A DNA stretch of 64,000 nucleotides from Agromyces sp. CF514 (GTDB lineage Bacteria > Actinomycetota > Actinomycetes > Actinomycetales > Microbacteriaceae). Where the stretch lies: the NCBI RefSeq assembly GCF_900113185.1, contig NZ_FOZD01000001.1, positions 1,054,001-1,118,000 on the forward strand, read 5' to 3'. Numbering within the stretch: the stretch's first letter is position 1; each line of letters starts with the position of its first letter. This document shows, piece after piece, positions 1 to 64,000 of this stretch. The notes under the pieces were generated by a model. The model was given only the letters and a program-made list of their open reading frames with translations. It made no database searches and had not been told where the DNA came from. The translations under genes were made by a program, and so were the position numbers.

Positions 1-1109
1 GGGCTGAGGATCCCGCGGTGCAGGAGCTCTTCGACGAGCTCTGGCCGCTGCTCGACCCGGTCGAGGTCGTGCGCGACCTGTTCGCCGATCCGGCGCGGCT
101 CGACGAGGCGTTCCCGCACCTCGAGCCTGCGCTGCGCTCGGCGCTGCTGCGTCCGCGAGAGCACGGACTCACGCCCGCCGACATCCCGCTCGTCGACGAG
201 CTCGCCGAACTCCTCGGCGAGGACCCGCGTCCGGCGGCGGCCGCGGCCACGCGGGCGCGCGCCGATCGGGCGGTCGACCTCGCGTACGCGCAGAACGTGC
301 TCGACATGGTCGAGGACGCCGACGCCGACGAGGACCACCTCGCGGCACCCGTGTCGATCGTGACCGCTGCGACGCTCGCCGACCGGCAGATGGCCGGCGA
401 CGGTCGCACGCCGGCCGAGCGCGCCTCGGCCGACCGCGAGTGGGTCTACGGCCACGTCATCGTCGACGAGGCGCAGGAGACGAGCCCGATGCTGCTGCGC
501 GCGCTCATCCGCCGCTGCCCGACGCGGTCGATGACCCTCGTCGGCGATGCGAACCAGTACACCGCGACCGATTCCCCGTTCACGTGGGCCGGCCTGCTCG
601 ACCCGCAGGTGCCGCGGTGGGGCCGTACCGACCTCACGGTCAACTACCGCACGCCGGGCCGCATCATGCGCCTCGCGACCGGCGTGCTGCGTCGCATCGA
701 CGCCGGAGTGTCCGAGCCCGCTTCGGCCCGCGACGGCGAGCACGAGCCCCGCATCGTGCGCGTGACCGCATCTGAGCTCGGCACCGCGGCCGCGCGCGAG
801 GCCGCCGAGGCGCTCGCCCAGAGCGACGGCACGGTCGGCGTGATCGCGCCGCTCGGGGTGCACGGCGCGCTGCGCGACGTGCGCACGGCGGAGGCCGAGC
901 GGGCCGCGGCCGAAGGCACGTCCGCTCGCCTCTGGATCGGCACGCCCGATGACGCGAAGGGCCTCGAGTTCGACGCCGTGGTCGTCGCCGTGCCGCCGAT
1001 GCCCTCGCCCGACGCCGTCTCGGTCGCGACGTGGAAGCGGCTCTACGTCGCGCTCACCCGCCCGACCCAGCGGCTCACGGTCGTCGAGGCGGGCGACGTC
1101 ATCGGCTGA
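1..1109 (+). CDS. helR: RNA polymerase recycling ATPase, HelR/HelD-type helicase (3' part)
   Basis: The frame is open from the left edge, so only the C-terminal ~369 residues are present. The visible part is the second helicase half of a UvrD/HelD-like superfamily 1 protein. It has a Walker B motif VIVDEAQE (about nt 458-481), a LVGDANQ motif, an NYRTP motif, and the closing motifs GLEFDAVVVAVP and YVALTRPTQRL. In actinobacteria this combination is typical of HelR, which removes stalled or rifampicin-bound RNA polymerase from DNA in an ATP-dependent way. The gene converges on the Lrp-type regulator, and the two stops overlap by 11 bp. Assignment to HelR rather than another HelD or UvrD relative is by resemblance only, because the N-terminal part that would decide it is outside the window. 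Confidence 0.72.
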   Translation, partial: AEDPAVQELFDELWPLLDPVEVVRDLFADPARLDEAFPHLEPALRSALLRPREHGLTPADIPLVDELAELLGEDPRPAAAAATRARADRAVDLAYAQNVLDMVEDADADEDHLAAPVSIVTAATLADRQMAGDGRTPAERASADREWVYGHVIVDEAQETSPMLLRALIRRCPTRSMTLVGDANQYTATDSPFTWAGLLDPQVPRWGRTDLTVNYRTPGRIMRLATGVLRRIDAGVSEPASARDGEHEPRIVRVTASELGTAAAREAAEALAQSDGTVGVIAPLGVHGALRDVRTAEAERAAAEGTSARLWIGTPDDAKGLEFDAVVVAVPPMPSPDAVSVATWKRLYVALTRPTQRLTVVEAGDVIG

Positions 1110-2073
1110 GGCCGCCGGCGCGCCCGCCGGAAGCCGCGCCGGTGCCGCCGTCGGCGCCGCCGCCCGCACTCGCGGCCGCGAGATCGGCCGGCCTCAGCGT
1201 GCGCGCGTAGTCCTCCTTCAGCACCGCGAGATGGAACCAGGACTCGGTGTGCCGAACGCCCGGCAGCGCGCGGATGCGCTCGAGGCTCGTGTAGAGCGCG
1301 CTCGCCGAAGGCTCGACGAGCGTGAGGATGAGGTCGAAGCGTCCGAGCGACCGCGCCGCGAAGTCGACGCCCCGCCACGATCGGATGGCGTCGATCACGG
1401 CGTCGTCGTCGCCTGCGAGGGAGAGGCCGACGCCGAGTGCCAGCTGCCGTTGCGTGAGGCCGCGAGCCTCGACGGCGCTGATCTTGATGACGCCGCCCTC
1501 GATGAGCCGATCGACGCGGGTCGCCACCGCCGAGGGGGAGAGCCGCACGGCCTCGCCGAGCTCGCGGAAGCTCGCGCGCCCGTCGGTCTGCAGGAGTTCG
1601 ATGAGCGCGGTGTCGGTCGCGTCGATGCGGATGCCGCCGCGGTACTCCGAGACGAAGAACCCCTTGATCACGGTGGAGTAGATGAGCGTGCTGATGTCGG
1701 CGACGCCCGGCAGCGAGCGGATGCGCGCCAGCAGCCCGTGCAGGGCGGGCATCGTGCCCACGCGGATCTCGGTCACGAGGTCGTGCACCCCGCCGGTCGC
1801 CGACACGAAGACGGTCTCGTCGAGGTCGCGGAGGTGCGCGGCGACATGATCGGTCGTGCCGTCGGTGCGCACCGCGACGTGGGCCAGCACGTGCTGGCCG
1901 AGGAACGCGGGGTCGACGGCCGCGACGACGCGCACGGTCCCGTCGGCGCGCATGGCCCGAAGCCGCGACGACACGGCGGCCCGGGGCTGGCCGACCGCGG
2001 CGGCGAGGTCGTGGATGCTCGTGCGCCCGTCGTCCTGGAGCGTGCGGATCAGGTCGGCGTCGAAATCCACCAT
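1099..2073 (-). CDS. Lrp/AsnC family regulator with two complete modules
   Basis: A 324-residue regulator, about twice the usual Lrp length of ~150. It holds two consecutive copies of HTH_AsnC plus ligand-binding domain. The first HTH is near residues 3-50, starting with a DADLIRTLQDDGR motif; the second is near 157-205, with DTALIELLQTDGR. Each is followed by a RAM-like beta-alpha fold. The ATG at 2073 was chosen because it places the first HTH at the usual distance from the N-terminus; the frame is open ~39 codons further upstream without an HTH. It is divergent from the transporter/guanidino operon starting at 2315, and the spacer has inverted repeats, so it is the likely amino-acid-sensing regulator of that operon. 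The ligand is not shown by sequence. Confidence 0.85.
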   Translation of the reverse strand: MVDFDADLIRTLQDDGRTSIHDLAAAVGQPRAAVSSRLRAMRADGTVRVVAAVDPAFLGQHVLAHVAVRTDGTTDHVAAHLRDLDETVFVSATGGVHDLVTEIRVGTMPALHGLLARIRSLPGVADISTLIYSTVIKGFFVSEYRGGIRIDATDTALIELLQTDGRASFRELGEAVRLSPSAVATRVDRLIEGGVIKISAVEARGLTQRQLALGVGLSLAGDDDAVIDAIRSWRGVDFAARSLGRFDLILTLVEPSASALYTSLERIRALPGVRHTESWFHLAVLKEDYARTLRPADLAAASAGGGADGGTGAASGGRAGGLSR

Positions 2074-2162
2074 GTCGGCCTCGAATCGGTCAGATACCTC
2101 GGAACGTGCGGCGAGTGCGCCATTTCCACAGTGTAGAGCGCGATCAAGGTGACGGGAACGCT

Positions 2163-2213
2163 CGGATGAGACATCCGTTGTACAGAACACCAGTCAGACG
2201 TGTTCGTGACTGG
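2163..2213. promoter_or_regulatory. Inverted repeats in Lrp/transporter divergent spacer
   Basis: Two perfect inverted repeats lie between the divergent genes. CGGATG-AGA-CATCCG spans 2163-2177. CCAGTCA and TGACTGG face each other across 10 bp at 2190-2213. Their place between an Lrp regulator and its probable target operon makes them operator candidates (inference). Confidence 0.45.
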
Positions 2214-2314
2214 AGTTCCGTAGTTGCGGCACCCGCGTGGGCGCTCGTAACATCCAACGCGTCGTCCAACCTGCCGGACCCTGCCGGCCCCGTCTCATCC
2301 GCAAAGGAGCGGCC

Positions 2315-3637
2315 ATGACCCCCACGCACAGCCGAGCGCGCCGCGCCGGCATCGCGGCGTTCGTCGGCACCACCATCGAGTGGTACGACTTCTACGTCTA
2401 CGCGACCGCCGCAGCCCTCGTCTTCGGACCCCTCTTCTTCCCGAGCGACGACCCGCTCGCCGAGACCGCCGCGGCGTTCGCCACGTTCGCGATCGCGTTC
2501 CTCGTGCGCCCCATCGGCGGCATCGTCTTCGGCCACATCGGCGACAAGCTCGGCCGCCGCGTCTCGCTCGTCATCACGCTGCTGCTCATGGGCGTCGCGA
2601 CCGTGCTCGTCGGCTGCCTGCCGACCTACGAGACCATCGGCATCGCGGCGCCCATCATGCTGATCCTGCTTCGCGCCCTGCAGGGCCTCGCGGTCGGCGG
2701 TGAGTGGGGCGGCGCGGTGCTCATGAGCGTCGAGCACGCGCCCGAGAAGTCCAAGACCTTCTACGGCGGCTTCACGCAGCTCGGCAACCCCGCCGGCGCG
2801 CTGCTCGCGTCGGGCATCTTCGCGATCATGTCGCGCATGGGCGACGACTTCATCATGAACGGCGGATGGCGCATCCCGTTCCTGCTCTCGATCGTGCTCG
2901 TCGGCGTCGGACTCTGGGTGCGCTACCGCGTCGAGGAATCGCCCGTCTTCGAGCAGAAGATCGAGGGCCGCAAGCAGTCCATGCCGCTCGCGTTCGCCCT
3001 GCGCAGCAACTGGCGGACGATCCTGCTCGGCATCGGCATCCTGCCCATCTCGACGGGCGGCTACTACCTCGCCACCACGTTCGCGACCGCGTACGCCACC
3101 GGCGAGCCGATCTCCATGAACGCGCAGGTCATCCTCGACGCGATGACGATCGCCTCGTTCATCGAGTTCGTCGTCACGCTGCCCGTCGCCTGGCTCGGCG
3201 ACAAGTGGGGCCGCAAGAACATCATGTACCTCGGCCTCGTGACCTCGGTGCTCACGTTCGTGCCGTTCATGCTGCTGCTGCCCGGCAAGGTCGAGCCGCT
3301 GATCTTCCTCTTCGCGTCGCTCGTGCGCATCGCGATGAGCGCGACCTACGCCCCGCTCGCCGCGATCCTCGCGCAGATGTTCCGCCCGCAGGCCCGTTAC
3401 ACCTCGCTCGCCCTGTCGTACGGAGTCGGCGCGGCCATCTGGGCCGGATTCTCGCCCTGGTTCGCGACCCAGCTCATCGCGTGGACGGGCAGCGTCTGGT
3501 CGGTGATCGCGATGTTCACCGGGATGGCCGTGATCGCCGGCATCTGCACGAGGCTCGCCCCGCAGCACTCCGACGAGGCGCCCGTCACGGCCTCGTTCAC
3601 CGCGCGCACCGACACGACGGCGACGACGATGCCGTGA
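2315..3637 (+). CDS. MFS transporter, metabolite:H+ symporter (MHS) family
   Basis: A 440-residue, 12-helix major facilitator. The N-terminal signature GTTIEWYDFYVYATAAAL (about residues 14-31), the loop GDKLGRR and the motif RALQGLAVGGEWGGA are hallmarks of the MHS group (shikimate, proline/betaine, dicarboxylate and related proton symporters). The ATG at 2315 has a strong AAAGGAG ribosome site at 2303-2309; the longer in-frame extension upstream has no such support. It is first in an operon with an amidohydrolase, a ThDP decarboxylase and a guanidinobutyrase-like ureohydrolase, so uptake of arginine or another guanidino compound is a fair guess. Substrate cannot be read from sequence. Its last codon overlaps the GTG of the next gene. 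Confidence 0.87.
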   Translation: MTPTHSRARRAGIAAFVGTTIEWYDFYVYATAAALVFGPLFFPSDDPLAETAAAFATFAIAFLVRPIGGIVFGHIGDKLGRRVSLVITLLLMGVATVLVGCLPTYETIGIAAPIMLILLRALQGLAVGGEWGGAVLMSVEHAPEKSKTFYGGFTQLGNPAGALLASGIFAIMSRMGDDFIMNGGWRIPFLLSIVLVGVGLWVRYRVEESPVFEQKIEGRKQSMPLAFALRSNWRTILLGIGILPISTGGYYLATTFATAYATGEPISMNAQVILDAMTIASFIEFVVTLPVAWLGDKWGRKNIMYLGLVTSVLTFVPFMLLLPGKVEPLIFLFASLVRIAMSATYAPLAAILAQMFRPQARYTSLALSYGVGAAIWAGFSPWFATQLIAWTGSVWSVIAMFTGMAVIAGICTRLAPQHSDEAPVTASFTARTDTTATTMP

Positions 3638-5301
3638 GGAAGCTGACCGCCTTCGACCGGCCCGTGCAGACGGCGCCGAGGATCCTGACCGCACGCCGCA
3701 TCCGCACCGTCGACGCGGCCGACGCCATCGCGACCGCGATGCTCGCCGACCGCGGACGCATCCTCGCGGTCGGCACGCTCGCCGAGTGCGAGGCCGCTGC
3801 AGCCGCAGCGGGCCTGGCCCCCGAGCATGTCGACCTCGGCGACGCGGTGATCGTGCCCGGGTTCGTCGACGCCCACGCGCATCCGCTCATGTACGGGCAG
3901 ATGATGACCTGGGTCGACTGCGGGCCGGCGAAGGCGGGCAGCATCCCCGAGATCGTCGCCCTGCTCCGCGCCGCCGCGGCCGATCTGCCCGCAGGTCGCC
4001 CCGTTCGCGGCTACGGCTACGAGCAGCGCAACCTGGCCGAGAAGCGGCATCCGACCCGCTTCGAACTCGACGAGGTCGCGGCCGACCGCGAGGTCTACCT
4101 CATGAACGCCTCGGGCCACGGCGGCGTCGTGAACTCGGTCACGCTCGAGCGGGCCGGCGTCGACCGGGACACCCCGAACCCCGACGGCGGCGAGTTCTTC
4201 CGCGACGCCGACGGCGAGCTCACGGGGGAGCTGTCGGATGCCGCGTGCAACATCCTCACCGGCGTGCACGGGGTGAAGGTCGGCCACCACGGCCCGAACT
4301 TCCACCTCGCCGACGAGCCCGAGGAGCACCTCCGCCAGCTCGACCTCGCGACCCAGCGGTTCCTCGCCGGGGGCGTGACCGCGATCGGCGACGCCCAGGT
4401 CTCGCGGCGCGAGTTCGACATGTACCTGCGCCTCGCGGAGGCCGGGCGCCTCGACCTGCGCGTGTCGATGTACCTGCTCTCGCACCTGCTCGACGACGCG
4501 CTCGAGATGGGCCTCGTCGGCCAGTTCGGCAACGCGCACCTGAGCTTCGCGGGCATCAAGTTCTACGCCGACGGCACCCTCGGCGGGTGGACGGCGTACT
4601 TCCCAGACGGGTACGTGGGCGACCCCTGCCGCACCGGGCAGCTCTACCACGAGCCCGCGGCCTACGCCGAGCTGATCCGCAAGGCGCACGCCGCCGGCCT
4701 GCAGACCGCGACGCACGCCCAGTCGCCCACCGCGATCGAGATGGTCGTGTCGGCGATCGAGGCTGCGCTCGCCGAGCGCCCCGAGGCCGACGCGCGCCAC
4801 CGCATCGAGCACTGCGGCCTGCCGACGCCCGAGCAGATCGAGCGCATGGCCGCGGCCGGCATCCGCCCCGTGAACCAGCCCCAGCACTACTACAACTGGG
4901 GTGAGGGCGTCGAGGAGGCCATCGGCACCCCGGGCGAGCGGTTCAACCCGCTCGGCGAGTTCGCGGCCGCCGGCGTGCCCGTGACGATCTCGTCGGACGC
5001 GCCCGTCGCCGAGCCGATCCCGCTCGAGGCGATCCAGACGGCGGTCACGCGTGTGACCCGACGCGGCCACAAGCTCGGGCCCGACGACCTGCGCATCACC
5101 GCGGCGGCGGCACTCCGCGCGCACACCTACGAGGGCGCCGTGTCGCTCGGACGCGAGGACGACCTCGGCTCGCTCGAGGTCGGCAAGCACGCCGACTTCG
5201 CCGTGCTCTCCGACGACCCGCTCGAGGTCGACCCCGAGCGCATCACGCAGATCACCGTGCTCGAGACCTGGGTGGACGGCGAGCGCCGCCACCGGGCCTG
5301 A
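3634..5301 (+). CDS. Amidohydrolase, YtcJ-like metal-dependent hydrolase
   Basis: A 555-residue cytoplasmic amidohydrolase of the YtcJ/exoenzyme-regulatory AepA group. The metal-binding motif DAHAHP gives H81 and H83. K309 lies in GIKFYADGTLGG. THAQSP and RIEHCG follow, and the last metal or catalytic Asp is D455 in SSDAP. The C-terminal strand SLEVGKHADFAVL is the usual composite-domain return. The GTG at 3634 overlaps the transporter stop (GTGA), which supports coupling. Family members hydrolyse C-N bonds in imides, amides and cyclic ureas with broad, mostly unknown specificity. Next to a 2-ketoarginine-decarboxylase-like enzyme and a guanidinobutyrase-like enzyme, it may open a cyclic or acylated guanidino compound; that is inference only. 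Confidence 0.85.
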   Translation: MRKLTAFDRPVQTAPRILTARRIRTVDAADAIATAMLADRGRILAVGTLAECEAAAAAAGLAPEHVDLGDAVIVPGFVDAHAHPLMYGQMMTWVDCGPAKAGSIPEIVALLRAAAADLPAGRPVRGYGYEQRNLAEKRHPTRFELDEVAADREVYLMNASGHGGVVNSVTLERAGVDRDTPNPDGGEFFRDADGELTGELSDAACNILTGVHGVKVGHHGPNFHLADEPEEHLRQLDLATQRFLAGGVTAIGDAQVSRREFDMYLRLAEAGRLDLRVSMYLLSHLLDDALEMGLVGQFGNAHLSFAGIKFYADGTLGGWTAYFPDGYVGDPCRTGQLYHEPAAYAELIRKAHAAGLQTATHAQSPTAIEMVVSAIEAALAERPEADARHRIEHCGLPTPEQIERMAAAGIRPVNQPQHYYNWGEGVEEAIGTPGERFNPLGEFAAAGVPVTISSDAPVAEPIPLEAIQTAVTRVTRRGHKLGPDDLRITAAAALRAHTYEGAVSLGREDDLGSLEVGKHADFAVLSDDPLEVDPERITQITVLETWVDGERRHRA

Positions 5302-5318
5302 GCGGAAGGAACCCCGAG

Positions 5319-6977
5319 ATGAACCAGCCCCTGCTCGACGAGACCATGGAGCAGCTCGCCGCGCCCTACGCCGACACGGCCGGGCGCGCGGTGCTCGAGA
5401 CGATCCGCGCCTACGGCGTGACGGCGGTGTTCGGCATCCCCGGCACGCACAACCTCGAGCTGTACCGGCCGCTCGGCGACCTCGGCTTCCGCGCGGTGAC
5501 GACCAGGCACGAGCAGGGCGCAGGCTACGGCGCCGACGGCTGGGCGCAGCAGACCGGCCTGCCTGGCGTCGTCATCACGACCTCGGGGCCCGGTCTGCAG
5601 AACGCGATGAGCGCGATCGGCACGGCGTTCTGCGAGTCGCGCCCGCTCATCGTGCTCTCGCCGGGCGTCGCGCTCGGCGCCGAGTTCAGCGACGTGGGCA
5701 CCCTCCACGAGACGAAGGACGCCTCGGCCATGGTCGCCGCGATCGCCGAGTGGTCGCGCCGCGTGACTTCGGCGTCGGAGGCCGTCGAGGCCGTGCACGA
5801 CGCGTTCGCCCTGTTCCGCACCGGTCGCCCCCGCCCGGTGCACATCGAGATCCCGCTCGACGTGCTCGAGTCGCCCGCGGATGTCCCGGCCGACGCCCGT
5901 GCGGCCCGCCCGATGCCGGCGCCCGCGCGAGCCGACGCGTCCGCCGTGGCCGAGGCGGCAGCGCTCCTCGCCGCCGCGCAGTCGCCCGTGATCGTCGCGG
6001 GGGGCGGCTCGACGCGTGCCGCCCCGCAGGTGACCGCGCTCGCCGAGCGCCTCGGCGCACCCGTGCTCACGACGCTGAACGGCAAGGGCGTGCTCGACGA
6101 GCACCACCCGCTCTCATTCGGATCCAACCTCCGCATCGCCGCTGCGCGAGAGGTGGCCGAGGCCGCCGACGTGCTCGTGGTGCTCGGCTCGAAGCTCGGC
6201 GAGGCCGAGCTCTGGGCGCCGTCGCTCGAGGCACGCGGACCGGTCATCCGCATCGACATCTCCCCGGCGCAGGTGCACAAGAACCTCGCCGCGACCGTCG
6301 GACTCGTGGGCGACTGCGCGACCGTGCTCGACGACCTGCTTGCGGCGCTCGGCGACGGCCTTCCGACCGGAGCTGGTGCGCCGACGAGCCCCGCCCCCGG
6401 CCTCGCCGCCGCCCGCGCCGCGATCGACGCGGAGGTCGCCGCGACCGAACCCGCGACGGTCGCGCTCGCCGAACGGATCGCCGAGGCCATCCCGGCCGAC
6501 GCGATCGTCGCGGGCGACTCGTCGCAGATCGTCTACCTCGCGCTCGCGAGCGTGCTGCGCCGCGACCGCCCGCACGGACTGCTCTACACGCCGACCTACG
6601 CCACCCTCGGCTACGGCCTGCCCGCGGCGATCGGCGCGCGCGTCGCGCAGGACGATCGCCCGGTCGTCGCCGTGCTCGGCGACGGGGCGCTCATGTTCGC
6701 CGTCAACGAGCTCGCGACCGCGGTCGAGCAGCGCCTCGACCTCACGGTCGTGTGCGTCGACAACGGCGGCTACGGCGAGATCCGCCAGAACGAGGTCGAC
6801 CGCGGCATCCGCCCCATCGGCGTCGAGCTCGTGCAGCCCGACTGGGCCGCGCTCGCGACCGCGTTCGGCGCGACCGGGCGCCGCGTCGACCGCGTCGACG
6901 ACCTCGGCGACGCGATCCGGGAAGCCGTCGCGGTCGGCGGCGTGCAGCTCGTGCACGTGCGCCAGCCCGGTGCCTGA
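5319..6977 (+). CDS. aruI: ThDP-dependent 2-oxoacid decarboxylase, 5-guanidino-2-oxopentanoate decarboxylase-like
   Basis: A 552-residue enzyme with the three-domain acetolactate-synthase fold. The N-terminal pyrimidine-binding domain has the catalytic Glu E65 in [12 protein letters not shown], a central Rossmann-like domain follows, and the C-terminal diphosphate-binding domain starts at [11 protein letters not shown] (about residue 454) with its NGGYG metal loop. The whole sequence resembles AruI, which decarboxylates 2-ketoarginine to 4-guanidinobutyraldehyde in the arginine transaminase pathway. The call leans on the adjacent ureohydrolase; other ThDP enzymes share the fold. The ATG at 5319 has GGAAGGA at 5304-5310. 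There is a 17-bp gap from the amidohydrolase and a 37-bp gap to the next gene. No aminotransferase (AruH) or aldehyde dehydrogenase is in the window. Confidence 0.72.
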
Positions 6978-7014
6978 CCGTCTCGACGACCCCTTGACCT
7001 CGGAAGGAACCACC

Positions 7015-8049
7015 ATGAATCCCACGGATGCCGCCGCCCAGGCGGAGACGCCCGAGCCCGGGAGCGGCACGCACGGCGGGCTCGGCGCCGAGCCCCGCGT
7101 GGGCGTGCCCGGCGGACCCGTCGGCCCGGTCGACGCGAGCCGCGTGCCCCGCTTCGCGGGCATCGCCACGTTCGCACGCCTGCCGCGCCTCGAGGACGTG
7201 CCGCGCGCCGACATCGCGGTGCTCGGCGTGCCCTTCGACAGCGGCGTGAGCTACCGCCCAGGCGCCCGGTTCGGACCGGCGCACGTGCGCGAGGCCTCCC
7301 GCCTGCTGCGCCCCTACAACCCGGCGCAGGACGTCTCGCCGTTCGCCGCGCAGCAGGTGGCCGACGCCGGCGACCTCGCGGTGAACCCGTTCGACATCGA
7401 CGAGGCCGTCGCCGACGTCGAGGCCGGCGCCCGTGCGCTGGGCGACCGGGCCGACCGCCTCGTCGTCATCGGCGGCGACCACACCATCGCGCTGCCGCTG
7501 CTGCGCGCCGTGCACGCGAAGCACGGTCCGGTCGCGGTGCTGCACTTCGATGCGCACCTGGACACCTGGGACACCTACTTCGGCGCTCCCGTGACGCACG
7601 GCACCCCGTTCCGCCGGGCGTCCGAGGAGGGGCTGATCGACCTCACCGCGAGCATGCACGTCGGCACGCGCGGGCCGCTCTACGGCGTCGAGGACCTCGC
7701 CGACGACGAGCGGCTCGGCTTCGCGATCGTCACGAGCGAGGACCTCGAGGAGCACGGCGCCGCGGCCGCGATCGAGCGGATCCGCACCCGGATCGGCGAC
7801 GCACCGCTGTACATCTCGATCGACATCGACGTGCTCGACCCGGCGCACGCGCCCGGCACGGGCACGCCCGAGGCCGGAGGCCTCACGAGCCGGGAGCTGC
7901 TGCGCATCATCCGCTCGCTCGCCGACAAGCGCATCGTCGGCGCCGACGTCGTCGAGGTCGCCCCGGCGTACGACCACGCGCAGCTCACGGCCGTCGCCGC
8001 GTCGCACGTCGCCTACGAGCTCATCAGCGCGATGGCCCCGCGCGACTGA
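7015..8049 (+). CDS. Agmatinase / guanidinobutyrase family ureohydrolase
   Basis: A 344-residue Mn-dependent ureohydrolase. The binuclear metal site is complete: H156 in GGDHT, D179/H181/D183 in DAHLDTWD, and D270/D272 in [12 protein letters not shown]. Family members split a guanidino group into urea plus an amine, for example agmatine to putrescine or 4-guanidinobutyrate to GABA. The AruI-like neighbour favours 4-guanidinobutyrate. About 38 N-terminal residues before [11 protein letters not shown] are Gly/Pro/Ala-rich and not part of the fold. The ATG at 7015 has GGAAGG at 7002-7007. It is the last gene of the operon; a 12-bp stem lies ~100 bp downstream. Confidence 0.85.
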
Positions 8050-8149
8050 GCGGAGGAGATCGGCGGATGCCGGTGCGCGGGCGTTGCTGCGAGGGGGCGC
8101 ACGCCGGCGCATGGCCGGTGTCCGTGTCGCGCGCCGGGGGGCGTGCGAC

Positions 8150-8180
8150 CGGCCGGGGCGCGGGGAGGGCGCCCCGGCCG
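8150..8180 (+). terminator. GC-rich stem-loop after guanidino operon
   Basis: A perfect 12-bp stem (arms 8150-8161 and 8169-8180) with a 7-nt loop, in the gap between the ureohydrolase and deaminase genes. There is no U-tract, which is common for terminators in high-GC actinobacteria. Confidence 0.6.
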
Positions 8181-8246
8181 TGCCGCCGGGCGGCCGTGCC
8201 GGCACGCGTCTGCGACAGGTTCCGTGACGTCGGGCGCCGGGCACGG

Positions 8247-8252
8247 CAGACT
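8247..8252 (+). promoter_or_regulatory. Possible -10 element of a leaderless deaminase transcript
   Basis: CAGACT lies 6 nt before the ATG at 8259. That is the spacing expected if transcription starts at the A of the start codon, and no ribosome site is visible before this gene. Confidence 0.35.
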
Positions 8253-8258
8253 CGGGGC

Positions 8259-8744
8259 ATGGCGATCTCGGAATCCGACCTCATCCACCTGCGCCGGGCC
8301 GTCGCGCTCGCGAGCGAGGCCGCCGACGCGGGCGACGGGCCGTTCGGCTCGGTGCTCGTCGACGCCGCCGGCGTCGAGCGGTTCGCCGATCGCAACCGCG
8401 AGCAGAGCACGGGCGACCCGACGCGGCATCCGGAGCTCGAGATCGTGCGCTGGGCCGTCGCGAACCTGACCCCCGCCGAGCGCGCCGCATCGACGGTGTA
8501 CACGTCGGGAGAGCACTGCGCGATGTGCTCGGCGGCGCACGCCTGGGTGGGCCTCGGCCGCATCGCCTACGTCGCATCGGCCGAGCAGATCGCCGGATGG
8601 CGGCGGAATGCGGGCAGCGCGCCCTCGGCGGTCGCACCCCTGGCCATCACGACGGTGGCACCCGCGCTCGCGGTCGACGGTCCGGTCGAGGAGCTCGCGC
8701 CCGAGATCCGCTCGCTCATCGTGCGGGCCGTCCGCGAGGGCTGA
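8259..8744 (+). CDS. Nucleoside/cytosine deaminase-like zinc protein
   Basis: A 161-residue cytidine/deoxycytidylate deaminase-fold protein. The zinc and proton-shuttle motif appears as HPE (RHPELEIVRW, near residues 58-67) instead of the common HAE. The second half-site is TSGEHCAMCSAA, giving the two zinc cysteines in a CxxC where relatives usually have PCxxC. Both variations keep the metal ligands. The length matches free-standing bacterial nucleoside deaminases acting on guanine, cytosine or related bases; the substrate cannot be told. The gene stands alone between a terminator-like stem and the transglycosylase gene. It lacks a ribosome site, and the -10-like hexamer 6 nt upstream suggests a leaderless mRNA. 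Confidence 0.8.
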   Translation: MAISESDLIHLRRAVALASEAADAGDGPFGSVLVDAAGVERFADRNREQSTGDPTRHPELEIVRWAVANLTPAERAASTVYTSGEHCAMCSAAHAWVGLGRIAYVASAEQIAGWRRNAGSAPSAVAPLAITTVAPALAVDGPVEELAPEIRSLIVRAVREG

Positions 8745-8778
8745 TCGCACCGACCCGTGCATCATGGGGCAACCGGGT

Positions 8779-8805
8779 GCGCTCCGCGCGGAGCGCGCGT
8801 AGGGT
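8779..8805 (+). promoter_or_regulatory. 18-bp palindrome next to a TAGGGT -10 element
   Basis: GCGCTCCGCGCGGAGCGC at 8779-8796 is a perfect palindrome. TAGGGT at 8800-8805 follows at once and could be the -10 for the transglycosylase gene at 8897. The palindrome could be an operator or the upstream gene's terminator. Confidence 0.35.
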
Positions 8806-8896
8806 GGACGGACGGGTCGACGGCGCCGGGCTCCAGAGGCCGGCGCGAACGGCCCGGCGGGCAGCCCTGAACCACCGCCCGCGGGGAGCACCGACG

Positions 8897-9835
8897 ATGT
8901 CCTGGGACGACGATTTCGACGCCGACGAGCTCGGCGGGCATCGGCACGCCCGAGCACAGGTCGACGATCCGAAGGCGCGCGGCTGGAGGCTCGTCGGTCG
9001 TGTCGGCGCCTACGCGGGCGCCGTCGTCGGCGTCGTGGCGCTCGTGATCGGCGCGGTCGTCGCCGTGAACGTCATCGGACAGGCCGCCAATCCCGGCGGC
9101 TTCGCGGCGCCCTCCGCCGATGGCCCGCACGTCGCCTTGCCGCCGGTCGCCTCCGCGTCCGAGGAGCCAGCCGAGTCCGACCAGCCCGCCGACGACGAGA
9201 CGGTCGCCGAGGGCGACGGCGAGGCCGTCGACGAACCGACCGACCTCTCGGGGTTCACCCCCTCATCCGCTTCGATGCCGATGGTCGACGACACGTGGCT
9301 CGTCGACGTCGCCGCTGCGACCGGCATTCCCGAGCGCGCGCTGTTCGCCTACGCGCTCGCGCACGTCATCGTCTCCGCCGAGCAGCCCGAGTGCGGGGTG
9401 GACTGGGCGACGATCGCGGCCATCGGATCGATCGAGTCCGGACACGGCAGCCACGGCGACACCTCGCTCGACGAGTCGGGCCATGCGCAGCCGCCGATCA
9501 TCGGCCGGGCGCTCGACGGCAACGGCGTCGCGAAGATCGGCGACACCGACGGGGGAGCGCTCGACGGCGACGCCACCTGGGATCGTGCGGTCGGCCCGAT
9601 GCAGTTCATCCCGTCGACGTGGGCGAAGTGGGGCGCCGACGGCGACGGCGACGGCGTGGCGGATCCGAACCAGATCGACGACGCGGCGCTGGCGACGGCC
9701 AACTACCTCTGCGCGTCGGGCTCGATGACGAGCGCCGAGGGGTGGCGCGCCGCCGTGTTCTCGTACAACCACGACAACGACTACGTCGACAAGGTCGCGA
9801 AGGCCGCCCAGAAGTACGCTGACGCGGCCGGATAG
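8897..9835 (+). CDS. Membrane-anchored lytic transglycosylase
   Basis: A 312-residue peptidoglycan lytic transglycosylase. Residues ~33-61 form one hydrophobic signal-anchor helix. An acidic, Pro/Ser/Glu-rich linker covers ~62-125, and the catalytic domain fills the rest. The general acid is E180 in IGSIESGHGSHG, followed by the GPMQFIPSTWAKWG motif and a DGDGDG segment of the SLT2/MltB-like group common in actinobacteria. It would cleave MurNAc-GlcNAc bonds outside the membrane to make 1,6-anhydro products, for wall growth or separation. The ATG at 8897 has a GGGGAG site 8 nt before it (8883-8888). No dedicated partner is adjacent. Confidence 0.85.
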   Translation: MSWDDDFDADELGGHRHARAQVDDPKARGWRLVGRVGAYAGAVVGVVALVIGAVVAVNVIGQAANPGGFAAPSADGPHVALPPVASASEEPAESDQPADDETVAEGDGEAVDEPTDLSGFTPSSASMPMVDDTWLVDVAAATGIPERALFAYALAHVIVSAEQPECGVDWATIAAIGSIESGHGSHGDTSLDESGHAQPPIIGRALDGNGVAKIGDTDGGALDGDATWDRAVGPMQFIPSTWAKWGADGDGDGVADPNQIDDAALATANYLCASGSMTSAEGWRAAVFSYNHDNDYVDKVAKAAQKYADAAG

Positions 9836-9840
9836 CGCTT

Positions 9841-9858
9841 CGGATGCCGCGGCATCCG
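9841..9858. terminator. Palindromic stem after transglycosylase gene
   Basis: An 18-bp perfect palindrome starts 6 nt after the stop codon. Its core is the 16-mer GGATGCCGCGGCATCC, which recurs in this window. A TATAGCAT sequence at 9867-9874 soon after it could be the -10 region of the next gene. Confidence 0.4.
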
Positions 9859-9971
9859 TTCGGCCGTATAGCATCGCCGGACGGCGATACCCGGCGCCGT
9901 GCCCACCCGCGCGGCGACTCCCGACGCGCGGCACCCCACCCGACGGCCGCGGCCGGCAAGGAGCCCCACCC

Positions 9972-10784
9972 ATGAAGATCGACGGCAACGTCTTCGTCGT
10001 CACCGGCGCCGGCAACGGCATCGCCCGCGAAGCGACCATGCACCTGCTCGCCCGAGGCGCCTCGGTCGCCGGAGTCGACCTCAGCGAGGCCGGCCTCGCC
10101 GAGACCGCGCGCCTCGCCGATGCGGGCGACCGGTTCTCGCAGCACCTCGTGGACATCACCGATCGGGCGGCGGTCGAGGCGCTGCCCGCCGCGGTCGAGC
10201 GAGCGCACGGCCGGGTCGACGGCATCCTGAACATCGCGGGCGTGATCCAGCAGTTCGTGAAGGTGGTCGACCTGCCCTTCTCCGAGATCGACAAGGTCAT
10301 GAGCGTCAACTTCGGCGGGGTCATGAACATGTGCAAGGCGTTCCTGCCGACGCTGCTCGCGCGCCCCGAGGCGGCGATCCTGAACGTCGCGAGCATGGGC
10401 GCCTACGCGCCGGTTCCGGGCCAGGCGGTCTACGGCGCCTCGAAGGCGGCGGTCAAGCTCGTCACCGAGGCGCTCTACGCCGAGCTCCTCGACACGAACG
10501 TGCAGGTGACCGTGGTCTTCCCCGGAGCCATCGGCACCGACATCGCCGCGAACTCGGGCGTCACCCTGGCGGGCGGTGAAACGAGGGAGGCGGCCGCCGA
10601 GGCATCCTCGTACAAGACGACGAGCCCGATCGTGGCGGGCCGGGTCGTCGTCGACGCGCTCGCGAAGGGGCGGTTCCGCGCCACGATCGGCTCCGACGCC
10701 GCGGCCATGGACCGCATCTCGCGCATCAACCCCAAGTACGCGACGACCCTCATCGCCAAGCAGATGGGCAGCCTGCTCGGCTGA
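9972..10784 (+). CDS. Short-chain dehydrogenase/reductase (SDR), classical type
   Basis: A 270-residue NAD(P)-dependent oxidoreductase with the Rossmann signature TGAGNGIAREA near the N-terminus. VDLS follows at the end of beta-2, where an Asp usually means NAD(H) preference. The NIAG motif and the catalytic Ser in VASMGAY come next, then Y154 and K158 in YGASK. The TGxxxGIA glycine pattern departs slightly from TGxxxGIG. The C-terminal ~50 residues resemble SDRs annotated only as general dehydrogenases; substrate unknown. It has its own promoter-like sequence in the 136-bp gap upstream and is followed by a long hairpin that also ends the convergent GH95 gene. Confidence 0.82.
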   Translation: MKIDGNVFVVTGAGNGIAREATMHLLARGASVAGVDLSEAGLAETARLADAGDRFSQHLVDITDRAAVEALPAAVERAHGRVDGILNIAGVIQQFVKVVDLPFSEIDKVMSVNFGGVMNMCKAFLPTLLARPEAAILNVASMGAYAPVPGQAVYGASKAAVKLVTEALYAELLDTNVQVTVVFPGAIGTDIAANSGVTLAGGETREAAAEASSYKTTSPIVAGRVVVDALAKGRFRATIGSDAAAMDRISRINPKYATTLIAKQMGSLLG

Positions 10785-10796
10785 CGCGCGGGCAGA

Positions 10797-10837
10797 CCGA
10801 GGGGGCGGAGGCACGAGCCGTGCCGCCGCCCCCTCGG
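10797..10837. terminator. Bidirectional terminator between SDR and GH95 genes
   Basis: A 12-bp perfect GC stem (10797-10808 pairs with 10826-10837) encloses a second small stem GGCACG/CGTGCC. It lies between two convergent stop codons only 58 bp apart. Confidence 0.75.
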
Positions 10838-10842
10838 ATCGC

Positions 10843-13800
10843 TCAGCAGCTGTGCGCCGCCAACGGCACCGCGACCGTCTGCGTCACCTCCTCGCCGTCC
10901 ACCGTCGCGGCGAGGTCGACGCTCGCCTCGCCGGCGGGGATGCTCGCCGCGCGGGTCGTGAACCCGTGGAACGCGTTCCTGCCCGGCGCGACGGCGGCGA
11001 ACGCCTTGGTGCCGTAGGGCGTGGCGACCGCGACGTCGATCGGCACCTCGTCCTCGTTCTTCACGGTGACCGTGGCCACGACCTTGCCCGCCACGCAGCG
11101 TGCGGAGGCCGTCGCCGTGACGTCGAGCGTCGGAGCAGCAGGCGGGAACGCGAGCGCCTGCCAGTCGGCGACCTCGGCGGCCGTGAGCGCCCGACCGAAG
11201 ATCGCGAGTCGGTCGACACCGCCGGACTGCCGCTCGCCGCCGTCGCGGTTGGCGCCGATGTGGAGCGTGCGCGACGTGCAGGCGTTGGCGGCCTGGTACC
11301 CGCCGATCGTGGCCGTGGCGGCCTGGGTGCCGTCGACGTAGACCGTGATGAGCCCGCTCGTCGAGAACGTCACGGCGAGCGAGACCCATCGCCCGGTCGG
11401 GACCACGGCCGTCGTGGTCGTGCCGACGCCCGCGGTGATGATGCGGACGTTGTTCGACGGCGTCAGGTCGATCAGGATGCCGTCGGAGTCGCTGTTCGCG
11501 GCCCGATGGTCGAACAGACGTCGGTGGCCCGACTGGCCGGGATCGATCTTGAACTCGGCCGCGAACGTCGACTGCTCGAGGTAGCCGAGCGCGAACGGGT
11601 CGACGCTCGTGATGTACCCGGCGCTGCTCATGCGCTGGGCGGCACCGGTCGGACCTTCGGCGAGCGTCGGCAGCGAGCCCTGGACCCGCCAGTCGCGGTC
11701 GAAGGGCGAGCTGTCGCCGTCGGCGTCGCCGCCGAGGTTCCACGCGACGAGCGTGCTGTCGGGGTCGGGCACCGGACACGGGGTCGGCGGCTTCACCGCG
11801 ACGATCGTCGTCGTCGAGACGGTCGCGCCGTCGCGCGTGAGCGTCGCCGTGATCGGAGACTGCCTGGCCGCGTTGCCGGCCCCGACGGTGACCGTCACCG
11901 TGCGCTCGGCCGACGATCCGGCCGCGATCGGGTCGAACTCGACCGTGGCGGGCGTCGCCGACCAGGCGGGGACCCCGGGCGCCGTGTCGGTCGGCACGCC
12001 GACCGAGACGCTCGCGCCCGTGACGGGCTCCGAGCCGATCGCGTCGACGCGGACCACGACCGGGATCTCGTCACCGCTCACGGCCGAGGCCGGTGCGCTG
12101 ATCGCGAGCGCGACCTCCGCCGTGATCGTGTAGACCTCGCCCGCCTCGCCGTCGAAGGTCGCGACGCCGTCGTCGAGCGTCGGCTCGATGATCGTGCCGT
12201 CGGCGTCCTTCAGCGTGAAGAACCCCGGCTTCAGGATCTGGTTCGCGATCCGCACCTCGCCGTCGCGGGCGGGGGCGATCGTGATCTCCCGGACGGACCC
12301 GTCCTCCCATGCTGCGCCGACCTCGACGTCGCCGCGGGCCTTCAGGCCAGAGTACGAGCCGTCGGGCCAGGCCGAGGGCAGTGCCGGAAGGACGTCGATG
12401 CGCCCGGCCTGGCTCTGCAGGAGCATCTCCGCGACGCCGGACGTGGCGCCGAAGTTGCCGTCGATCTGGAACGGCGGGTGGTCGTCCCAGAGGTTGTCGA
12501 GCGTCGAGCCCTTGAGCTGCTCGCCGAGGAGCTTGTGCGCACGATCGCCGTCGAGCAGGCGGGCCCAGAAGTTGATCTTCCACGCCTTGGACCAGCCCGT
12601 TCCGCCGTCGCCTCGGCCCTCGAGCGAGGTGCGCGCCGCGGCCGCGAGTTCCGGCGTCTCTGCGGGGGAGACGGCCGACCCAGGGAAGAGCGCGTACAGG
12701 TGCGAGACGTGCCGGTGCTGGTTTCCGGGGTTGTCGAGGGCCTGCTCGACCTTCCACTCCTTGAGCTGCCCCCACGAGCCGACCGCGAGGCCGGGGTAGA
12801 CGTGGTCGAGCTTGTCGCCGAGCTGCGCGAGGTAGTCGTCGTCGTCCTCGCCGACGAGTTCGGCCGCAGCAGCCGTCGAGGTGAGCACCTCGGTCACGAT
12901 CTGCTGCGAGATCGACGCGCCGACCGTGAAGTCGCCCTGCTCGGGCGAGTAGCTCGGCGTGACGACGTACGTGCCGTCGGCGTCCTCGACGAGGAAGTCG
13001 ATCCAGAACTCCGACACGGACTTCAGCATCGGGTACGCCCGATCGCGCAGGAACTCCTCGTCCTGGGTGAACAGGTAGTGCTGCCAGAAGTGCTGGGCGA
13101 GCCAGGCCGCGGCGTCGGGCTGCCAGAACGAGTACGCGTAGTTGTGCAGGCCCGTGAACCCGTACGGGTTCGTCTCGTTGCCGACGACCCAGCCGTCGGC
13201 GCCGTACATGTCGGTCGCGGTCACGGTGCCCGCGGGCACCATGGACTCGACGTAGTCGAAGAACGGGTCGGCGGTCTCGGTCAGGTTCGTCGTCTCGGCC
13301 GGCCAGTAGTTCATCTGGAGGTTGATGTTGACGTGGTAGTCGGCGTCCCACGGCGGGTTGTTGACCCGGTTCCAGACGCCCTGGAGGTTCGCGGGGAGCG
13401 AGCCGGCCCGTGACGACGAGATGAGCAGGTAGCGGCCGTACTGGAAGTACAGCGACTCGAGCGCTCGTGCGCTCTCGGCGTCGATCGTGCCGCGATAGGC
13501 CGCGAGCAGCTCGTCGGTGGGGATGTCGGGCAGTTCGGCGCCGCCGAGGTCGAGCTCCACGCGGTCGAAGAGCGATCGATAGTCGTCCTGGTGCCGTTCG
13601 AGGAGCTCGTCGTACGAGCGCGCCGCCGCCGCGTCCACCGCGGCGGTGACCGGCGCGTGCGGGTTCACGCCGCTGCGGTAGCCGTCGGCGTAGTCCATGG
13701 CGAAGTCGGTCGCGGCACCGAGCACGAGGGTGACCTCGTTCGCTCCGGTGACCGTGACCGTGCCGTTCCCGTTGTTCGCGACGGACCCGCCGTCGTTGTC

Positions 13801-14655
13801 GACGGCGAGCTGCGACTCGAAGCGCAGCCCGTTGTTCGAGAGTGTGCCCGAGGTGGTGAGCCGCCCCGCCTGCGCAGCGTGCGAGACGTTGCTGCGGCCG
13901 CCGGGGAGGGCCACCTGCGCCGTGAAGCCGATGCGACCCGGCTGGTCGGCGGTGAGGCGCACCACGACGACGTCGTCGGCGGCCGAGGCGAAGTACTCGC
14001 GCGTGTAGTCGACCCCGTCGGCCGTGAAGCTCGTGGTGACGAGCGATTCGCCGATGTCGAGCTGGCGTCGGTAGTCGGTCGCCGCGCCGATGCCGGTCAT
14101 CGTGAGGTTGAGGTCTCCGAACGTCTGGTACGAGCCGAAGTTCTTCTTCGGCTGGCCGAGCAGGTTCGCGATGGCCGTCGGGGCGACGCCGCCGGTGGGG
14201 GAGGCGGTGATCAGGTCGCGAGCCTGCTGGATCGTCTGCGGGCCTCGACCGTCGGACCAGTTGCCGAAGTCGTACCCGCCCTGGGCTCCGGGTCCGCCCG
14301 ACCACAGCGACTTCTCGTTGAACTGGATGCGCTCGTCGGAGACCCCTCCGTAGACGACGGCGCCGAGGGCGCCGTTGCCGATCGGCAGCGCCCGCTGCTC
14401 CCAGTTGCGCTGCTGGTCGCCCGTGGTCGAGAGCGGCTCGTCGAACCACACGACGTCGGGCGAGCCCGCGATGCGTTCGGGTGGTGCCTGCTCCGCGGCG
14501 GCTGCGGGCATCGCGGCCGCCGCGGAGATCGGGATCGCCAGCAGGGCCGCGAGCCCCGCGGCCGTCGCACTGCGCACCCAGCGCGAGGGATGCGATCTCG
14601 CGGTGCTGCCGCGGGGTCGGGCGTTCGCCCTGGTTTCGTGGTCTTCGGTCATCAT
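10843..14655 (-). CDS. Secreted GH95 alpha-L-fucosidase, multidomain
   Basis: A 1270-residue exported glycoside hydrolase family 95 protein. Residues 1-54 are a long Sec signal peptide with twin Arg upstream of the hydrophobic core. The GH95 N-domain and (alpha/alpha)6 barrel cover ~66-845, with HVNINLQMNYW (441-451), TPSYSPEQGD (566-575, E572) and QIDGNFGAT (730-738, D732). These match the known GH95 active-site segments (Asn pair, acid Glu, base Asp). An NEW3-like beta domain (~850-955), a LamG/concanavalin-like domain (~967-1165) and a ~95-residue C-terminal domain shared with the 16589-22144 protein follow. Activity would be release of terminal alpha-L-fucose (or L-galactose) from glycans. 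Two ATGs in tandem start it; a GGAGG at 14659-14663 is 3 nt from the first and 6 nt from the second (14652), so the second may be used. Confidence 0.88.
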   Translation of the reverse strand: MMTEDHETRANARPRGSTARSHPSRWVRSATAAGLAALLAIPISAAAAMPAAAAEQAPPERIAGSPDVVWFDEPLSTTGDQQRNWEQRALPIGNGALGAVVYGGVSDERIQFNEKSLWSGGPGAQGGYDFGNWSDGRGPQTIQQARDLITASPTGGVAPTAIANLLGQPKKNFGSYQTFGDLNLTMTGIGAATDYRRQLDIGESLVTTSFTADGVDYTREYFASAADDVVVVRLTADQPGRIGFTAQVALPGGRSNVSHAAQAGRLTTSGTLSNNGLRFESQLAVDNDGGSVANNGNGTVTVTGANEVTLVLGAATDFAMDYADGYRSGVNPHAPVTAAVDAAAARSYDELLERHQDDYRSLFDRVELDLGGAELPDIPTDELLAAYRGTIDAESARALESLYFQYGRYLLISSSRAGSLPANLQGVWNRVNNPPWDADYHVNINLQMNYWPAETTNLTETADPFFDYVESMVPAGTVTATDMYGADGWVVGNETNPYGFTGLHNYAYSFWQPDAAAWLAQHFWQHYLFTQDEEFLRDRAYPMLKSVSEFWIDFLVEDADGTYVVTPSYSPEQGDFTVGASISQQIVTEVLTSTAAAAELVGEDDDDYLAQLGDKLDHVYPGLAVGSWGQLKEWKVEQALDNPGNQHRHVSHLYALFPGSAVSPAETPELAAAARTSLEGRGDGGTGWSKAWKINFWARLLDGDRAHKLLGEQLKGSTLDNLWDDHPPFQIDGNFGATSGVAEMLLQSQAGRIDVLPALPSAWPDGSYSGLKARGDVEVGAAWEDGSVREITIAPARDGEVRIANQILKPGFFTLKDADGTIIEPTLDDGVATFDGEAGEVYTITAEVALAISAPASAVSGDEIPVVVRVDAIGSEPVTGASVSVGVPTDTAPGVPAWSATPATVEFDPIAAGSSAERTVTVTVGAGNAARQSPITATLTRDGATVSTTTIVAVKPPTPCPVPDPDSTLVAWNLGGDADGDSSPFDRDWRVQGSLPTLAEGPTGAAQRMSSAGYITSVDPFALGYLEQSTFAAEFKIDPGQSGHRRLFDHRAANSDSDGILIDLTPSNNVRIITAGVGTTTTAVVPTGRWVSLAVTFSTSGLITVYVDGTQAATATIGGYQAANACTSRTLHIGANRDGGERQSGGVDRLAIFGRALTAAEVADWQALAFPPAAPTLDVTATASARCVAGKVVATVTVKNEDEVPIDVAVATPYGTKAFAAVAPGRNAFHGFTTRAASIPAGEASVDLAATVDGEEVTQTVAVPLAAHSC

Positions 14656-14987
14656 CGGCCTCCGGACGTCGTCGTCAGGCAGCGAGCTTCAGCCCCCGCC
14701 GACACCCTGTGTATCGACCAGACATCCGATGTGTCAAGGACACTTGGCGCTCAAATAGGGCACAGGAAGATGAATTTGGGGATTTCTTCAACAAATACGC
14801 GGCTGCAAACGCGATCCGCCACAGGCGACGCTCGAGGCCGTCGGATGATTCGAAGCAAATCGCGGATTCCGGAAATTTCGAGCATTGCTTCGAAAGTCGC
14901 GGCGCCCGGCGCGTGGATTTGATGTCGGGCACCTCGCCGGTTGACGGAGGGCATAGATCAGATGTTTACTGGCCATCGGAGGCCAGC
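14656..14987. other. Divergent spacer between GH95 and fuconate dehydratase genes
   Basis: A 332-bp region clearly richer in A+T than its surroundings. It holds a minus-strand promoter and operator for GH95 (14708-14737). On the plus strand there is a weak candidate promoter: TTGACG at 14941-14946 and TTTACT at 14965-14970. No further gene is convincing in it. Confidence 0.6.
14708..14737 (-). promoter_or_regulatory. GH95 promoter with overlapping palindromic operator
   Basis: Read on the minus strand, a perfect TTGACA -35 (14737-14732) is followed 16-18 bp later by GATACA/TACACA (14708-14715). An 11-bp inverted repeat, ACATCCGATGT on the plus strand (14722-14732), covers the -35 edge and the spacer, a position suited to repression. 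The regulator is not in the window's immediate neighbourhood. Confidence 0.5.
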
Positions 14988-16283
14988 ATGGGTGCAGCAT
15001 TCTCATATCTCACGAGTGAAATACGATTCGCTTCCCCATCCCGGCTCGACGGCGCAGGTGCCGCGAGCCGTGATGCAGACTGCGCTGCCGCCTACCTGAC
15101 GATCAGCGACGATGCGATCGACGGCCCCGAGGGCCACGGCTTCGTCTTCTCGGTCGGAGGCAGCGGCGACGTGCAGCTCGCGGCGATCGAGGCGGTGATG
15201 GCGATCATCGAGGATCGCAGGCTCGACTCCCTCCTCGCGGACATGGGCGAGACCTGGCGCACGCTCGTCGATCACACCCGACGCGGATGGCTCGCGCCCG
15301 ACGGCGGCCTGGCGCACCGCGCGGCCGGCGCCGTGATCAACGCGCTCTGGGACCTCAAGGCGAAACGTGCCGGGCTCCCGCTGTGGCGCCTGCTCGCCGG
15401 CATGCCCTCGTCGGAGATCGTGCGCCTCGTCGACTTCCGCTACCTGTCCGACGCACTGTCCGTGGAGGAGGCGCTGGCGATCCTCGAGGGGGCGCTGCCG
15501 CGTCGGGCCGAGCGCGAGCGGCGGTTGCTCGCCGACGGGTATCCGGCCGCCGCCGCATCACCCGGGGAGCTCTGGTACTCCGACGAGCTGCTCGAGCGGC
15601 TCTGCCGTGAGGCGATGGCCGACGGGTTCACGCAGATCAAGCTCAAGGTGGGCGCGAACCTCGCCGACGACCGTCGTCGGCTCGCGATCGCCCGCGAGGT
15701 GTGCGGACCGGACATCGCGATCGCGGTCGACGCCGATCGCCGATGGGGCGTCGACGAGGCCGTCTGGTGGATCTCCGCGTTGAGCGAGTTCGACCTGCAC
15801 TGGGTCGAGGATCCCACCAGTCCCGTCGACATCCTCGGGCACGCCGCCATCGCCCACGCCGTCACCCCGGTGCCGATCGCCACCGGGGAGCACGCGCTGA
15901 GCCCGGTCATGGTGAAGCAGCTGCTGCAGTTGAACGCCATCGGCTACCTCCAGATCGACGCGACCGCCGTCAACGAGAACATCGCGACCCTCCTCCTCGC
16001 CGCGGGCACCGGGGTGCCGGTCTGCCCGCGCGCGGGCGGCGCAGGCCTCTCCGAGGTCGTGCAGCACCTCGCCATGTTCGACTACGTCGCCGTCAGCGGG
16101 TCGATGGAGGGGCGTTCGATCGAGTACGTCGATCGATACCACGAGCATTTCGTGACGCCGGCCGAGGTCCGCGCCGGTCGGTACCGGGCCCCGCTCGTCG
16201 CGGGATCCGGCGCGGAGATGCTCCCGACCAGCCTCGGCGACCACATGTGGCCGATGCTCGCCGCGCTCGACGGCGTCGCCTGA
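14988..16283 (+). CDS. L-fuconate dehydratase homologue (enolase superfamily) with His-to-Arg change
   Basis: A 431-residue mandelate-racemase-like enolase. FucD-type features are the EIRFASPSRLDG start, the GPEGHGFVFSVG loop, the KxK motif K218/K220, metal ligands D248, E274 and E301, and D324. These numbers equal those I recall for Xanthomonas FucD. The dyad His (H351 there, in PHAGG) is here R348 (CGC) in CPRAGGAG, and three residues just before are missing (TAVNEN instead of ARVGGVNEN). Canonical FucD dehydrates L-fuconate to 2-keto-3-deoxy-L-fuconate, with K220 as base and this His as acid. The ATG at 14988 has CGGAGG at 14977-14982 and gives the family length. Divergence from a fucosidase gene fits fucose catabolism, but the altered site means activity may be lost or changed. 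Confidence 0.82.
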   Translation: MGAAFSYLTSEIRFASPSRLDGAGAASRDADCAAAYLTISDDAIDGPEGHGFVFSVGGSGDVQLAAIEAVMAIIEDRRLDSLLADMGETWRTLVDHTRRGWLAPDGGLAHRAAGAVINALWDLKAKRAGLPLWRLLAGMPSSEIVRLVDFRYLSDALSVEEALAILEGALPRRAERERRLLADGYPAAAASPGELWYSDELLERLCREAMADGFTQIKLKVGANLADDRRRLAIAREVCGPDIAIAVDADRRWGVDEAVWWISALSEFDLHWVEDPTSPVDILGHAAIAHAVTPVPIATGEHALSPVMVKQLLQLNAIGYLQIDATAVNENIATLLLAAGTGVPVCPRAGGAGLSEVVQHLAMFDYVAVSGSMEGRSIEYVDRYHEHFVTPAEVRAGRYRAPLVAGSGAEMLPTSLGDHMWPMLAALDGVA

Positions 16284-16392
16284 CCGCTCGAGCCCGGTGA
16301 CGGGCGCGGCATCCGGCGGTCCTGCGGCCGGCGTCCATGGCGCCTTCGGAGCCCTGGGCGCGTCGGTCGCACGCGCGAACCCGAATTGTTGT

Positions 16393-16407
16393 GAATCAGG
16401 ATGATTC
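16393..16407. promoter_or_regulatory. Inverted repeat upstream of ThuA/PQQ promoter
   Basis: GAATCA-GGA-TGATTC is a perfect inverted repeat in an A+T-rich patch ~73 bp upstream of the -35 box. It is a candidate activator or repressor site. Confidence 0.4.
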
Positions 16408-16479
16408 GCCGCAGCCCGGGTCTCGGCACGGGCATGGAGCGCGCGATCGGCTTGAATCCGGGGCATCCGTTAATTCTGC

Positions 16480-16509
16480 TTGACAAACAACAAAAACGGT
16501 CCATAGCAT
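16480..16509 (+). promoter_or_regulatory. Sigma-70-like promoter of the ThuA/PQQ gene
   Basis: A perfect TTGACA (16480-16485), an 18-bp A-rich spacer and TAGCAT (16504-16509). Transcription would start ~70 nt before the GTG at 16589. The AGGAG ribosome site is at 16578-16582. Confidence 0.6.
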
Positions 16510-16588
16510 CGGCCCGAGCGCTGTCACTGTCGACCGAGGTCTGGTCGTCGCTGGAGCGCGACCGACCGACGACACTCAGGAGCGCATC

Positions 16589-22144
<5,556 letters not shown>

Positions 22145-22148
22145 TCCG

Positions 22149-22182
22149 ATGGGCGGTCCGCCGGAGACGGCGGGCCGCCCAT
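22149..22182 (+). terminator. Terminator of the giant dehydrogenase gene
   Basis: Two 14-nt arms (22149-22162 and 22169-22182) pair fully apart from one G-U, with a 6-nt loop, 4 nt after the stop. A C-rich pyrimidine tract follows. Confidence 0.75.
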
Positions 22183-22239
22183 CACCCCACCCCCCCCAAC
22201 CTCCGGCGATCGTCGCCGGTCCATGAGAAGGAGAACCCC

Positions 22240-22854
22240 ATGCGTAGGAGAGAAGTCGTCGCGCGGTGCGCGTTGGTCACGGCCGGTGTGTTCGTGCTCG
22301 CGGGCGTCGCCACCGCGGCATCCGCCGAGGAGCAGTACGGCGGCGACGACATCGACGTGTCGGTCGAGATCGCGCAGATCGACGAGCCCGGCGTGCTCGC
22401 CCTCACGGTCGCCGGCGGTGCCGTCGACCTGACCGAGTCGGGCTCGACCCCGACCGTCCGCCAGTTCACCGGCACGCTGCCGACGGTGACCGTGACCGAC
22501 ACCCGCACCGCCGCGGAGATCCCCGACGACGCGTTCTGGTACGTGCTCGGCACCGCGACCGACTTCCAGGGCACCGCGGGGCAGCCTGCGATCCCGGCCT
22601 CGCTGCTCGGCTGGGCGCCCGAGCTGATCGACGGCGGCGAATCGGGTCTCGTCGGTGCGGGCGACCCCGTCGACGGCAGCCTGGATGCCGGACCCGGCCT
22701 CGTCGACGTCGAGCTGCTCGCGATGGCGGCCTCGTCCGAGGAGATCGCCGAGGAGGGCCAGTGGACCGCGACGGCCGACCTGTCGCTGCGCACGCCTGCG
22801 ACGGTGGCTCCCGGGAGCTACACCTCGACCCTCACGCTCTCGCTCTTCGAGTGA
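22240..22854 (+). CDS. Small secreted WxL-like beta protein
   Basis: A 204-residue protein with a Sec signal (1-29, ending TAASA). The mature part is predicted all-beta with no catalytic motif. It is homologous over nearly its full mature length to the C-terminal domain of the metallophosphoesterase at the right end of the window. Shared positions include DTR (87-89), W100, DF (108-109), LGWxP (123-127), DAGxGL, ADLxL and a closing YTxxLTL. The layout recalls Firmicutes WxL domains, which bind peptidoglycan or DUF916 partners, but the second canonical WxL is missing. The ribosome site AAGGAG is at 22228-22233. A DUF916 protein is encoded 2 kb downstream. The role (surface anchoring or display) is inference. 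Confidence 0.72.
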   Translation: MRRREVVARCALVTAGVFVLAGVATAASAEEQYGGDDIDVSVEIAQIDEPGVLALTVAGGAVDLTESGSTPTVRQFTGTLPTVTVTDTRTAAEIPDDAFWYVLGTATDFQGTAGQPAIPASLLGWAPELIDGGESGLVGAGDPVDGSLDAGPGLVDVELLAMAASSEEIAEEGQWTATADLSLRTPATVAPGSYTSTLTLSLFE

Positions 22855-22859
22855 CCGAC

Positions 22860-23438
22860 ATGGGTTCGACGATGATCGCGACGACGGGTTCGCGCAAGCG
22901 GGCCGCTGCGCTGCTCGTCGCCGTCCTGGCGATGCTCTTCGCGCAGCTGTTCGTGCTCGGTGCCGGTCCGGCGAGCGCGCACGGCGGGCCCTTCGAGGGA
23001 CAGATCGCACAGGACGGCGAGGGCGGCGTGTACGTCTCGTTCGCCTACACCGAGGACGGCCACCCCGTCGAGGCGCTGCTCGCCGGGACGGTCGAGGGCC
23101 GGTCGGCGAGCGGCGAGGTGCTCGAGCCCGTTCCGCTGGTGTCCGCCAGCCAGGGTTCGGGCATCTGGGGGGTGCCGGCCGGCACCTTCCCCGCGGGCGA
23201 GTGGGAGGTCACCGTCAGGGTGACCGATCCCATCGCGTACGAGACGAGCGCCCCGATCGAGATCGTCATGGCCGACGTGGTGCCCGAGGACTACGTGGCG
23301 CCCGCGGCGGCGGCATCCGATTCCGCTCCCGCGGCGGAGTTCGGCTCGTGGTTCGCGGTCGGCCTCGGCGTCGCCGCGGTCGCGGCCGTGCTCGTGGTCG
23401 GCATGCTGCTGTTCCGGAGGTCTCGCGTCTCGGCGTGA
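22860..23438 (+). CDS. Exported protein with YtkA/FixH-like domain and C-terminal membrane anchor
   Basis: A 192-residue type I membrane protein. It has a signal peptide ending in PASA, a mature N-terminus AHGGPFEG, one Ig-like beta domain with a GEWEVTVRVTDP strand (~90-120) and an Ala-rich linker. One transmembrane helix (~162-184) ends in a short basic tail. The fold pattern resembles YtkA/FixH-like domains (and, loosely, CopC with its N-terminal His), but no metal site can be asserted. An in-frame GTG at 22851 overlaps the upstream stop as GTGA and is an alternative start. Close spacing to the WxL-like gene suggests they are co-transcribed and act together at the surface. It ends before a strong hairpin. 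Confidence 0.7.
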   Translation: MGSTMIATTGSRKRAAALLVAVLAMLFAQLFVLGAGPASAHGGPFEGQIAQDGEGGVYVSFAYTEDGHPVEALLAGTVEGRSASGEVLEPVPLVSASQGSGIWGVPAGTFPAGEWEVTVRVTDPIAYETSAPIEIVMADVVPEDYVAPAAAASDSAPAAEFGSWFAVGLGVAAVAAVLVVGMLLFRRSRVSA

Positions 23439-23455
23439 CTCCGGTGAACGAACGA

Positions 23456-23487
23456 GGAGACGGGGATGCCGCGGCATCCCCGTCTCC
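23456..23487. terminator. 32-bp perfect palindromic terminator
   Basis: Arms 23456-23471 and 23472-23487 are exact complements, and the next pair out (A/T) extends it. Its centre is the recurring 16-mer GGATGCCGCGGCATCC. It sits between convergent genes and can serve both. Confidence 0.8.
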
Positions 23488-23541
23488 TTCTGCGTGCCGC
23501 TGCTGACGGCGACCCGGGCCGCCGTCAGCGGCCGAGCGGCT

Positions 23542-24765
23542 TCAGCGACCGGCGGCCGCGTCGGCCTCGACCGAACCGGGGCGGCAGGCGAGCACGGCGC
23601 CGTAGACCGTGAGCGCCAGGGTCGCGATCAGTCCGAGGTACACGGGGATCCAGCTGCCCGTGGCGGTGAGCACCCAGCCGACGCAGAGCGGGCCGATGCA
23701 CGCGACGCCGTAGCCGACGCCCTGCATCGAGCCAGACAGGAACGTGCCGCCCTCAGGGGTGGTCGAGCGCCGGTGCACGAGCGCGAGGCAGAGCGGGAAC
23801 GTGCTGACGCCGAGCCCGAGCGCGGCGGTCGCGATCCAGGCGTTGGCCGTGGCGTCGACGGCCAGGAGCAGGTAGCCGCAGGCGAGCAGGGCGGCACAGG
23901 CGACGACCACCCAGCGCGGGTTCGCCATCCGGAGCGTGAGCCCGGGGATCACGAATCCGGCGGCGATGCCGAAGACCGAGAAGAAGGCGAGCAGGGCGGC
24001 GCCCGCGCCCTCGCCGAGCCCGGCGTCGATCGCGATGTTCGGGAGCCAGGTGACGATCGTGTAGGTGTGCAGGGCCGTCATCGAGAACAGGATGACGAGC
24101 CCGCGGACCGTCGGCGTCGACCAGTACCGACGTCGGGTCGCGGCGTCGAGTCGCTGCGGGGCGGTGCGGGTCCCGGCTCGCGCGGGGCGGGCTGCCGGCA
24201 CCGCCCACAGCGCCGCCGCGAGCGCCAGCGGGATCGCCCAGATCGCCAGGGCCCAGCGCCAGCCGAGCGGTTCGGCCACTGCGACCGAGACGATCGGGGC
24301 GACCACCTGGCCGACCTGGAGGAGCACGGCGTACACGGTGCTCAGGGTGCCGAGCTTCGCGGGGAACCAGCTCTTGATGAGCGGGATCGTCAGCACGTTC
24401 GCCATGCCGATGCCCGCGAACAGCAGCACGCTGGACGCGAGGAGCAGGCCGGTCGAGGGCGAAGCCGATCGCAGCAGCGTGCCGAGGGTCGACACGGCGA
24501 GGGCGAGCACCATCGCCCGTTCGAGGCCGATCCACCTGGCGACCGTCGGGGCCACGAGGCCGAAGACCGCGAAGCAGGCGGTGACGATGGTGCCGATGGC
24601 GCCGATCACGGGCGCACCGAACCCGAGGTCCTCGCCGATGCGATCGGCGAGCGGACTGAAGCCGGTCACGCCCGTCCTGAGGTTGAACGCGGTCAGGGCG
24701 ACCGCGCCGACGAGGAGCCCGACCCGCAGGGGCGAGGCGGTCTGGGCGAGTGGGGTCGAGGTCAT
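23542..24765 (-). CDS. MFS transporter, CynX/NimT family
   Basis: A 407-residue, 12-helix major facilitator of the cyanate/nitroimidazole (CynX/NimT, CP) group. The N-terminal pattern LTAFNLRTGVTGFSPLAD is typical of that family, as is the loop before helix 6 (GWRWALAIWAIPLALAAALW). Members are linked to cyanate, 2-nitroimidazole or drug export, but specificity is poorly known. It is divergent from the DUF916 gene; the 170-bp spacer holds a 26-bp palindrome about 80 bp from its start codon. It converges with the WxL-like operon across the palindromic terminator. It has no evident functional tie to its neighbours. Confidence 0.85.
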   Translation of the reverse strand: MTSTPLAQTASPLRVGLLVGAVALTAFNLRTGVTGFSPLADRIGEDLGFGAPVIGAIGTIVTACFAVFGLVAPTVARWIGLERAMVLALAVSTLGTLLRSASPSTGLLLASSVLLFAGIGMANVLTIPLIKSWFPAKLGTLSTVYAVLLQVGQVVAPIVSVAVAEPLGWRWALAIWAIPLALAAALWAVPAARPARAGTRTAPQRLDAATRRRYWSTPTVRGLVILFSMTALHTYTIVTWLPNIAIDAGLGEGAGAALLAFFSVFGIAAGFVIPGLTLRMANPRWVVVACAALLACGYLLLAVDATANAWIATAALGLGVSTFPLCLALVHRRSTTPEGGTFLSGSMQGVGYGVACIGPLCVGWVLTATGSWIPVYLGLIATLALTVYGAVLACRPGSVEADAAAGR

Positions 24766-24841
24766 GGTGCTCCTGTCTGGTGTCCGGGTGGCCCGGACGT
24801 CGCCGACACGGCCCGGCGTCGGGTCGATCGTGTCGTGGGAC

Positions 24842-24867
24842 CTGTCGTCGCATCGATGCGACGACAG
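24842..24867. promoter_or_regulatory. 26-bp perfect palindrome in divergent spacer
   Basis: Every base from 24842 to 24867 pairs with its mirror (half-site CTGTCGTCGCATC). It lies between the divergent CynX-type MFS and DUF916 genes and far from any stop codon, so an operator is likelier than a terminator. Confidence 0.55.
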
Positions 24868-24881
24868 CAGGCTATGGGTAA

Positions 24882-24900
24882 TATGACTGGAGTCACAACA
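24882..24900. promoter_or_regulatory. Repeated 19-bp motif, copy 1
   Basis: TATGACTGGAGTCACAACA contains TGACT-GG-AGTCA (24884-24895), a perfect inverted repeat. A second copy with two changes lies at 26065-26083. TAATAT at 24879-24884 could be the -10 of the DUF916 gene. Confidence 0.5.
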
Positions 24901-24935
24901 TACAGACCGGGCGGTCGACGATCGAGGAGCGGACG

Positions 24936-26012
24936 ATGAGGTCCTTCAGCAGGTTCGCGAAGCGCGTCGGACTCGGCGCCGTGGTCGCGGTGCTCGCATC
25001 CGTCGCAGGCCAGGCCGTGTTCGCACCGGCCGCATCCGCCGCCGACGACCCCGCGGTGAGTTGGTCGGTGACGCCGGCCGATGCCGGGGGCCCCGACGGC
25101 CGGTCGTGGGTCGAGCAGTCGCTCGACCCCGGGGAGACGCGGGTGGAGCACCTGGCGGTGCGGAACCTGGGTGCGTCGGAGGTCACGTTCGCCCTGTCGG
25201 CCGCCGACGGCTACCTGACCGACTCCGGTCGCTTCAACATGCTGCCCGCCTCGACCCCGTCGACCGGGGCCGGACTCTGGATCGAGTTGCCCGCGAGCGT
25301 CAGCGTGCCGGCCGGCGGCACCGTGGTGGTGCCCTTCACCGTCGCCGTCCCTGACCGCGCCGTGCCGGGGGACTACGCGGCCGGAGTCGCGGCGTCGATC
25401 ACGTCGATCGGCTCCGACGACGGCGCCACGATCGGCATCGAGAGCCGGGTCGGCTTCCGCGTGCTCACGCGCGTCGTGGGGGAGCTGGCGCCTGCGCTCG
25501 CCGTCGCCGACGCGACCTCCGACTACCGGGTCTCCTGGAATCCGTTCACCCCGGGGCGGATCGCCGTCGCCTTCGCCGTCGAGAACACCGGCAACACGCG
25601 ACTGTCGGTCGCCGGGCAGGTCGATGCGGCCGGTGCTACGGCGGCCTTCACGCCCTCGGGCGAGGCGATCGAGCTGCTGCCCGGCGATCGTCGAGAGGTC
25701 TCCGTCGTGCTCGACGACGTGTGGCCCCTGCTGTTCGTCCCGACGCGGATCGCCGCATCGGTCGAGGTCGCGGATGCCGCGGGCAGCTGGGAGCCTTCAC
25801 CGGGCGCCGCAGAGTCCGTGTCGCTCACGACCTGGGCGCCGCCGCTGCCGCAGCTCGCGGTGCTCCTCGCGCTCGGGCTCATCGTGGTCGCCCTGGTGGC
25901 GCGTCGGCGTCGAAGCCGGAGGGCGGTCGCCGACCTGGTCGAGCAGGCGAGGGAGGAGGGGCGCCGCGAGGCCTGGACGGCGCCCTCCGCGCCGGATCGG
26001 GTCGATGCCTGA
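24936..26012 (+). CDS. DUF916 (WxL-interacting-protein-like) surface protein
   Basis: A 358-residue type I membrane protein. A signal peptide (1-35, PAASA) is followed by a DUF916-like peptidoglycan-binding domain (~40-165) ending in the family's VPDxxxPGDYAAG pattern. A second Ig-like domain (~170-295, ENTGNTRLSV) resembles DUF3324. One transmembrane helix (~312-332) leads to a basic cytosolic tail RRRRSRR and an acidic/basic helical end. In Firmicutes such proteins hold WxL-domain proteins on the wall. A paralogue sits at 60983-62092 beside a WxL-like phosphoesterase, and here a WxL-like protein lies 2 kb upstream. The start is set by the GAGGAG before the ATG at 24936. Confidence 0.78.
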   Translation: MRSFSRFAKRVGLGAVVAVLASVAGQAVFAPAASAADDPAVSWSVTPADAGGPDGRSWVEQSLDPGETRVEHLAVRNLGASEVTFALSAADGYLTDSGRFNMLPASTPSTGAGLWIELPASVSVPAGGTVVVPFTVAVPDRAVPGDYAAGVAASITSIGSDDGATIGIESRVGFRVLTRVVGELAPALAVADATSDYRVSWNPFTPGRIAVAFAVENTGNTRLSVAGQVDAAGATAAFTPSGEAIELLPGDRREVSVVLDDVWPLLFVPTRIAASVEVADAAGSWEPSPGAAESVSLTTWAPPLPQLAVLLALGLIVVALVARRRRSRRAVADLVEQAREEGRREAWTAPSAPDRVDA

Positions 26013-26064
26013 CGCGCGGCGTCAGGGGACGACGTCCTTCCCGTCCGCCCGATCGGGACGCGAT

Positions 26065-26083
26065 TATGACTGGAATTACAACA
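26065..26083. promoter_or_regulatory. Repeated 19-bp motif, copy 2
   Basis: TATGACTGGAATTACAACA differs from the copy at 24882-24900 in two positions. Sharing across 1.2 kb of otherwise unrelated spacer suggests one regulator for both flanking units. Confidence 0.5.
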
Positions 26084-26161
26084 AAAGGCCGATCCTGCCG
26101 TCATCCGACGCAATCGACCCTCCCGGTCTCGAGCGTTCGGGGATACACTGGGGCGACTCGA

Positions 26162-26175
26162 TGAGAGCGCTCTCA
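26162..26175. promoter_or_regulatory. LacI-family operator-like palindrome
   Basis: TGAGAGCGCTCTCA is a perfect 14-bp palindrome with the central GAGCGCTC of actinobacterial LacI operators such as the CebR box (TGGGAGCGCTCCCA). It lies 13 bp after a TACACT -10-like hexamer. No LacI gene is adjacent. Confidence 0.55.
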
Positions 26176-26324
26176 GCCTGAGTTCCGGCCGCACCGAACC
26201 CGCCGGACCTGCTGCCGGGCGGCCCGTGCTTTCGTCCTCGATTCCAACAATCCGAGTAGCATCGGAACCAGTCATCGTCCGCCAGGCATCACGCCGCAGA
26301 CGAGATCACCCATTTGGAGGTGGG

Positions 26325-27560
26325 ATGAAGGATCCGATCGGGGGCACCTCGCGTGTCGGGTCCAAGGGCAGGAACCTCGAGGATCTCCGTCGGCAGAACC
26401 TGAGCACGGTGCTCTCGCTCGTGCATGCGAACCGTTCCATGACCCGCGCCGACCTCACCCACGCGACCGGCCTCAACCGCTCGACGGTCGCGACGATCGT
26501 CACCGAACTCGAGTCGCTCGACCTCGTCACGGTGTCGCAGCCCGTCGACACGAAGCGCGTCGGCCGTCCGAGCACGGTGATCGGGCCGTCGCCGCGCCAC
26601 ATCGCGGTCGCGGTGCATCCTGACAAAGACGCGATCGCGATCGGAATCGTCGCGATGGGCGGCCGTGTCCTGCGGGAGTTCCGGTTCGACGTCGAGCAGG
26701 CGCCGTCGGCGGTGCACACGGTGAACACGCTGCACGCGCTCGTGCGCGGCCTGGAGCTCTCCGACGGCGGCACGGTCCTCGGCATCGGCATCGGCGTGCC
26801 CGGCCTGGTGGGCGCGCGCGACGGGGTCGTGCGCGTGGCCCCGCACCTCGACTGGCATGACGAGCCCCTCGTCGACATGGTCGCCAAGGCGACCGGGTTG
26901 CCCACGTGGGCCGCGAACGACGCGACCTGCGCCGTGGTCGCCGAGGGGCAGTTCGGCCAGGGCGTCGACGAGGACAACGTCGTCTACCTGAACGGCGGCG
27001 CCGGCGGCATCGGCGGCGGGGTCATCGTCGGCGGGCAGTTGCTCTCGGGCGAGAACGGCTACAGCGGCGAACTCGGCCACATGCTCGTCAACTCCGACGG
27101 CGGGCAGTGCCACTGCGGTGCCCTCGGATGTCTCGAGACCGAGGTGAACCGCGACGACCTGCTCGGCGCGCTCGGCCTGGGCGACGCCGAGGCGAGCCTG
27201 CTCGAGCAGCGGTTGCGCGAGGCGTACGGCACCGATCAGGGTGTGACGGAGCTCGTCGATCGTCAGCTGACCTACCTGGGCGTCGCGCTGCGGAACTTCG
27301 TCAACATCTTCAACCCGGGCGTCATCGTGCTCGGCGGGTTCCTCGGGGCGCTCCGGAACACGACCGGTACGCGTCTGCAAGACGACGTCGAGCGGTCGGC
27401 CCTCGCCGGGCCGGCCTCCGAGGTGCGGATCGTCTCGTCCACCCTCGAGGACAACGTCCTGATCGGCGCCGGCGAACTCGTCTTCCGCACCATCCTGCGC
27501 GATCCGACGTCCGCTTCGACGAGTGCCGTTCCGGCCGCGGAGCACGTCGCCGCCAGCTGA
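26325..27560 (+). CDS. ROK family transcriptional repressor
   Basis: A 411-residue NagC/XylR-type regulator. A winged HTH (~20-70, LTHATGLNRSTVATIVTELE) precedes the ROK kinase-like fold. The zinc motif CHCGALGCLE and the loop GGAGGIGGGVIVGG are present. The ATG at 26325 has an ideal GGAGG (26316-26320). It converges on the sugar ABC importer operon and is paralogous to the ROK at 33922-35151. ROK repressors bind a sugar or sugar phosphate in the kinase-like domain and release DNA; the importer between the two ROK genes is the likely target. It lies downstream of a LacI-type palindrome, which may place it under catabolite or glycan control. Confidence 0.88.
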   Translation: MKDPIGGTSRVGSKGRNLEDLRRQNLSTVLSLVHANRSMTRADLTHATGLNRSTVATIVTELESLDLVTVSQPVDTKRVGRPSTVIGPSPRHIAVAVHPDKDAIAIGIVAMGGRVLREFRFDVEQAPSAVHTVNTLHALVRGLELSDGGTVLGIGIGVPGLVGARDGVVRVAPHLDWHDEPLVDMVAKATGLPTWAANDATCAVVAEGQFGQGVDEDNVVYLNGGAGGIGGGVIVGGQLLSGENGYSGELGHMLVNSDGGQCHCGALGCLETEVNRDDLLGALGLGDAEASLLEQRLREAYGTDQGVTELVDRQLTYLGVALRNFVNIFNPGVIVLGGFLGALRNTTGTRLQDDVERSALAGPASEVRIVSSTLEDNVLIGAGELVFRTILRDPTSASTSAVPAAEHVAAS

Positions 27561-27604
27561 GACGCCGTCGACCGCCGGTCGGTCGTCGCCGACGGGAACG
27601 GCAA

Positions 27605-27639
27605 CGGCCCGCCGGGCTCGATCGAGCCGTGACGGGCCG
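27605..27639. terminator. Two-tier hairpin between ROK and ABC permease genes
   Basis: CGGCCCG (27605-27611) pairs with CGGGCCG (27633-27639). An inner perfect palindrome GGCTCGATCGAGCC lies at 27615-27628. It sits between convergent stops. Confidence 0.65.
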
Positions 27640-27662
27640 CTGCGCGCGGGTCGGGGGTCGCG

Positions 27663-28727
27663 CTACTCGCGCGCCCCGCTCGGCTTCGAGAAGCGCTGCT
27701 GCAGAAGCACCGCGATGACGATGATGACGCCCTTCGCGACGGCCTGCACCGACGACGAGAGGTTGTTCTGCACGAACACGTTCGTCAGGGTCGCGAAGAT
27801 GAGCACGCCGAACACGGTGCCCGTGATGGTGCCGCGGCCTCCGATCAGCAGCGTGCCGCCGACGACCACGGCGGCGATCGCGTCGAGTTCGTACAGCGTG
27901 CCGTGCGTCGACGTGCCGGCCGTGGTGCGGCCGAGGATCATCACGGCGGCGATGCCCGCGCAGAGGCCCGCGATGGCGTAGAGCCACATGGTGTGGCGCT
28001 TCACGTCGATGCCGGCCAGGCGTGCGGCCTCGCGGTTGCCGCCGATCGCGACGGTGCGGCGACCGAAGGTGGTGCGGTTCAGGATCAGCCAACCGGCGGC
28101 GGCGACGAGCGCGAAGATCCAGATCAGGATGTCGACGCCGAGGAAGTCCGCGTTCATGAACTCGATGAACCCGCGGCTCTCGACGACGAGCGTGCGCCGC
28201 TCGGCGAGGATCTCGGCGAGGCCGCGGGCGGCGACGAGCATCGCGAGGGTCGCCATGAACGCGACGACGTTGCCGTAGGCGATCACGACCCCGTTCACGA
28301 GGCCGGCGGCGAGGCCGACCGCGAGCGCGATGACGACCATGACGATCCAGTGGGAACTCTCGGCGAGGTCCTGCGCCACGGCCAGGGTCGCGGCGATCGA
28401 GGCGAGGCCCATGACCGAGCCGACCGAGAGGTCGATGCCGCCTGCGGTGATCACGAGCGTCATGCCGACGCTGATGACGCCGATGATCGACGCCTGCCGC
28501 AGGATCGTCAGCATGTTGGACACCTGGAAGAAGGTGTCGCCGGCGGTGATCGCGCCGACCACGACGATCAGGAGCAGGGCCACCACGAGCCCGGCGTTGC
28601 GGCCCACGGGGCCGCTCAGGAGTCGGCGGAACGAGGATTGCTGGGGGATCTCGGTGACCGAGGTCGTCGTGGTCTCGGGACCGGGCGGGGTGGCGACATC
28701 GGTGCCGGGGGTGGTCTGCTCGCTCAC
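27663..28727 (-). CDS. Ribose/xylose-type sugar ABC transporter permease
   Basis: A 354-residue permease of the BPD_transp_2 (RbsC/XylH/AraH) group. After a ~45-residue Thr/Pro-rich cytoplasmic start there are about ten transmembrane helices. The family core GMTLVITAGGIDLSVGSVMG and the segment AAVVVGGTLLIGGRGTITGT are present. The GTG at 28727 has AAGGAG 7 nt upstream and overlaps the ATPase stop by 4 bp (GTGA), so translation is coupled. It forms the membrane channel with the double-ABC protein just upstream; the binding protein is encoded divergently at 30474. Substrate is a pentose, hexose or cyclitol; sequence alone does not decide. Confidence 0.88.
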   Translation of the reverse strand: MSEQTTPGTDVATPPGPETTTTSVTEIPQQSSFRRLLSGPVGRNAGLVVALLLIVVVGAITAGDTFFQVSNMLTILRQASIIGVISVGMTLVITAGGIDLSVGSVMGLASIAATLAVAQDLAESSHWIVMVVIALAVGLAAGLVNGVVIAYGNVVAFMATLAMLVAARGLAEILAERRTLVVESRGFIEFMNADFLGVDILIWIFALVAAAGWLILNRTTFGRRTVAIGGNREAARLAGIDVKRHTMWLYAIAGLCAGIAAVMILGRTTAGTSTHGTLYELDAIAAVVVGGTLLIGGRGTITGTVFGVLIFATLTNVFVQNNLSSSVQAVAKGVIIVIAVLLQQRFSKPSGARE

Positions 28728-30241
28728 GCGGCAGCTCCTTTCATGACCAGTTCGAGCACACCGTGCTCGTCGATTGCGGTGGCGGGGAGGGTGTCGAGCA
28801 CGCGGCCGTCGGCGATGACGAGGACGGTGTCGGCGAGGCCGAGGACTTCTTCGATCTCGCTGGAGACGATCACGATGGCGTTGCCTGCGGCTGCGAGGCG
28901 GCGGATGAGGGCGTAGATCTCGGTGCGGGCGCCGACGTCGACGCCTCGGGTGGGTTCGTCGAGCAGGAGCACTCGGGTGCCGTGCACGAGCCAGCGGGCG
29001 AGGAGGATCTTCTGCTGGTTGCCGCCGGAGAGGGTGATGGCGGCGCGATCGGGGTCGGCAGGGCGGAGCTCGAGCGCCTCGATCTGCGCCCTGGCGGCCT
29101 TGCGCTCCGCGCGCGTGTCGAGCCAGCCGGCCTTGGCGAAGCGGGTGATCGACGACAGCGTGACGTTGACGTAGATGGGTTCCTCGAGCACGAGGCCCTG
29201 GCTCTTGCGCTCCTCGGGCGAGAGGCCCATGCCCGCGGCGACCGCGGCCACGACCGAGCCGCGCGGGAGGGTCTTGCCCGCGACGGCGACGCGACCTCCG
29301 GCCGATCGGCGCGCGCCGTAGACCGTCTCGAGGATCTCGGATCGGCCGGAGCCGACGAGTCCGGCGAGTCCGACGATCTCGCCGGCTCGCACCGTGAACG
29401 AAACGTCGGAGAACACGCTCGGCAGCTCGAGCGACTCGACCTCGAGCATCACGGGGGCGTCGTCCGGGAACGGCACCGACGGGGGGAAGACGTTCTCGAC
29501 GTTGCGGCCCGTCATGAGGCGGATGAGCTCGGTCGTCGGCGTCTCGGCGACCGCGAGCCCGTGCGCCATGCTCCGGCCGTCCTTGATGACGGTGATGCGA
29601 TCGCCGATCTGGCGGATCTCCTCGAGGCGGTGCGTGATGTACACGACCGCGATGCCCGCGTTGGTGAGCTCGCGCACGACCGCGAAGAGGTTCTTGACCT
29701 CTTCGGAGTCGAGCACGGCGCTCGGCTCGTCCATGATGATGAGCTTGATGTCGTGCGAGAGTGCGCGCGCCATGCTCACGATCTGCTTGTTGGCCGCACT
29801 CAGCGAGCCGACCTCGGTGTTCGGCGAGATCGAGCCGTGGCCGAGGCGTTGCATGAGCTCGCGCGTGCGGCGGTACGCCTGCCCGCGGCTGGTGAATCCG
29901 GCCCTCGCGAGCTCGTGGCCCAGGAAGATGTTCTCGGCGACGGTGAGGCCGTCGACGACGTCGAGTTCCTGGTACATGGTCGCGATGCCGAGCTCGAGGG
30001 CGGCCTGGGGGTCGGGGATCGCCACCGGTTCGCCGAGCCAGAGGATCTCGCCGTCGTCGGGCTGGTGCACGCCTGCGAGCGTCTTGATGAGCGTGGACTT
30101 GCCTGCGCCGTTCTGGCCGAGGATGCAGTGGACTTCGCCGGCCAGGATCTCGAGGCTCACGTCTTTCAGCGCACGCACGCCGGCGAAGGACTTCTGGAGT
30201 CCCCGGGCGTCGAGCAGCACTGGGTGGTCGACTTTGATCAT
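28724..30241 (-). CDS. Sugar ABC transporter ATP-binding protein, RbsA/XylG type (two ABC domains)
   Basis: A 505-residue double-cassette ATPase. The first domain has Walker A GQNGAGKST, signature LSAANKQ and Walker B LIIMDEPSA. The second has the degenerate P-loop GLVGSGRSE typical of this family, a full signature LSGGNQQ and Walker B LLLDEPTRGVD. It energises the adjacent BPD_transp_2 permease. The ATG at 30241 has no ribosome site; a -10-like TATGTT ends 6 nt before it, which fits a leaderless transcript. It is divergent from the binding-protein gene, so channel and receptor are made from separate transcripts. Confidence 0.9.
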   Translation of the reverse strand: MIKVDHPVLLDARGLQKSFAGVRALKDVSLEILAGEVHCILGQNGAGKSTLIKTLAGVHQPDDGEILWLGEPVAIPDPQAALELGIATMYQELDVVDGLTVAENIFLGHELARAGFTSRGQAYRRTRELMQRLGHGSISPNTEVGSLSAANKQIVSMARALSHDIKLIIMDEPSAVLDSEEVKNLFAVVRELTNAGIAVVYITHRLEEIRQIGDRITVIKDGRSMAHGLAVAETPTTELIRLMTGRNVENVFPPSVPFPDDAPVMLEVESLELPSVFSDVSFTVRAGEIVGLAGLVGSGRSEILETVYGARRSAGGRVAVAGKTLPRGSVVAAVAAGMGLSPEERKSQGLVLEEPIYVNVTLSSITRFAKAGWLDTRAERKAARAQIEALELRPADPDRAAITLSGGNQQKILLARWLVHGTRVLLLDEPTRGVDVGARTEIYALIRRLAAAGNAIVIVSSEIEEVLGLADTVLVIADGRVLDTLPATAIDEHGVLELVMKGAAA

Positions 30242-30247
30242 GGTCGC

Positions 30248-30253
30248 AACATA
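30248..30253 (-). promoter_or_regulatory. -10 element placed for a leaderless ABC ATPase mRNA
   Basis: On the minus strand TATGTT is followed by 6 nt and the ATG at 30241. No Shine-Dalgarno lies between them. Confidence 0.4.
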
Positions 30254-30336
30254 TCAGACCTTTCGTCCGGCCGAAATCCTCCACATCCCCGCCATACGGC
30301 GTCGTGCGAGAGGTTCTGGTGCGCGGAAAATGCCTG

Positions 30337-30400
30337 TGGACAGCGCTAGTTCGGGTTGGTATGGTTCCCACGGCGTTATTTGATGTGACTAAAAACAAAC
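30337..30400 (+). promoter_or_regulatory. Promoter and A-rich candidate operator of the sugar-binding protein gene
   Basis: TGGACA (30337-30342) and TATGGT (30360-30365) are 17 bp apart. An A-rich stretch beginning TTTGATGTGACT and ending AACAAAC (30379-30400) lies just downstream of the expected start. It is a plausible ROK binding site given the two flanking ROK genes. Confidence 0.5.
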
Positions 30401-30473
30401 GCCGGAGAACGGCGATGCCCTACCCCGCACCGCCGTGCGATCACACCAGCAATCACCTCAAAGGAGAGAACTC

Positions 30474-31520
30474 ATGGCACGGAATCACACGCTCGCCAAG
30501 CGCGCGCTGTTCGGTGTGGGGGCGTCCGTCCTCGCCATCGGACTCCTCGCCGGCTGCACCGGCGGAGGCACGGAGGAGAGCGTCACCGAACAGGGCACCA
30601 GCAGCGAAGAGAACGCCTCGACCGGCGACAAGGTGACCATCGGCTTCTCGGGCCCGGCCGCCGACCACGGCTGGCTCGGCGCCATCAACTCGGGCGCCAT
30701 CGCGGCAGCCGAGGGCTTCGACGACGTCGAGCTCAGCCTCGCCGAGGGAACGAACGACGTGAACGCGCAGATCGCGGCCGTCGAGACCTTCATCAACGAG
30801 GGCGTCGACGCGATCGTGCTGCTGCCGAGCGACGGTGCGGCGCTGACCGAGGTCGCGACCAAGGCGATGGAGGCAGGCATCCCGGTCATCAACGTCGACC
30901 GCGAGTTCTCGAGCCCGTTCGCGGCACGCACCACCGTGCTCGGCGACAACTACGGCATGGGCGTCTCGGCCGGCACCTACATCTGCGAGCAGCTCGACGG
31001 CCAGGACAACGCGGTCGTCGCCGAGATCGCCGGCATCGACTCGCTGCCGCTCACGCAGGACCGCTCGCAGGGCTTCGCCGACGCGCTCGACGACTGCGGC
31101 CTCGAGGTCGGCGCCCGTGTCGCGGCCGACTTCACCGTGCAGGGCGGCGAGGCCGCGACCTCGCAGCTGCTCGCCGCGAACCCGAAGATCGACGCGATCT
31201 GGAACCACGACGACGACCAGGGCATCGGCGTGCTCGCGGCCATCAACGCCGCCGGACGCGACGAGTTCTTCATGGTCGGCGGCGCCGGCTCGAAGAACGC
31301 GATGGAGGCCATCGAGGCCGACGACAGCGTGCTCAAGGCCACCATCATCTACCCGTCGACGCAGGCCGCCGACGGCATCGCCCTGGCGCGTCTCATCGCG
31401 CAGGGCAAGACGATGAGCGACCTGATCACGCCCAGCGTGCCCAACCGCATCGTCCTCGACGCACCGGTGGTCACCAAGGAGAACGTCGACCAGTACATCG
31501 GACTCGCGTTCGAGTCCTGA
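30474..31520 (+). CDS. Sugar ABC transporter substrate-binding lipoprotein (periplasmic-binding-protein-like I, ribose type)
   Basis: A 348-residue lipoprotein. The lipobox is LLAGC, with the Cys near residue 27, followed by a Gly/Ser/Glu-rich tether. The mature fold is the RbsB-like Peripla_BP_4 domain, starting KVTIGFSGPAADHGWLG. Features are DAIVLLPSDGAAL, a domain-crossover INVDREF, and DAIWNHDDDQGIG. It would catch the sugar outside the membrane and deliver it to the divergently encoded permease and ATPase. AAAGGAG precedes the ATG at 30474. A strong stem-loop after the stop probably lowers transcription into the oxidoreductase genes that follow. Confidence 0.9.
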   Translation: MARNHTLAKRALFGVGASVLAIGLLAGCTGGGTEESVTEQGTSSEENASTGDKVTIGFSGPAADHGWLGAINSGAIAAAEGFDDVELSLAEGTNDVNAQIAAVETFINEGVDAIVLLPSDGAALTEVATKAMEAGIPVINVDREFSSPFAARTTVLGDNYGMGVSAGTYICEQLDGQDNAVVAEIAGIDSLPLTQDRSQGFADALDDCGLEVGARVAADFTVQGGEAATSQLLAANPKIDAIWNHDDDQGIGVLAAINAAGRDEFFMVGGAGSKNAMEAIEADDSVLKATIIYPSTQAADGIALARLIAQGKTMSDLITPSVPNRIVLDAPVVTKENVDQYIGLAFES

Positions 31521-31526
31521 GTGCTC

Positions 31527-31560
31527 GCGGGGTGCCCGGCCGTCGCGCCGGGCACCCCGC
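31527..31560 (+). terminator. Stem-loop after binding-protein gene
   Basis: A 13-bp perfect stem (31527-31539 with 31548-31560) and an 8-nt loop, 6 nt after the stop. It may be a terminator or an attenuator, since the next gene reads the same way 45 bp on and has no clear promoter. Confidence 0.7.
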
Positions 31561-31604
31561 CATCGACCGTCCGGAAACGACCAGGCAACGACAGGAAGGA
31601 TGAC

Positions 31605-32783
31605 ATGTCGGACACGCTCCGCGTCGCGATGATCGGCGCAGGATTCATGGGCGCAGCGCACTCCCAGAGCTGGCGCGTCGCCCCCCGGTTCTTCGATCTG
31701 CCCGTGAAGCCCACGATGCAGGTCCTGGCCGCCCGCGACCGCGCGGCCGTCGAGCAGGCCGCCGAGAAATGGGGATGGGCGGAGGCATCCGTCGACTGGC
31801 GCGAGGTGATCGCCCGCGACGACATCGACCTCGTCGACATCGTCACCCCGGGCGACACGCACGCGGAGATCGCGATCGCCGCCCTCGAGGCCGGCAAGCA
31901 CGTGCTCTGCGAGAAGCCCCTCGCGAACACCGTCGAGGAGGCCGCCGCCATGGCCGAAGCGGCCAACGCGGCCGCCGAGCGCGGCGTCTTCAGCATGGTG
32001 GGCCTCACCTACCGCCGGGTCCCGGCGGTGACGTTCGCCCGCGACCTCGTCGCGGCCGGCCGGATCGGCGTGGTGCGGCAGGTCCGCGCCGCCTACCGGC
32101 AGGACTGGCTTCGCGACGAGACCGGCCCGATGACGTGGCGGCTCGAGAAGGCCAGGGCCGGATCGGGCTCGCTGGGCGACATCGGAGCCCACGCCATCGA
32201 TCTCGCCGAGTTCATCACCGGGCTTCGGCTCGAACGCGTCTCCGGGATCCTCGAGACGATCGTGAGCGAGCGGCCGCTCCTCGGCGACCGCGTCGGACTC
32301 TCGGGCACGGCATCCGACCAGGTCGGCACCGTGACCGTCGACGACGTCGCCCTCATCACCGGACGCTTCGAGGAGCAGGGCGGCTTCGCCCCGATCGGCA
32401 CGTTCGAGGCGACGCGGTTCGCGACCGGCCGCAAGAACGCCCTGACCATCGAGGTGTCGGGGTCGCGCGGGGCCATCGCCTTCGACCTCGAACGGCTCAA
32501 CGAGCTCGAGGTGTACAGCGTCGCCGACCCCGATCTCGAGCAGGGGTTCCGCCGAGTCCTCGTCACCGAACCCGGGCATCCCTACCTCGCACCGTGGTGG
32601 CCTCCGGGCCACACGCTCGGCTACGAGCACGGCTTCTCGCACCAGGTCGTCGAGCTCGTGACCGCGATCGCCGAGGGCACCGCCCCGAGGCCATCGTTCG
32701 CCGACGGCCTGCACCTCCAGCGCGTGCTCGACGCGGTCGAGCACAGCTCGAGCGAAGGCTCCGCCTGGAAGCCGGTGAACTGA
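31605..32783 (+). CDS. Gfo/Idh/MocA family sugar oxidoreductase
   Basis: A 392-residue NAD(P)-dependent dehydrogenase. A Rossmann motif [12 protein letters not shown] starts the protein, CEKPLA (about 102-107) carries the catalytic Lys, and [13 protein letters not shown] carries the Asp/His pair. The family oxidises sugars, inositols or sugar acids. It follows the binding-protein gene and precedes a TIM-barrel isomerase, so the three probably process one imported compound by an oxidative route. AGGAAGGA at 31592-31599 sets the start. The exact substrate is unknown; inositol-like or rare-hexose use is possible. Confidence 0.87.
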
Positions 32784-32829
32784 TGCCGGCCCGCCGTCCA
32801 CAGATCGACCGAAACAAGGAGCAGACGCG

Positions 32830-33831
32830 ATGACGCGACCGATCACACTGTTCACCGGCCAATGGGCCGACCTGCCGTTCGAGGAGGTCGCCAGGCTCGC
32901 AGGGGACTGGGGCTACGACGGCCTCGAGATCGCCTGCTGGGGCGATCACCTCGACGTCTCGCGGTGGGACGACGACGCCTACGTGCAGTCGCGCCTCGAC
33001 ATCCTCGAGCGCAACGGCCTGGAGGTCTTCGCGATCTCGAACCACCTGACCGGGCAGGCCGTGTGCGACGACCCGATCGACGAGCGCCACCGCGACATCC
33101 TGAGCGACCGCGTGTGGGGCGACGGCGACCCCGAGGGCGTGCGGCAGCGCGCCGCGGAGGACCTGAAGGACACGGCGCGGTTCGCGGCGAAGCTCGGCGT
33201 GAAGACCGTGAACGGGTTCACGGGGTCGTCCATCTGGAAGGCGGTGGCGATGTTCCCGCCCGCCTCCGATGACTGGATCGAGGCCGGCTACCGGGACTTC
33301 GCCGACCGCTGGAACCCGATCCTCGACGTGTTCGAGGAGGTCGGCGTGCGGTTCGCGCTCGAGGTGCACCCGTCGGAGATCGCGTACGACTACTGGACCG
33401 CGAAGCGCACCCTCGAGGCGATCGGGCACCGGCCGAGCTTCGGGTTCAACTTCGACCCGTCGCACTTCGTCTGGCAGCAGCTCGACAGCGTGGCGTTCGT
33501 GCTCGACTTCGCCGAGCACGTCTTCCACGTGCACGTGAAGGAGTCCGTGACGAACCTCGACGGCCGCAACGGCGTGCTCGGTTCGCACCTGCCGTGGGCG
33601 AACCCCCGCCGTGGGTGGACCTTCGTGTCCACCGGCCATGGGGCGGTGCCGTGGGAACCCGTGTTCCGCGCCCTGAACGCCATCGGCTACGACGGGCCGA
33701 CCAGCGTGGAGTGGGAGGATGCGGGCATGGACCGCCTCCAGGGCGCGCCGGAGGCGCTCGCGTTCGTGCGCAGGCTCAACGCGATCACGCCGCCGTCGGC
33801 GGCGTTCGACGCGGCCTTCAGCAGCAACTGA
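32830..33831 (+). CDS. Sugar phosphate isomerase/epimerase family TIM-barrel protein
   Basis: A 333-residue xylose-isomerase-like (AP_endonuc_2) TIM barrel. The metal ligands are visible: E178 in LEVHPSE, D209-H212 in FDPSHF, His in HVHVKE, and a late Glu in SVEWEDAG. Members isomerise, epimerise or dehydrate keto-sugars and cyclitols (IolE, IolH and similar). An AAGGAG runs into the 46-bp gap from the oxidoreductase, so one operon is likely. It would act on the oxidised product of the preceding enzyme. The gene ends 90 bp before the second ROK regulator. Confidence 0.86.
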
Positions 33832-33921
33832 CAGTCTGGGCGAGAGGCGTCGCCGGGGCGACGGGCTGCCGTGCAGTCCGCCGCCCCGGCGCGCTTCGCC
33901 GGGACTTCCGAAAGGGTGGGT

Positions 33922-35151
33922 ATGGACGGGGCGAGGACGGATGCGTCGGGCTCGACGCTCGGGGCGACGATCGACGACATCCGAAGGCAGAACCTCGCGC
34001 AGGTCCTCCGCCTGGTGCATCGCGACGGCCCGATGTCGCGGGCCGAGATCACGAAGGCGACGGCGCTGAACCGATCGACGGTGGGCGGGTTGGTGAGCGA
34101 GCTCTCCCACCGCGGGCTGGTCGTCGAGAATCCGGCCGCGGCGGTGCGCAAGGTCGGGCGGCCGAGCCCGTCGGTCGCGGCCTCCGACCAGGCGACCGCG
34201 ATCGCCGTCAACCCCGAGGTGGACGCGATCGACGTCGCGCTCGTGGGCCTCAGCGGGCGCGTGCTGCACCGGGTCAGGTACCGCAACGAGCGCACGCCCA
34301 CCGTGGGCGAGTTCGTCAACGTCGTGAGCGCCATCATCGAGGGCATGCGACCGGCGTTCGGCGACACCGCGGTGCTCGGGGTCGGCGTGGCCCTTCCCGG
34401 CCTGGTGCGCGAGGTCGACGGGTCGGCGATCCTCGCCCCGCACCTCGGCTGGCGCGATGCGCCGATCGGCCTGCTGGTCGAGGAGGCGACGGGCATGCGA
34501 GTGGTCGTCGGCAACGACGCGAACTGCGGAGTCGTGGCCGAGAGCACGTTCGGGGCCGGCCGCGGCGACGGCGTGGTCATCTACCTCAACGGCGGTGCCA
34601 GCGGCATCGGCGGCGGCATCGTCATCAACGGCCGCCTCGTCGGAGGCGAGGGGGGCAACGCCGGCGAGTTCGGGCACACGGCGGTCTCGACCAGGGGCTG
34701 TCGATGCCACTGCGGGGCGACGGGATGCCTCGAGACCGAGGTCCGTCGCGACCGGTTCGTCGAGGCGGCGGGACTGGGCGACGTCGAGCCCGGTGCCGTG
34801 CTCGACGCGATGGCCGCTTCGTGGCTCGACCGGAACGCCGCCGGCGCCGTCGAGATCGACCGCCAGGTGAGCCGGTTGGCCGTCGCGCTCAGATCGATCG
34901 TCAACATCTTCAACCCGCGCACGATCATCCTCGGCGGGCATCTCGCCCATCTGCTCGCGGTCGTCGGAGAGGACGAGATCCACCGCCGGATCGCGCCGAC
35001 GCTGCCGGGCGGCGGCAGCGAGCCCGAGATCGTCGGGGCACGGCTGAACGACGAGCTGCTGCTCATCGGCGCCGCCGAGCTGGTCTTCGCGCAGACGCTC
35101 GCGGACCCGACGGTGATGCCGCGGGAGGTCGCGTCCTCGCTCGTGCGGTGA
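33922..35151 (+). CDS. ROK family transcriptional repressor (second copy)
   Basis: A 409-residue ROK regulator, paralogous to the one at 26325-27560. The shared HTH is IRRQNLAQVLRLVH with ALNRSTVGGLVSEL; it also has the loop GGASGIGGGIVING, the zinc motif CHCGATGCLE and the C-terminal VNIFNPRTIILGG. The ATG at 33922 follows GAAAGGG; a GTG 6 nt earlier is less likely. It is on the same strand as the oxidoreductase/isomerase unit. Two ROK proteins bracketing one importer may sense two different intermediates or may be recent duplicates. Confidence 0.88.
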   Translation: MDGARTDASGSTLGATIDDIRRQNLAQVLRLVHRDGPMSRAEITKATALNRSTVGGLVSELSHRGLVVENPAAAVRKVGRPSPSVAASDQATAIAVNPEVDAIDVALVGLSGRVLHRVRYRNERTPTVGEFVNVVSAIIEGMRPAFGDTAVLGVGVALPGLVREVDGSAILAPHLGWRDAPIGLLVEEATGMRVVVGNDANCGVVAESTFGAGRGDGVVIYLNGGASGIGGGIVINGRLVGGEGGNAGEFGHTAVSTRGCRCHCGATGCLETEVRRDRFVEAAGLGDVEPGAVLDAMAASWLDRNAAGAVEIDRQVSRLAVALRSIVNIFNPRTIILGGHLAHLLAVVGEDEIHRRIAPTLPGGGSEPEIVGARLNDELLLIGAAELVFAQTLADPTVMPREVASSLVR

Positions 35152-35157
35152 CGGTCG

Positions 35158-35177
35158 CCGCCGACGCGCGTCGGCGG
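35158..35177. terminator. Palindromic terminator after second ROK gene
   Basis: A 20-bp perfect palindrome (half CCGCCGACGC) starts 6 nt after the stop, between convergent genes. Confidence 0.6.
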
Positions 35178-35183
35178 AGCGAT

Positions 35184-35224
35184 CGGAGCGGTCGGGGCGA
35201 TCACGTCGGCCGGAGCGGTCGGGG
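35184..35224. repeat. 14-bp direct repeat in convergent spacer
   Basis: CGGAGCGGTCGGGG occurs at 35184-35197 and 35211-35224 in a low-complexity G-rich spacer. No function is apparent. Confidence 0.4.
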
Positions 35225-35283
35225 CCGTCGGCCGCGTCGCAGGCGAACGCGGGCGAGCGGATGCCGCGGGCCGGCCCTGCGGG

Positions 35284-36444
35284 CTACCGGGACTGCAGCA
35301 CCGGGCCCGACGACCGGCGCACGACGAGGAGCGGCTGCGGCACGGTGACCGGGCGCGGCTCGGTCTGCTCGATGCGGGCGAGGAGCTCGTGGACGGCGGC
35401 GCGGCCCTGCGCCTCGAAGTCGTTGCGCAGCGTGGTGAGCGGGGGATCGAGGTAGGCCGCCTCGGGGATGTCGTCGATGCCGACGACGCTCACGTCTTCG
35501 GGAATCCGCAGCCCGCGCTCCTTGAGGGCGAGCATCGCGCCGATCGCCATCTGGTCGTTGGCGGCCACGTACGCGGTGGCGTCGGGCAGCACTGCGAGGT
35601 CGGCGATCGCGTCGTAGCCCGACTTCGCCGACCAGTCGCCGTGCAGGATCGCGACCGCGTGCATGCCCTGCGCCTCGACGGCCGACTCGAACGCGCGCAG
35701 TCGGTTGCGCGACGCCGACCAGGTGCGCGGGCCGGCGATGTGCGCGAGTCGGCGGTGCCCGAGCTCGGCGAGGTGGGCCACGACCGCCGGCAGGCCGACG
35801 CTCGACAGCTTGGTGCGCGGGTCGTCCGGCACGCCGTCGGACTCGGCGGCGACGTACGCCGGCACGCGGAAGGCGGTCGTCTCGAAGGCGTGGGTCATCT
35901 CGTCGGTCGAGGCCAGGGCGAGCACGCCGGCGAGGTCGTGCTGCGTGATGATGGCGAGCGATTCCTCGATCGCACGGGGATTGCGCGCGTCGAGCGCGAT
36001 GATGTCGAGCACGTACCCGGCCTCGCGTGCAGCCGCGCTGGCCCCCTCGACGATGCGGCCGGGGCCGACCTGCGAGATCTCGTGGGTCAGTGCGCCGATG
36101 CGGTGCGATCGCCCCGACTTGAGGCTGCGGGCGGTCAGGTTCGGTCGGTAGCCGAGTTCGTCGAGGGCCTGCTCGACCTTCTCGCGGGTCTCGGGGCGGA
36201 TGCCCTCGAAGCCCTTGAGGAACCGGCTGACGGTCTGGTGCGAGACCCCGGCGGCCTGGGCGACGTCGTAGATGGTCGCAGCCTTGGTGCGCGGAGACGT
36301 CGCCGCGCGAGCGTCGTAGCCGGCGTCCGCCGCGACGGCGTCGCGAGAGGCGCCGGCGTCGCGAGAGGCGCCCGCGGCGCCCGTGCCGCCCGAGGCGGCG
36401 CCGGACGCGGAATCGGCGTCGGACGACGCTGGACTCGTGCTCAT
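35284..36444 (-). CDS. LacI family repressor of the first galactoside operon
   Basis: A 386-residue LacI/GalR regulator. The HTH is [20 protein letters not shown] at ~57-76, followed by the hinge helix [11 protein letters not shown] and a type I periplasmic-like sugar domain. A ~55-residue Ser/Ala/Asp-rich tail precedes the HTH, which is unusual for LacI proteins; it contains the duplicated hexapeptide GASRDA, encoded by an 18-bp tandem repeat. The ATG at 36444 has GGAGAGGG just upstream, and no ATG or GTG nearer the HTH was found. It is divergent from a GH42 operon whose promoter carries two matching palindromes, so it should repress that operon and itself, induced by a galactoside or galactose. 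Confidence 0.87.
36336..36371. repeat. 18-bp perfect tandem repeat inside LacI gene
   Basis: Two adjacent identical 18-bp units, 36336-36353 and 36354-36371, in frame. They encode the repeated GASRDA of the LacI N-terminal tail. Confidence 0.7.
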
Positions 36445-36521
36445 CTGGACCCTCTCCGGTGCCGCTTCGGCGGCGGACTGCGCATCTGCGGCCCGCGGTG
36501 CTCTTCCGCTGAAAATAGTGC

Positions 36522-36580
36522 TTGACAGATCGATGTTATCGGCAACATGCTTGCTTTCACCCAATGTTGTCGAAAACATT
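36522..36580 (+). promoter_or_regulatory. GH42 operon promoter with tandem LacI operators
   Basis: TTGACA (36522-36527) and a -10 near 36545-36551 (CATGCT). One palindrome, consensus ATGTTnTCGnnAACAT, fills the spacer (36533-36548). A second copy, extended to 18 bp, lies at 36563-36580. Their centres are 31 bp apart, three helical turns. The adjacent divergent LacI protein is the obvious binder. Confidence 0.75.
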
Positions 36581-36634
36581 CGAATGATGTTCCACCAGAG
36601 CGGCCCTGCCGACCTACAACGGAGTACGAATCAG

Positions 36635-38740
36635 ATGAAGTCACCGCTGCCCGTCGCGTCCCCGAGCGGACTCCTCTTCGGCGTCGCCTACTACCCCGAG
36701 TACCACCTCACCGACCGCGTCGAGACCGACCTCGACCTCATGCGCGAGGCCGGCATCAACGTGATCCGCGTGGGGGAGTCGGTGTGGTCGACGTGGGAGC
36801 CCCGCGACGGCGAGTTCGAGCTCGAGTGGCTGGCCCCTGTGCTCGACGAGGCGCACCGCCGCGGCATCCGCGTGATCCTCGGAACGCCCACCTACGCGGT
36901 GCCGCCGTGGCTGCAGGTCGCCCACCCCGAGATCGCGGCCGAGCGCCGCACGGGCGAGCCGATCCCGTGGGGCGCGCGCCAGGAGACGGACTTCTCGCAC
37001 CCCGTGTTCCGCACCTACGCCGAGCGCGTCATCCGCGCCGTCGTCGGCCGCTACGCCGGCCACCCCGCCGTCATCGGCTTCCAGGTCGACAACGAGCCCG
37101 GCATGGAGCTCTTCCACAACGACCACGTCTTCGAGGAGTTCGTGAACCGGCTGCGAGCGCAGTTCGGCGACGTCGAGACCCTCAACCGCGAATGGGGCCT
37201 CACCTACTGGTCGCACCGCCTGGCCGACTGGTCGGAGATGTGGCGGCCCGACGGCAACTCGTTCCCGCAGTACGACCTCGCGTGGCGGCGGTTCCAGACC
37301 GAGCTCACGACCGAGTTCATCGCGTGGCAGGCCGAGCTCGTGCGCGAGTACTCGCGCGCCGACCAGTTCGTGACCACCTGCCTGCAGTACGGTCGACCGG
37401 CGCTCGACGACGAACGGGTCAGCCGCGCGCTCGACATCACCTCGGGCAACCCGTACTACGGCATGCAGGACCGCCTCGACGCGACCCTCGAGCGCTCCCA
37501 GCTCAGCCAGTGGACCACCACCGGCGTCCCCGCCCTCTTCCGAGCGGCCGATCGCATGTTCGCCTCGAAGCAGGGCCGTTACCTCGTCACCGAGACGAAC
37601 GCGCAGTCGATCGGGCACTCCGACACGAACTTCCCGCCCTACCCCGGCCAACTGAAGCAGTCCGCGTACACCTTCATCTCCCGCGGCGCGGCGATGATCG
37701 AGTACTGGCACTGGCACACGCTGCCCTACGGCATCGAGACCTACTGGGGCGGCGTGCTCCCGCACAGCCTCGTGCCCGGCCGGGTCTACCGCGAGGTCGC
37801 CGAGATCGGTGCCGAGCTCGCGGCGATCGGCACGACGCTCGACGGCTTCGAACCCGATGCGGATGTCGCGATCCTCTGGTCGAACGCGAGCCGCTACGCC
37901 ATGCAGTTCACGCCGCCGCTCCGCGTCGACGAGGGGCCCGACCCCGAGTCGTACGAGAAGATCTTCGACGCCTTCCACCGCGGCGCAGTCGAGGCCGGAC
38001 GCCAGACCCGCCTGCTGCACCTCGACCAGGCCGGTGCGATCGGCGCCGAGGCGCTCGCCGCGCGGTATCCGGTGCTCGTCGCCGCGGGCGTCTACGTGAC
38101 CACGGATGCCGAGCTGGCACTCCTGCGCGACTACGTCGCCGCCGGCGGACACCTCGTCGTCGGCCCCCGCACCGGCTACGCCGACGAGGAGGCCCGTGCG
38201 CGGGTCGAGGTCTCGCCCGTGCGACTGGCCGACCTCGCGGGGGTGCACTACGACGAGTACTCGAACCTCGAGCACGAGGTGCCGGTCGTCGCGACATCCG
38301 AAGCCCTGCACCTCGACGGCACCGCCGCGGCACGCCTCTGGATCGACGGCCTCATCGTCGACGATGCCGACGTGCTCGCACGCCACGTGCACCTCAGATT
38401 CGGCGACTTCCCCGCCGTCACCAGCCACGCAGTCGGCGATGGTCGCGTCACCGTCGTCGGCTGCGTGCCCAGCCCCGCCCTCGCGAGCGGCGTCATCCGC
38501 TGGGCCGCGCCAGACGCGACCTCGCACGAGCTCGCGGGCGAGACCGCCGGCCCCGTCACCGTGACCTCCGGCACGCTGCCGGACGGGCGTCGGGCCTGGT
38601 TCGCCTTCAACTGGGGATGGGAGCCGCAGAACCTCGTGCTCGCGGCATCCGTCACCGATACCGTCACGGGAGCGCAGCTCCAGGCGGGAACAGACGTCTC
38701 ACTGGCCGCGTGGTCGACGCGGACCTTCCTCAGCCGGTGA
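36635..38740 (+). CDS. Beta-galactosidase, GH42 (copy 1, lacking the Zn cluster)
   Basis: A 701-residue cytoplasmic GH42 enzyme with no signal peptide. The TIM barrel starts FGVAYYPEYHLTDRVETD. The acid/base is E154 in VDNEPG and the nucleophile is E320 in LVTETNAQS. The trimer-forming domain and the C-terminal beta domain follow. Unlike the other two GH42 proteins here, it lacks the four-Cys zinc cluster (GARQETDFSHP replaces the CPSSP segment). This suggests a distinct subgroup, perhaps with different linkage preference. The start at 36635 follows CGGAG at 36620-36624; an ATG at 36588 in the same frame would add ~16 residues. It is first in an operon with a binding protein and two permeases. 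Confidence 0.9.
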   Translation: MKSPLPVASPSGLLFGVAYYPEYHLTDRVETDLDLMREAGINVIRVGESVWSTWEPRDGEFELEWLAPVLDEAHRRGIRVILGTPTYAVPPWLQVAHPEIAAERRTGEPIPWGARQETDFSHPVFRTYAERVIRAVVGRYAGHPAVIGFQVDNEPGMELFHNDHVFEEFVNRLRAQFGDVETLNREWGLTYWSHRLADWSEMWRPDGNSFPQYDLAWRRFQTELTTEFIAWQAELVREYSRADQFVTTCLQYGRPALDDERVSRALDITSGNPYYGMQDRLDATLERSQLSQWTTTGVPALFRAADRMFASKQGRYLVTETNAQSIGHSDTNFPPYPGQLKQSAYTFISRGAAMIEYWHWHTLPYGIETYWGGVLPHSLVPGRVYREVAEIGAELAAIGTTLDGFEPDADVAILWSNASRYAMQFTPPLRVDEGPDPESYEKIFDAFHRGAVEAGRQTRLLHLDQAGAIGAEALAARYPVLVAAGVYVTTDAELALLRDYVAAGGHLVVGPRTGYADEEARARVEVSPVRLADLAGVHYDEYSNLEHEVPVVATSEALHLDGTAAARLWIDGLIVDDADVLARHVHLRFGDFPAVTSHAVGDGRVTVVGCVPSPALASGVIRWAAPDATSHELAGETAGPVTVTSGTLPDGRRAWFAFNWGWEPQNLVLAASVTDTVTGAQLQAGTDVSLAAWSTRTFLSR

Positions 38741-38787
38741 GCACCACGGGATCCTGCGATCCGACCACACCCACAGAAAGAGTCATC

Positions 38788-40140
38788 ATGATCAAGAAGA
38801 CACGGAGAACAGCACTGGCGCTGGTTGGCGGCGCCGTGTCCATCGGACTGCTCCTGACCGGATGCACGCCGAGCTCGGGCGACGGCGGCTCGACCGAGAC
38901 CGTCAGTCAGGACGACATCGACACGGCGATGACCACGCCTACGAAGCTCACGTTCTGGACCTGGGTTCCCGACATCGAGAACGAGGTGAAGCTCTTCGAG
39001 GAGAAGTACCCCGCGATCGACGTCACCGTCGAGAACGTCGGCCAGGGCCTTCCGCATTACCAGAAGCTCCGCAGTGCCATCGAGGCCGGCGAGGGAGCAC
39101 CGGATGTCGCGCAGCTCGAGTACCAGTACATCCCCTCGTTCGTGCTCAACCAATCCCTGCTCGACCTGACGCCCTACGGCGCCGGCGACCTCTCGAGCGA
39201 CTACGTCGACTGGGCGTGGAAGCAGGTCGCGCCCGACAAGGAGGTCTGGGCGATCCCGCAGGACGTCGGCCCCATGGGCAACCTCTACCGCGAGGACATC
39301 CTTGCCGAGGCCGGCATCACCGAGCCCCCGGCCACGTGGGACGACTATGCGACCGCGGCGAAGGCCGTGAAGGAGAAGACGGGTTCGTACATCTCGAACC
39401 TCGGCGCCACCCAGGCCGGGCAGATGATCGGCTTCTTCTGGCAGGCCGGCGTCAAGCCGTTCGGCTACGACGGCAAGGAGACCGTCTCGATCAACGTGAA
39501 CAGCGATGAGGCGAAGAAGGTCGCGAGCTACTGGACCGACCTCGTGCAGCAGGACCTGATCTCGACCGACGTCGACTTCAACGACACCTGGTACCAGGGC
39601 CTCGCGAGCGGCAAGTACGCGGGCTGGCTCACCGCGGCCTGGGGGCCGATCTTCCTCCAGGGCACCGCGGAGAGCACGTCGGGTCTGTGGAGGGCCGCGC
39701 CGCTGCCGCAGTGGAGTGCCGGCGACGAGGTCTCGGGCAACTGGGGCGGTTCGTCCGACGCGGTGCTGGCGTCGTCGAAGAACCCCATCGCGGCCTACGA
39801 GCTCGCGAAGTTCATCAACAACGACCACGACTCGGCCATGAAGCTCGCGACGGAGCAGTTCCTGTTCCCGCCGCAGGTCTCGGTGCTCGAGGATCCGGCG
39901 TTCGCCGACCAGGAGTCGGAGTTCTACGGCGGTCAGCAGGTCAACAAGCTCTTCGCCGAGATCTCGACGACCGTCGACACCGACTTCCAGTGGGTGCCGT
40001 TCATGGACTACGTGTACTCCACCTACGAGGAGACGATGGGTACCGTGGTCGCCGACAAGGGCGACATCGCCGCGGCGCTCGACACGTGGCAGGACCAGCT
40101 CGTGAAGTACGCGGAGGACCAGGGCTTCACCGTCGAGTGA
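38788..40140 (+). CDS. Galactoside ABC transporter substrate-binding lipoprotein (SBP_bac_1)
   Basis: A 450-residue extracytoplasmic solute receptor with lipobox LLTGC (Cys near residue 26) and a Ser/Gly tether. The MalE-like fold begins KLTFWTWVPDIENEVKLFEE. GNWGGSSDAVLASSKNP and WAIPQDVGPMGNLYRED are also typical segments. It lies between GH42 copy 1 and the MalF/MalG genes and is about 30% recognisable as a paralogue of the receptor at 50556 (shared QDVGP/QDSGP and NWGGSS). It should bind beta-galactosides such as galacto-oligosaccharides. AGAAAGAG precedes the ATG at 38788. Confidence 0.9.
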   Translation: MIKKTRRTALALVGGAVSIGLLLTGCTPSSGDGGSTETVSQDDIDTAMTTPTKLTFWTWVPDIENEVKLFEEKYPAIDVTVENVGQGLPHYQKLRSAIEAGEGAPDVAQLEYQYIPSFVLNQSLLDLTPYGAGDLSSDYVDWAWKQVAPDKEVWAIPQDVGPMGNLYREDILAEAGITEPPATWDDYATAAKAVKEKTGSYISNLGATQAGQMIGFFWQAGVKPFGYDGKETVSINVNSDEAKKVASYWTDLVQQDLISTDVDFNDTWYQGLASGKYAGWLTAAWGPIFLQGTAESTSGLWRAAPLPQWSAGDEVSGNWGGSSDAVLASSKNPIAAYELAKFINNDHDSAMKLATEQFLFPPQVSVLEDPAFADQESEFYGGQQVNKLFAEISTTVDTDFQWVPFMDYVYSTYEETMGTVVADKGDIAAALDTWQDQLVKYAEDQGFTVE

Positions 40141-40146
40141 GGCTCG

Positions 40147-40179
40147 CGGGGCGCCCGCCGCAGCACGGCGGGCGCCCCG
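40147..40179 (+). terminator. Stem-loop between binding-protein and permease genes
   Basis: A 14-bp perfect stem (40147-40160 with 40166-40179), a 5-nt loop and TTCCCCTC after it, 6 nt past the receptor stop. Inside an operon this usually gives more receptor than permease mRNA. Confidence 0.7.
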
Positions 40180-40234
40180 TTCCCCTCAGCACCATCCGCG
40201 AGATCCCCCGACCCCGCCAAGAGAAGGAGCCGCC

Positions 40235-41191
40235 ATGTCAGCCACTCAGGCGCTCACCGCCGAGCGCCCCGCAGCCCCGCCGCCCCGGCGGCGCACGAGC
40301 ACCACGAAGCGCCGGCAGTACCGGGCCGCCTACCTGTTCCTCGTCCCGTTCTTCGTCGTGTTCATCACGATGCTGGTCGTCCCGCTCGTCTACGCCGGCT
40401 ACCTGAGCCTGTTCGAGAGCAAGCTCATCGGAGGCCAGGCGTTCAACGGCCTCGGCAACTACGTGCGGGCGCTCACCGACCCGCTCTTCCTCGAGGGCCT
40501 CGGCCGGGTGGGCCTGTTCTTCATCGTGCAGGTGCCGATCATGCTCGGGCTGGCGCTCTTCTTCGCCCTCGCGCTCGACACCTTCCGGGCGCGGGGGTCG
40601 AAGGCGATCCGGTTGCTCATCTACATGCCCTACGCCGTGCCCGCGGTGGTCGCGACGCTCATGTGGGGCTACCTCTACGGCCCCGACTTCGGTCCGCTCG
40701 CGCAGATCGCCCGAGCCGCGGGCCTCGGGACGCCCGAGTTCCTCTCGGCCGAGAACATGCTCGGCTCGATGATGAACATCGTCACGTGGGAGTTCGTCGG
40801 CTACAACATGATCATCATGTACGCGGCCCTGCGGTCGATTCCGGCTGAGCTCTACGAAGCCGCCGAGATCGACGGAGCGGGCCAGTTCCGCATGGCGTGG
40901 AGCATCAAGATCCCGGCCATCCGCCCGGCGATCATGCTGACGGTCATCTTCTCCATCATCGGGTCGTTCCAGCTGTTCGCCGAGCCGAGCCTGCTCTCGA
41001 TCATCGCGCCGAACGTGGTGATCAACTCCTACACGCCGAACTTCTACGCCTACAACCTGGCCTTCGTGAACCAGGAGCTCAACTACGCGGCATCCATCGC
41101 ATTCCTGCTCGGACTCGTGATCGCCGTCGTGTCCTACATCGTGCAGCTCGGCGCGCAACGGCGCGAGCGACGTGAACGGAGCCTGTCATGA
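40235..41191 (+). CDS. Sugar ABC transporter permease, MalF type
   Basis: A 318-residue integral membrane protein with six predicted helices. The EAA loop is EAAEIDGAGQFRMAWSIKIPAIRP. The cytoplasmic start is rich in Pro/Arg/Thr. It pairs with the MalG-type permease whose ATG overlaps its stop (ATGA). No ATPase gene is in the operon; actinobacterial importers of this type normally share one MsiK-like ATPase encoded elsewhere. AGAAGGAG precedes the ATG at 40235. Confidence 0.9.
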   Translation: MSATQALTAERPAAPPPRRRTSTTKRRQYRAAYLFLVPFFVVFITMLVVPLVYAGYLSLFESKLIGGQAFNGLGNYVRALTDPLFLEGLGRVGLFFIVQVPIMLGLALFFALALDTFRARGSKAIRLLIYMPYAVPAVVATLMWGYLYGPDFGPLAQIARAAGLGTPEFLSAENMLGSMMNIVTWEFVGYNMIIMYAALRSIPAELYEAAEIDGAGQFRMAWSIKIPAIRPAIMLTVIFSIIGSFQLFAEPSLLSIIAPNVVINSYTPNFYAYNLAFVNQELNYAASIAFLLGLVIAVVSYIVQLGAQRRERRERSLS

Positions 41192-42111
41192 CCTCGACCG
41201 AGACCCGGGCGGCCGTGACCATCGGCGCCACCGGATCGCGCCGTTCCCGCAACCGGTTCGCGCCCGAGCGGCGTCGGAGCACGCTCCTCACGGTGATCCT
41301 CTGGCTGTGCGTGCTGTACTTCGTGCTGCCGCTGTGGTGGCTGATCGTCTCCGCGACCAAGGACAACGCCGCGCTCTTCTCGACGTTCGGCCTGTGGTTC
41401 GGCGGCGACTTCTCCCTCTGGGAGAACCTGCAGACGCTGTTCACGGTGCGCAACGGCATGTTCGCCCGGTGGCTCGGGAACACCTTCGTGTACTCGATCA
41501 GTGCGGCCCTCGGCGCGACACTGCTCTCCACCATGGCGGGTTACGCGTTCGCGAAGTACGACTTCCCGGGCAAGAAGGCGTTGTTCAGCGCGACCCTCGG
41601 CGCGATCATGATCCCGCTCACGGCCCTCGCGCTGCCGACCTACCTGCTGTTCACCGCGGCGGGCCTGACGAACACGCCGTGGGCGGTCATCGTGCCCTCG
41701 CTCGTCAGCCCCTTCGGCGTCTACCTCATGCGGGTCTACGCGGCCGACGCGATCCCGGCAACCCTCATCGAGGCGGCGCGGGTCGACGGCGCGGGCGAGT
41801 TCCGCATCTTCTGGCAGGTGGGGTTGCGACTGCTCGGGCCGGGGCTCGTGACCGTGTTCCTCTTCTCGCTGGTCGCGACGTGGAACAACTACTTCCTGCC
41901 GCTGATCATGCTGAACAGCTCGGAGCTGTACCCCATCACGGTCGGCCTCGCGCAGATGCAGGCGGCCGCCAGCCAGGGCGGCGGCTCGCAGGCGCTGTTC
42001 TCGACGGTGATCACGGGCTCGCTGGTGTCGATCATCCCGCTGGTGCTCGCGTTCCTGTTCCTGCAGCGGTACTGGCAGTCCGGGCTGGCCAGCGGAAGCG
42101 TGAAGGAGTGA
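41188..42111 (+). CDS. Sugar ABC transporter permease, MalG type
   Basis: A 307-residue permease with six helices. The EAA loop is EAARVDGAGEFRIFWQVGLRLLGP and the typical ending is FLFLQRYWQSGLASGSVKE. Translationally coupled to the MalF gene (4-bp overlap) and only 2 bp from the following GH42 gene, whose ribosome site lies inside its last codons. It forms the channel for galactoside uptake with MalF. Confidence 0.9.
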   Translation: MTSTETRAAVTIGATGSRRSRNRFAPERRRSTLLTVILWLCVLYFVLPLWWLIVSATKDNAALFSTFGLWFGGDFSLWENLQTLFTVRNGMFARWLGNTFVYSISAALGATLLSTMAGYAFAKYDFPGKKALFSATLGAIMIPLTALALPTYLLFTAAGLTNTPWAVIVPSLVSPFGVYLMRVYAADAIPATLIEAARVDGAGEFRIFWQVGLRLLGPGLVTVFLFSLVATWNNYFLPLIMLNSSELYPITVGLAQMQAAASQGGGSQALFSTVITGSLVSIIPLVLAFLFLQRYWQSGLASGSVKE

Positions 42112-42113
42112 TC

Positions 42114-44135
42114 ATGACGATCTGGTATGGCGGGGACTACAACCCCGAGCAGTGGCCGCGGCCCGTCTGGGACGAGGACGTGAAGCTCATGCAACGGGCG
42201 GGCGTCTCGCTCGCGACGGTCGGCGTGTTCTCGTGGGCGCGGCTCGAACCGCGCCCGGGGGAGTACGACTTCGCGTGGCTCGACGAGGTGCTCGACCTGC
42301 TGCACGCGGGCGGGGTCCGGGTCGACCTCGCGACGGCGACGGCCTCTCCGCCGCCGTGGCTCGCGGCGCGGCATCCCGAGACCCTGCCCGTGACCGAGGA
42401 CGGCGTGACCCTCTCGGTCGGCAGCCGCCAGCAGTACTGCCCGAGCTCGCCGGTGTACCGCCAGCGGGCGGGCGAGCTCGTGCGCCGCATCGTCGAGCGC
42501 TACGCCGACCACCCCGCGCTCGAGCTGTGGCACATCAACAACGAGTACGGATGCCACGTCAGCCGGTGCTACTGCGACGTGTCGGCCGCGGCGTTCCGCG
42601 AGTGGCTGCGCGACCGGTACGGCACGGTCGACGAGCTGAACCGCGCGTGGGGCACGGCGTTCTGGTCGCAGCGCTACGACTCGTTCGACGAGGTGCAGCC
42701 GCCGCGGGCGGCCCCGACCTTCCGCAACCCGACCCACCTGCTCGACTTCGATCGCTTCTCGAGCGATGAGCTGCTGGCGTGCTTCCGCGCCGAGAAGGCG
42801 ATCATCCGCGAGCGGTCGTCGGTGCCCGTCACGACCAACTTCATGGGGTTCTTCAAGCCGGTCGACTACTGGTCGTGGGCGACCGAGGTCGACGTCGTGA
42901 GCGACGACACCTACCCCGACCCGGCCGATCCCGACTCTCCCGCGTACGCCGCGATGGTGCGCGATCTCATGCGCTCGCTCGGCGGCGGCGCGCCCTGGCT
43001 GCTCATGGAGCAGTCGCCGAGCGCCGTGAACTGGCGCAGGCAGAACGCCGCGAAGGCGCCGGGCCAGATGCGCGCGTGGTCGTACCAGTCGGTCGCGCGC
43101 GGCGCCGACGGCATCCTGTTCTTCCAGTGGCGCCAGTCCGCCGCGGGGTCGGAGAAGTTCCACTCCGGGCTCGTGCCGCACGCGGGCACCGACACGCGCG
43201 TGTGGCGCGAGGTCGAGCAGCTCGGCGGGGAGCTCGCCGCCCTCTCGGCCCGCTCGGGCGACGAGGCCATCGCGGGCGGTCGGGTGGCCTCGCGCGTCGC
43301 CATCGCGCTCGACTGGCACAGCTGGTGGGCGATCGAGCAGCCGGCATCGCCGACGGATGTCCCGTACGTGCAGGTGCTGGGTGCCTGGCACGGCGCGCTC
43401 ACGTCGTTGGGGCTGGTCGTCGACTTCGTGCGCGCCGAGGGAGACCTGACCGCGTACGACCTCGTCGTCGTGCCGGCCCACCTCGTCGCGACGGACGCGC
43501 AGGTCACGAACCTCGCGGCCTTCGCCGAGACCGGCACGCTCATCGTCGGATTCGGCAGCGCAGTGCTCGACGAGGACCTGCATGTACGGCTGGGCGGGTA
43601 TCTCGGCGAGCCGCTGCGCCGCGCCCTCGGCGTCTGGATCGAGGAGTTCGCACCCCCGGCCGCTCCCGACCTCGCGAATGCGGGCGGCAGGGTCGCCCCG
43701 GCGTCGGCGCTCGCCGGCGAGCTCGTCGGCGGCGCCGCGCTCGGCACGGTCTGGGGCGAGGTCGTGCGGGTGGAGGACGCCGAGACGCTCGCGACCTTCG
43801 ATGACGGCGCCCTGCGCGGATGGCCCGCGGTCACCCGGCGGCGCACCGACGGCGGCAGCGCCTGGTACGTCGCGACCCTGCCCGAACCCGACGCGCTGCG
43901 GCTGATCGCCGAGTCGGCGGCGCGCGATGCCGGCATCGAGCTGCCGCCCGCGGCGACGCGCGGCGGCCAGGTCGAGGCCGTGCGGCGCGGATCGGCGCTG
44001 TTCGTCATCAACCACGGCGCCGAGGAGGCCGAGGTGCTCGTCGACGGGACCGACCTGCTGACGGGGGAGTCCGCCTCGGGGCTGCGGCTCCCCGCGCAGG
44101 GCGTCGCGGTCGTCGTCGCCGACGAGGCCGGCTGA
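42114..44135 (+). CDS. Beta-galactosidase, GH42 (copy 2)
   Basis: A 673-residue cytoplasmic GH42 enzyme. The barrel starts WYGGDYNPEQWPRPVWDED. The acid/base is E144 in HINNEYGCH and the nucleophile is E299 in LMEQSPSAVNW. The four-Cys zinc site is present (one Cys in YCPSSP, three in GCHVSRCYC), as in the Thermus A4 enzyme. GH42_M and C-terminal domains complete it. It closes the first galactoside operon directly behind MalG, so the imported sugar meets both this enzyme and copy 1. Terminal beta-galactose release is expected. It closely resembles copy 3 at 46615. Confidence 0.92.
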   Translation: MTIWYGGDYNPEQWPRPVWDEDVKLMQRAGVSLATVGVFSWARLEPRPGEYDFAWLDEVLDLLHAGGVRVDLATATASPPPWLAARHPETLPVTEDGVTLSVGSRQQYCPSSPVYRQRAGELVRRIVERYADHPALELWHINNEYGCHVSRCYCDVSAAAFREWLRDRYGTVDELNRAWGTAFWSQRYDSFDEVQPPRAAPTFRNPTHLLDFDRFSSDELLACFRAEKAIIRERSSVPVTTNFMGFFKPVDYWSWATEVDVVSDDTYPDPADPDSPAYAAMVRDLMRSLGGGAPWLLMEQSPSAVNWRRQNAAKAPGQMRAWSYQSVARGADGILFFQWRQSAAGSEKFHSGLVPHAGTDTRVWREVEQLGGELAALSARSGDEAIAGGRVASRVAIALDWHSWWAIEQPASPTDVPYVQVLGAWHGALTSLGLVVDFVRAEGDLTAYDLVVVPAHLVATDAQVTNLAAFAETGTLIVGFGSAVLDEDLHVRLGGYLGEPLRRALGVWIEEFAPPAAPDLANAGGRVAPASALAGELVGGAALGTVWGEVVRVEDAETLATFDDGALRGWPAVTRRRTDGGSAWYVATLPEPDALRLIAESAARDAGIELPPAATRGGQVEAVRRGSALFVINHGAEEAEVLVDGTDLLTGESASGLRLPAQGVAVVVADEAG

Positions 44136-44188
44136 CGGCGCGCCCGGCGAGGGGCGATGCGGCGGGGGCGGAGTCGACGGGGAGGCGG

Positions 44189-44209
44189 ATACGCTCGGCT
44201 GCGGAGGTG
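44189..44209 (+). promoter_or_regulatory. Possible promoter and ribosome site of ltrA-like gene
   Basis: TACGCT at 44189-44194 can serve as -10. GGAGGTGG at 44202-44209 is a strong ribosome site 8 nt before the ATG at 44218. It suggests that this gene is transcribed apart from the galactosidase operon. Confidence 0.4.
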
Positions 44210-44217
44210 GTGCGTCG

Positions 44218-45435
44218 ATGGGCGATGCAGGCGGTCGGCGGGTCACCACGGCGCACCTCGGCTTCCGCCGCGATCTCCTGAGGCCCTCGGGCTCGGAGCG
44301 CGCCGACCGGGTCTCGTTCGTCGAGCTGTTCTTCGACCTCGTGTTCGTGTTCGGGCTGACGCAGCTCGGCACGTATCTCTCCGCCAACCAGACGCCGCTC
44401 GGGGCACTGGAAGGCGCGCTCGCAGTCACCGCGCTGTGGTGGGCGTGGATCTCGACGACCTGGCTCACGAACTGGCTCGACCCGGTGAAGCTGCCGGTGC
44501 GCGGCGCCGTCATCGCGCTCGCCTTCGTCGCGCTCGTGCTGAGCGTGTCGATCGCGGAGGCGTTCGGCGATCGGGCCTGGGCGTTCGCGATCGCCTACGT
44601 CGTGCTCCAGCTCGGCCGCGCGGTGTTCATCGTGCTGGCCGCGGCACGGCACGACGCGGCGCTCGCCGCGGACTTCACGTGCGTGCTCGTCTGGACCGCG
44701 GTTGGATCGGCGTTCTGGCTCGTCGGCGCGCTGCTGCCCTTGCCGGCCCAGCTGCCGTTCTGGGCGGCCGCCCTCGGCGTCGAACTCGTCGGCAGCGTGC
44801 TCGGGTACCCGGTTCCCCGGCTCGGCCGGGTCGAGGTCGGGGCGTGGGATGTCTCGGGCCCGCACATCGCCGAGCGTTCGGCCCTGTTCGTGCTCATCGC
44901 GCTCGGCGAGGGGCTGCTCGTCACGGGCTTCCAGGTCGTCGAGGCCGAGGCCTCGATCGAGGTGGCCGTCGCGCTCGTGACCGCGTTCGTCGCGGCGGCG
45001 GCGTGCTGGTGGATCTACTTCGACCACGGGGAACGCGTCGGCCCCGAGGCCGTCGCCGAGCACGAGGCGCCCGCGCGGCTGGCCCGCACCGCGTACTCGT
45101 GGGTGCACCTGATCATCGTCGCGGGCATCGTCATGCTGGGCGTCGGCGACAAGGAGGTGCTGGCGCATCCGCACGAGCAGAGCACGGCGGCAGCGGTGAC
45201 GGTCATCGGCGGCCCGCTGCTGTTCCTCGGCGGCACGCTGCTGTTCCGTCGCGTGCTCGAGGGCCGTTGGATGCGCTCGCAACTCGCCGGCCTCGGCCTG
45301 CTCGTCGTGCTGGCGGTCGTGAGCCCGCTGCTCGACCCGCTGCCGATGAGCGTGCTCGCGGCGCTCGTGCTCGTCGCGGCCGCCGCGGGCGAGACGATCG
45401 AGCGTCTCCGCACCGGTCGTCGCAGCGGCGGCTGA
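44218..45435 (+). CDS. Low-temperature-requirement A (LtrA)-like membrane protein
   Basis: A 405-residue polytopic membrane protein with about ten helices. The family signature VSFVELFFDLVFVFGLTQL is near the start, followed by WWAWISTTWLTNWLDP and later HIAERSALFVLIALGEGLL. LtrA was first linked to growth of Listeria in the cold, but its biochemical role is unknown. Nothing ties it to galactoside use. It ends 3 bp from the convergent second LacI gene and appears to be an independent insertion between two sugar operons. Confidence 0.87.
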   Translation: MGDAGGRRVTTAHLGFRRDLLRPSGSERADRVSFVELFFDLVFVFGLTQLGTYLSANQTPLGALEGALAVTALWWAWISTTWLTNWLDPVKLPVRGAVIALAFVALVLSVSIAEAFGDRAWAFAIAYVVLQLGRAVFIVLAAARHDAALAADFTCVLVWTAVGSAFWLVGALLPLPAQLPFWAAALGVELVGSVLGYPVPRLGRVEVGAWDVSGPHIAERSALFVLIALGEGLLVTGFQVVEAEASIEVAVALVTAFVAAAACWWIYFDHGERVGPEAVAEHEAPARLARTAYSWVHLIIVAGIVMLGVGDKEVLAHPHEQSTAAAVTVIGGPLLFLGGTLLFRRVLEGRWMRSQLAGLGLLVVLAVVSPLLDPLPMSVLAALVLVAAAAGETIERLRTGRRSGG

Positions 45436-45438
45436 GTC

Positions 45439-46458
45439 TCAGGCCGACCCGCGCCAGACGACCGAGGTCTCGACCATGATGCCGTCGACCGCGGGTTCCT
45501 CGCCGCGGATCTGCGCGAGCACGCTGAGGGCGGCGGCGCGGCCGAGGCCGGCGGCGGGCTGGCGCACGGTCGAGAGGGCCGGGTGCGTGCGCGTGGCCCA
45601 GGCGCTGTCGTCGAAGCCGACGACGCCGACGTCTTCGGGCACGCGCCGGCCGGCCTCGCGGAGCGACTCGAGGGCTCCTGCGGCGACCGCGTCGGAGGCG
45701 GCGAAGACGCCGTCGAGGTCGGGATGTCGCGCGAGGAGTGCGCGCATGCCGTCGACACCCGCCGAGTAGGAGTAGAGCGGAACGGACTCGACGAGGTCGG
45801 CGTCGAAGCGGTCGCCCAGCGCCTCGGTGAAGCCCTGCAGGCGGTCGACGCCGGAGTCGCGGTCGAGCGCCGCCGCGATCATGCCGATGCGTCGACGGCC
45901 GGTCGCGACGAGTCGCTCGGTGACCGCCCGCGCGGATCCGACGTTGTCGATGCCCACCCACGCGGCGGTGAGGCCCGGCGGGTGCCCGACGAAGGCCGCG
46001 GGCAGCTCGAGCTGCTCGATCACGCGCGTGATCGGGTCGTTCGTGCGGGCGGAGACCATGACCACGCCGTCGACGAAGCCGCCGCGCAGGAACCGCGCGA
46101 CGCGCTCGGTGTCGCGCTCGGAATCGACGAGGATGCTCGCCATCTGGTAGTCGGCGTCGGAGAGCGCGGCGTTCGCGCCGAGCAGGATCTCGCCGATGTT
46201 GGGGTCCTCGACGAAGAGCGGGCCGGGCTCGTGCACGATGAACGCGACGGCCTGCGTGCGCTGCATCACGAGGTTTCGCGCGGCCGTGTTCGGCACGTAG
46301 CCGACCTTCACGATCGCGGCCTCGATGGCCTTGCGCGCCTCGTCGGAGACGTAGCGCTCGCCGTTGACGACGCGGCTCACGGTGCCCCGGGAGACGCCCG
46401 CCTCGACGGCGACGTCGTGCACCGTTGCGCGCTTGCGACGGGTGGGGTTCTCCGGCAT
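45439..46458 (-). CDS. LacI family repressor of the second galactoside operon
   Basis: A 339-residue LacI/GalR regulator. The HTH is ATVHDVAVEAGVSRGTVSRV near residues 11-30, with hinge helix NTAARNLVMQRTQ and a complete sugar-binding domain. It has the standard length, unlike the other LacI here. The ATG at 46458 lies next to the divergent GH42 copy 3 operon. That promoter region carries two near-perfect palindromes (46524-46541, 46570-46587), its probable targets. The inducer is probably a galactoside taken up by the MalFG system of that operon. Confidence 0.88.
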   Translation of the reverse strand: MPENPTRRKRATVHDVAVEAGVSRGTVSRVVNGERYVSDEARKAIEAAIVKVGYVPNTAARNLVMQRTQAVAFIVHEPGPLFVEDPNIGEILLGANAALSDADYQMASILVDSERDTERVARFLRGGFVDGVVMVSARTNDPITRVIEQLELPAAFVGHPPGLTAAWVGIDNVGSARAVTERLVATGRRRIGMIAAALDRDSGVDRLQGFTEALGDRFDADLVESVPLYSYSAGVDGMRALLARHPDLDGVFAASDAVAAGALESLREAGRRVPEDVGVVGFDDSAWATRTHPALSTVRQPAAGLGRAAALSVLAQIRGEEPAVDGIMVETSVVWRGSA

Positions 46459-46496
46459 GAGGCTCACTGTACCGGCGGGGCGCAACGGTGTCGTGT

Positions 46497-46587
46497 TTGA
46501 CATCCGGCTCGTGCCGTGATTACTCTGTGCACGTTCACAGAATCTCAGCGCGGAGCTTTCGCCCTCGACTCTGTGCACGTTCACAGA
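46497..46587 (+). promoter_or_regulatory. Promoter and two LacI operators of the second galactoside operon
   Basis: TTGACA (46497-46502) with TACTCT (46521-46526) after 18 bp. The 18-bp element TCTGTGCACGTTCACAGA occurs identically at 46524-46541, overlapping the -10, and at 46570-46587. Each is an inverted repeat with one mismatched pair. Centres are 46 bp apart. Confidence 0.75.
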
Positions 46588-46614
46588 ACAAGCAACGACG
46601 CAGTCGGGGAGACC

Positions 46615-48645
46615 ATGCAGCCGCACACCGAGCACACCGAGCACCGCGCGGCGCGCCCCACCTGGCGTCACGACGGCATCGCGTTCGGCTGCGACTACAA
46701 CCCCGAGCAGTGGGACCCGGAGGTCTGGCCCGAAGACGTGCGGCTCATGCGCGAGGCCGGGGTCGACCTCGTCGCGATCAACATCTTCGGCTGGTCGCAG
46801 GTCAATCCCCGCAAGGGCACCTTCGACTTCGCGGCGCTCGACACCGTCATGGACCTGCTCGCCGACGCCGGCATCCGCGTGAACCTCGGAACCGCGACCG
46901 CATCGCCGCCGCCGTGGCTGACGACGCTGCACCCCGAGATCCTGCCGGTCGCCGACGACGGCACGACCCGGTACCCCGGCGGACGCCAGGCCTGGTGCCC
47001 GTCGTCGCCGGTCTTCCGTCGCTACGCCCTCGCCCTCGTCGAGCAGGTCGCCGATCGCTACGGCTCGCACCCGAACGTCGAGCTCTGGCACGTCTCGAAC
47101 GAGCTCGGCTGCCACAACGCACTCTGCCACTGCGTCGAGAGCACGGCGTCGTTCCGACGCTGGCTCGAGCAGCGTTACGGCACCATCGCCGAACTCAACC
47201 GCGCGTGGGGCACGAGCTTCTGGAGCCAGCGCTACGACGACTGGGCCGAGATCCTGACGCCCATGCGCACCCTCTCGACGCGCAACCCCGGTCAGGTGCT
47301 CGACTTCCACCGGTTCAGCTCCGAGGAGCTGCTCGGCTACTACCGGGCCGAGGCCGAGGTGATCCGCGCCCGCAGCACGGCGCCGATCACGACGAACTTC
47401 ATGGTCACGGCTCACATCCGCAACCTCGACTACTTCTCGTGGGCCCCCGAGATGGACGTCGTCGCGAACGACCACTACCTCGACAACCGCCTCGCCGACC
47501 CGACGACCGAACTCGCCTTCGCGGCCGACCTCACCCGGGGCATCGCGGGCGGCGCGCCGTGGATCCTCATGGAGACCTCGACCAGCGCCGTGAACTGGCA
47601 GCCCCACAACATCGCGAAGGCCAGGGGCGAGATGACGCGCAATGCCGCGCAGCACATCGCCCGCGGCGCCGACGGCATCTGCTTCTTCCAGTGGCGCGCC
47701 TCGGCCCAGGGCTCGGAGAAGTTCCACTCGGCCCTGCTGCCGCACGCCGGCACCGACAGCGACGTGTGGCGCGAGGTCGTCGAGCTCGGGGCCCTCCTGG
47801 ACCGCCTCGACGAGGTCACCGGAACCCGCGTGGTCGCCGACACGGCCGTGCTCTTCAGCTGGGACGCCTGGTGGGCCACCGACGCCGACAACCGCCCGAG
47901 CCACTCGGTGGAGTACCTCGAGCAGGTACACGCCGCCTACACCGCCCTCCGTGCAACCGGCGCCTCGGTCGACGTCGTGCACCCTGACGCCGACCTCTCG
48001 GGGTACCGCCTCGTCGTCGTGCCGGCGCTCTACAGCGTCACCGACTCGGCCGCGGCGAACCTCGAGTCGTTCGTCGCGGCCGGCGGCACGACCCTCGTCA
48101 CGTTCTACAGCGGCATCGTCGACGAGCACGACCGCGTGCGCCTCGGCGGCTACCCCGGCGCATTCGCCGAGCTGCTCGGCATCCGCGTCGAGGAGTTCGC
48201 TCCGCTCCGCCCGGGCGACGAGGCACGCCTCGCATCGGGCGCGACGGCGAAGCTCTGGGCCGAGCACCTGGCGCTCACCACGGCCGAGGCGATCGACGCG
48301 TTCGTCGATGGACCCGTGCCCGGAGTGCCCGCCGTGACGCGCAACGAGCACGGATCGGGTGCCGCGTGGTACCTCGCGACCGCTCCGGACGCCGCCGACT
48401 ACCGCGGACTCGTCGCACGCATCGCCGACGAGGCGGGCGTCGGCCGGCCCGTCGGCGCGGGCCCCGAGGTCGAGATCCTGCGCCGTGCAGGAGACGGCCG
48501 GAGCTACGTGTTCGCCATCAACCACGGAGCCGAACCGGTCGTCATCGACGCGACCGGCTTCGACCTCGTCACCACCGGGTCCGTCGACGGCGACGCGACC
48601 GTGCCGGGCTACGGCATCCGCATCATCAGAGAGGAGGCGGCATGA
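46615..48645 (+). CDS. Beta-galactosidase, GH42 (copy 3)
   Basis: A 676-residue cytoplasmic GH42 enzyme. The barrel start is FGCDYNPEQWDPEVWPED. The acid/base is E163 in HVSNELGCHN and the nucleophile is E320 in LMETSTSAVNW. The zinc cysteines are in WCPSSP and GCHNALCHC. The ATG at 46615 has GGGGAGA before it and avoids a longer frame that would run through the operator. The stop overlaps the MalF ATG (ATGA). It is first in an operon with MalF, MalG, a receptor and an alpha-galactosidase. It is closely similar to copy 2, so the two operons may have arisen by duplication followed by rearrangement. Confidence 0.92.
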   Translation: MQPHTEHTEHRAARPTWRHDGIAFGCDYNPEQWDPEVWPEDVRLMREAGVDLVAINIFGWSQVNPRKGTFDFAALDTVMDLLADAGIRVNLGTATASPPPWLTTLHPEILPVADDGTTRYPGGRQAWCPSSPVFRRYALALVEQVADRYGSHPNVELWHVSNELGCHNALCHCVESTASFRRWLEQRYGTIAELNRAWGTSFWSQRYDDWAEILTPMRTLSTRNPGQVLDFHRFSSEELLGYYRAEAEVIRARSTAPITTNFMVTAHIRNLDYFSWAPEMDVVANDHYLDNRLADPTTELAFAADLTRGIAGGAPWILMETSTSAVNWQPHNIAKARGEMTRNAAQHIARGADGICFFQWRASAQGSEKFHSALLPHAGTDSDVWREVVELGALLDRLDEVTGTRVVADTAVLFSWDAWWATDADNRPSHSVEYLEQVHAAYTALRATGASVDVVHPDADLSGYRLVVVPALYSVTDSAAANLESFVAAGGTTLVTFYSGIVDEHDRVRLGGYPGAFAELLGIRVEEFAPLRPGDEARLASGATAKLWAEHLALTTAEAIDAFVDGPVPGVPAVTRNEHGSGAAWYLATAPDAADYRGLVARIADEAGVGRPVGAGPEVEILRRAGDGRSYVFAINHGAEPVVIDATGFDLVTTGSVDGDATVPGYGIRIIREEAA

Positions 48646-49583
48646 CCACCGCTCCCGTCAACGTCGACGTCGCCGCACGGGCGCTCGAGGACCGGCCGGC
48701 GCCGCGCCGCCGGGTCCCGGTGCCCCACAAGGCCGCGATCGCCGTGTTCATCGCCCCGTTCGGCGTGCTGTTCGTGCTCTTCTACCTGATCCCGATCCTG
48801 CAGGCGATCTGGCAGTCGCTGCTCGTGGTCGAGCGCGAGGGCACCTACGGGCAGGCCACCGAGGTCTTCGGAGGGCTCGCCCAGTACGCGCTGGTGTTCC
48901 AGAACGGGCCTTTCTGGGCATCCGTGCTCCGGGTGCTCACGTTCGGCATCGTGCAGGTGCCGGTCATGCTCGGCCTCGCGCTGCTGTTCGCGCTCCTGCT
49001 CGACTCGCCGCTCGTGAAGGGCAAGAAGTTCTTCCGCCTCGCGTTCTTCGTGCCGTATGCCGTGCCGGGGGTCATCGCGGCCATCATGTGGGGCTTCATG
49101 TTCAGCCCCAACCTGTCGCCGTTCACGGCGCTCACGAAGAACATCGACTTCCTCGGGGCCGACCTCGTGCTGTGGTCGATCGCGAACGTCGTCACCTGGG
49201 TGTTCGTCGGCTACAACATGCTCATCATCTACTCGTCGCTGCTGTCGATCCCCGCCGAGATCTACGAGGCCGCGCGGCTCGACGGCGCGAGTCAGATGCG
49301 CATCGCCTGGTCGATCAAGATCCCGCTCGTGCGGCCCGCGATCCTGCTGACGGCCGTGTTCTCGATCATCGGCACGCTCCAGCTGCTCGCCGAGCCGCAG
49401 GTGTTCGCCTCGTTCTCGTCGGCCGTGATCAGCACGTACACGCCGAACATGACGATCTACGCCACGGCGTCGGTGCCGAACTCGAGCCTGGCGGCCGCGT
49501 TCTCGGTCGTGCTCGCCCTCGCGACGTTCGCCCTCAGCTTCACGTTCCTGAAGATCACCCAGCGCAAGGATGCCGCCGAATGA
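48642..49583 (+). CDS. Sugar ABC transporter permease, MalF type (second system)
   Basis: A 313-residue, six-helix permease. The EAA loop is EAARLDGASQMRIAWSIKIPLVRP. It overlaps GH42 copy 3 by 4 bp and the next permease by 4 bp, so all three are translationally coupled. It is similar to the MalF at 40235 throughout (shared FVGYNM, SIPAE and STYTPN segments). It serves uptake of the substrate of this operon, with an ATPase supplied from elsewhere. Confidence 0.9.
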   Translation: MTTAPVNVDVAARALEDRPAPRRRVPVPHKAAIAVFIAPFGVLFVLFYLIPILQAIWQSLLVVEREGTYGQATEVFGGLAQYALVFQNGPFWASVLRVLTFGIVQVPVMLGLALLFALLLDSPLVKGKKFFRLAFFVPYAVPGVIAAIMWGFMFSPNLSPFTALTKNIDFLGADLVLWSIANVVTWVFVGYNMLIIYSSLLSIPAEIYEAARLDGASQMRIAWSIKIPLVRPAILLTAVFSIIGTLQLLAEPQVFASFSSAVISTYTPNMTIYATASVPNSSLAAAFSVVLALATFALSFTFLKITQRKDAAE

Positions 49584-50488
49584 CCGCCACGACCGCGATG
49601 CCCGGAGTCACGGGCCCGAAGGGAGCCGGGGCGCCGCGCGCCCGCGGCCCCCGCGAGAAGCTCACGTCGCGAACGGCGGCCATGCTGGTCATGGGCGTGT
49701 TCACGCTGTACTTCCTGGTGCCGATCTGGTGGCTGCTCGTCGCGTCGACGAAGAGCCCCGGCCAGCTGCTCACGACGCCCGGCCTGTGGTTCGCGGACCT
49801 CAACTTCCTCGACAACGTCGCGGCGCTCTTCGACTACCGCGGCGGCGTCTACTGGCGCTGGCTCGGCAACAGCGTGCTGTACGCGGGACTCGGCGGCCTG
49901 ATCGGCACGCTCATCGCGGCCATGTGCGGGTACGCCCTGGCCAAGTACCGGTTCCCCGGTCGGGAGGTGATCTTCAACGTCGTGCTCGGCGGCGTGCTCG
50001 TCCCGGCAACGGCCCTCGCGCTTCCCCTGTTCCTCATGTTCAGCCAGGTCGGCCTGACGAACACGTTCTGGGCCGTCTTCCTGCCCTCGATCGTGAGCCC
50101 GTTCGGCGTCTACCTCACCCGCATCTTCGCGGCGGCATCCGTGCCGGACGAGCTCATCGAGGCCAGCCGCATCGACGGCGCCGGCGAGGTGCGCACGTTC
50201 TTCACGGTGTCGATCCGGCTCATGTCGCCCGCCCTCGTGACGGTCTTCCTCTTCCAGTTCGTCGCGATCTGGAACAACTTCTTCCTGCCGCTCATCATGC
50301 TGCGCAGCGAGGAGCTGTTCCCGGTGACGTTCGGCCTCTACACGTGGAACTCGCAGCTCAACCAGATTCCCGAGCTGCGCAGCTACGTGCTCATCGGGGC
50401 GATGCTCTCCATCGTCCCCCTCATCGTCGCCTTCCTCGCCCTCCAGCGCTATTGGCGCAACGGGCTCGGAGCCGGCGCGCTCAAGTAG
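49580..50488 (+). CDS. Sugar ABC transporter permease, MalG type (second system)
   Basis: A 302-residue, six-helix permease. The EAA loop is EASRIDGAGEVRTFFTVSIRLMSP and the typical end is FLALQRYWRNGLGAGALK. The ATG at 49580 overlaps the MalF stop. It is similar to the MalG at 41188 (shared LTNTFWAV/LTNTPWAV, SPFGVYL and WNNFFLPLIML). It is followed by a small stem-loop and the receptor gene. Confidence 0.9.
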   Translation: MTATTAMPGVTGPKGAGAPRARGPREKLTSRTAAMLVMGVFTLYFLVPIWWLLVASTKSPGQLLTTPGLWFADLNFLDNVAALFDYRGGVYWRWLGNSVLYAGLGGLIGTLIAAMCGYALAKYRFPGREVIFNVVLGGVLVPATALALPLFLMFSQVGLTNTFWAVFLPSIVSPFGVYLTRIFAAASVPDELIEASRIDGAGEVRTFFTVSIRLMSPALVTVFLFQFVAIWNNFFLPLIMLRSEELFPVTFGLYTWNSQLNQIPELRSYVLIGAMLSIVPLIVAFLALQRYWRNGLGAGALK

Positions 50489-50506
50489 CACCAGAACGCA
50501 CCACCC

Positions 50507-50533
50507 ATGTCGCCCGCGCCGTGCGGGTGACAT
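50507..50533 (+). terminator. Stem-loop between MalG and receptor genes
   Basis: An 11-bp stem with one G-U pair (50507-50517 with 50523-50533) and a 5-nt loop. It may stabilise or partly end the upstream mRNA. Confidence 0.45.
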
Positions 50534-50555
50534 CCCCACCAAGAGAAGGATCAGT

Positions 50556-51884
50556 ATGCAGCACACGAAGAAGGCCCTCGCAGCGCTCGCGCTCGTCGGC
50601 TCGCTCGCACTGGCCGGATGCTCGACGGCGAGCGGGGACGGCGGCACCAGCGCCGCCGGCGATTGCACGCCGAGCGACGGCAAGGTCGACCTCACGTTCA
50701 CCTCGTGGATCCCGGGCATCGAGGATGCCGTGCAGATGTGGAACGACGAGAACCCCGACATCCAGGTGACCGTGCAGACCGGCCCCTCGGGCAACGGCGG
50801 CACCTACCAGAACTTCTTCAACCAGCTGAAGGCGGGCAACGCCCCCGACCTCGGCCAGATCGAGTACGACGCACTGCCGAACTTCCGCGTGCAGGACGGC
50901 CTCGAGGACCTCGCGGCCTGCGCCGACGTCGTCGCCGCGAAGGACGAGTTCGTGCCGTGGACCTGGGGCCAGGTGACGCTCGGCACCGACGACGAGGTCT
51001 ACGGCGTGCCGCAGGACTCGGGCCCCATGGCGCTGTTCTACCGCTCCGACCTGTTCGAGGCGAATGGCATCGCCGTTCCCACGACGTGGGACGAGTACAA
51101 GGAGGCGGCGAAGCAGGTGCGCGCCCTCGGCGGGTACATCACCAACTTCTCGCAGACCGACATCAACCAGTTCGCCGGGTTCGTCTGGCAGGCCGACGGC
51201 CAGTGGTTCGCCAACGACGGCGACGAGTGGACGGTCGACCTGACCGGCGACCAGTCGAAGGCCGTCGCCGACTACTGGCAGGACCTCATCGACGAGGACC
51301 TCGTCTCGACGTACCCGGCCTGGACCGACGAGTGGAACAACGCCTACAACTCGGGCGAGGTCTGGTCGTGGAACTCCGCGGTCTGGGGCGCGAACTCGAT
51401 CGCGTCGGGCGCACCCGACACGTCGGGCAAGTGGTCGGTCGCGCTCGCCCCGCAGTGGAACGCGGGCGACGAGAAGGCCGGCAACTGGGGCGGCTCGTCG
51501 ATCGCCGTGTTCAAGGGCAGCGAGCACCTCTACGAGGCGACGAAGTTCGCACTCTGGCTGAACACCTCCGACGAGGCCCTCACCGCCCTCAACACGACGG
51601 CGAACATCTACCCGGCCACGACCGCGGGCCTCGAACTGCCGTCGCTGCAGGAGGGCGTCGAGTTCTACGGCGGCCAGAAGATCTACGACGTGTTCAAGGA
51701 CGCCGCGACCCAGGTCAACCCCGACTTCGTGTGGGGCCCGACCATGACGCAGACCTACGCCGACGTCGCCGACGGCTTCAAGGCCGCCGCGAGCGGCCAG
51801 GGCACGCTCTTCGAGGCGCTCGAGAACGGTCAGTCCACGACGATCGACGCGCTGAAGGCGCAGTCGATCCCGGTCAAGGAGTAG
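50556..51884 (+). CDS. Galactoside ABC transporter substrate-binding lipoprotein (second system)
   Basis: A 442-residue MalE-like receptor with lipobox LALAGC (Cys near residue 22). The mature fold begins VDLTFTSWIPGIEDAVQMWN and has the segments GVPQDSGPMALFYRSD and GNWGGSSIAVFKGS. It is encoded after the permeases, opposite to the order in the first system. It precedes the GH36 gene by 7 bp. It probably binds alpha- and beta-galactosyl oligosaccharides. AGAGAAGGA precedes the ATG at 50556. Confidence 0.9.
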   Translation: MQHTKKALAALALVGSLALAGCSTASGDGGTSAAGDCTPSDGKVDLTFTSWIPGIEDAVQMWNDENPDIQVTVQTGPSGNGGTYQNFFNQLKAGNAPDLGQIEYDALPNFRVQDGLEDLAACADVVAAKDEFVPWTWGQVTLGTDDEVYGVPQDSGPMALFYRSDLFEANGIAVPTTWDEYKEAAKQVRALGGYITNFSQTDINQFAGFVWQADGQWFANDGDEWTVDLTGDQSKAVADYWQDLIDEDLVSTYPAWTDEWNNAYNSGEVWSWNSAVWGANSIASGAPDTSGKWSVALAPQWNAGDEKAGNWGGSSIAVFKGSEHLYEATKFALWLNTSDEALTALNTTANIYPATTAGLELPSLQEGVEFYGGQKIYDVFKDAATQVNPDFVWGPTMTQTYADVADGFKAAASGQGTLFEALENGQSTTIDALKAQSIPVKE

Positions 51885-51891
51885 TCGCGGC

Positions 51892-53988
51892 ATGATCCAC
51901 CACCTCTGTGCCTCGGGCGTCAGCGTGCTCGTCGATGCCCGAGGCACGGGGGTGCCCGCGATCGTGCACTGGGGCCGCGACCTCGGCGAACTCGACGACG
52001 CAGCACTCGCGGCCCTCGCCGACGCCGTCGTGCCCGCCGTGTCGCCGAGCTCGATCGACGTGCCGCTCCGGCTCTCGCTCGCACCGTCGCTCGCCGACGG
52101 CTGGAGCGGCCGCCCCGGCCTCGCGGTCGCCGGCGAACGCCCCGTCGACCTCGCGCTCGCACTGCGCTCGTGCGAACGTATCGCCGACTCCGCCGGTGAC
52201 CGGCTCGCGATCTCGGTGACGGATGCCGCGGCATCCGTCGATCTCGCCATCGCCCTCGAGCTCACCCCCCAGGGCGTGCTGCGCATGCGTCACGTGGTGA
52301 CGAACGTGGGCGAGGCGACGCTGCACCTCGGCGCCGCGGCATCCGTCGTGCCGGTGCCGGATCGCGCCCGTGAGCTGCTCGACTTCTCGGGGCTCTGGGC
52401 GAACGAACGCCGCCCGCAGCGCCTCACCCCCGGGCACGGCGTGTGGACGCGCGAGTCGCGGCACGGCCGTCCCGGGCACGACGACGCGTTCCTGCTCGCG
52501 GCCGGCACTCCGGGCTTCGGCTTCCGCACGGGCGAGGTCTGGGCGGCGCATGTCGCGTGGAGCGGCGATCGCGCCCTCTGGTTCGAACGCAGCGCGCTCG
52601 GCCCGACGACGATCGGCGGCGGCGAGCTGCTCGGCCTGGGGGAGGTCGTGCTCGCCGAAGGCGAGACGTACGACGCGCCCTGGCTCGTGCTCGCCTGGTC
52701 GGACGCCGGACTCGACGGGGTCTCGGCGCGACTGCACCCGTGGGTGCGCTCGTGGTCGACGATCGACCGCCCGCGCCCGGTGGTGCTCAACACCTGGGAA
52801 GCCGTGTACTTCGACCAGTCGCTCGACGGCCTGCAGCCGCTCATCGACGCGGCCGCCGAGGTCGGCGTCGAGCGGTTCGTGCTCGACGACGGCTGGTTCC
52901 GCGGCCGGACCGACGACCGTCGTGCCCTCGGCGACTGGTTCGTCGACGCCGGGACCTGGCCCGACGGGCTGGGGCCGCTCATCGACCGCGTGGTCGCGGC
53001 GGGAATGGACTTCGGCCTCTGGGTCGAGCCCGAGATGGTCAGCCGCGACTCCGACGTGGCCCGCGAGCACCCCGACTGGGTGCTGCAGCCCGTCGGCGCC
53101 CCCACCTGGCGGTGGCAGAACACGCTCGACCTCGCGAACCCGGCGGCCTTCGCGTACCTGTTCGAGCGCCTCGACGCGCTGCTCTCCGAGCACCCGATCG
53201 CCTCCCTCAAGTGGGATCACAACCGCGACCTGCTCGCGATCGATGCGCACCGGCAGACGCGGGCGTTCCTCCGGCTCGTCGACGCGGTGCGGGCCGCGCA
53301 CCCCGAGGTCGAGATCGAGTCGTGCGCCTCGGGTGGGGCGCGCATCGACCTCGGCGTGCTCGAGCGCGTCGAACGCGTCTGGACGAGCGACACCAACGAC
53401 CCGCTCGTGCGGCAGCGGATCCAACGCTTCACGTCGCTCGTCGTGCCCCCCGAGTATCTCGGCGGCCACCTCGGTGCCGCGCACGCGCACACCACGGGCC
53501 GGAGCTCCTCGCTGTCGTTCCGCATGATCACGGCCCTGTTCGGGTCCGCCGGCATCGAGTGGAACCTCGCCGAGGCGGCCCCGCACGAGCGCGAGGCCGT
53601 CGCCGGCTGGATCGCGCTGTTCAAGCGCGAGCGCGGGTTCCTGCACTCGGGCGTCGTCGTGCGCGGCGACGACGCCGACCCGGGCGTGCTCGGGCACGGG
53701 GTGGTGGCTCCCGACGGATCGCGGGCGCTGTACGCGCGCGTCGCGCTGGACTCGGCGGAGACGGCACTGCCCGCACCCGCTCGCATCCCGGGACTCGACC
53801 CAGACCGCCGCTACCGCGTGCGCCCCGTCGAGGTCGGCGGGCCGCCGCCCGTGATCGCCGACGCGCCCCCGCCCTGGTGGGCGGCGGGCGAGGTCGTGCT
53901 GTCGGGGCGGGTGCTCGGCGAGACCGGGCTCGCCATGCCGTTGCTCGCCCCCGAGAACGCGTTGCTGCTCGAGGTCACGGCGGTCTGA
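51892..53988 (+). CDS. Alpha-galactosidase, GH36
   Basis: A 698-residue cytoplasmic GH36 enzyme. An N-terminal beta-sandwich (~1-290) leads to a TIM barrel with NTWEAVYFD, LDDGWFRGR and GLWVEPEMVS. The nucleophile is D442 in LKWDHNRD, and the acid/base is D500 in WTSDTNDP. A C-terminal beta domain completes it. It removes terminal alpha-1,6-galactose from melibiose or raffinose-type sugars. Its ribosome site AAGGAG lies in the last codons of the receptor gene. With GH42 copy 3 in the same operon, one importer could feed both alpha- and beta-galactoside cleavage. Confidence 0.92.
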   Translation: MIHHLCASGVSVLVDARGTGVPAIVHWGRDLGELDDAALAALADAVVPAVSPSSIDVPLRLSLAPSLADGWSGRPGLAVAGERPVDLALALRSCERIADSAGDRLAISVTDAAASVDLAIALELTPQGVLRMRHVVTNVGEATLHLGAAASVVPVPDRARELLDFSGLWANERRPQRLTPGHGVWTRESRHGRPGHDDAFLLAAGTPGFGFRTGEVWAAHVAWSGDRALWFERSALGPTTIGGGELLGLGEVVLAEGETYDAPWLVLAWSDAGLDGVSARLHPWVRSWSTIDRPRPVVLNTWEAVYFDQSLDGLQPLIDAAAEVGVERFVLDDGWFRGRTDDRRALGDWFVDAGTWPDGLGPLIDRVVAAGMDFGLWVEPEMVSRDSDVAREHPDWVLQPVGAPTWRWQNTLDLANPAAFAYLFERLDALLSEHPIASLKWDHNRDLLAIDAHRQTRAFLRLVDAVRAAHPEVEIESCASGGARIDLGVLERVERVWTSDTNDPLVRQRIQRFTSLVVPPEYLGGHLGAAHAHTTGRSSSLSFRMITALFGSAGIEWNLAEAAPHEREAVAGWIALFKRERGFLHSGVVVRGDDADPGVLGHGVVAPDGSRALYARVALDSAETALPAPARIPGLDPDRRYRVRPVEVGGPPPVIADAPPPWWAAGEVVLSGRVLGETGLAMPLLAPENALLLEVTAV

Positions 53989-54002
53989 GCCGCCCGGCTC
54001 GG

Positions 54003-54008
54003 TAGCCT
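54003..54008 (+). promoter_or_regulatory. -10 element placed for a leaderless MFS mRNA
   Basis: TAGCCT ends 6 nt before the ATG at 54015. No ribosome site is present, and the upstream gene ends only 26 bp away. Confidence 0.45.
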
Positions 54009-54014
54009 CGCACC

Positions 54015-55211
54015 ATGGAAGCCTCACGCGACGCGACGACGCGGCGTCCCGGAACCGTGCGCGACGCCGCAGGCGGCATCCTCGCGCTCACGGTCGCGAC
54101 GTTCCTCGCGGTGACGACCGAGATGCTGCCGGTCGGCGTGCTGCCAGCGATGGGCGAAAAGCTCGGCGTCTCGGAGTCGATCGCCGGGCTGCTCGTGACG
54201 GTGTACGCGTTCATGGTCGCGACGCTCGCGGTGCCGTTGACCCTCTGGACCCGGCGGTTGCCCCGCAAGGGCCTGCTCCTCGGCACCATCGCCGCCTACA
54301 CGGCGAGCAACGTCGTCGTCGCCCTGGCCTCGACCTTCGCCGTCGTCGCGGCCGGCCGCGCACTCGGCGGCATCGCGCACGCGCTGTTCTTCTCGCTGAG
54401 CATCGCCTACGGCTCGCGGCTCGTGCACGCCGCCCACACCGGGCGCGCGCTCGCGCTCGTGACGGCCGGCGCATCGGCCGGCTTCGTGCTGGGCGTTCCC
54501 CTCTCGACCTCGCTCGGCACCGCGGTCGGGTGGCGGGTCGCATTCGCGACGCTCGCCCTCGCCTGCGCCGCCGCGCTCCTGCTCGTCTGGCTGCTCCTGC
54601 CGTCGGTCGAGGTCGAACCGGCCGCCGTCGGGGCCGATCCGGAGCGGCGGGAGCGTCGCGGACGGCTCGCCATGGTCTCGACCGCGAACGCACTCGTCTA
54701 CCTCGGGCAGTACACCTTCTACACGTACGTGGCCGTCGTCCTGCTCGCGGCGGGCCTCTCGGCGAGCGGGGTCGGCCCCGTGCTGCTCGTGCTCGGCGGC
54801 CTCGGCCTCGCCGGCACCTGGTTCGCCGGCGTCACGCTCGATCGCCGCCCTCGCGCCAGCCTCCTGGTCGCGCTCGCGGCCATCGTGCTGGGTCTGGCCG
54901 CGCTCGGCTTCACGTTCCCGAACCTCGTGGGGATGCTGGCGGCGTCCGTGCTGTGGGCGGTCGGCGTCGGTGCGGTGGCGTCGAGCTTCCAGACTGCGGC
55001 GATCCGCACCCGCGGCGCGACTCCCGACGTCATCGGCGCGCTCGTGAACGCCACCGCGAACGTCGGCATCGGGGGCGGAGCGGCGCTGGGCGGAGCGGTG
55101 CTCGCCGGTGCGGGGCTCGGCTGGGTGCCGTTCTGCGGCGCCGCCCTGGTGCTCGTCGGCGCGCTGGTCGTGCTGCTCGCCCGTCGCGCGTTCCCGTCGA
55201 TGCCGGGCTGA
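54015..55211 (+). CDS. MFS transporter, DHA1-like efflux protein
   Basis: A 398-residue, 12-helix major facilitator of the drug:H+ antiporter 1 / AraJ-PbuE group. The first helix pattern VATFLAVTTEMLPVGVLPAM is characteristic, as is the motif C region LVTAGASAGFVLGVPLSTSLG. Such proteins export drugs, purines or sugars. A sugar-efflux role would suit the preceding galactoside operon, but it appears to have its own leaderless promoter. It ends before a short tandem-repeat array. Confidence 0.85.
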   Translation: MEASRDATTRRPGTVRDAAGGILALTVATFLAVTTEMLPVGVLPAMGEKLGVSESIAGLLVTVYAFMVATLAVPLTLWTRRLPRKGLLLGTIAAYTASNVVVALASTFAVVAAGRALGGIAHALFFSLSIAYGSRLVHAAHTGRALALVTAGASAGFVLGVPLSTSLGTAVGWRVAFATLALACAAALLLVWLLLPSVEVEPAAVGADPERRERRGRLAMVSTANALVYLGQYTFYTYVAVVLLAAGLSASGVGPVLLVLGGLGLAGTWFAGVTLDRRPRASLLVALAAIVLGLAALGFTFPNLVGMLAASVLWAVGVGAVASSFQTAAIRTRGATPDVIGALVNATANVGIGGGAALGGAVLAGAGLGWVPFCGAALVLVGALVVLLARRAFPSMPG

Positions 55212-55230
55212 CACCGGTCGTTCGGAAGGC

Positions 55231-55274
55231 GAGCGCGAGACGAGCACGAGACGAGCGCGAGACGAGCACGAGGC
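55231..55274. repeat. Four tandem 11-bp repeats
   Basis: Units of consensus GAGCRCGAGRC run without gaps from 55231 to 55274, alternating G/A at position 5, so they also read as two 22-bp units with one mismatch. They lie just after the MFS stop, in non-coding DNA. Confidence 0.75.
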
Positions 55275-55350
55275 GTTCGCGAGACGTGCGCGAACGCTGG
55301 TCGATCCTGCGAATCAGCTTCAGGCACTCCCGGATCGGGCGATTCGGGGG

Positions 55351-55378
55351 TAGCGTGACGACACGCGTTATATCGCGT
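55351..55378 (+). promoter_or_regulatory. Promoter-like region with ACGCG-N6-CGCGT repeat before PspA unit
   Basis: TAGCGT at 55351-55356 and an inverted repeat ACGCG-TTATAT-CGCGT at 55363-55378 lie ~30-55 bp upstream of the GTG at 55408. Either TAGCGT or TTATAT could be the -10. The repeat may be an operator. Confidence 0.4.
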
Positions 55379-55407
55379 CTTGCGATGATGGCGTCCAGAG
55401 GCAGGGG

Positions 55408-56043
55408 GTGGTGCTCGTGACCGGCATCGAAGTCGTGCTGAGCGTGCTCGGGGGCATCGTGCTGCTCTCGATCGCGGTCGTGGTGACGTTCGTGCTCGTC
55501 GTGCGAGCCGTCGTGCGCCGGGTGCGGCGCGAGCGGGTCGCGAGCGGCGCGGCCCTGCGGGCGAGGGCGCGCGTGAGCCGCGGCCCGCAGCGCGAGGTGC
55601 TCGCGCTGCGCGTCCGCCTCGACGAGTCGCTGCGCAGCGGAGCAGCGGCCATCGAACTCGTGTCCACGAGCCGCGGCGAGCTGCCTCGCCTGTTCGGGCG
55701 CATCCGCGACGAGGGCGCCGTGCTCGACCTGCAGCTCCGGCTCCTCGAGTCCGAACGCGACCAGGCCGTGCTCGCCCGGGAACGCGCCGCCGCACGTGAA
55801 CGCGTCGACCAGGTCGAGCAGCTCGTTCGCCACGTGCGGTCCGCCGTGGCATCCGGCCTCTCCGGAACGACCGACGATTCGCTGGCCGCGCTCAGGTCGG
55901 AGGTCGACCGCGAGGTCGCGGCCCTGCGTGCGGGTATCGACGAACTGCAGGCGCTCAATCGCCGCGACGGCGGGCGCGCAGCGGCCGCGTTCCGGCCGCA
56001 GACCACGACTTCAACCGTTCGAGACGAGGGGAACCGACCATGA
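55408..56043 (+). CDS. Membrane-anchored coiled-coil protein in PspA operon
   Basis: A 211-residue protein with no recognised family. One transmembrane helix (~8-33) is followed by a very basic stretch (VVRRVRRERV). Long charged helices come next (~45-185), likely coiled coil and rich in Arg/Glu/Leu, with a short Thr-rich tail. The stop overlaps the pspA ATG by 4 bp, so the two are co-translated. The likely role is a membrane partner or docking site for the PspA-like protein. Several GTGs near the start (55408, 55411, 55417) are possible; none has a strong ribosome site. Confidence 0.7.
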   Translation: MVLVTGIEVVLSVLGGIVLLSIAVVVTFVLVVRAVVRRVRRERVASGAALRARARVSRGPQREVLALRVRLDESLRSGAAAIELVSTSRGELPRLFGRIRDEGAVLDLQLRLLESERDQAVLARERAAARERVDQVEQLVRHVRSAVASGLSGTTDDSLAALRSEVDREVAALRAGIDELQALNRRDGGRAAAAFRPQTTTSTVRDEGNRP

Positions 56044-56819
56044 GCAGCAGTAGCAGCAACTCCGCGCGGGTGCGCACGATCTTCCGCAGCAAGACCACGA
56101 AGGCGCTCGATCGCATCGAGGACCCGCGAGAGACCCTCGACGACAGCTACGACCAGCAGGTGAAGCTGCTCCAGCAGGTCCGGGTCGCGGTGGCCGACGT
56201 CGCGACCGCGAAGAAGCGCATCGAATTGCAGGGCGAGGAGATGGGCGCGCGTTACCAGCGCCTCGGATCCCAGGCCTCCGAGGCGCTCGCGCAGGGCCGT
56301 GAAGACCTCGCGAGAGCCGCTCTCGAGCGCCGGGCGATGCTCGAGAGCCAGGTCGCGGCGTTGCAGCAGCAGTTCACCGCGCTCGACCGCCAGACCGCGC
56401 AGCTGCAGGAGCGAGAACGACGCCTCACCGACCAGGTCGCCGCCTTCCGCATCGAGAAGGAGACGATCAAGGCCACGTACACGGCATCCGCCGCGCAGGT
56501 GAAGGCGAACGAGGCCGTCTCGGGCATCAGCAACTCCATCGAGGATGTCGGCTCGAGCCTCGACCGCGCCCGCGACCGCGTCGCCCAGATGCAGGCGCGC
56601 GCGGCCGCGACCGACGAACTGCTCGCGAGCGGCGCCCTGACCGACCTCACCGCCGCCCCCGACGCCGACATCGAGCGCCAGCTCGCCGTCATCTCGGCGC
56701 AGGCCGAGATCGAGCGCCAGCTGCAGGCCATGAAGGGCGGCGCACCGGCATCCGGAGCGGATGCAGCAGGGCGATCGGATGCCGCGGGCGGCTGGTTGGG
56801 CATCGGGCAGGGCCGTTAG
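56040..56819 (+). CDS. pspA: PspA/IM30 family membrane-stress protein
   Basis: A 259-residue PspA/Vipp1-like protein. After a short Ser-rich start come the family helices: KALDRIEDPRETLDDSYDQQ (~21-40), the long coiled-coil hairpin (~45-150), and GISNSIEDVGSSLDRARDRV. It ends with an Ala/Gly-rich tail. PspA proteins form ESCRT-III-like assemblies that protect leaky membranes. The canonical N-terminal amphipathic helix is replaced by SARVRTIFRSK. It is coupled by ATGA overlap to the membrane coiled-coil protein upstream, as in actinobacterial Psp units with non-classical partners. Confidence 0.87.
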   Translation: MSSSSSNSARVRTIFRSKTTKALDRIEDPRETLDDSYDQQVKLLQQVRVAVADVATAKKRIELQGEEMGARYQRLGSQASEALAQGREDLARAALERRAMLESQVAALQQQFTALDRQTAQLQERERRLTDQVAAFRIEKETIKATYTASAAQVKANEAVSGISNSIEDVGSSLDRARDRVAQMQARAAATDELLASGALTDLTAAPDADIERQLAVISAQAEIERQLQAMKGGAPASGADAAGRSDAAGGWLGIGQGR

Positions 56820-56931
56820 CGGGGCCGGCGGGTCCCGGGGGGTTCGCGGCTGGCGCCGTGGCGCCGCGCACCGGTAGGCTCGGCCCGCCGCGCTCGCGCG
56901 GAACCCGAACCCCTACCTCGACGGAGCCCCG

Positions 56932-57891
56932 ATGCCGGAAGCACCGAACGCGCCCGAACGCGCTCGAACGCCGCTCAAGCAGGTCCTCGTCCGCGATGTC
57001 GCCCCTGTGCTCGCGGTGCTGCTCATCACCTTCGGCCTCTGGGTCGGGTTCACGATCATCGCGCCCGAGAACGCCGAGGCCGCCGATCCCGCCGAGCCGG
57101 TCGTCGTCTACTCGGCCGAGCGCGATTACGTCGTCTCGACGGCGCTCGCCGGTGCGCGCCGAGGCGCACTCGACGCGGTGGTTCCGCTGCGTGCCGCGGT
57201 GAAGCAGCTCGACGGCTTCGCCGATGCCGCGATCCTCGCCGATGCGCGCAAGGCGATCGCCGCGCTCGACGCGGCACTCTCGGGCGACGAGACCTCCGAC
57301 GTCGTGGCCGCGACGGCGGTCGTGCGGGAGGCGCTCCCGGGCATCGTCGAACGATTCGCGGCGAACGCCGACGCGCGCATCGCCGCGGCGGCGTCGGCGG
57401 ACGCCGCGCTCGCGCAGCGCGCGCGCGACGCGGTCGCGGCGGTGCGCGCGGCGTCCGCTTCCGAGCGTGCGGCGCTCGCGGCCGGGTTCGCCCCGATGCG
57501 GGCGCGCGTCGAGGCAGCGGAGGCGAGTCACGCCGAGGCGGTCGCGCGAGCTGCGGCCGAAGCCGCCGAAGAGGCCGAGAGCGACTCCGACGGCGGCTCC
57601 TCCGACGGCGGGCCCGGCCCACTCATCGACTGCGCCGACTCGACGACGTCGACGCCGTGGTGCCCGCAGCCGCTGGTGGTCACCACGCTGGGGGCCTACG
57701 TGTCGAGCTGCCCCGCCGGCACATGGGGCCACGTCTTCGATCTCTGGATGGCGCCCGGCACGATCACCCTCGACTACCCGTTCCCGTACACGTATTCGGT
57801 CATGGACGGCACCAACCTCTCGGCGCTGCACTGCGATCCCGAATCGGCCGACACGTCGATCCCGCACGGGCCAGGTCCGCTGCCGGGCTGA
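56932..57891 (+). CDS. Exported protein of unknown function with Cys-containing C-terminal domain
   Basis: A 319-residue protein that I do not recognise. A hydrophobic signal anchor (~24-46) is followed by an Ala/Glu-rich helical region (~58-215) with likely coiled coil, an acidic Ser/Gly linker, and an ~85-residue compact domain with four Cys (DCADS, PWCPQ, SSCPAG, LHCDP). These could form two disulfides outside the cell. TAGGCT at 56875-56880 may be the -10. It follows pspA by 112 bp and ends 10 bp from the convergent LLM gene. A wall or membrane role linked to the PspA unit is possible but unproven. Confidence 0.65.
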   Translation: MPEAPNAPERARTPLKQVLVRDVAPVLAVLLITFGLWVGFTIIAPENAEAADPAEPVVVYSAERDYVVSTALAGARRGALDAVVPLRAAVKQLDGFADAAILADARKAIAALDAALSGDETSDVVAATAVVREALPGIVERFAANADARIAAAASADAALAQRARDAVAAVRAASASERAALAAGFAPMRARVEAAEASHAEAVARAAAEAAEEAESDSDGGSSDGGPGPLIDCADSTTSTPWCPQPLVVTTLGAYVSSCPAGTWGHVFDLWMAPGTITLDYPFPYTYSVMDGTNLSALHCDPESADTSIPHGPGPLPG

Positions 57892-57901
57892 GCGATCGCG
57901 A

Positions 57902-58879
57902 TCAGCCGGGCAGCACCTCGGCGAAGCGTTCGAGCTCGCCGAGCCGGTCGTCTCCGACGGGCGTGAGCACGACGCTGGTCGCGCCGGCGGCATGTCGCGC
58001 GGCGATGCGCTCGCGAACCTGCTCGGCGGTGCCGACGAGGGCGAGTTCGGCGACCCACTCGTCGGGCAGTCGCCGCGCGAACTCCTCGGGCGACGAGCAG
58101 GTCGCCCGCAGGCGCGCGAGGTCCTCGGCGAAGGGCTGCCCGACGAGGTGCGGCGCCCAGTCGGGCTCCCCGTACCACGCGAGCCCCGGGCGCACGCGGG
58201 CGAGCGCGGCGGCGGGGTCGGCGTCGACCGCGGCGACGTCGTAGGTCACGACCAGCGGCGCCGTGGCATCCGTCGCCCCGCTCCGCACCTGCTCGATCGC
58301 AGCGGCGATGTACGGGGGAGCGGCGGGCTCGGCGAGCACGACCCCGTCTGCGGTGGCGCCGGCGACCGCGAGCGACTTCGGGCCGCGGACGCCGAGGATC
58401 ACCGGGGGCACGACCGGGGCGGGCTCGACGAGTTCGACGGCCTCGACGTCGACGTAGCGACCCGCAGCGGGTCCGGGTTCACCGCGAAGCAGTGCGCGCA
58501 CGGCGGTCGTGTACTCGCCGAGCAGCGTGAGCGTGCTCTTCGGCCATGCGCCGACCTGCCGCATCCAGGCGGGCATGCCGTGCCCGATTCCGGCGACGAA
58601 CCGTCCGGGGAACATGAGCGCGAGCGTGTTCAGCTCCATGGCGGTGAAGGCCGCATTGCGAGCCCCTGCGGGCAGGATGCCGACGCCGACGGTGATGCGC
58701 TCGGTCGCCGCGAGCACGGCCCCCGTCTGCGCGAGGCCGCCGCGGAACCCGAGGTCCTCGACCAGCCACACCTCGTCGAAGCCGAGTTCCTCGGCCCGGC
58801 GCGCGTAGGGCAGCACCTGGTCGATCGGGAGGTCACGGGGCAGGAGCACGCCGACGCCGGCGTCGATGGGAGCGTTCAC
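57902..58879 (-). CDS. LLM class F420-dependent oxidoreductase-like protein
   Basis: A 325-residue luciferase-like monooxygenase-fold protein. The start VGVLLPRDLPIDQVLPYARR, the segments FDEVWLVEDLGFRGG and VGVGILPAGARNAAFTAMEL, and the GHGMPAWMRQVGA loop are typical of the actinobacterial F420- or FMN-linked branch. Catalytic residues are not diagnostic enough to name a substrate. The GTG at 58879 gives the family length and is preceded by AGGAT. It is divergent from a small membrane-protein gene, with 48 bp between start codons. Confidence 0.8.
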   Translation of the reverse strand: MNAPIDAGVGVLLPRDLPIDQVLPYARRAEELGFDEVWLVEDLGFRGGLAQTGAVLAATERITVGVGILPAGARNAAFTAMELNTLALMFPGRFVAGIGHGMPAWMRQVGAWPKSTLTLLGEYTTAVRALLRGEPGPAAGRYVDVEAVELVEPAPVVPPVILGVRGPKSLAVAGATADGVVLAEPAAPPYIAAAIEQVRSGATDATAPLVVTYDVAAVDADPAAALARVRPGLAWYGEPDWAPHLVGQPFAEDLARLRATCSSPEEFARRLPDEWVAELALVGTAEQVRERIAARHAAGATSVVLTPVGDDRLGELERFAEVLPG

Positions 58880-58915
58880 AGCACCATCCTGACAGACGCC
58901 CCGAGGGTGGCGACC

Positions 58916-58921
58916 TAGGAT
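58916..58921 (+). promoter_or_regulatory. -10 element placed for a leaderless mRNA
   Basis: TAGGAT ends 6 nt before the GTG at 58928, and no ribosome site is visible. Confidence 0.45.
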
Positions 58922-58927
58922 CGAGCG

Positions 58928-59146
58928 GTGTCGTCCCTCGTGCTCGCAGCCGTGCTGCTCTTCGTCAACGCCGCCTTCAACGCGATCGTCTGGCCGCGGT
59001 TCTACCCGCGCATCGCGAACGACCCCAGGGCCCGCGACGCCGACGGCCGTCGCACGCCGTTCTACACCGTGCACGTGGTGCTCATCTCGATCGCACTCGT
59101 GCTGGCCGCGGCATCCGTCGTCGTCGGCGTGATCGTGCTGCTCTGA
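58928..59146 (+). CDS. Small SCO4848-like membrane protein
   Basis: A 72-residue protein with two transmembrane helices (~3-22 and ~47-71) joined by a short polar loop (WPRFYPRIANDPRARD, then FYTVHVVLI). The pattern of two helices, a W-P-R/F turn and a His-Val in the second helix resembles the SCO4848 family of small actinobacterial membrane proteins of unknown role. The GTG at 58928 fits a leaderless transcript. The next gene starts 2 bp after its stop. Confidence 0.68.
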   Translation: MSSLVLAAVLLFVNAAFNAIVWPRFYPRIANDPRARDADGRRTPFYTVHVVLISIALVLAAASVVVGVIVLL

Positions 59147-59148
59147 TC

Positions 59149-59808
59149 ATGGCGAGGCAGTCCCGCTCCGGTTCCCCGCGCATCGACCGCATCGCGCTGC
59201 CCGATCTCGACGATGCGGATGCCGCGGCGCTCGTCTCGGGCGCCGACCTCGAGGGCGTGCGCATCGCCGGCGGCGACCTCTCCGAACGCGACCTCACCGG
59301 GCTGCGCCTGCGCGAGTCCGAGATCTCCGACGTCACCGCCCGCGACGTGCACCTGCGCGGCGCGGATGTCGCGGAGTCGGTGTTCGACCGTTGGGACGCT
59401 CCCGTGCTGCGCGCGCCGCGCTCGACCCTTCGAGACGTGGTCGTGTCGAACACGCGCCTCGGTTCGGTCGAGTTCTTCGAGAGCACGTGGCAGTCGGTGC
59501 ACTTCGTCGGGTGCAAGCTCGGTTTCGTGAACCTCCGCGGGGCGACCGTGCGCGACGTGCTCTTCACCGACTGCACGATCGAGGAGCTCGACCTGGGCGG
59601 CGCGCGGGCGGAGCGGGTGGCGTTCGCGGCATCCGAGGTACGTGCGCTCGACGCGACCGACGCCCGCCTGGTCGACGTCGACCTGCGCGGTCTCGACTTC
59701 GACGTGACCGGGGTCGGCGGGCTCTCCGGGGTGATCATGGACGAGCTGCAGGTCGCGCTCATCGCCACGCGGCTGGCCGAGCACCTCGGCATCCGCATCG
59801 TCGGCTGA
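59149..59808 (+). CDS. Pentapeptide-repeat protein
   Basis: A 219-residue protein made largely of degenerate A(D/N)LXX pentapeptide repeats, for example GADLEGVRIAGGDLSERDLT and TDARLVDVDLRGLDFDV, expected to fold as a right-handed quadrilateral beta helix. Such proteins can mimic DNA and protect gyrase (Qnr/MfpA type), but most have no known target. No G-loop pattern typical of MfpA is obvious, so gyrase binding is not claimed. It is co-transcribed with the small membrane protein (2-bp gap). The ATG at 59149 gives the most compact start. Confidence 0.8.
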   Translation: MARQSRSGSPRIDRIALPDLDDADAAALVSGADLEGVRIAGGDLSERDLTGLRLRESEISDVTARDVHLRGADVAESVFDRWDAPVLRAPRSTLRDVVVSNTRLGSVEFFESTWQSVHFVGCKLGFVNLRGATVRDVLFTDCTIEELDLGGARAERVAFAASEVRALDATDARLVDVDLRGLDFDVTGVGGLSGVIMDELQVALIATRLAEHLGIRIVG

Positions 59809-59912
59809 CGGCGGGCGGGCGCTGCCCCCGGCACGCCCGCGGCCTCGCACCGGCCGCGGCCTCGCCCCGGCCCGGCTCCGATCCGATCGGCGGCAGGGCC
59901 CCACCGGGCGGG

Positions 59913-59918
59913 TAGCCT
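59913..59918 (+). promoter_or_regulatory. Possible -10 of prpB
   Basis: TAGCCT lies 60 bp before the ATG at 59979. GAGAGGA at 59964-59970 is the ribosome site. Confidence 0.4.
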
Positions 59919-59978
59919 GAGCAGTGCACCCGCGGCCCGACGAGCGGTGCCGGGTGCACCCACGAGAGGACGCCTTCG

Positions 59979-60878
59979 ATGCTCTACGCCCAGACTCCTG
60001 CCGCCGAGAAGCGACGACTGTTCCGCGAGCGCCTCTCGTCGGGCGAGCTGCTGAGGTTCCCCGGCGCGTTCAACCCGCTCTCGGCCCGTCTCATCGAACG
60101 CAAGGGCTTCGAGGGCGTCTACATCTCGGGCGCCGTGCTCGCGGCGGATCTCGGGCTGCCCGACATCGGGCTCACGACCCTCACCGAGGTCGCGGGTCGC
60201 GGTCAGCAGATCGCGCGGATGACCGAACTGCCCGCCATCATCGACGCCGACACGGGCTTCGGCGAGCCGATGAACGTGGCGCGCACGATCCAGACCCTCG
60301 AAGATGCCGGCATCGCGGGCACCCACATCGAGGACCAGATCAACCCCAAGCGCTGCGGCCACCTCGACGGCAAGCAGGTCGTCGACGAGGACACCGCGAT
60401 CAAGCGCATCCGCGCGGCGGCCGATGCCCGTCGCGACCCGAACTTCCTCATCATGGCGCGCACCGACATCCGCGCCGTCGAGGGGCTCGACGCGGCGATC
60501 GACCGGGCTAAGGCGCTCGTCGACGCCGGCGCCGACGCGATCTTCCCGGAGGCGATGCGCGACCTCGGCGAGTTCGAGGCGATGCGCAAGGCGCTCGACG
60601 TGCCGATCCTCGCCAACATGACCGAGTTCGGCAAGAGCGACCTGTTCTCGGTCGACCAGCTGCGCGACGTCGGCGTCAACATCGTGATCTGGCCGGTCTC
60701 GCTGCTGCGCATCGCCATGGGCGCCGCGGGCCGAGGCCTCGACACGATCATCGAGGAGGGCCACCTCACCTCGAAGCTCGGCGAGATGCAGCACCGCGCC
60801 GACCTCTACGACCTCGTCGACTACGAGGCGTACAACCACTTCGACCAGGACGTGTTCAACTTCCAGATCGCCCGCTGA
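59979..60878 (+). CDS. prpB: Methylisocitrate lyase
   Basis: A 299-residue isocitrate-lyase superfamily TIM barrel. The active-site signature KRCGH is at residues 124-128. PAIIDADTGFGEPMN carries the Mg ligands, and YISGAVLAADLGLPDIGL at the start is typical of PrpB. It splits 2-methylisocitrate into pyruvate and succinate, the last step of the methylcitrate cycle for propionate use. The usual partners (2-methylcitrate synthase and dehydratase) are not in the window. It is followed by a strong palindromic terminator. Confidence 0.9.
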   Translation: MLYAQTPAAEKRRLFRERLSSGELLRFPGAFNPLSARLIERKGFEGVYISGAVLAADLGLPDIGLTTLTEVAGRGQQIARMTELPAIIDADTGFGEPMNVARTIQTLEDAGIAGTHIEDQINPKRCGHLDGKQVVDEDTAIKRIRAAADARRDPNFLIMARTDIRAVEGLDAAIDRAKALVDAGADAIFPEAMRDLGEFEAMRKALDVPILANMTEFGKSDLFSVDQLRDVGVNIVIWPVSLLRIAMGAAGRGLDTIIEEGHLTSKLGEMQHRADLYDLVDYEAYNHFDQDVFNFQIAR

Positions 60879-60912
60879 GGGCCCCGCGCCTGCGGGCCGC
60901 ACCCGCAGTCAC

Positions 60913-60946
60913 GTGAGGGGCGGATGCCGCGGCATCCGCCCCTCAC
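60913..60946. terminator. 34-bp perfect palindromic terminator
   Basis: Arms 60913-60929 and 60930-60946 are exact complements around the recurring core GGATGCCGCGGCATCC. It serves the convergent prpB and DUF916 genes. Confidence 0.8.
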
Positions 60947-60982
60947 TCGCGTCGGCTGCGTGTCCCCTGGCCGTCGGTCGGC

Positions 60983-62092
60983 CTAGGCCACCGGGGTCCG
61001 CTCGGCCTCGCGCTGCTGCAGGGCGTCGGCGACGGCCGCATCGATGCGCGCGGCCTCGCGGCGTTTGCGTCGCCGCCGCTGCACCACGACGAGGATCGCG
61101 GCCGTCGCCAGCACGAGCGCGAGGACGAGCAGTGTCCACGGCACGGCCCATGCGGTGGCGGTCGCCTGCACCGGAGGCAGCGGCGCGTTGGCGGTCGTGC
61201 TTCCCTCGGCCGGGAGCCGCGGCGAGAGGTCGACGGTCGCGGTCAGGAGTCCGGTCGGCACGACGCCGGGCACAGTCGCCGTGACGTCCCAGGTGTCGCC
61301 CGGCAGTAGTTCCGGCAGCGGATCGAGGCCGGCCGCGTCGACGCGGAGCATGCCGAACGGCCCGGCCACGGCGATCGCCTGGCCGGCAGCGAGCCGCGCG
61401 TTGCCCGTGTTGTGCACGGTGTACGTGACGGTGGCCGATCCCGCTGCGAACGGGTCGACGCTGCCGGAGTACTCGACGCGCAGATCCTCGATCGCGAGCG
61501 CGGGAGCGAGCTCGCCGCCGACGCGCAGCTGCACCCGGATGCCGAGGCGTCGGTCGACGCTCACGCCCGACGAGGCGTCGGGCACCGGAAGCGAGGTCAC
61601 GATGCCGCCCGAGTAATCGCCGGGAGCGATCCCATCCGGGACTTCGACGCGGAACGGGATCTCGGCGGACTCGCCGGCCTCGAGGTGCACCGACATCGCC
61701 GACAGCGTGATCCACGCGCCGACCGCGGTCGACGGGGTGTCCGAGGTCACGAGGTCGAGCACGCCCGTCTCGGTCGTGAAGCCGTCGGCGGCCGACAGGT
61801 CGAGGTCGACCGCGACGTCGTCGTTGTTGGTCACCACGATCGCGTCCTCGAGGGCGGTGCCGGGGTCGAGCACGTAGGCGTAGTTCGCCCGCTCGGCGCC
61901 CAGGGCGTTCGACGCGGTGCGCACGCCCCAGCCGACCGGGTCGTCGGCCGCTGCCGCCGGCGCTGCCGCGACACCGGCGAGTGCGGCGAGTGCCGCCATG
62001 ACGGCGAGAGCGGTGAGGGAGCGGTTCGCCATGCGGCGCGCGGGGCTCGGGCGGCCGGCTCGTGCTGCGGTCGACGGGTGGAGTTCGTACAT
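60983..62092 (-). CDS. DUF916 (WxL-interacting-protein-like) surface protein, second copy
   Basis: A 369-residue type I membrane protein, paralogous to the one at 24936-26012. A long signal peptide (1-49, AAAA before DDP) leads to a DUF916-like domain (~55-180) with PFRVEVPDGIAPGDYSGG. An Ig-like second domain (~185-305, HNTGNARLAAG) and one transmembrane helix (~315-337) follow, with a basic tail RRRRKRRE and a helical cytosolic end. It lies 66 bp behind the metallophosphoesterase gene on the same strand, with a hairpin between. The phosphoesterase ends in a WxL-like domain, so this is its probable wall anchor. GAGGA precedes the ATG at 62092; a second Met is 20 codons in. Confidence 0.8.
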   Translation of the reverse strand: MYELHPSTAARAGRPSPARRMANRSLTALAVMAALAALAGVAAAPAAAADDPVGWGVRTASNALGAERANYAYVLDPGTALEDAIVVTNNDDVAVDLDLSAADGFTTETGVLDLVTSDTPSTAVGAWITLSAMSVHLEAGESAEIPFRVEVPDGIAPGDYSGGIVTSLPVPDASSGVSVDRRLGIRVQLRVGGELAPALAIEDLRVEYSGSVDPFAAGSATVTYTVHNTGNARLAAGQAIAVAGPFGMLRVDAAGLDPLPELLPGDTWDVTATVPGVVPTGLLTATVDLSPRLPAEGSTTANAPLPPVQATATAWAVPWTLLVLALVLATAAILVVVQRRRRKRREAARIDAAVADALQQREAERTPVA

Positions 62093-62121
62093 GGGGTCCT
62101 CGTTGGATCTGGAGTGCGGGA

Positions 62122-62149
62122 GGCCGGGGCGGGGTCGCCCGCCCCGGCC
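62122..62149 (-). terminator. Hairpin between phosphoesterase and DUF916 genes
   Basis: A 12-bp perfect GC stem (62122-62133 with 62138-62149) and a 4-nt loop, 9 nt after the phosphoesterase stop. As an internal attenuator it would give more secreted enzyme than membrane anchor. Confidence 0.65.
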
Positions 62150-62158
62150 GGGGAACGA

Positions 62159-64000
62159 CTAGCTCAGCGCCGTGAGGGTGAGCTTCGCGGTGTAGGTGCC
62201 CTCGGCGATGTTCGACGGGACCTTCAGGAACAGGTCCGCGCCGAGCTTGGCCGCGCCGAACGCGTGACCGGCGACCGCCGAACCGAGCGTCGAGGCGACC
62301 GAGAGGCCTTCGCCCGCATCGAAGCCCGAGCCGACCGCGGCGCCGGCGGTCGCGCCGCCGCCGGCATCGGTCACCTTCGGCGTCCAGCCGAGGTACTTGC
62401 CCGAGAAGGTCTCGCCGCCTGCGGCGAAGTCGCCGGCCTGGGCAGAGATCGACCAGACGGGCGCACCCCGTCGGGTGTCGGAGACGCGGATCGGGTTGAT
62501 CGCACCGCTCGCCTCGAAGGCGTCGGCCTGCTGGACCGCCGTGCCGAGGTCGACGAGGCCGTTCGTGCCGTCGATGTTCCAGGCGAACTCGCCCGCCGCG
62601 GCCTGGGGCACCGTGACCTGCACCTGCTGCGCGACGCCGGAGTCGTCGGCCTCGCGCGTCAGGGTGACCTGGTCGACGATGCTGTTGACCGGCTTCGCGC
62701 TGCCGCTCGCCTGCGAGCGCAGGGTCTTCACGGTGATCGCGGCGTCGCTGATCTCGACGGCCGAGTAGTTGCGCACGTTCTCCTGGTTCGAGACCGAGAG
62801 CCACGGGAAGCCCGAGGCCTGCAGGCCGTAGTACTTCGAGCCCGAGGCGGAGTTCGCGGTCACGTAGAGCACGCCGCCCGGGCCGGCGACGACCTGGTCG
62901 GCACCCGCGGCCTCGTCGGCGTTCGCCTTCTCGCCGTTGCGGAGCAGGTAGCTGCGTGCGTAGCTGTGGTCGTGGCCCTGCAGCACGAGGTCGATGCCGA
63001 GGTCCGAGATCACGGTCGGGAGGTTCGCGCGGCGGTCGGCCACGTCGCTGTCCGTGGCGTGCGGGCCGGCCGAGTAGATCGAGTGGTGGAACGCCAGCAC
63101 CTTCCACTTCGCCTCGTCGCCGTGCTCGGCCACGATCCGCTGCATCCACGGGATGTGGGTGCTGTAGTCGCGGCTGTTCGAGTTCAGGTTCATGAACAGC
63201 ACGTCCTTGTAGACGAACCAGTAGTCGCCGCCCGAGGCCGTCGAGGTGCCCGCGCCCGCCGTGCGGTCGGTGTTCGGGGTGTTGAAGTGCTGCTCGTAGG
63301 CCTTCGAGCCGACGTCGTGGTTGCCGTTCGTCGCGACGAACGGCACCTCGCGAAGCTGGTCGGGGCCGAGGAACGCCTGGTACTGCGCCTCGTTCGACGC
63401 CGACTCGACCTGGTCGCCCGCCGAGAAGAGCAGTTCGGCGTCGGGGTAGGTCTGCGTGGCCACGTTGACCGTGTCGAGCCAGCCCGCCGCGTCGTTCGCG
63501 ACGTTGCCCGACGAGCCGATCTGCGGGTCGCCGAAGAAGAGCAGGTCGAAGGCGCCCTCGAAGTCCTGCGTGCGGAACGACTCGACGGCCGACCAGGCGC
63601 CCTCGGCGCCGACGCGGTACACGTAGGCGGTGTTCGAGGCGAGCCCCGAGATCGTGGCGAAGCGGTTGAACTCGCCGCTCGTGGTCGGGCCGCCGGTCGC
63701 CGCGACGCTCGTCGCGGAGGCGGGGAAGACGCCGCCCGTGTACGAGGATGCCGGTGCGAACTGCACGACCTGGGCGGTGTCGGCCGAGGAGTACCACGCG
63801 AGGTTGCGCTGGGTCTCGTCGGAGCCGACGCCCAGCACGAGGTCGGAGAGCGACGCGGCGCCCACCTGCTCGGCGACGGGGGCGAGCGACTTCAGGTCGA
63901 GGTAGATGTCGCTCGAGGTCGCGCGATCCTGGTACAGCGCGATGGCGACGGTGTTCGTGCCCGAGTGCAGCACCGCGTCGGGCACCGTGAAGGCGCTCGT
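62159..64000 (-). CDS. Secreted metallophosphoesterase with C-terminal WxL-like domain (5' end outside window)
   Basis: 613 residues are visible; the frame runs off the right edge, so the signal peptide and start are missing. An N-terminal jelly-roll tail is followed by a fibronectin-III-like purple-acid-phosphatase N-domain (~45-130). The calcineurin-like core carries all metal motifs: GDPQ, SAGDQVES, NGNHDVG, FHHSIYS and GHDHSYAR. A ~150-residue C-terminal beta domain carries VSDTRR, VWSIS, GDF, LGWTP and a final YTAKLTLTALS. That domain is homologous to the whole mature protein of 22240-22854. It would hydrolyse phosphate esters outside the cell. The DUF916 protein just downstream is its likely membrane or wall partner. 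Confidence 0.85.
   Translation of the reverse strand, partial: TSAFTVPDAVLHSGTNTVAIALYQDRATSSDIYLDLKSLAPVAEQVGAASLSDLVLGVGSDETQRNLAWYSSADTAQVVQFAPASSYTGGVFPASATSVAATGGPTTSGEFNRFATISGLASNTAYVYRVGAEGAWSAVESFRTQDFEGAFDLLFFGDPQIGSSGNVANDAAGWLDTVNVATQTYPDAELLFSAGDQVESASNEAQYQAFLGPDQLREVPFVATNGNHDVGSKAYEQHFNTPNTDRTAGAGTSTASGGDYWFVYKDVLFMNLNSNSRDYSTHIPWMQRIVAEHGDEAKWKVLAFHHSIYSAGPHATDSDVADRRANLPTVISDLGIDLVLQGHDHSYARSYLLRNGEKANADEAAGADQVVAGPGGVLYVTANSASGSKYYGLQASGFPWLSVSNQENVRNYSAVEISDAAITVKTLRSQASGSAKPVNSIVDQVTLTREADDSGVAQQVQVTVPQAAAGEFAWNIDGTNGLVDLGTAVQQADAFEASGAINPIRVSDTRRGAPVWSISAQAGDFAAGGETFSGKYLGWTPKVTDAGGGATAGAAVGSGFDAGEGLSVASTLGSAVAGHAFGAAKLGADLFLKVPSNIAEGTYTAKLTLTALS

Follow-up and report, generated by a model that had tools for sequence, protein, structure and literature searches.

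How does an actinobacterium keep a secreted enzyme at its surface when the gene for that enzyme lies beside one for a DUF916 membrane protein? The question is raised by a stretch of 64,000 nucleotides from Agromyces sp. CF514 (the window), which encodes the 3' part of a calcineurin-like phosphoesterase gene next to a WxLIP-type protein (Table 1). The original prediction was that the phosphoesterase ends in a diverged WxL module, which docks the enzyme on its DUF916 partner.

Table 1. Features of the window that bear on the proposed display system
Feature	Coordinates	Strand	Evidence or content
Secreted calcineurin-like phosphoesterase, 3' part	62159..64000	-	PAP_N + Metallophos, C-terminal WxL-like domain
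WxL-like tail domain (162 aa) of the phosphoesterase	62162..62647	-	BLASTP, profile comparison
Membrane protein of the WxLIP type with DUF916/PGBD, a further Ig-like domain, one transmembrane helix and a basic tail	60983..62092	-	PF06030 32.4 bits
Second WxLIP-type protein	24936..26012	+	PF06030 16.6 bits; actinobacterial WxLIP profile E 8e-106
Small, stand-alone WxL-like protein carrying a signal peptide	22240..22854	+	
Large secreted enzyme with CVAGK domain at its end, beside the small WxL	16589..22144	+	ThuA, GSDH, PKD, CBM6, GH43_C2
CVAGK domain, a possible dock for the small WxL	21848..22141	+	
CVAGK domain ending a second large protein (10843-14655)	10846..11136	-	

The phosphoesterase locus

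The genes and reading frames were confirmed at the positions given originally. The phosphoesterase gene, however, extends past the window edge, and an open frame of 778 aa is found at positions 6159-8495 of L007, a copy of the window locus. The Metallophos domain scores 43.7 bits (PF00149), and the metal-ligand motifs GDPQ, GDQV, GNHD and GHDH are present in all 23 phosphoesterase rows aligned (relatives L168, L177 and L178 left out, L116 and L167 being the same record). A frame break interrupts the signal-peptide region of this phosphoesterase, which may therefore not be produced from this gene copy in the form shown. The gene upstream, beyond the window, codes for a HupE homolog (PF13795, 134 bits), in which a histidine directly follows the predicted signal peptide in 24 of 24 aligned rows (23 distinct; cleavage judged by eye). 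An upstream PF13795 gene with histidine as its first mature residue is the likeness to the Ang-2-HupE/UreJ-2 'anglerase' permeases of Actinomycetota, among whose commonest neighbors metallophosphatases and DUF916 proteins have been reported; the passages of that account concerned with these neighbors do not mention a WxL-like phosphatase tail (PMC12537917). HupE/Ang-2 permease, phosphoesterase-WxL and WxLIP form a conserved gene module: a HupE homolog lies beside seven of the eight tail-bearing phosphoesterases in our survey, the eighth being at a contig end, and beside 17 of 18 in a named set.

A DUF916-like membrane protein had been noticed at both WxL-like loci of the window and was confirmed at each by a different route. 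The neighbor of the phosphoesterase exceeds the PF06030 (WxLIP_PGBD) cut-off (32.4 versus 27.3 bits); the second protein stays under it, yet is recovered by an actinobacterial WxLIP profile built without it. When 22 actinobacterial WxLIPs were compared by profile with six Firmicutes WxLIPs, they matched with 95.7% probability over the PGBD (164 columns). Their second domain matched the Firmicutes HBD with 0.3%, and the Pfam scan assigned HBD/DUF3324 to neither window WxLIP. A transmembrane helix (hydropathy above threshold) followed by 4-12 Arg/Lys residues occurs in 22 of 22 WxLIPs. For Firmicutes, insertion of the WxLIP helix into host membranes has been proposed (PMC10599100); in the actinobacterial proteins, the strongly basic tail that follows the helix argues instead for the membrane of the producer.

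A C-terminal domain shared by unrelated enzymes

The alignment originally noticed between the phosphoesterase tail and the small 22240-22854 protein reflects homology, with 32% identity over 142 aa in BLASTP. The two reciprocal E values (4e-14 and 1e-10) stem from a five-sequence comparison and hence a tiny search space; pairwise and profile scores together are far beyond chance and rule out a chance alignment. A profile of five WxL-like domains from the same genome, run against all ORFs of 60 aa or more in the six frames of the window and six loci, recovered the proteins of all five seeds (one twice, in the window and in L007) and two non-seed proteins (L010, E 2e-49; L011, E 1e-46), with no further match at E <= 10. 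The genome holds seven WxL-like domains, every one at a WxLIP locus. The domain, whose profile spans ~160 positions, ends no more than 5 aa from the C terminus in 245 of 245 cases, in keeping with the C-terminal position and length (~160-190 aa) of WxL domains.

A survey for fusions of the tail to other enzymes beside DUF916 genes had been suggested, and it returned many unrelated heads: phosphatases (alkaline phosphatase, PAP2), glycosidases, peptidases, haem-binding proteins (HtaA) and PstS-like phosphate-binding proteins. Several loci have no WxL protein beside the WxLIP other than the tail-fused one. Among 17 places with a strong phosphoesterase-head match (11 weaker ones, E 1e-33 to 2.5e-11, were left out), eight carry the WxL tail and seven of these have a WxLIP beside them. 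The remaining nine are tail-less, and neither WxL nor WxLIP was found in the stretch surrounding any of them; five end in an LPxTG-like motif, a hydrophobic helix and a basic end, and four lack a sortase-type end. WxL tail and sortase-type ends are thus exchanged among close phosphoesterase relatives, an anchor swap.

Pairing of the WxL-like domain with WxLIPs

The tail-bearing phosphoesterase gene and the 22240 gene each lie upstream of a WxLIP gene, the latter separated from it by two genes, one for a small membrane protein and one, on the opposite strand, of MFS type. Across 100 family genomes, 42 of 44 PF06030 WxLIPs have a WxL-like domain on the same strand within 5 kb, located 186-1600 bp upstream in 40 of the 42, and two have none nearby (genome-level Fisher P 1e-15, uncorrected for relatedness). 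The prediction would be refuted by tails that commonly occur in genomes without DUF916 genes, and it survives: all 28 family genomes with a WxL-like domain contain a WxLIP, as do, by profile match, 19 of 20 tail genomes in a phylum sample, the 20th having a WxLIP-like fragment, short and weakly scoring, next to its domain. Six tail genomes seemingly devoid of DUF916 (G019, G021, G056, G071, G076 and G080) all have a WxLIP homolog nearby when searched with the actinobacterial profile, their apparent lack being due to the limited Pfam model. A WxLIP adjoins the tail gene in 23 of 23 loci of a separate named collection, and a WxLIP match lies in the stretch at 18 of 18 further phylum-sample loci (one weak and short).

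Twelve of 68 WxL-like domains lack a WxLIP in the surrounding stretch, and peptidoglycan binding has been reported for the WxL domains of Firmicutes (PMC10599100, PMC4449606). Both observations would suit a tail that is itself the anchor through direct wall binding, with the WxLIP as a chaperone or stabilizer encoded nearby and not a receptor. We consider this unlikely, though a serious contender: the 12 exceptions are confined to four genomes that have WxLIPs elsewhere, and the near-constant WxLIP neighborhood and a paired divergence of the two proteins speak against it. Among loci of one genome, the divergence of a WxL-like domain follows that of its own WxLIP (rho 0.40; 17 of 2000 shuffles within genomes gave a value as high), a signal that joint duplication of the two genes can also explain. 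Being a copy of the window locus, L007 was excluded from this test; L012 has one WxL, which was paired with each of its two WxLIPs, and L090, L091, L092 and L117 gave no pair under the gap filter.

The pairing is looser when viewed from the WxLIP: in the phylum sample, 52 genomes encode a WxLIP-like protein, and 33 of these have no WxL-like domain at E <= 1e-5. WxLIPs may therefore have other or unrecognized partners. This figure is what one might see if adjacency reflected co-inheritance only, of two proteins with separate surface functions and no contact, and physical interaction is indeed something we infer. We nevertheless judge co-inheritance alone improbable, as the pairing is kept across many unrelated heads and across the named genera and is the same as in Firmicutes. 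Docking of the tail on its DUF916 partner is our best inference.

Relation of the tail to Firmicutes WxL domains

PF13731 (Pfam cut-off 25 bits) gave no match to the window proteins even at E <= 10. Its best score in the genome is 12.7 bits, and all three matches fall within WxL-like domains; among the 100 family genomes it exceeds the cut-off in one (29 bits, ~3 kb from a WxLIP, the alignment crossing one stop). Of the first motif, D-x-R...W-x-L, the D-x-R...W part occurs in all 55 representative domains and in 51 of the 52 from the survey, but a strict W-x-L in only 6 of the 55 and 17 of the 52. The tryptophan of the second WxL motif, looked for in the last 25 residues, was found in none of the 55 representative domains and in one of the 52 survey domains, the position being mostly occupied by TLTLTA or TLTLSL. 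We thus reject the tail as a canonical Pfam WxL, since the PF13731 cut-off is not reached and the second motif fails. Sequence searches of the PDB for a solved WxL structure that could serve as a guide returned no match to either the 22240 protein or the WxLIP, and one irrelevant match (E 0.48) for the domain profile; none of seven proteins tested rises above any NCBIfam family cut-off.

The expected WxL relationship, missed by the Pfam model for both the tail and the 22240 protein, emerged from profile-profile comparison and intermediate sequences. The close domain set matches the intermediates with 99.8% probability, and these match Firmicutes WxL with 96.6%. Because the intermediate set was mostly chosen by PF13731, we compared a separate set of 34 actinobacterial domains absent from the PF13731 match list, which aligned with Firmicutes WxL with 93.5% probability over 141 columns (hhalign, P 2e-7; P values here refer to single comparisons). 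Three of 12 PF13731 loci (L022, L025 and L026) have no match to the actinobacterial profile. A generic Ig-like domain at the C terminus, similar to WxL by convergence only, would fit the lost second motif, the scores of the window proteins below the PF13731 cut-off and the result for the closest 55 domains alone (45.5%, P 2e-4), but these profile matches set against controls (reversed profiles 0.1-0.2%, WxLIP profile 0.1%) make this reading very improbable. At the level of sequence, the evidence supports a tail family that is a diverged relative of Firmicutes WxL, with the D-x-R...W part of the first motif retained and the second motif without its tryptophan.

A candidate docking module at the stand-alone WxL locus

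Enzymes encoded next to stand-alone WxL genes characteristically end in an unnamed domain (RCVAGK...C). It occurs with 13 of 14 domains of the small WxL class, which we assigned from C-terminal sequences, and with 2 of 54 others, a contrast that is partly circular because the profile was partly seeded from small-WxL loci (own genome, G045 and G023). Matches from non-seeds come from G077, G079, a Clavibacter plasmid and a Cellulosimicrobium plasmid. The CVAGK domain may be the matching dock for the stand-alone WxL. The small protein at 22863-23438 was considered as a shared component and rejected, having no relative in the loci scanned.

In cellulosomes, enzymes carry a C-terminal dockerin module that is received by a cohesin of a surface protein. 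We tentatively envisage, at somewhat less than even odds, a comparable WxL/WxLIP platform with two interchangeable couplings, in which enzymes would be either fused to WxL or held non-covalently on a stand-alone WxL through CVAGK, the WxLIP helix lying in the cell's own membrane. The likeness to cohesin-dockerin pairs is one of outline, and no scaffoldin-like gene was noticed in passing at the loci retrieved. If such a platform exists, CVAGK would be a new dockerin-like module.

A proposed mechanism of surface display

Homology to WxL, the presence of WxLIPs in tail genomes and the positive fusion survey support a WxL-like display system in actinobacteria. It is probable that the phosphoesterase is displayed without sortase, held by its WxL-like tail and a WxLIP partner. 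The enzyme would be secreted with the diverged WxL domain at its extreme C terminus, and the neighboring WxLIP would expose an extracytoplasmic DUF916/PGBD and a second Ig-like domain, followed by a transmembrane helix and a basic cytoplasmic tail. The WxL domain most likely binds both the PGBD and the wall, and the phosphoesterase would thereby be kept at the surface next to the HupE/Ang-2 permease, a putative metal carrier, rather than diffusing away. For E. faecium, an interface on the PGBD hairpin has been predicted (PMC10599100). The same two-part anchor would serve other scavenging proteins, among them alkaline phosphatase, PAP2, PstS-like proteins, glycosidases, peptidases and HtaA.

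The Bacilli csc clusters (WxL with DUF916-DUF3324) likewise place a C-terminal WxL on small and large secreted proteins, with an adjoining WxLIP gene (PGBD and transmembrane helix), and have the first motif D-x-R...W-x-L, of which the actinobacterial domains mostly keep D-x-R...W; a WxL directly followed by DUF916-DUF3324 is also found on L. brevis and L. plantarum plasmids. In contrast, the actinobacterial WxL-like domain lacks the second Trp motif, its WxLIP lacks a recognizable HBD/DUF3324, and many of its heads are recognizable enzymes or nutrient-binding proteins. Compared with sortase-anchored (LPxTG) surface enzymes, a type of end found on close relatives of the phosphoesterase, a protein- or wall-binding domain replaces the covalent anchor.

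In many actinobacteria, a distant relative of the WxL/DUF916 pair, which is known from wall attachment in lactic acid bacteria, appears to keep phosphatases, glycosidases and nutrient-binding proteins at the cell surface; standard domain searches largely miss this system. The WxL-like tail would connect two neighbors of the Ang-2-HupE permeases, phosphatase and DUF916, and, if the proposed function is true, would explain why DUF916 and metallophosphatase genes lie beside these copper-binding permeases. Harmless strains would then be open to work on the core pair, and tail and WxLIP could serve as a sortase-free display tag in actinobacteria. Many of the actinobacteria that bear the domain are known from soil. 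WxL/DUF916 has so far been viewed as a gut-commensal system linked to adhesion and virulence, and a 2022 survey assigns >91% of 938 known WxL sequences to Firmicutes (PMC9772566). If the actinobacterial branch works as proposed, WxL/DUF916 would be a more general device for nutrient-scavenging display, present in several orders of Actinomycetota.

Results

WxL-like tail of the phosphoesterase

The phosphoesterase runs on past the edge of the window; its open frame, at 6159-8495 of locus L007, spans 778 amino acids. Its tail is homologous to the stand-alone 22240 protein (32% over 142 amino acids in a sequence comparison) and a DUF916 gene adjoins it, both as originally predicted. Pfam scans of the tail and of the 22240 protein returned nothing significant. 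A profile built from five domains recovered two further ones in the same genome, and a later search found seven copies in all, each with a homologue of the DUF916/PGBD membrane protein (WxLIP) in its surrounding stretch. Just outside the window (L007, 8495-8590), the signal-peptide stretch at the phosphoesterase start contains a frame break, which may be a sequencing error or a real lesion; the stretch reads through intact in the close relatives P0122 and L162 (Agromyces allii).

Coordinates of the features in the window
Feature	Position	Strand	Annotation
Secreted phosphoesterase, 3' part	62159-64000, open at window edge	-	PF16656 + PF00149 (Pfam)
WxL-like tail of phosphoesterase	62162-62647	-
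WxLIP-like protein	60983-62092, directly downstream of phosphoesterase	-	PF06030 (WxLIP_PGBD, DUF916) (Pfam)
Stand-alone WxL-like protein (22240 protein)	22240-22854	+
Small membrane-anchored protein	22863-23438
CVAGK domain	21848-22141		C-terminal on large secreted enzyme
CVAGK domain	10846-11136		C-terminal on large secreted enzyme

A PF13731 search of the whole genome (E <= 10) returned three matches, which score weakly at 12.7, 10.7 and 9.2 bits and all fall inside the WxL-like domains. In 100 family genomes (E <= 0.1), PF13731 returned 12 matches, only one of them over cut-off and with a stop codon read through within it; the actinobacterial profile also matches nine of these 12 loci and leaves three without a match. 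Our Firmicutes reference alignment comprises 16 WxL sequences, ten from plasmids (Enterococcus mundtii, E. gilvus, Levilactobacillus, Lactiplantibacillus and Terribacillus), the other six being relatives from databases that carry the PF13731 label. Profile comparison with this alignment gave 45.5% for 55 close domains (single-comparison P 2e-4), 96.6% for seven intermediates, six of them picked by PF13731 (P 5e-10), and 93.5% for 34 domains outside the PF13731 list (P 2e-7, 141 columns). None of 100 column shuffles reached the real score for the 55-domain or the seven-intermediate set, and for the 34-domain set the real score is 51.7 compared with 16.2 for the best of 100 shuffles. Reversed profiles (0.1-0.2%) and a WxLIP profile (0.1%) gave no signal against the same alignment. 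Compared with the intermediates, the close domains reach 99.8%, and motif 1 (D-x-R, then W) is present in all 55. These profile links and the retained motif 1, together with a motif 2 devoid of its Trp, argue for a diverged, non-canonical branch homologous to WxL, much as the original prediction had proposed. A canonical dual-motif WxL identity is ruled out, the motif 2 Trp being absent from 55/55 close domains. At least three of 120 listed small UniRef relatives (P0018, P0072, P0090) are titled 'WxL domain-containing protein', so automatic annotation has already touched the WxL link.

Pairing with WxLIP

Among the 100 family genomes, 28 contain the domain (68 copies), 23 a PF06030 gene (44 copies) and 22 both. 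A same-strand domain lies within 5 kb of 42 of the 44 PF06030 genes, 186-1600 bp upstream in 40; no WxL-like domain was found near the other two (in G041 and one of those in G006). The actinobacterial WxLIP profile detects a WxLIP around the domain in the six domain-bearing genomes without a PF06030 gene, and thus all 28 have one; tails in genomes lacking DUF916 genes, which the original prediction had named as evidence against it if common, were not seen among these 28. A WxLIP is found in the surrounding stretch of 56 of the 68 copies, and the remaining 12 are all in four genomes (G060, G045, G023, G037) with WxLIPs elsewhere. In a phylum sample of 246 genomes the domain occurs in 20, WxLIP in 52 and both in 19; the 20th domain genome has a short WxLIP-like piece (E 6e-4), and no WxL-like domain was recognised in 33 WxLIP-bearing genomes. 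Scanning a named collection with tail-derived patterns returned 23 loci, all with a WxLIP adjoining the tail gene, from Agromyces, Microbacterium, Actinoplanes, Actinokineospora, Cellulomonas, Luteimicrobium, Herbiconiux, Schumannella, Leucobacter, Propionicimonas and others. On a Deinococcus plasmid (L196), a sequence resembling WxLIP at 27% identity (E 5e-4) lies amid a run of hypothetical genes, which hints that the pair may extend to Deinococcota.

Fused heads and a probable anchor exchange

A survey for further fusions, suggested alongside the original prediction, uncovered phosphatase, glycosidase, peptidase and esterase heads: the tail occurs on PAP2, phytase-like, GH10, alpha/beta hydrolase, CBM6, ricin-B, HtaA, GH92, GH97, X-Pro dipeptidyl-peptidase and esterase proteins, on alkaline phosphatase (Pfam run for one of three similar proteins) and on PstS-like binding proteins (L103, L107). 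A recurrent pst-like locus, seen in eight loci of seven genomes (L012, L099, L101, L103, L119-L122), combines PstS-like, WxL, WxLIP (one or two), sortase-family and PstB-like ATPase genes.

Beyond the window, upstream of the phosphoesterase, lies a HupE/UreJ_2 permease (PF13795) with a predicted mature start of His-Gly, the His conserved in 24/24 aligned rows. PF13795, the mature His and the adjoining metallophosphatase and DUF916 liken it to the Ang-2 anglerases, whose neighbourhoods are reported in PMC12537917 to contain metallophosphatases and DUF916. The 100 family genomes give 17 strong matches to the phosphoesterase head, eight of them carrying the tail and nine lacking it. No WxL or WxLIP was found in the surrounding stretch of the nine tail-less heads, of which five end in an LPxTG-like motif (LPSTG, LPYTG, LASTG twice, LAATG) followed by a hydrophobic stretch and basic residues, three in repeats and one in a Pro/Thr-rich segment; HupE still adjoins three. 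The strongest case for the tail as an anchor comes from this exchange.

Enzymes adjoining stand-alone WxL genes end in a ~95-residue domain, R-C-V-A-G-K ... C (CVAGK), and none of the six copies scanned reached a Pfam cut-off. The 100 family genomes contain it at 50 places, spread over 12 of them, and it lies within 5 kb of 13/14 stand-alone WxL genes (the 14th at 5.03 kb) versus 2/54 other WxL copies, a contrast that is partly circular because the profile was partly seeded from small-WxL loci (own genome, G045, G023). The combination recurs on plasmids from Clavibacter phaseoli and from Cellulosimicrobium protaetiae, where a GH43 or LamG enzyme bearing CVAGK accompanies small WxL and DUF916, and all four plasmid records with CVAGK (two from C. 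phaseoli) are among the DUF916-matching plasmids. The small membrane-anchored protein encoded in the interval from the small WxL gene to that of its WxLIP has a predicted mature end starting His-Gly-Gly. It matches no Pfam family (E <= 0.01), the loci scanned yielded no relative, and it is possibly an N-terminal-His metal binder.

Discussion

Actinobacterial and Firmicutes WxLIPs have the PGBD in common, but a recognisable HBD (the DUF3324 part) was not found in the actinobacterial proteins, whose C-terminus is a helix followed by 4-12 Arg/Lys. Under the positive-inside rule, this basic tail fits anchoring in the producer's own membrane, as judged from sequence. Hassan et al. (PMC10599100) proposed insertion of the WxLIP helix into the membrane of the host, with the WxL sandwich completed by a hairpin of the PGBD.

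Among the literature matches listed, largely open-access articles, with the DUF916 ones mostly judged by title and opening of the abstract, only PMC12537917 was seen to tie DUF916/WxL to Actinomycetota. Nutrient-related WxL complexes are not a new idea, since L. plantarum clusters were already proposed in PMC1534035 to form surface complexes for sugar use; this analysis adds the actinobacterial WxL branch, the enzymes found fused to it and the exchange of anchors. Phosphatases and PstS-like proteins among the fused heads point to phosphate scavenging, and the CVAGK-bearing glycoside hydrolases (GH127, GH43 or GH30+GH43 in 3/5 proteins scanned) point to plant polysaccharides as target.
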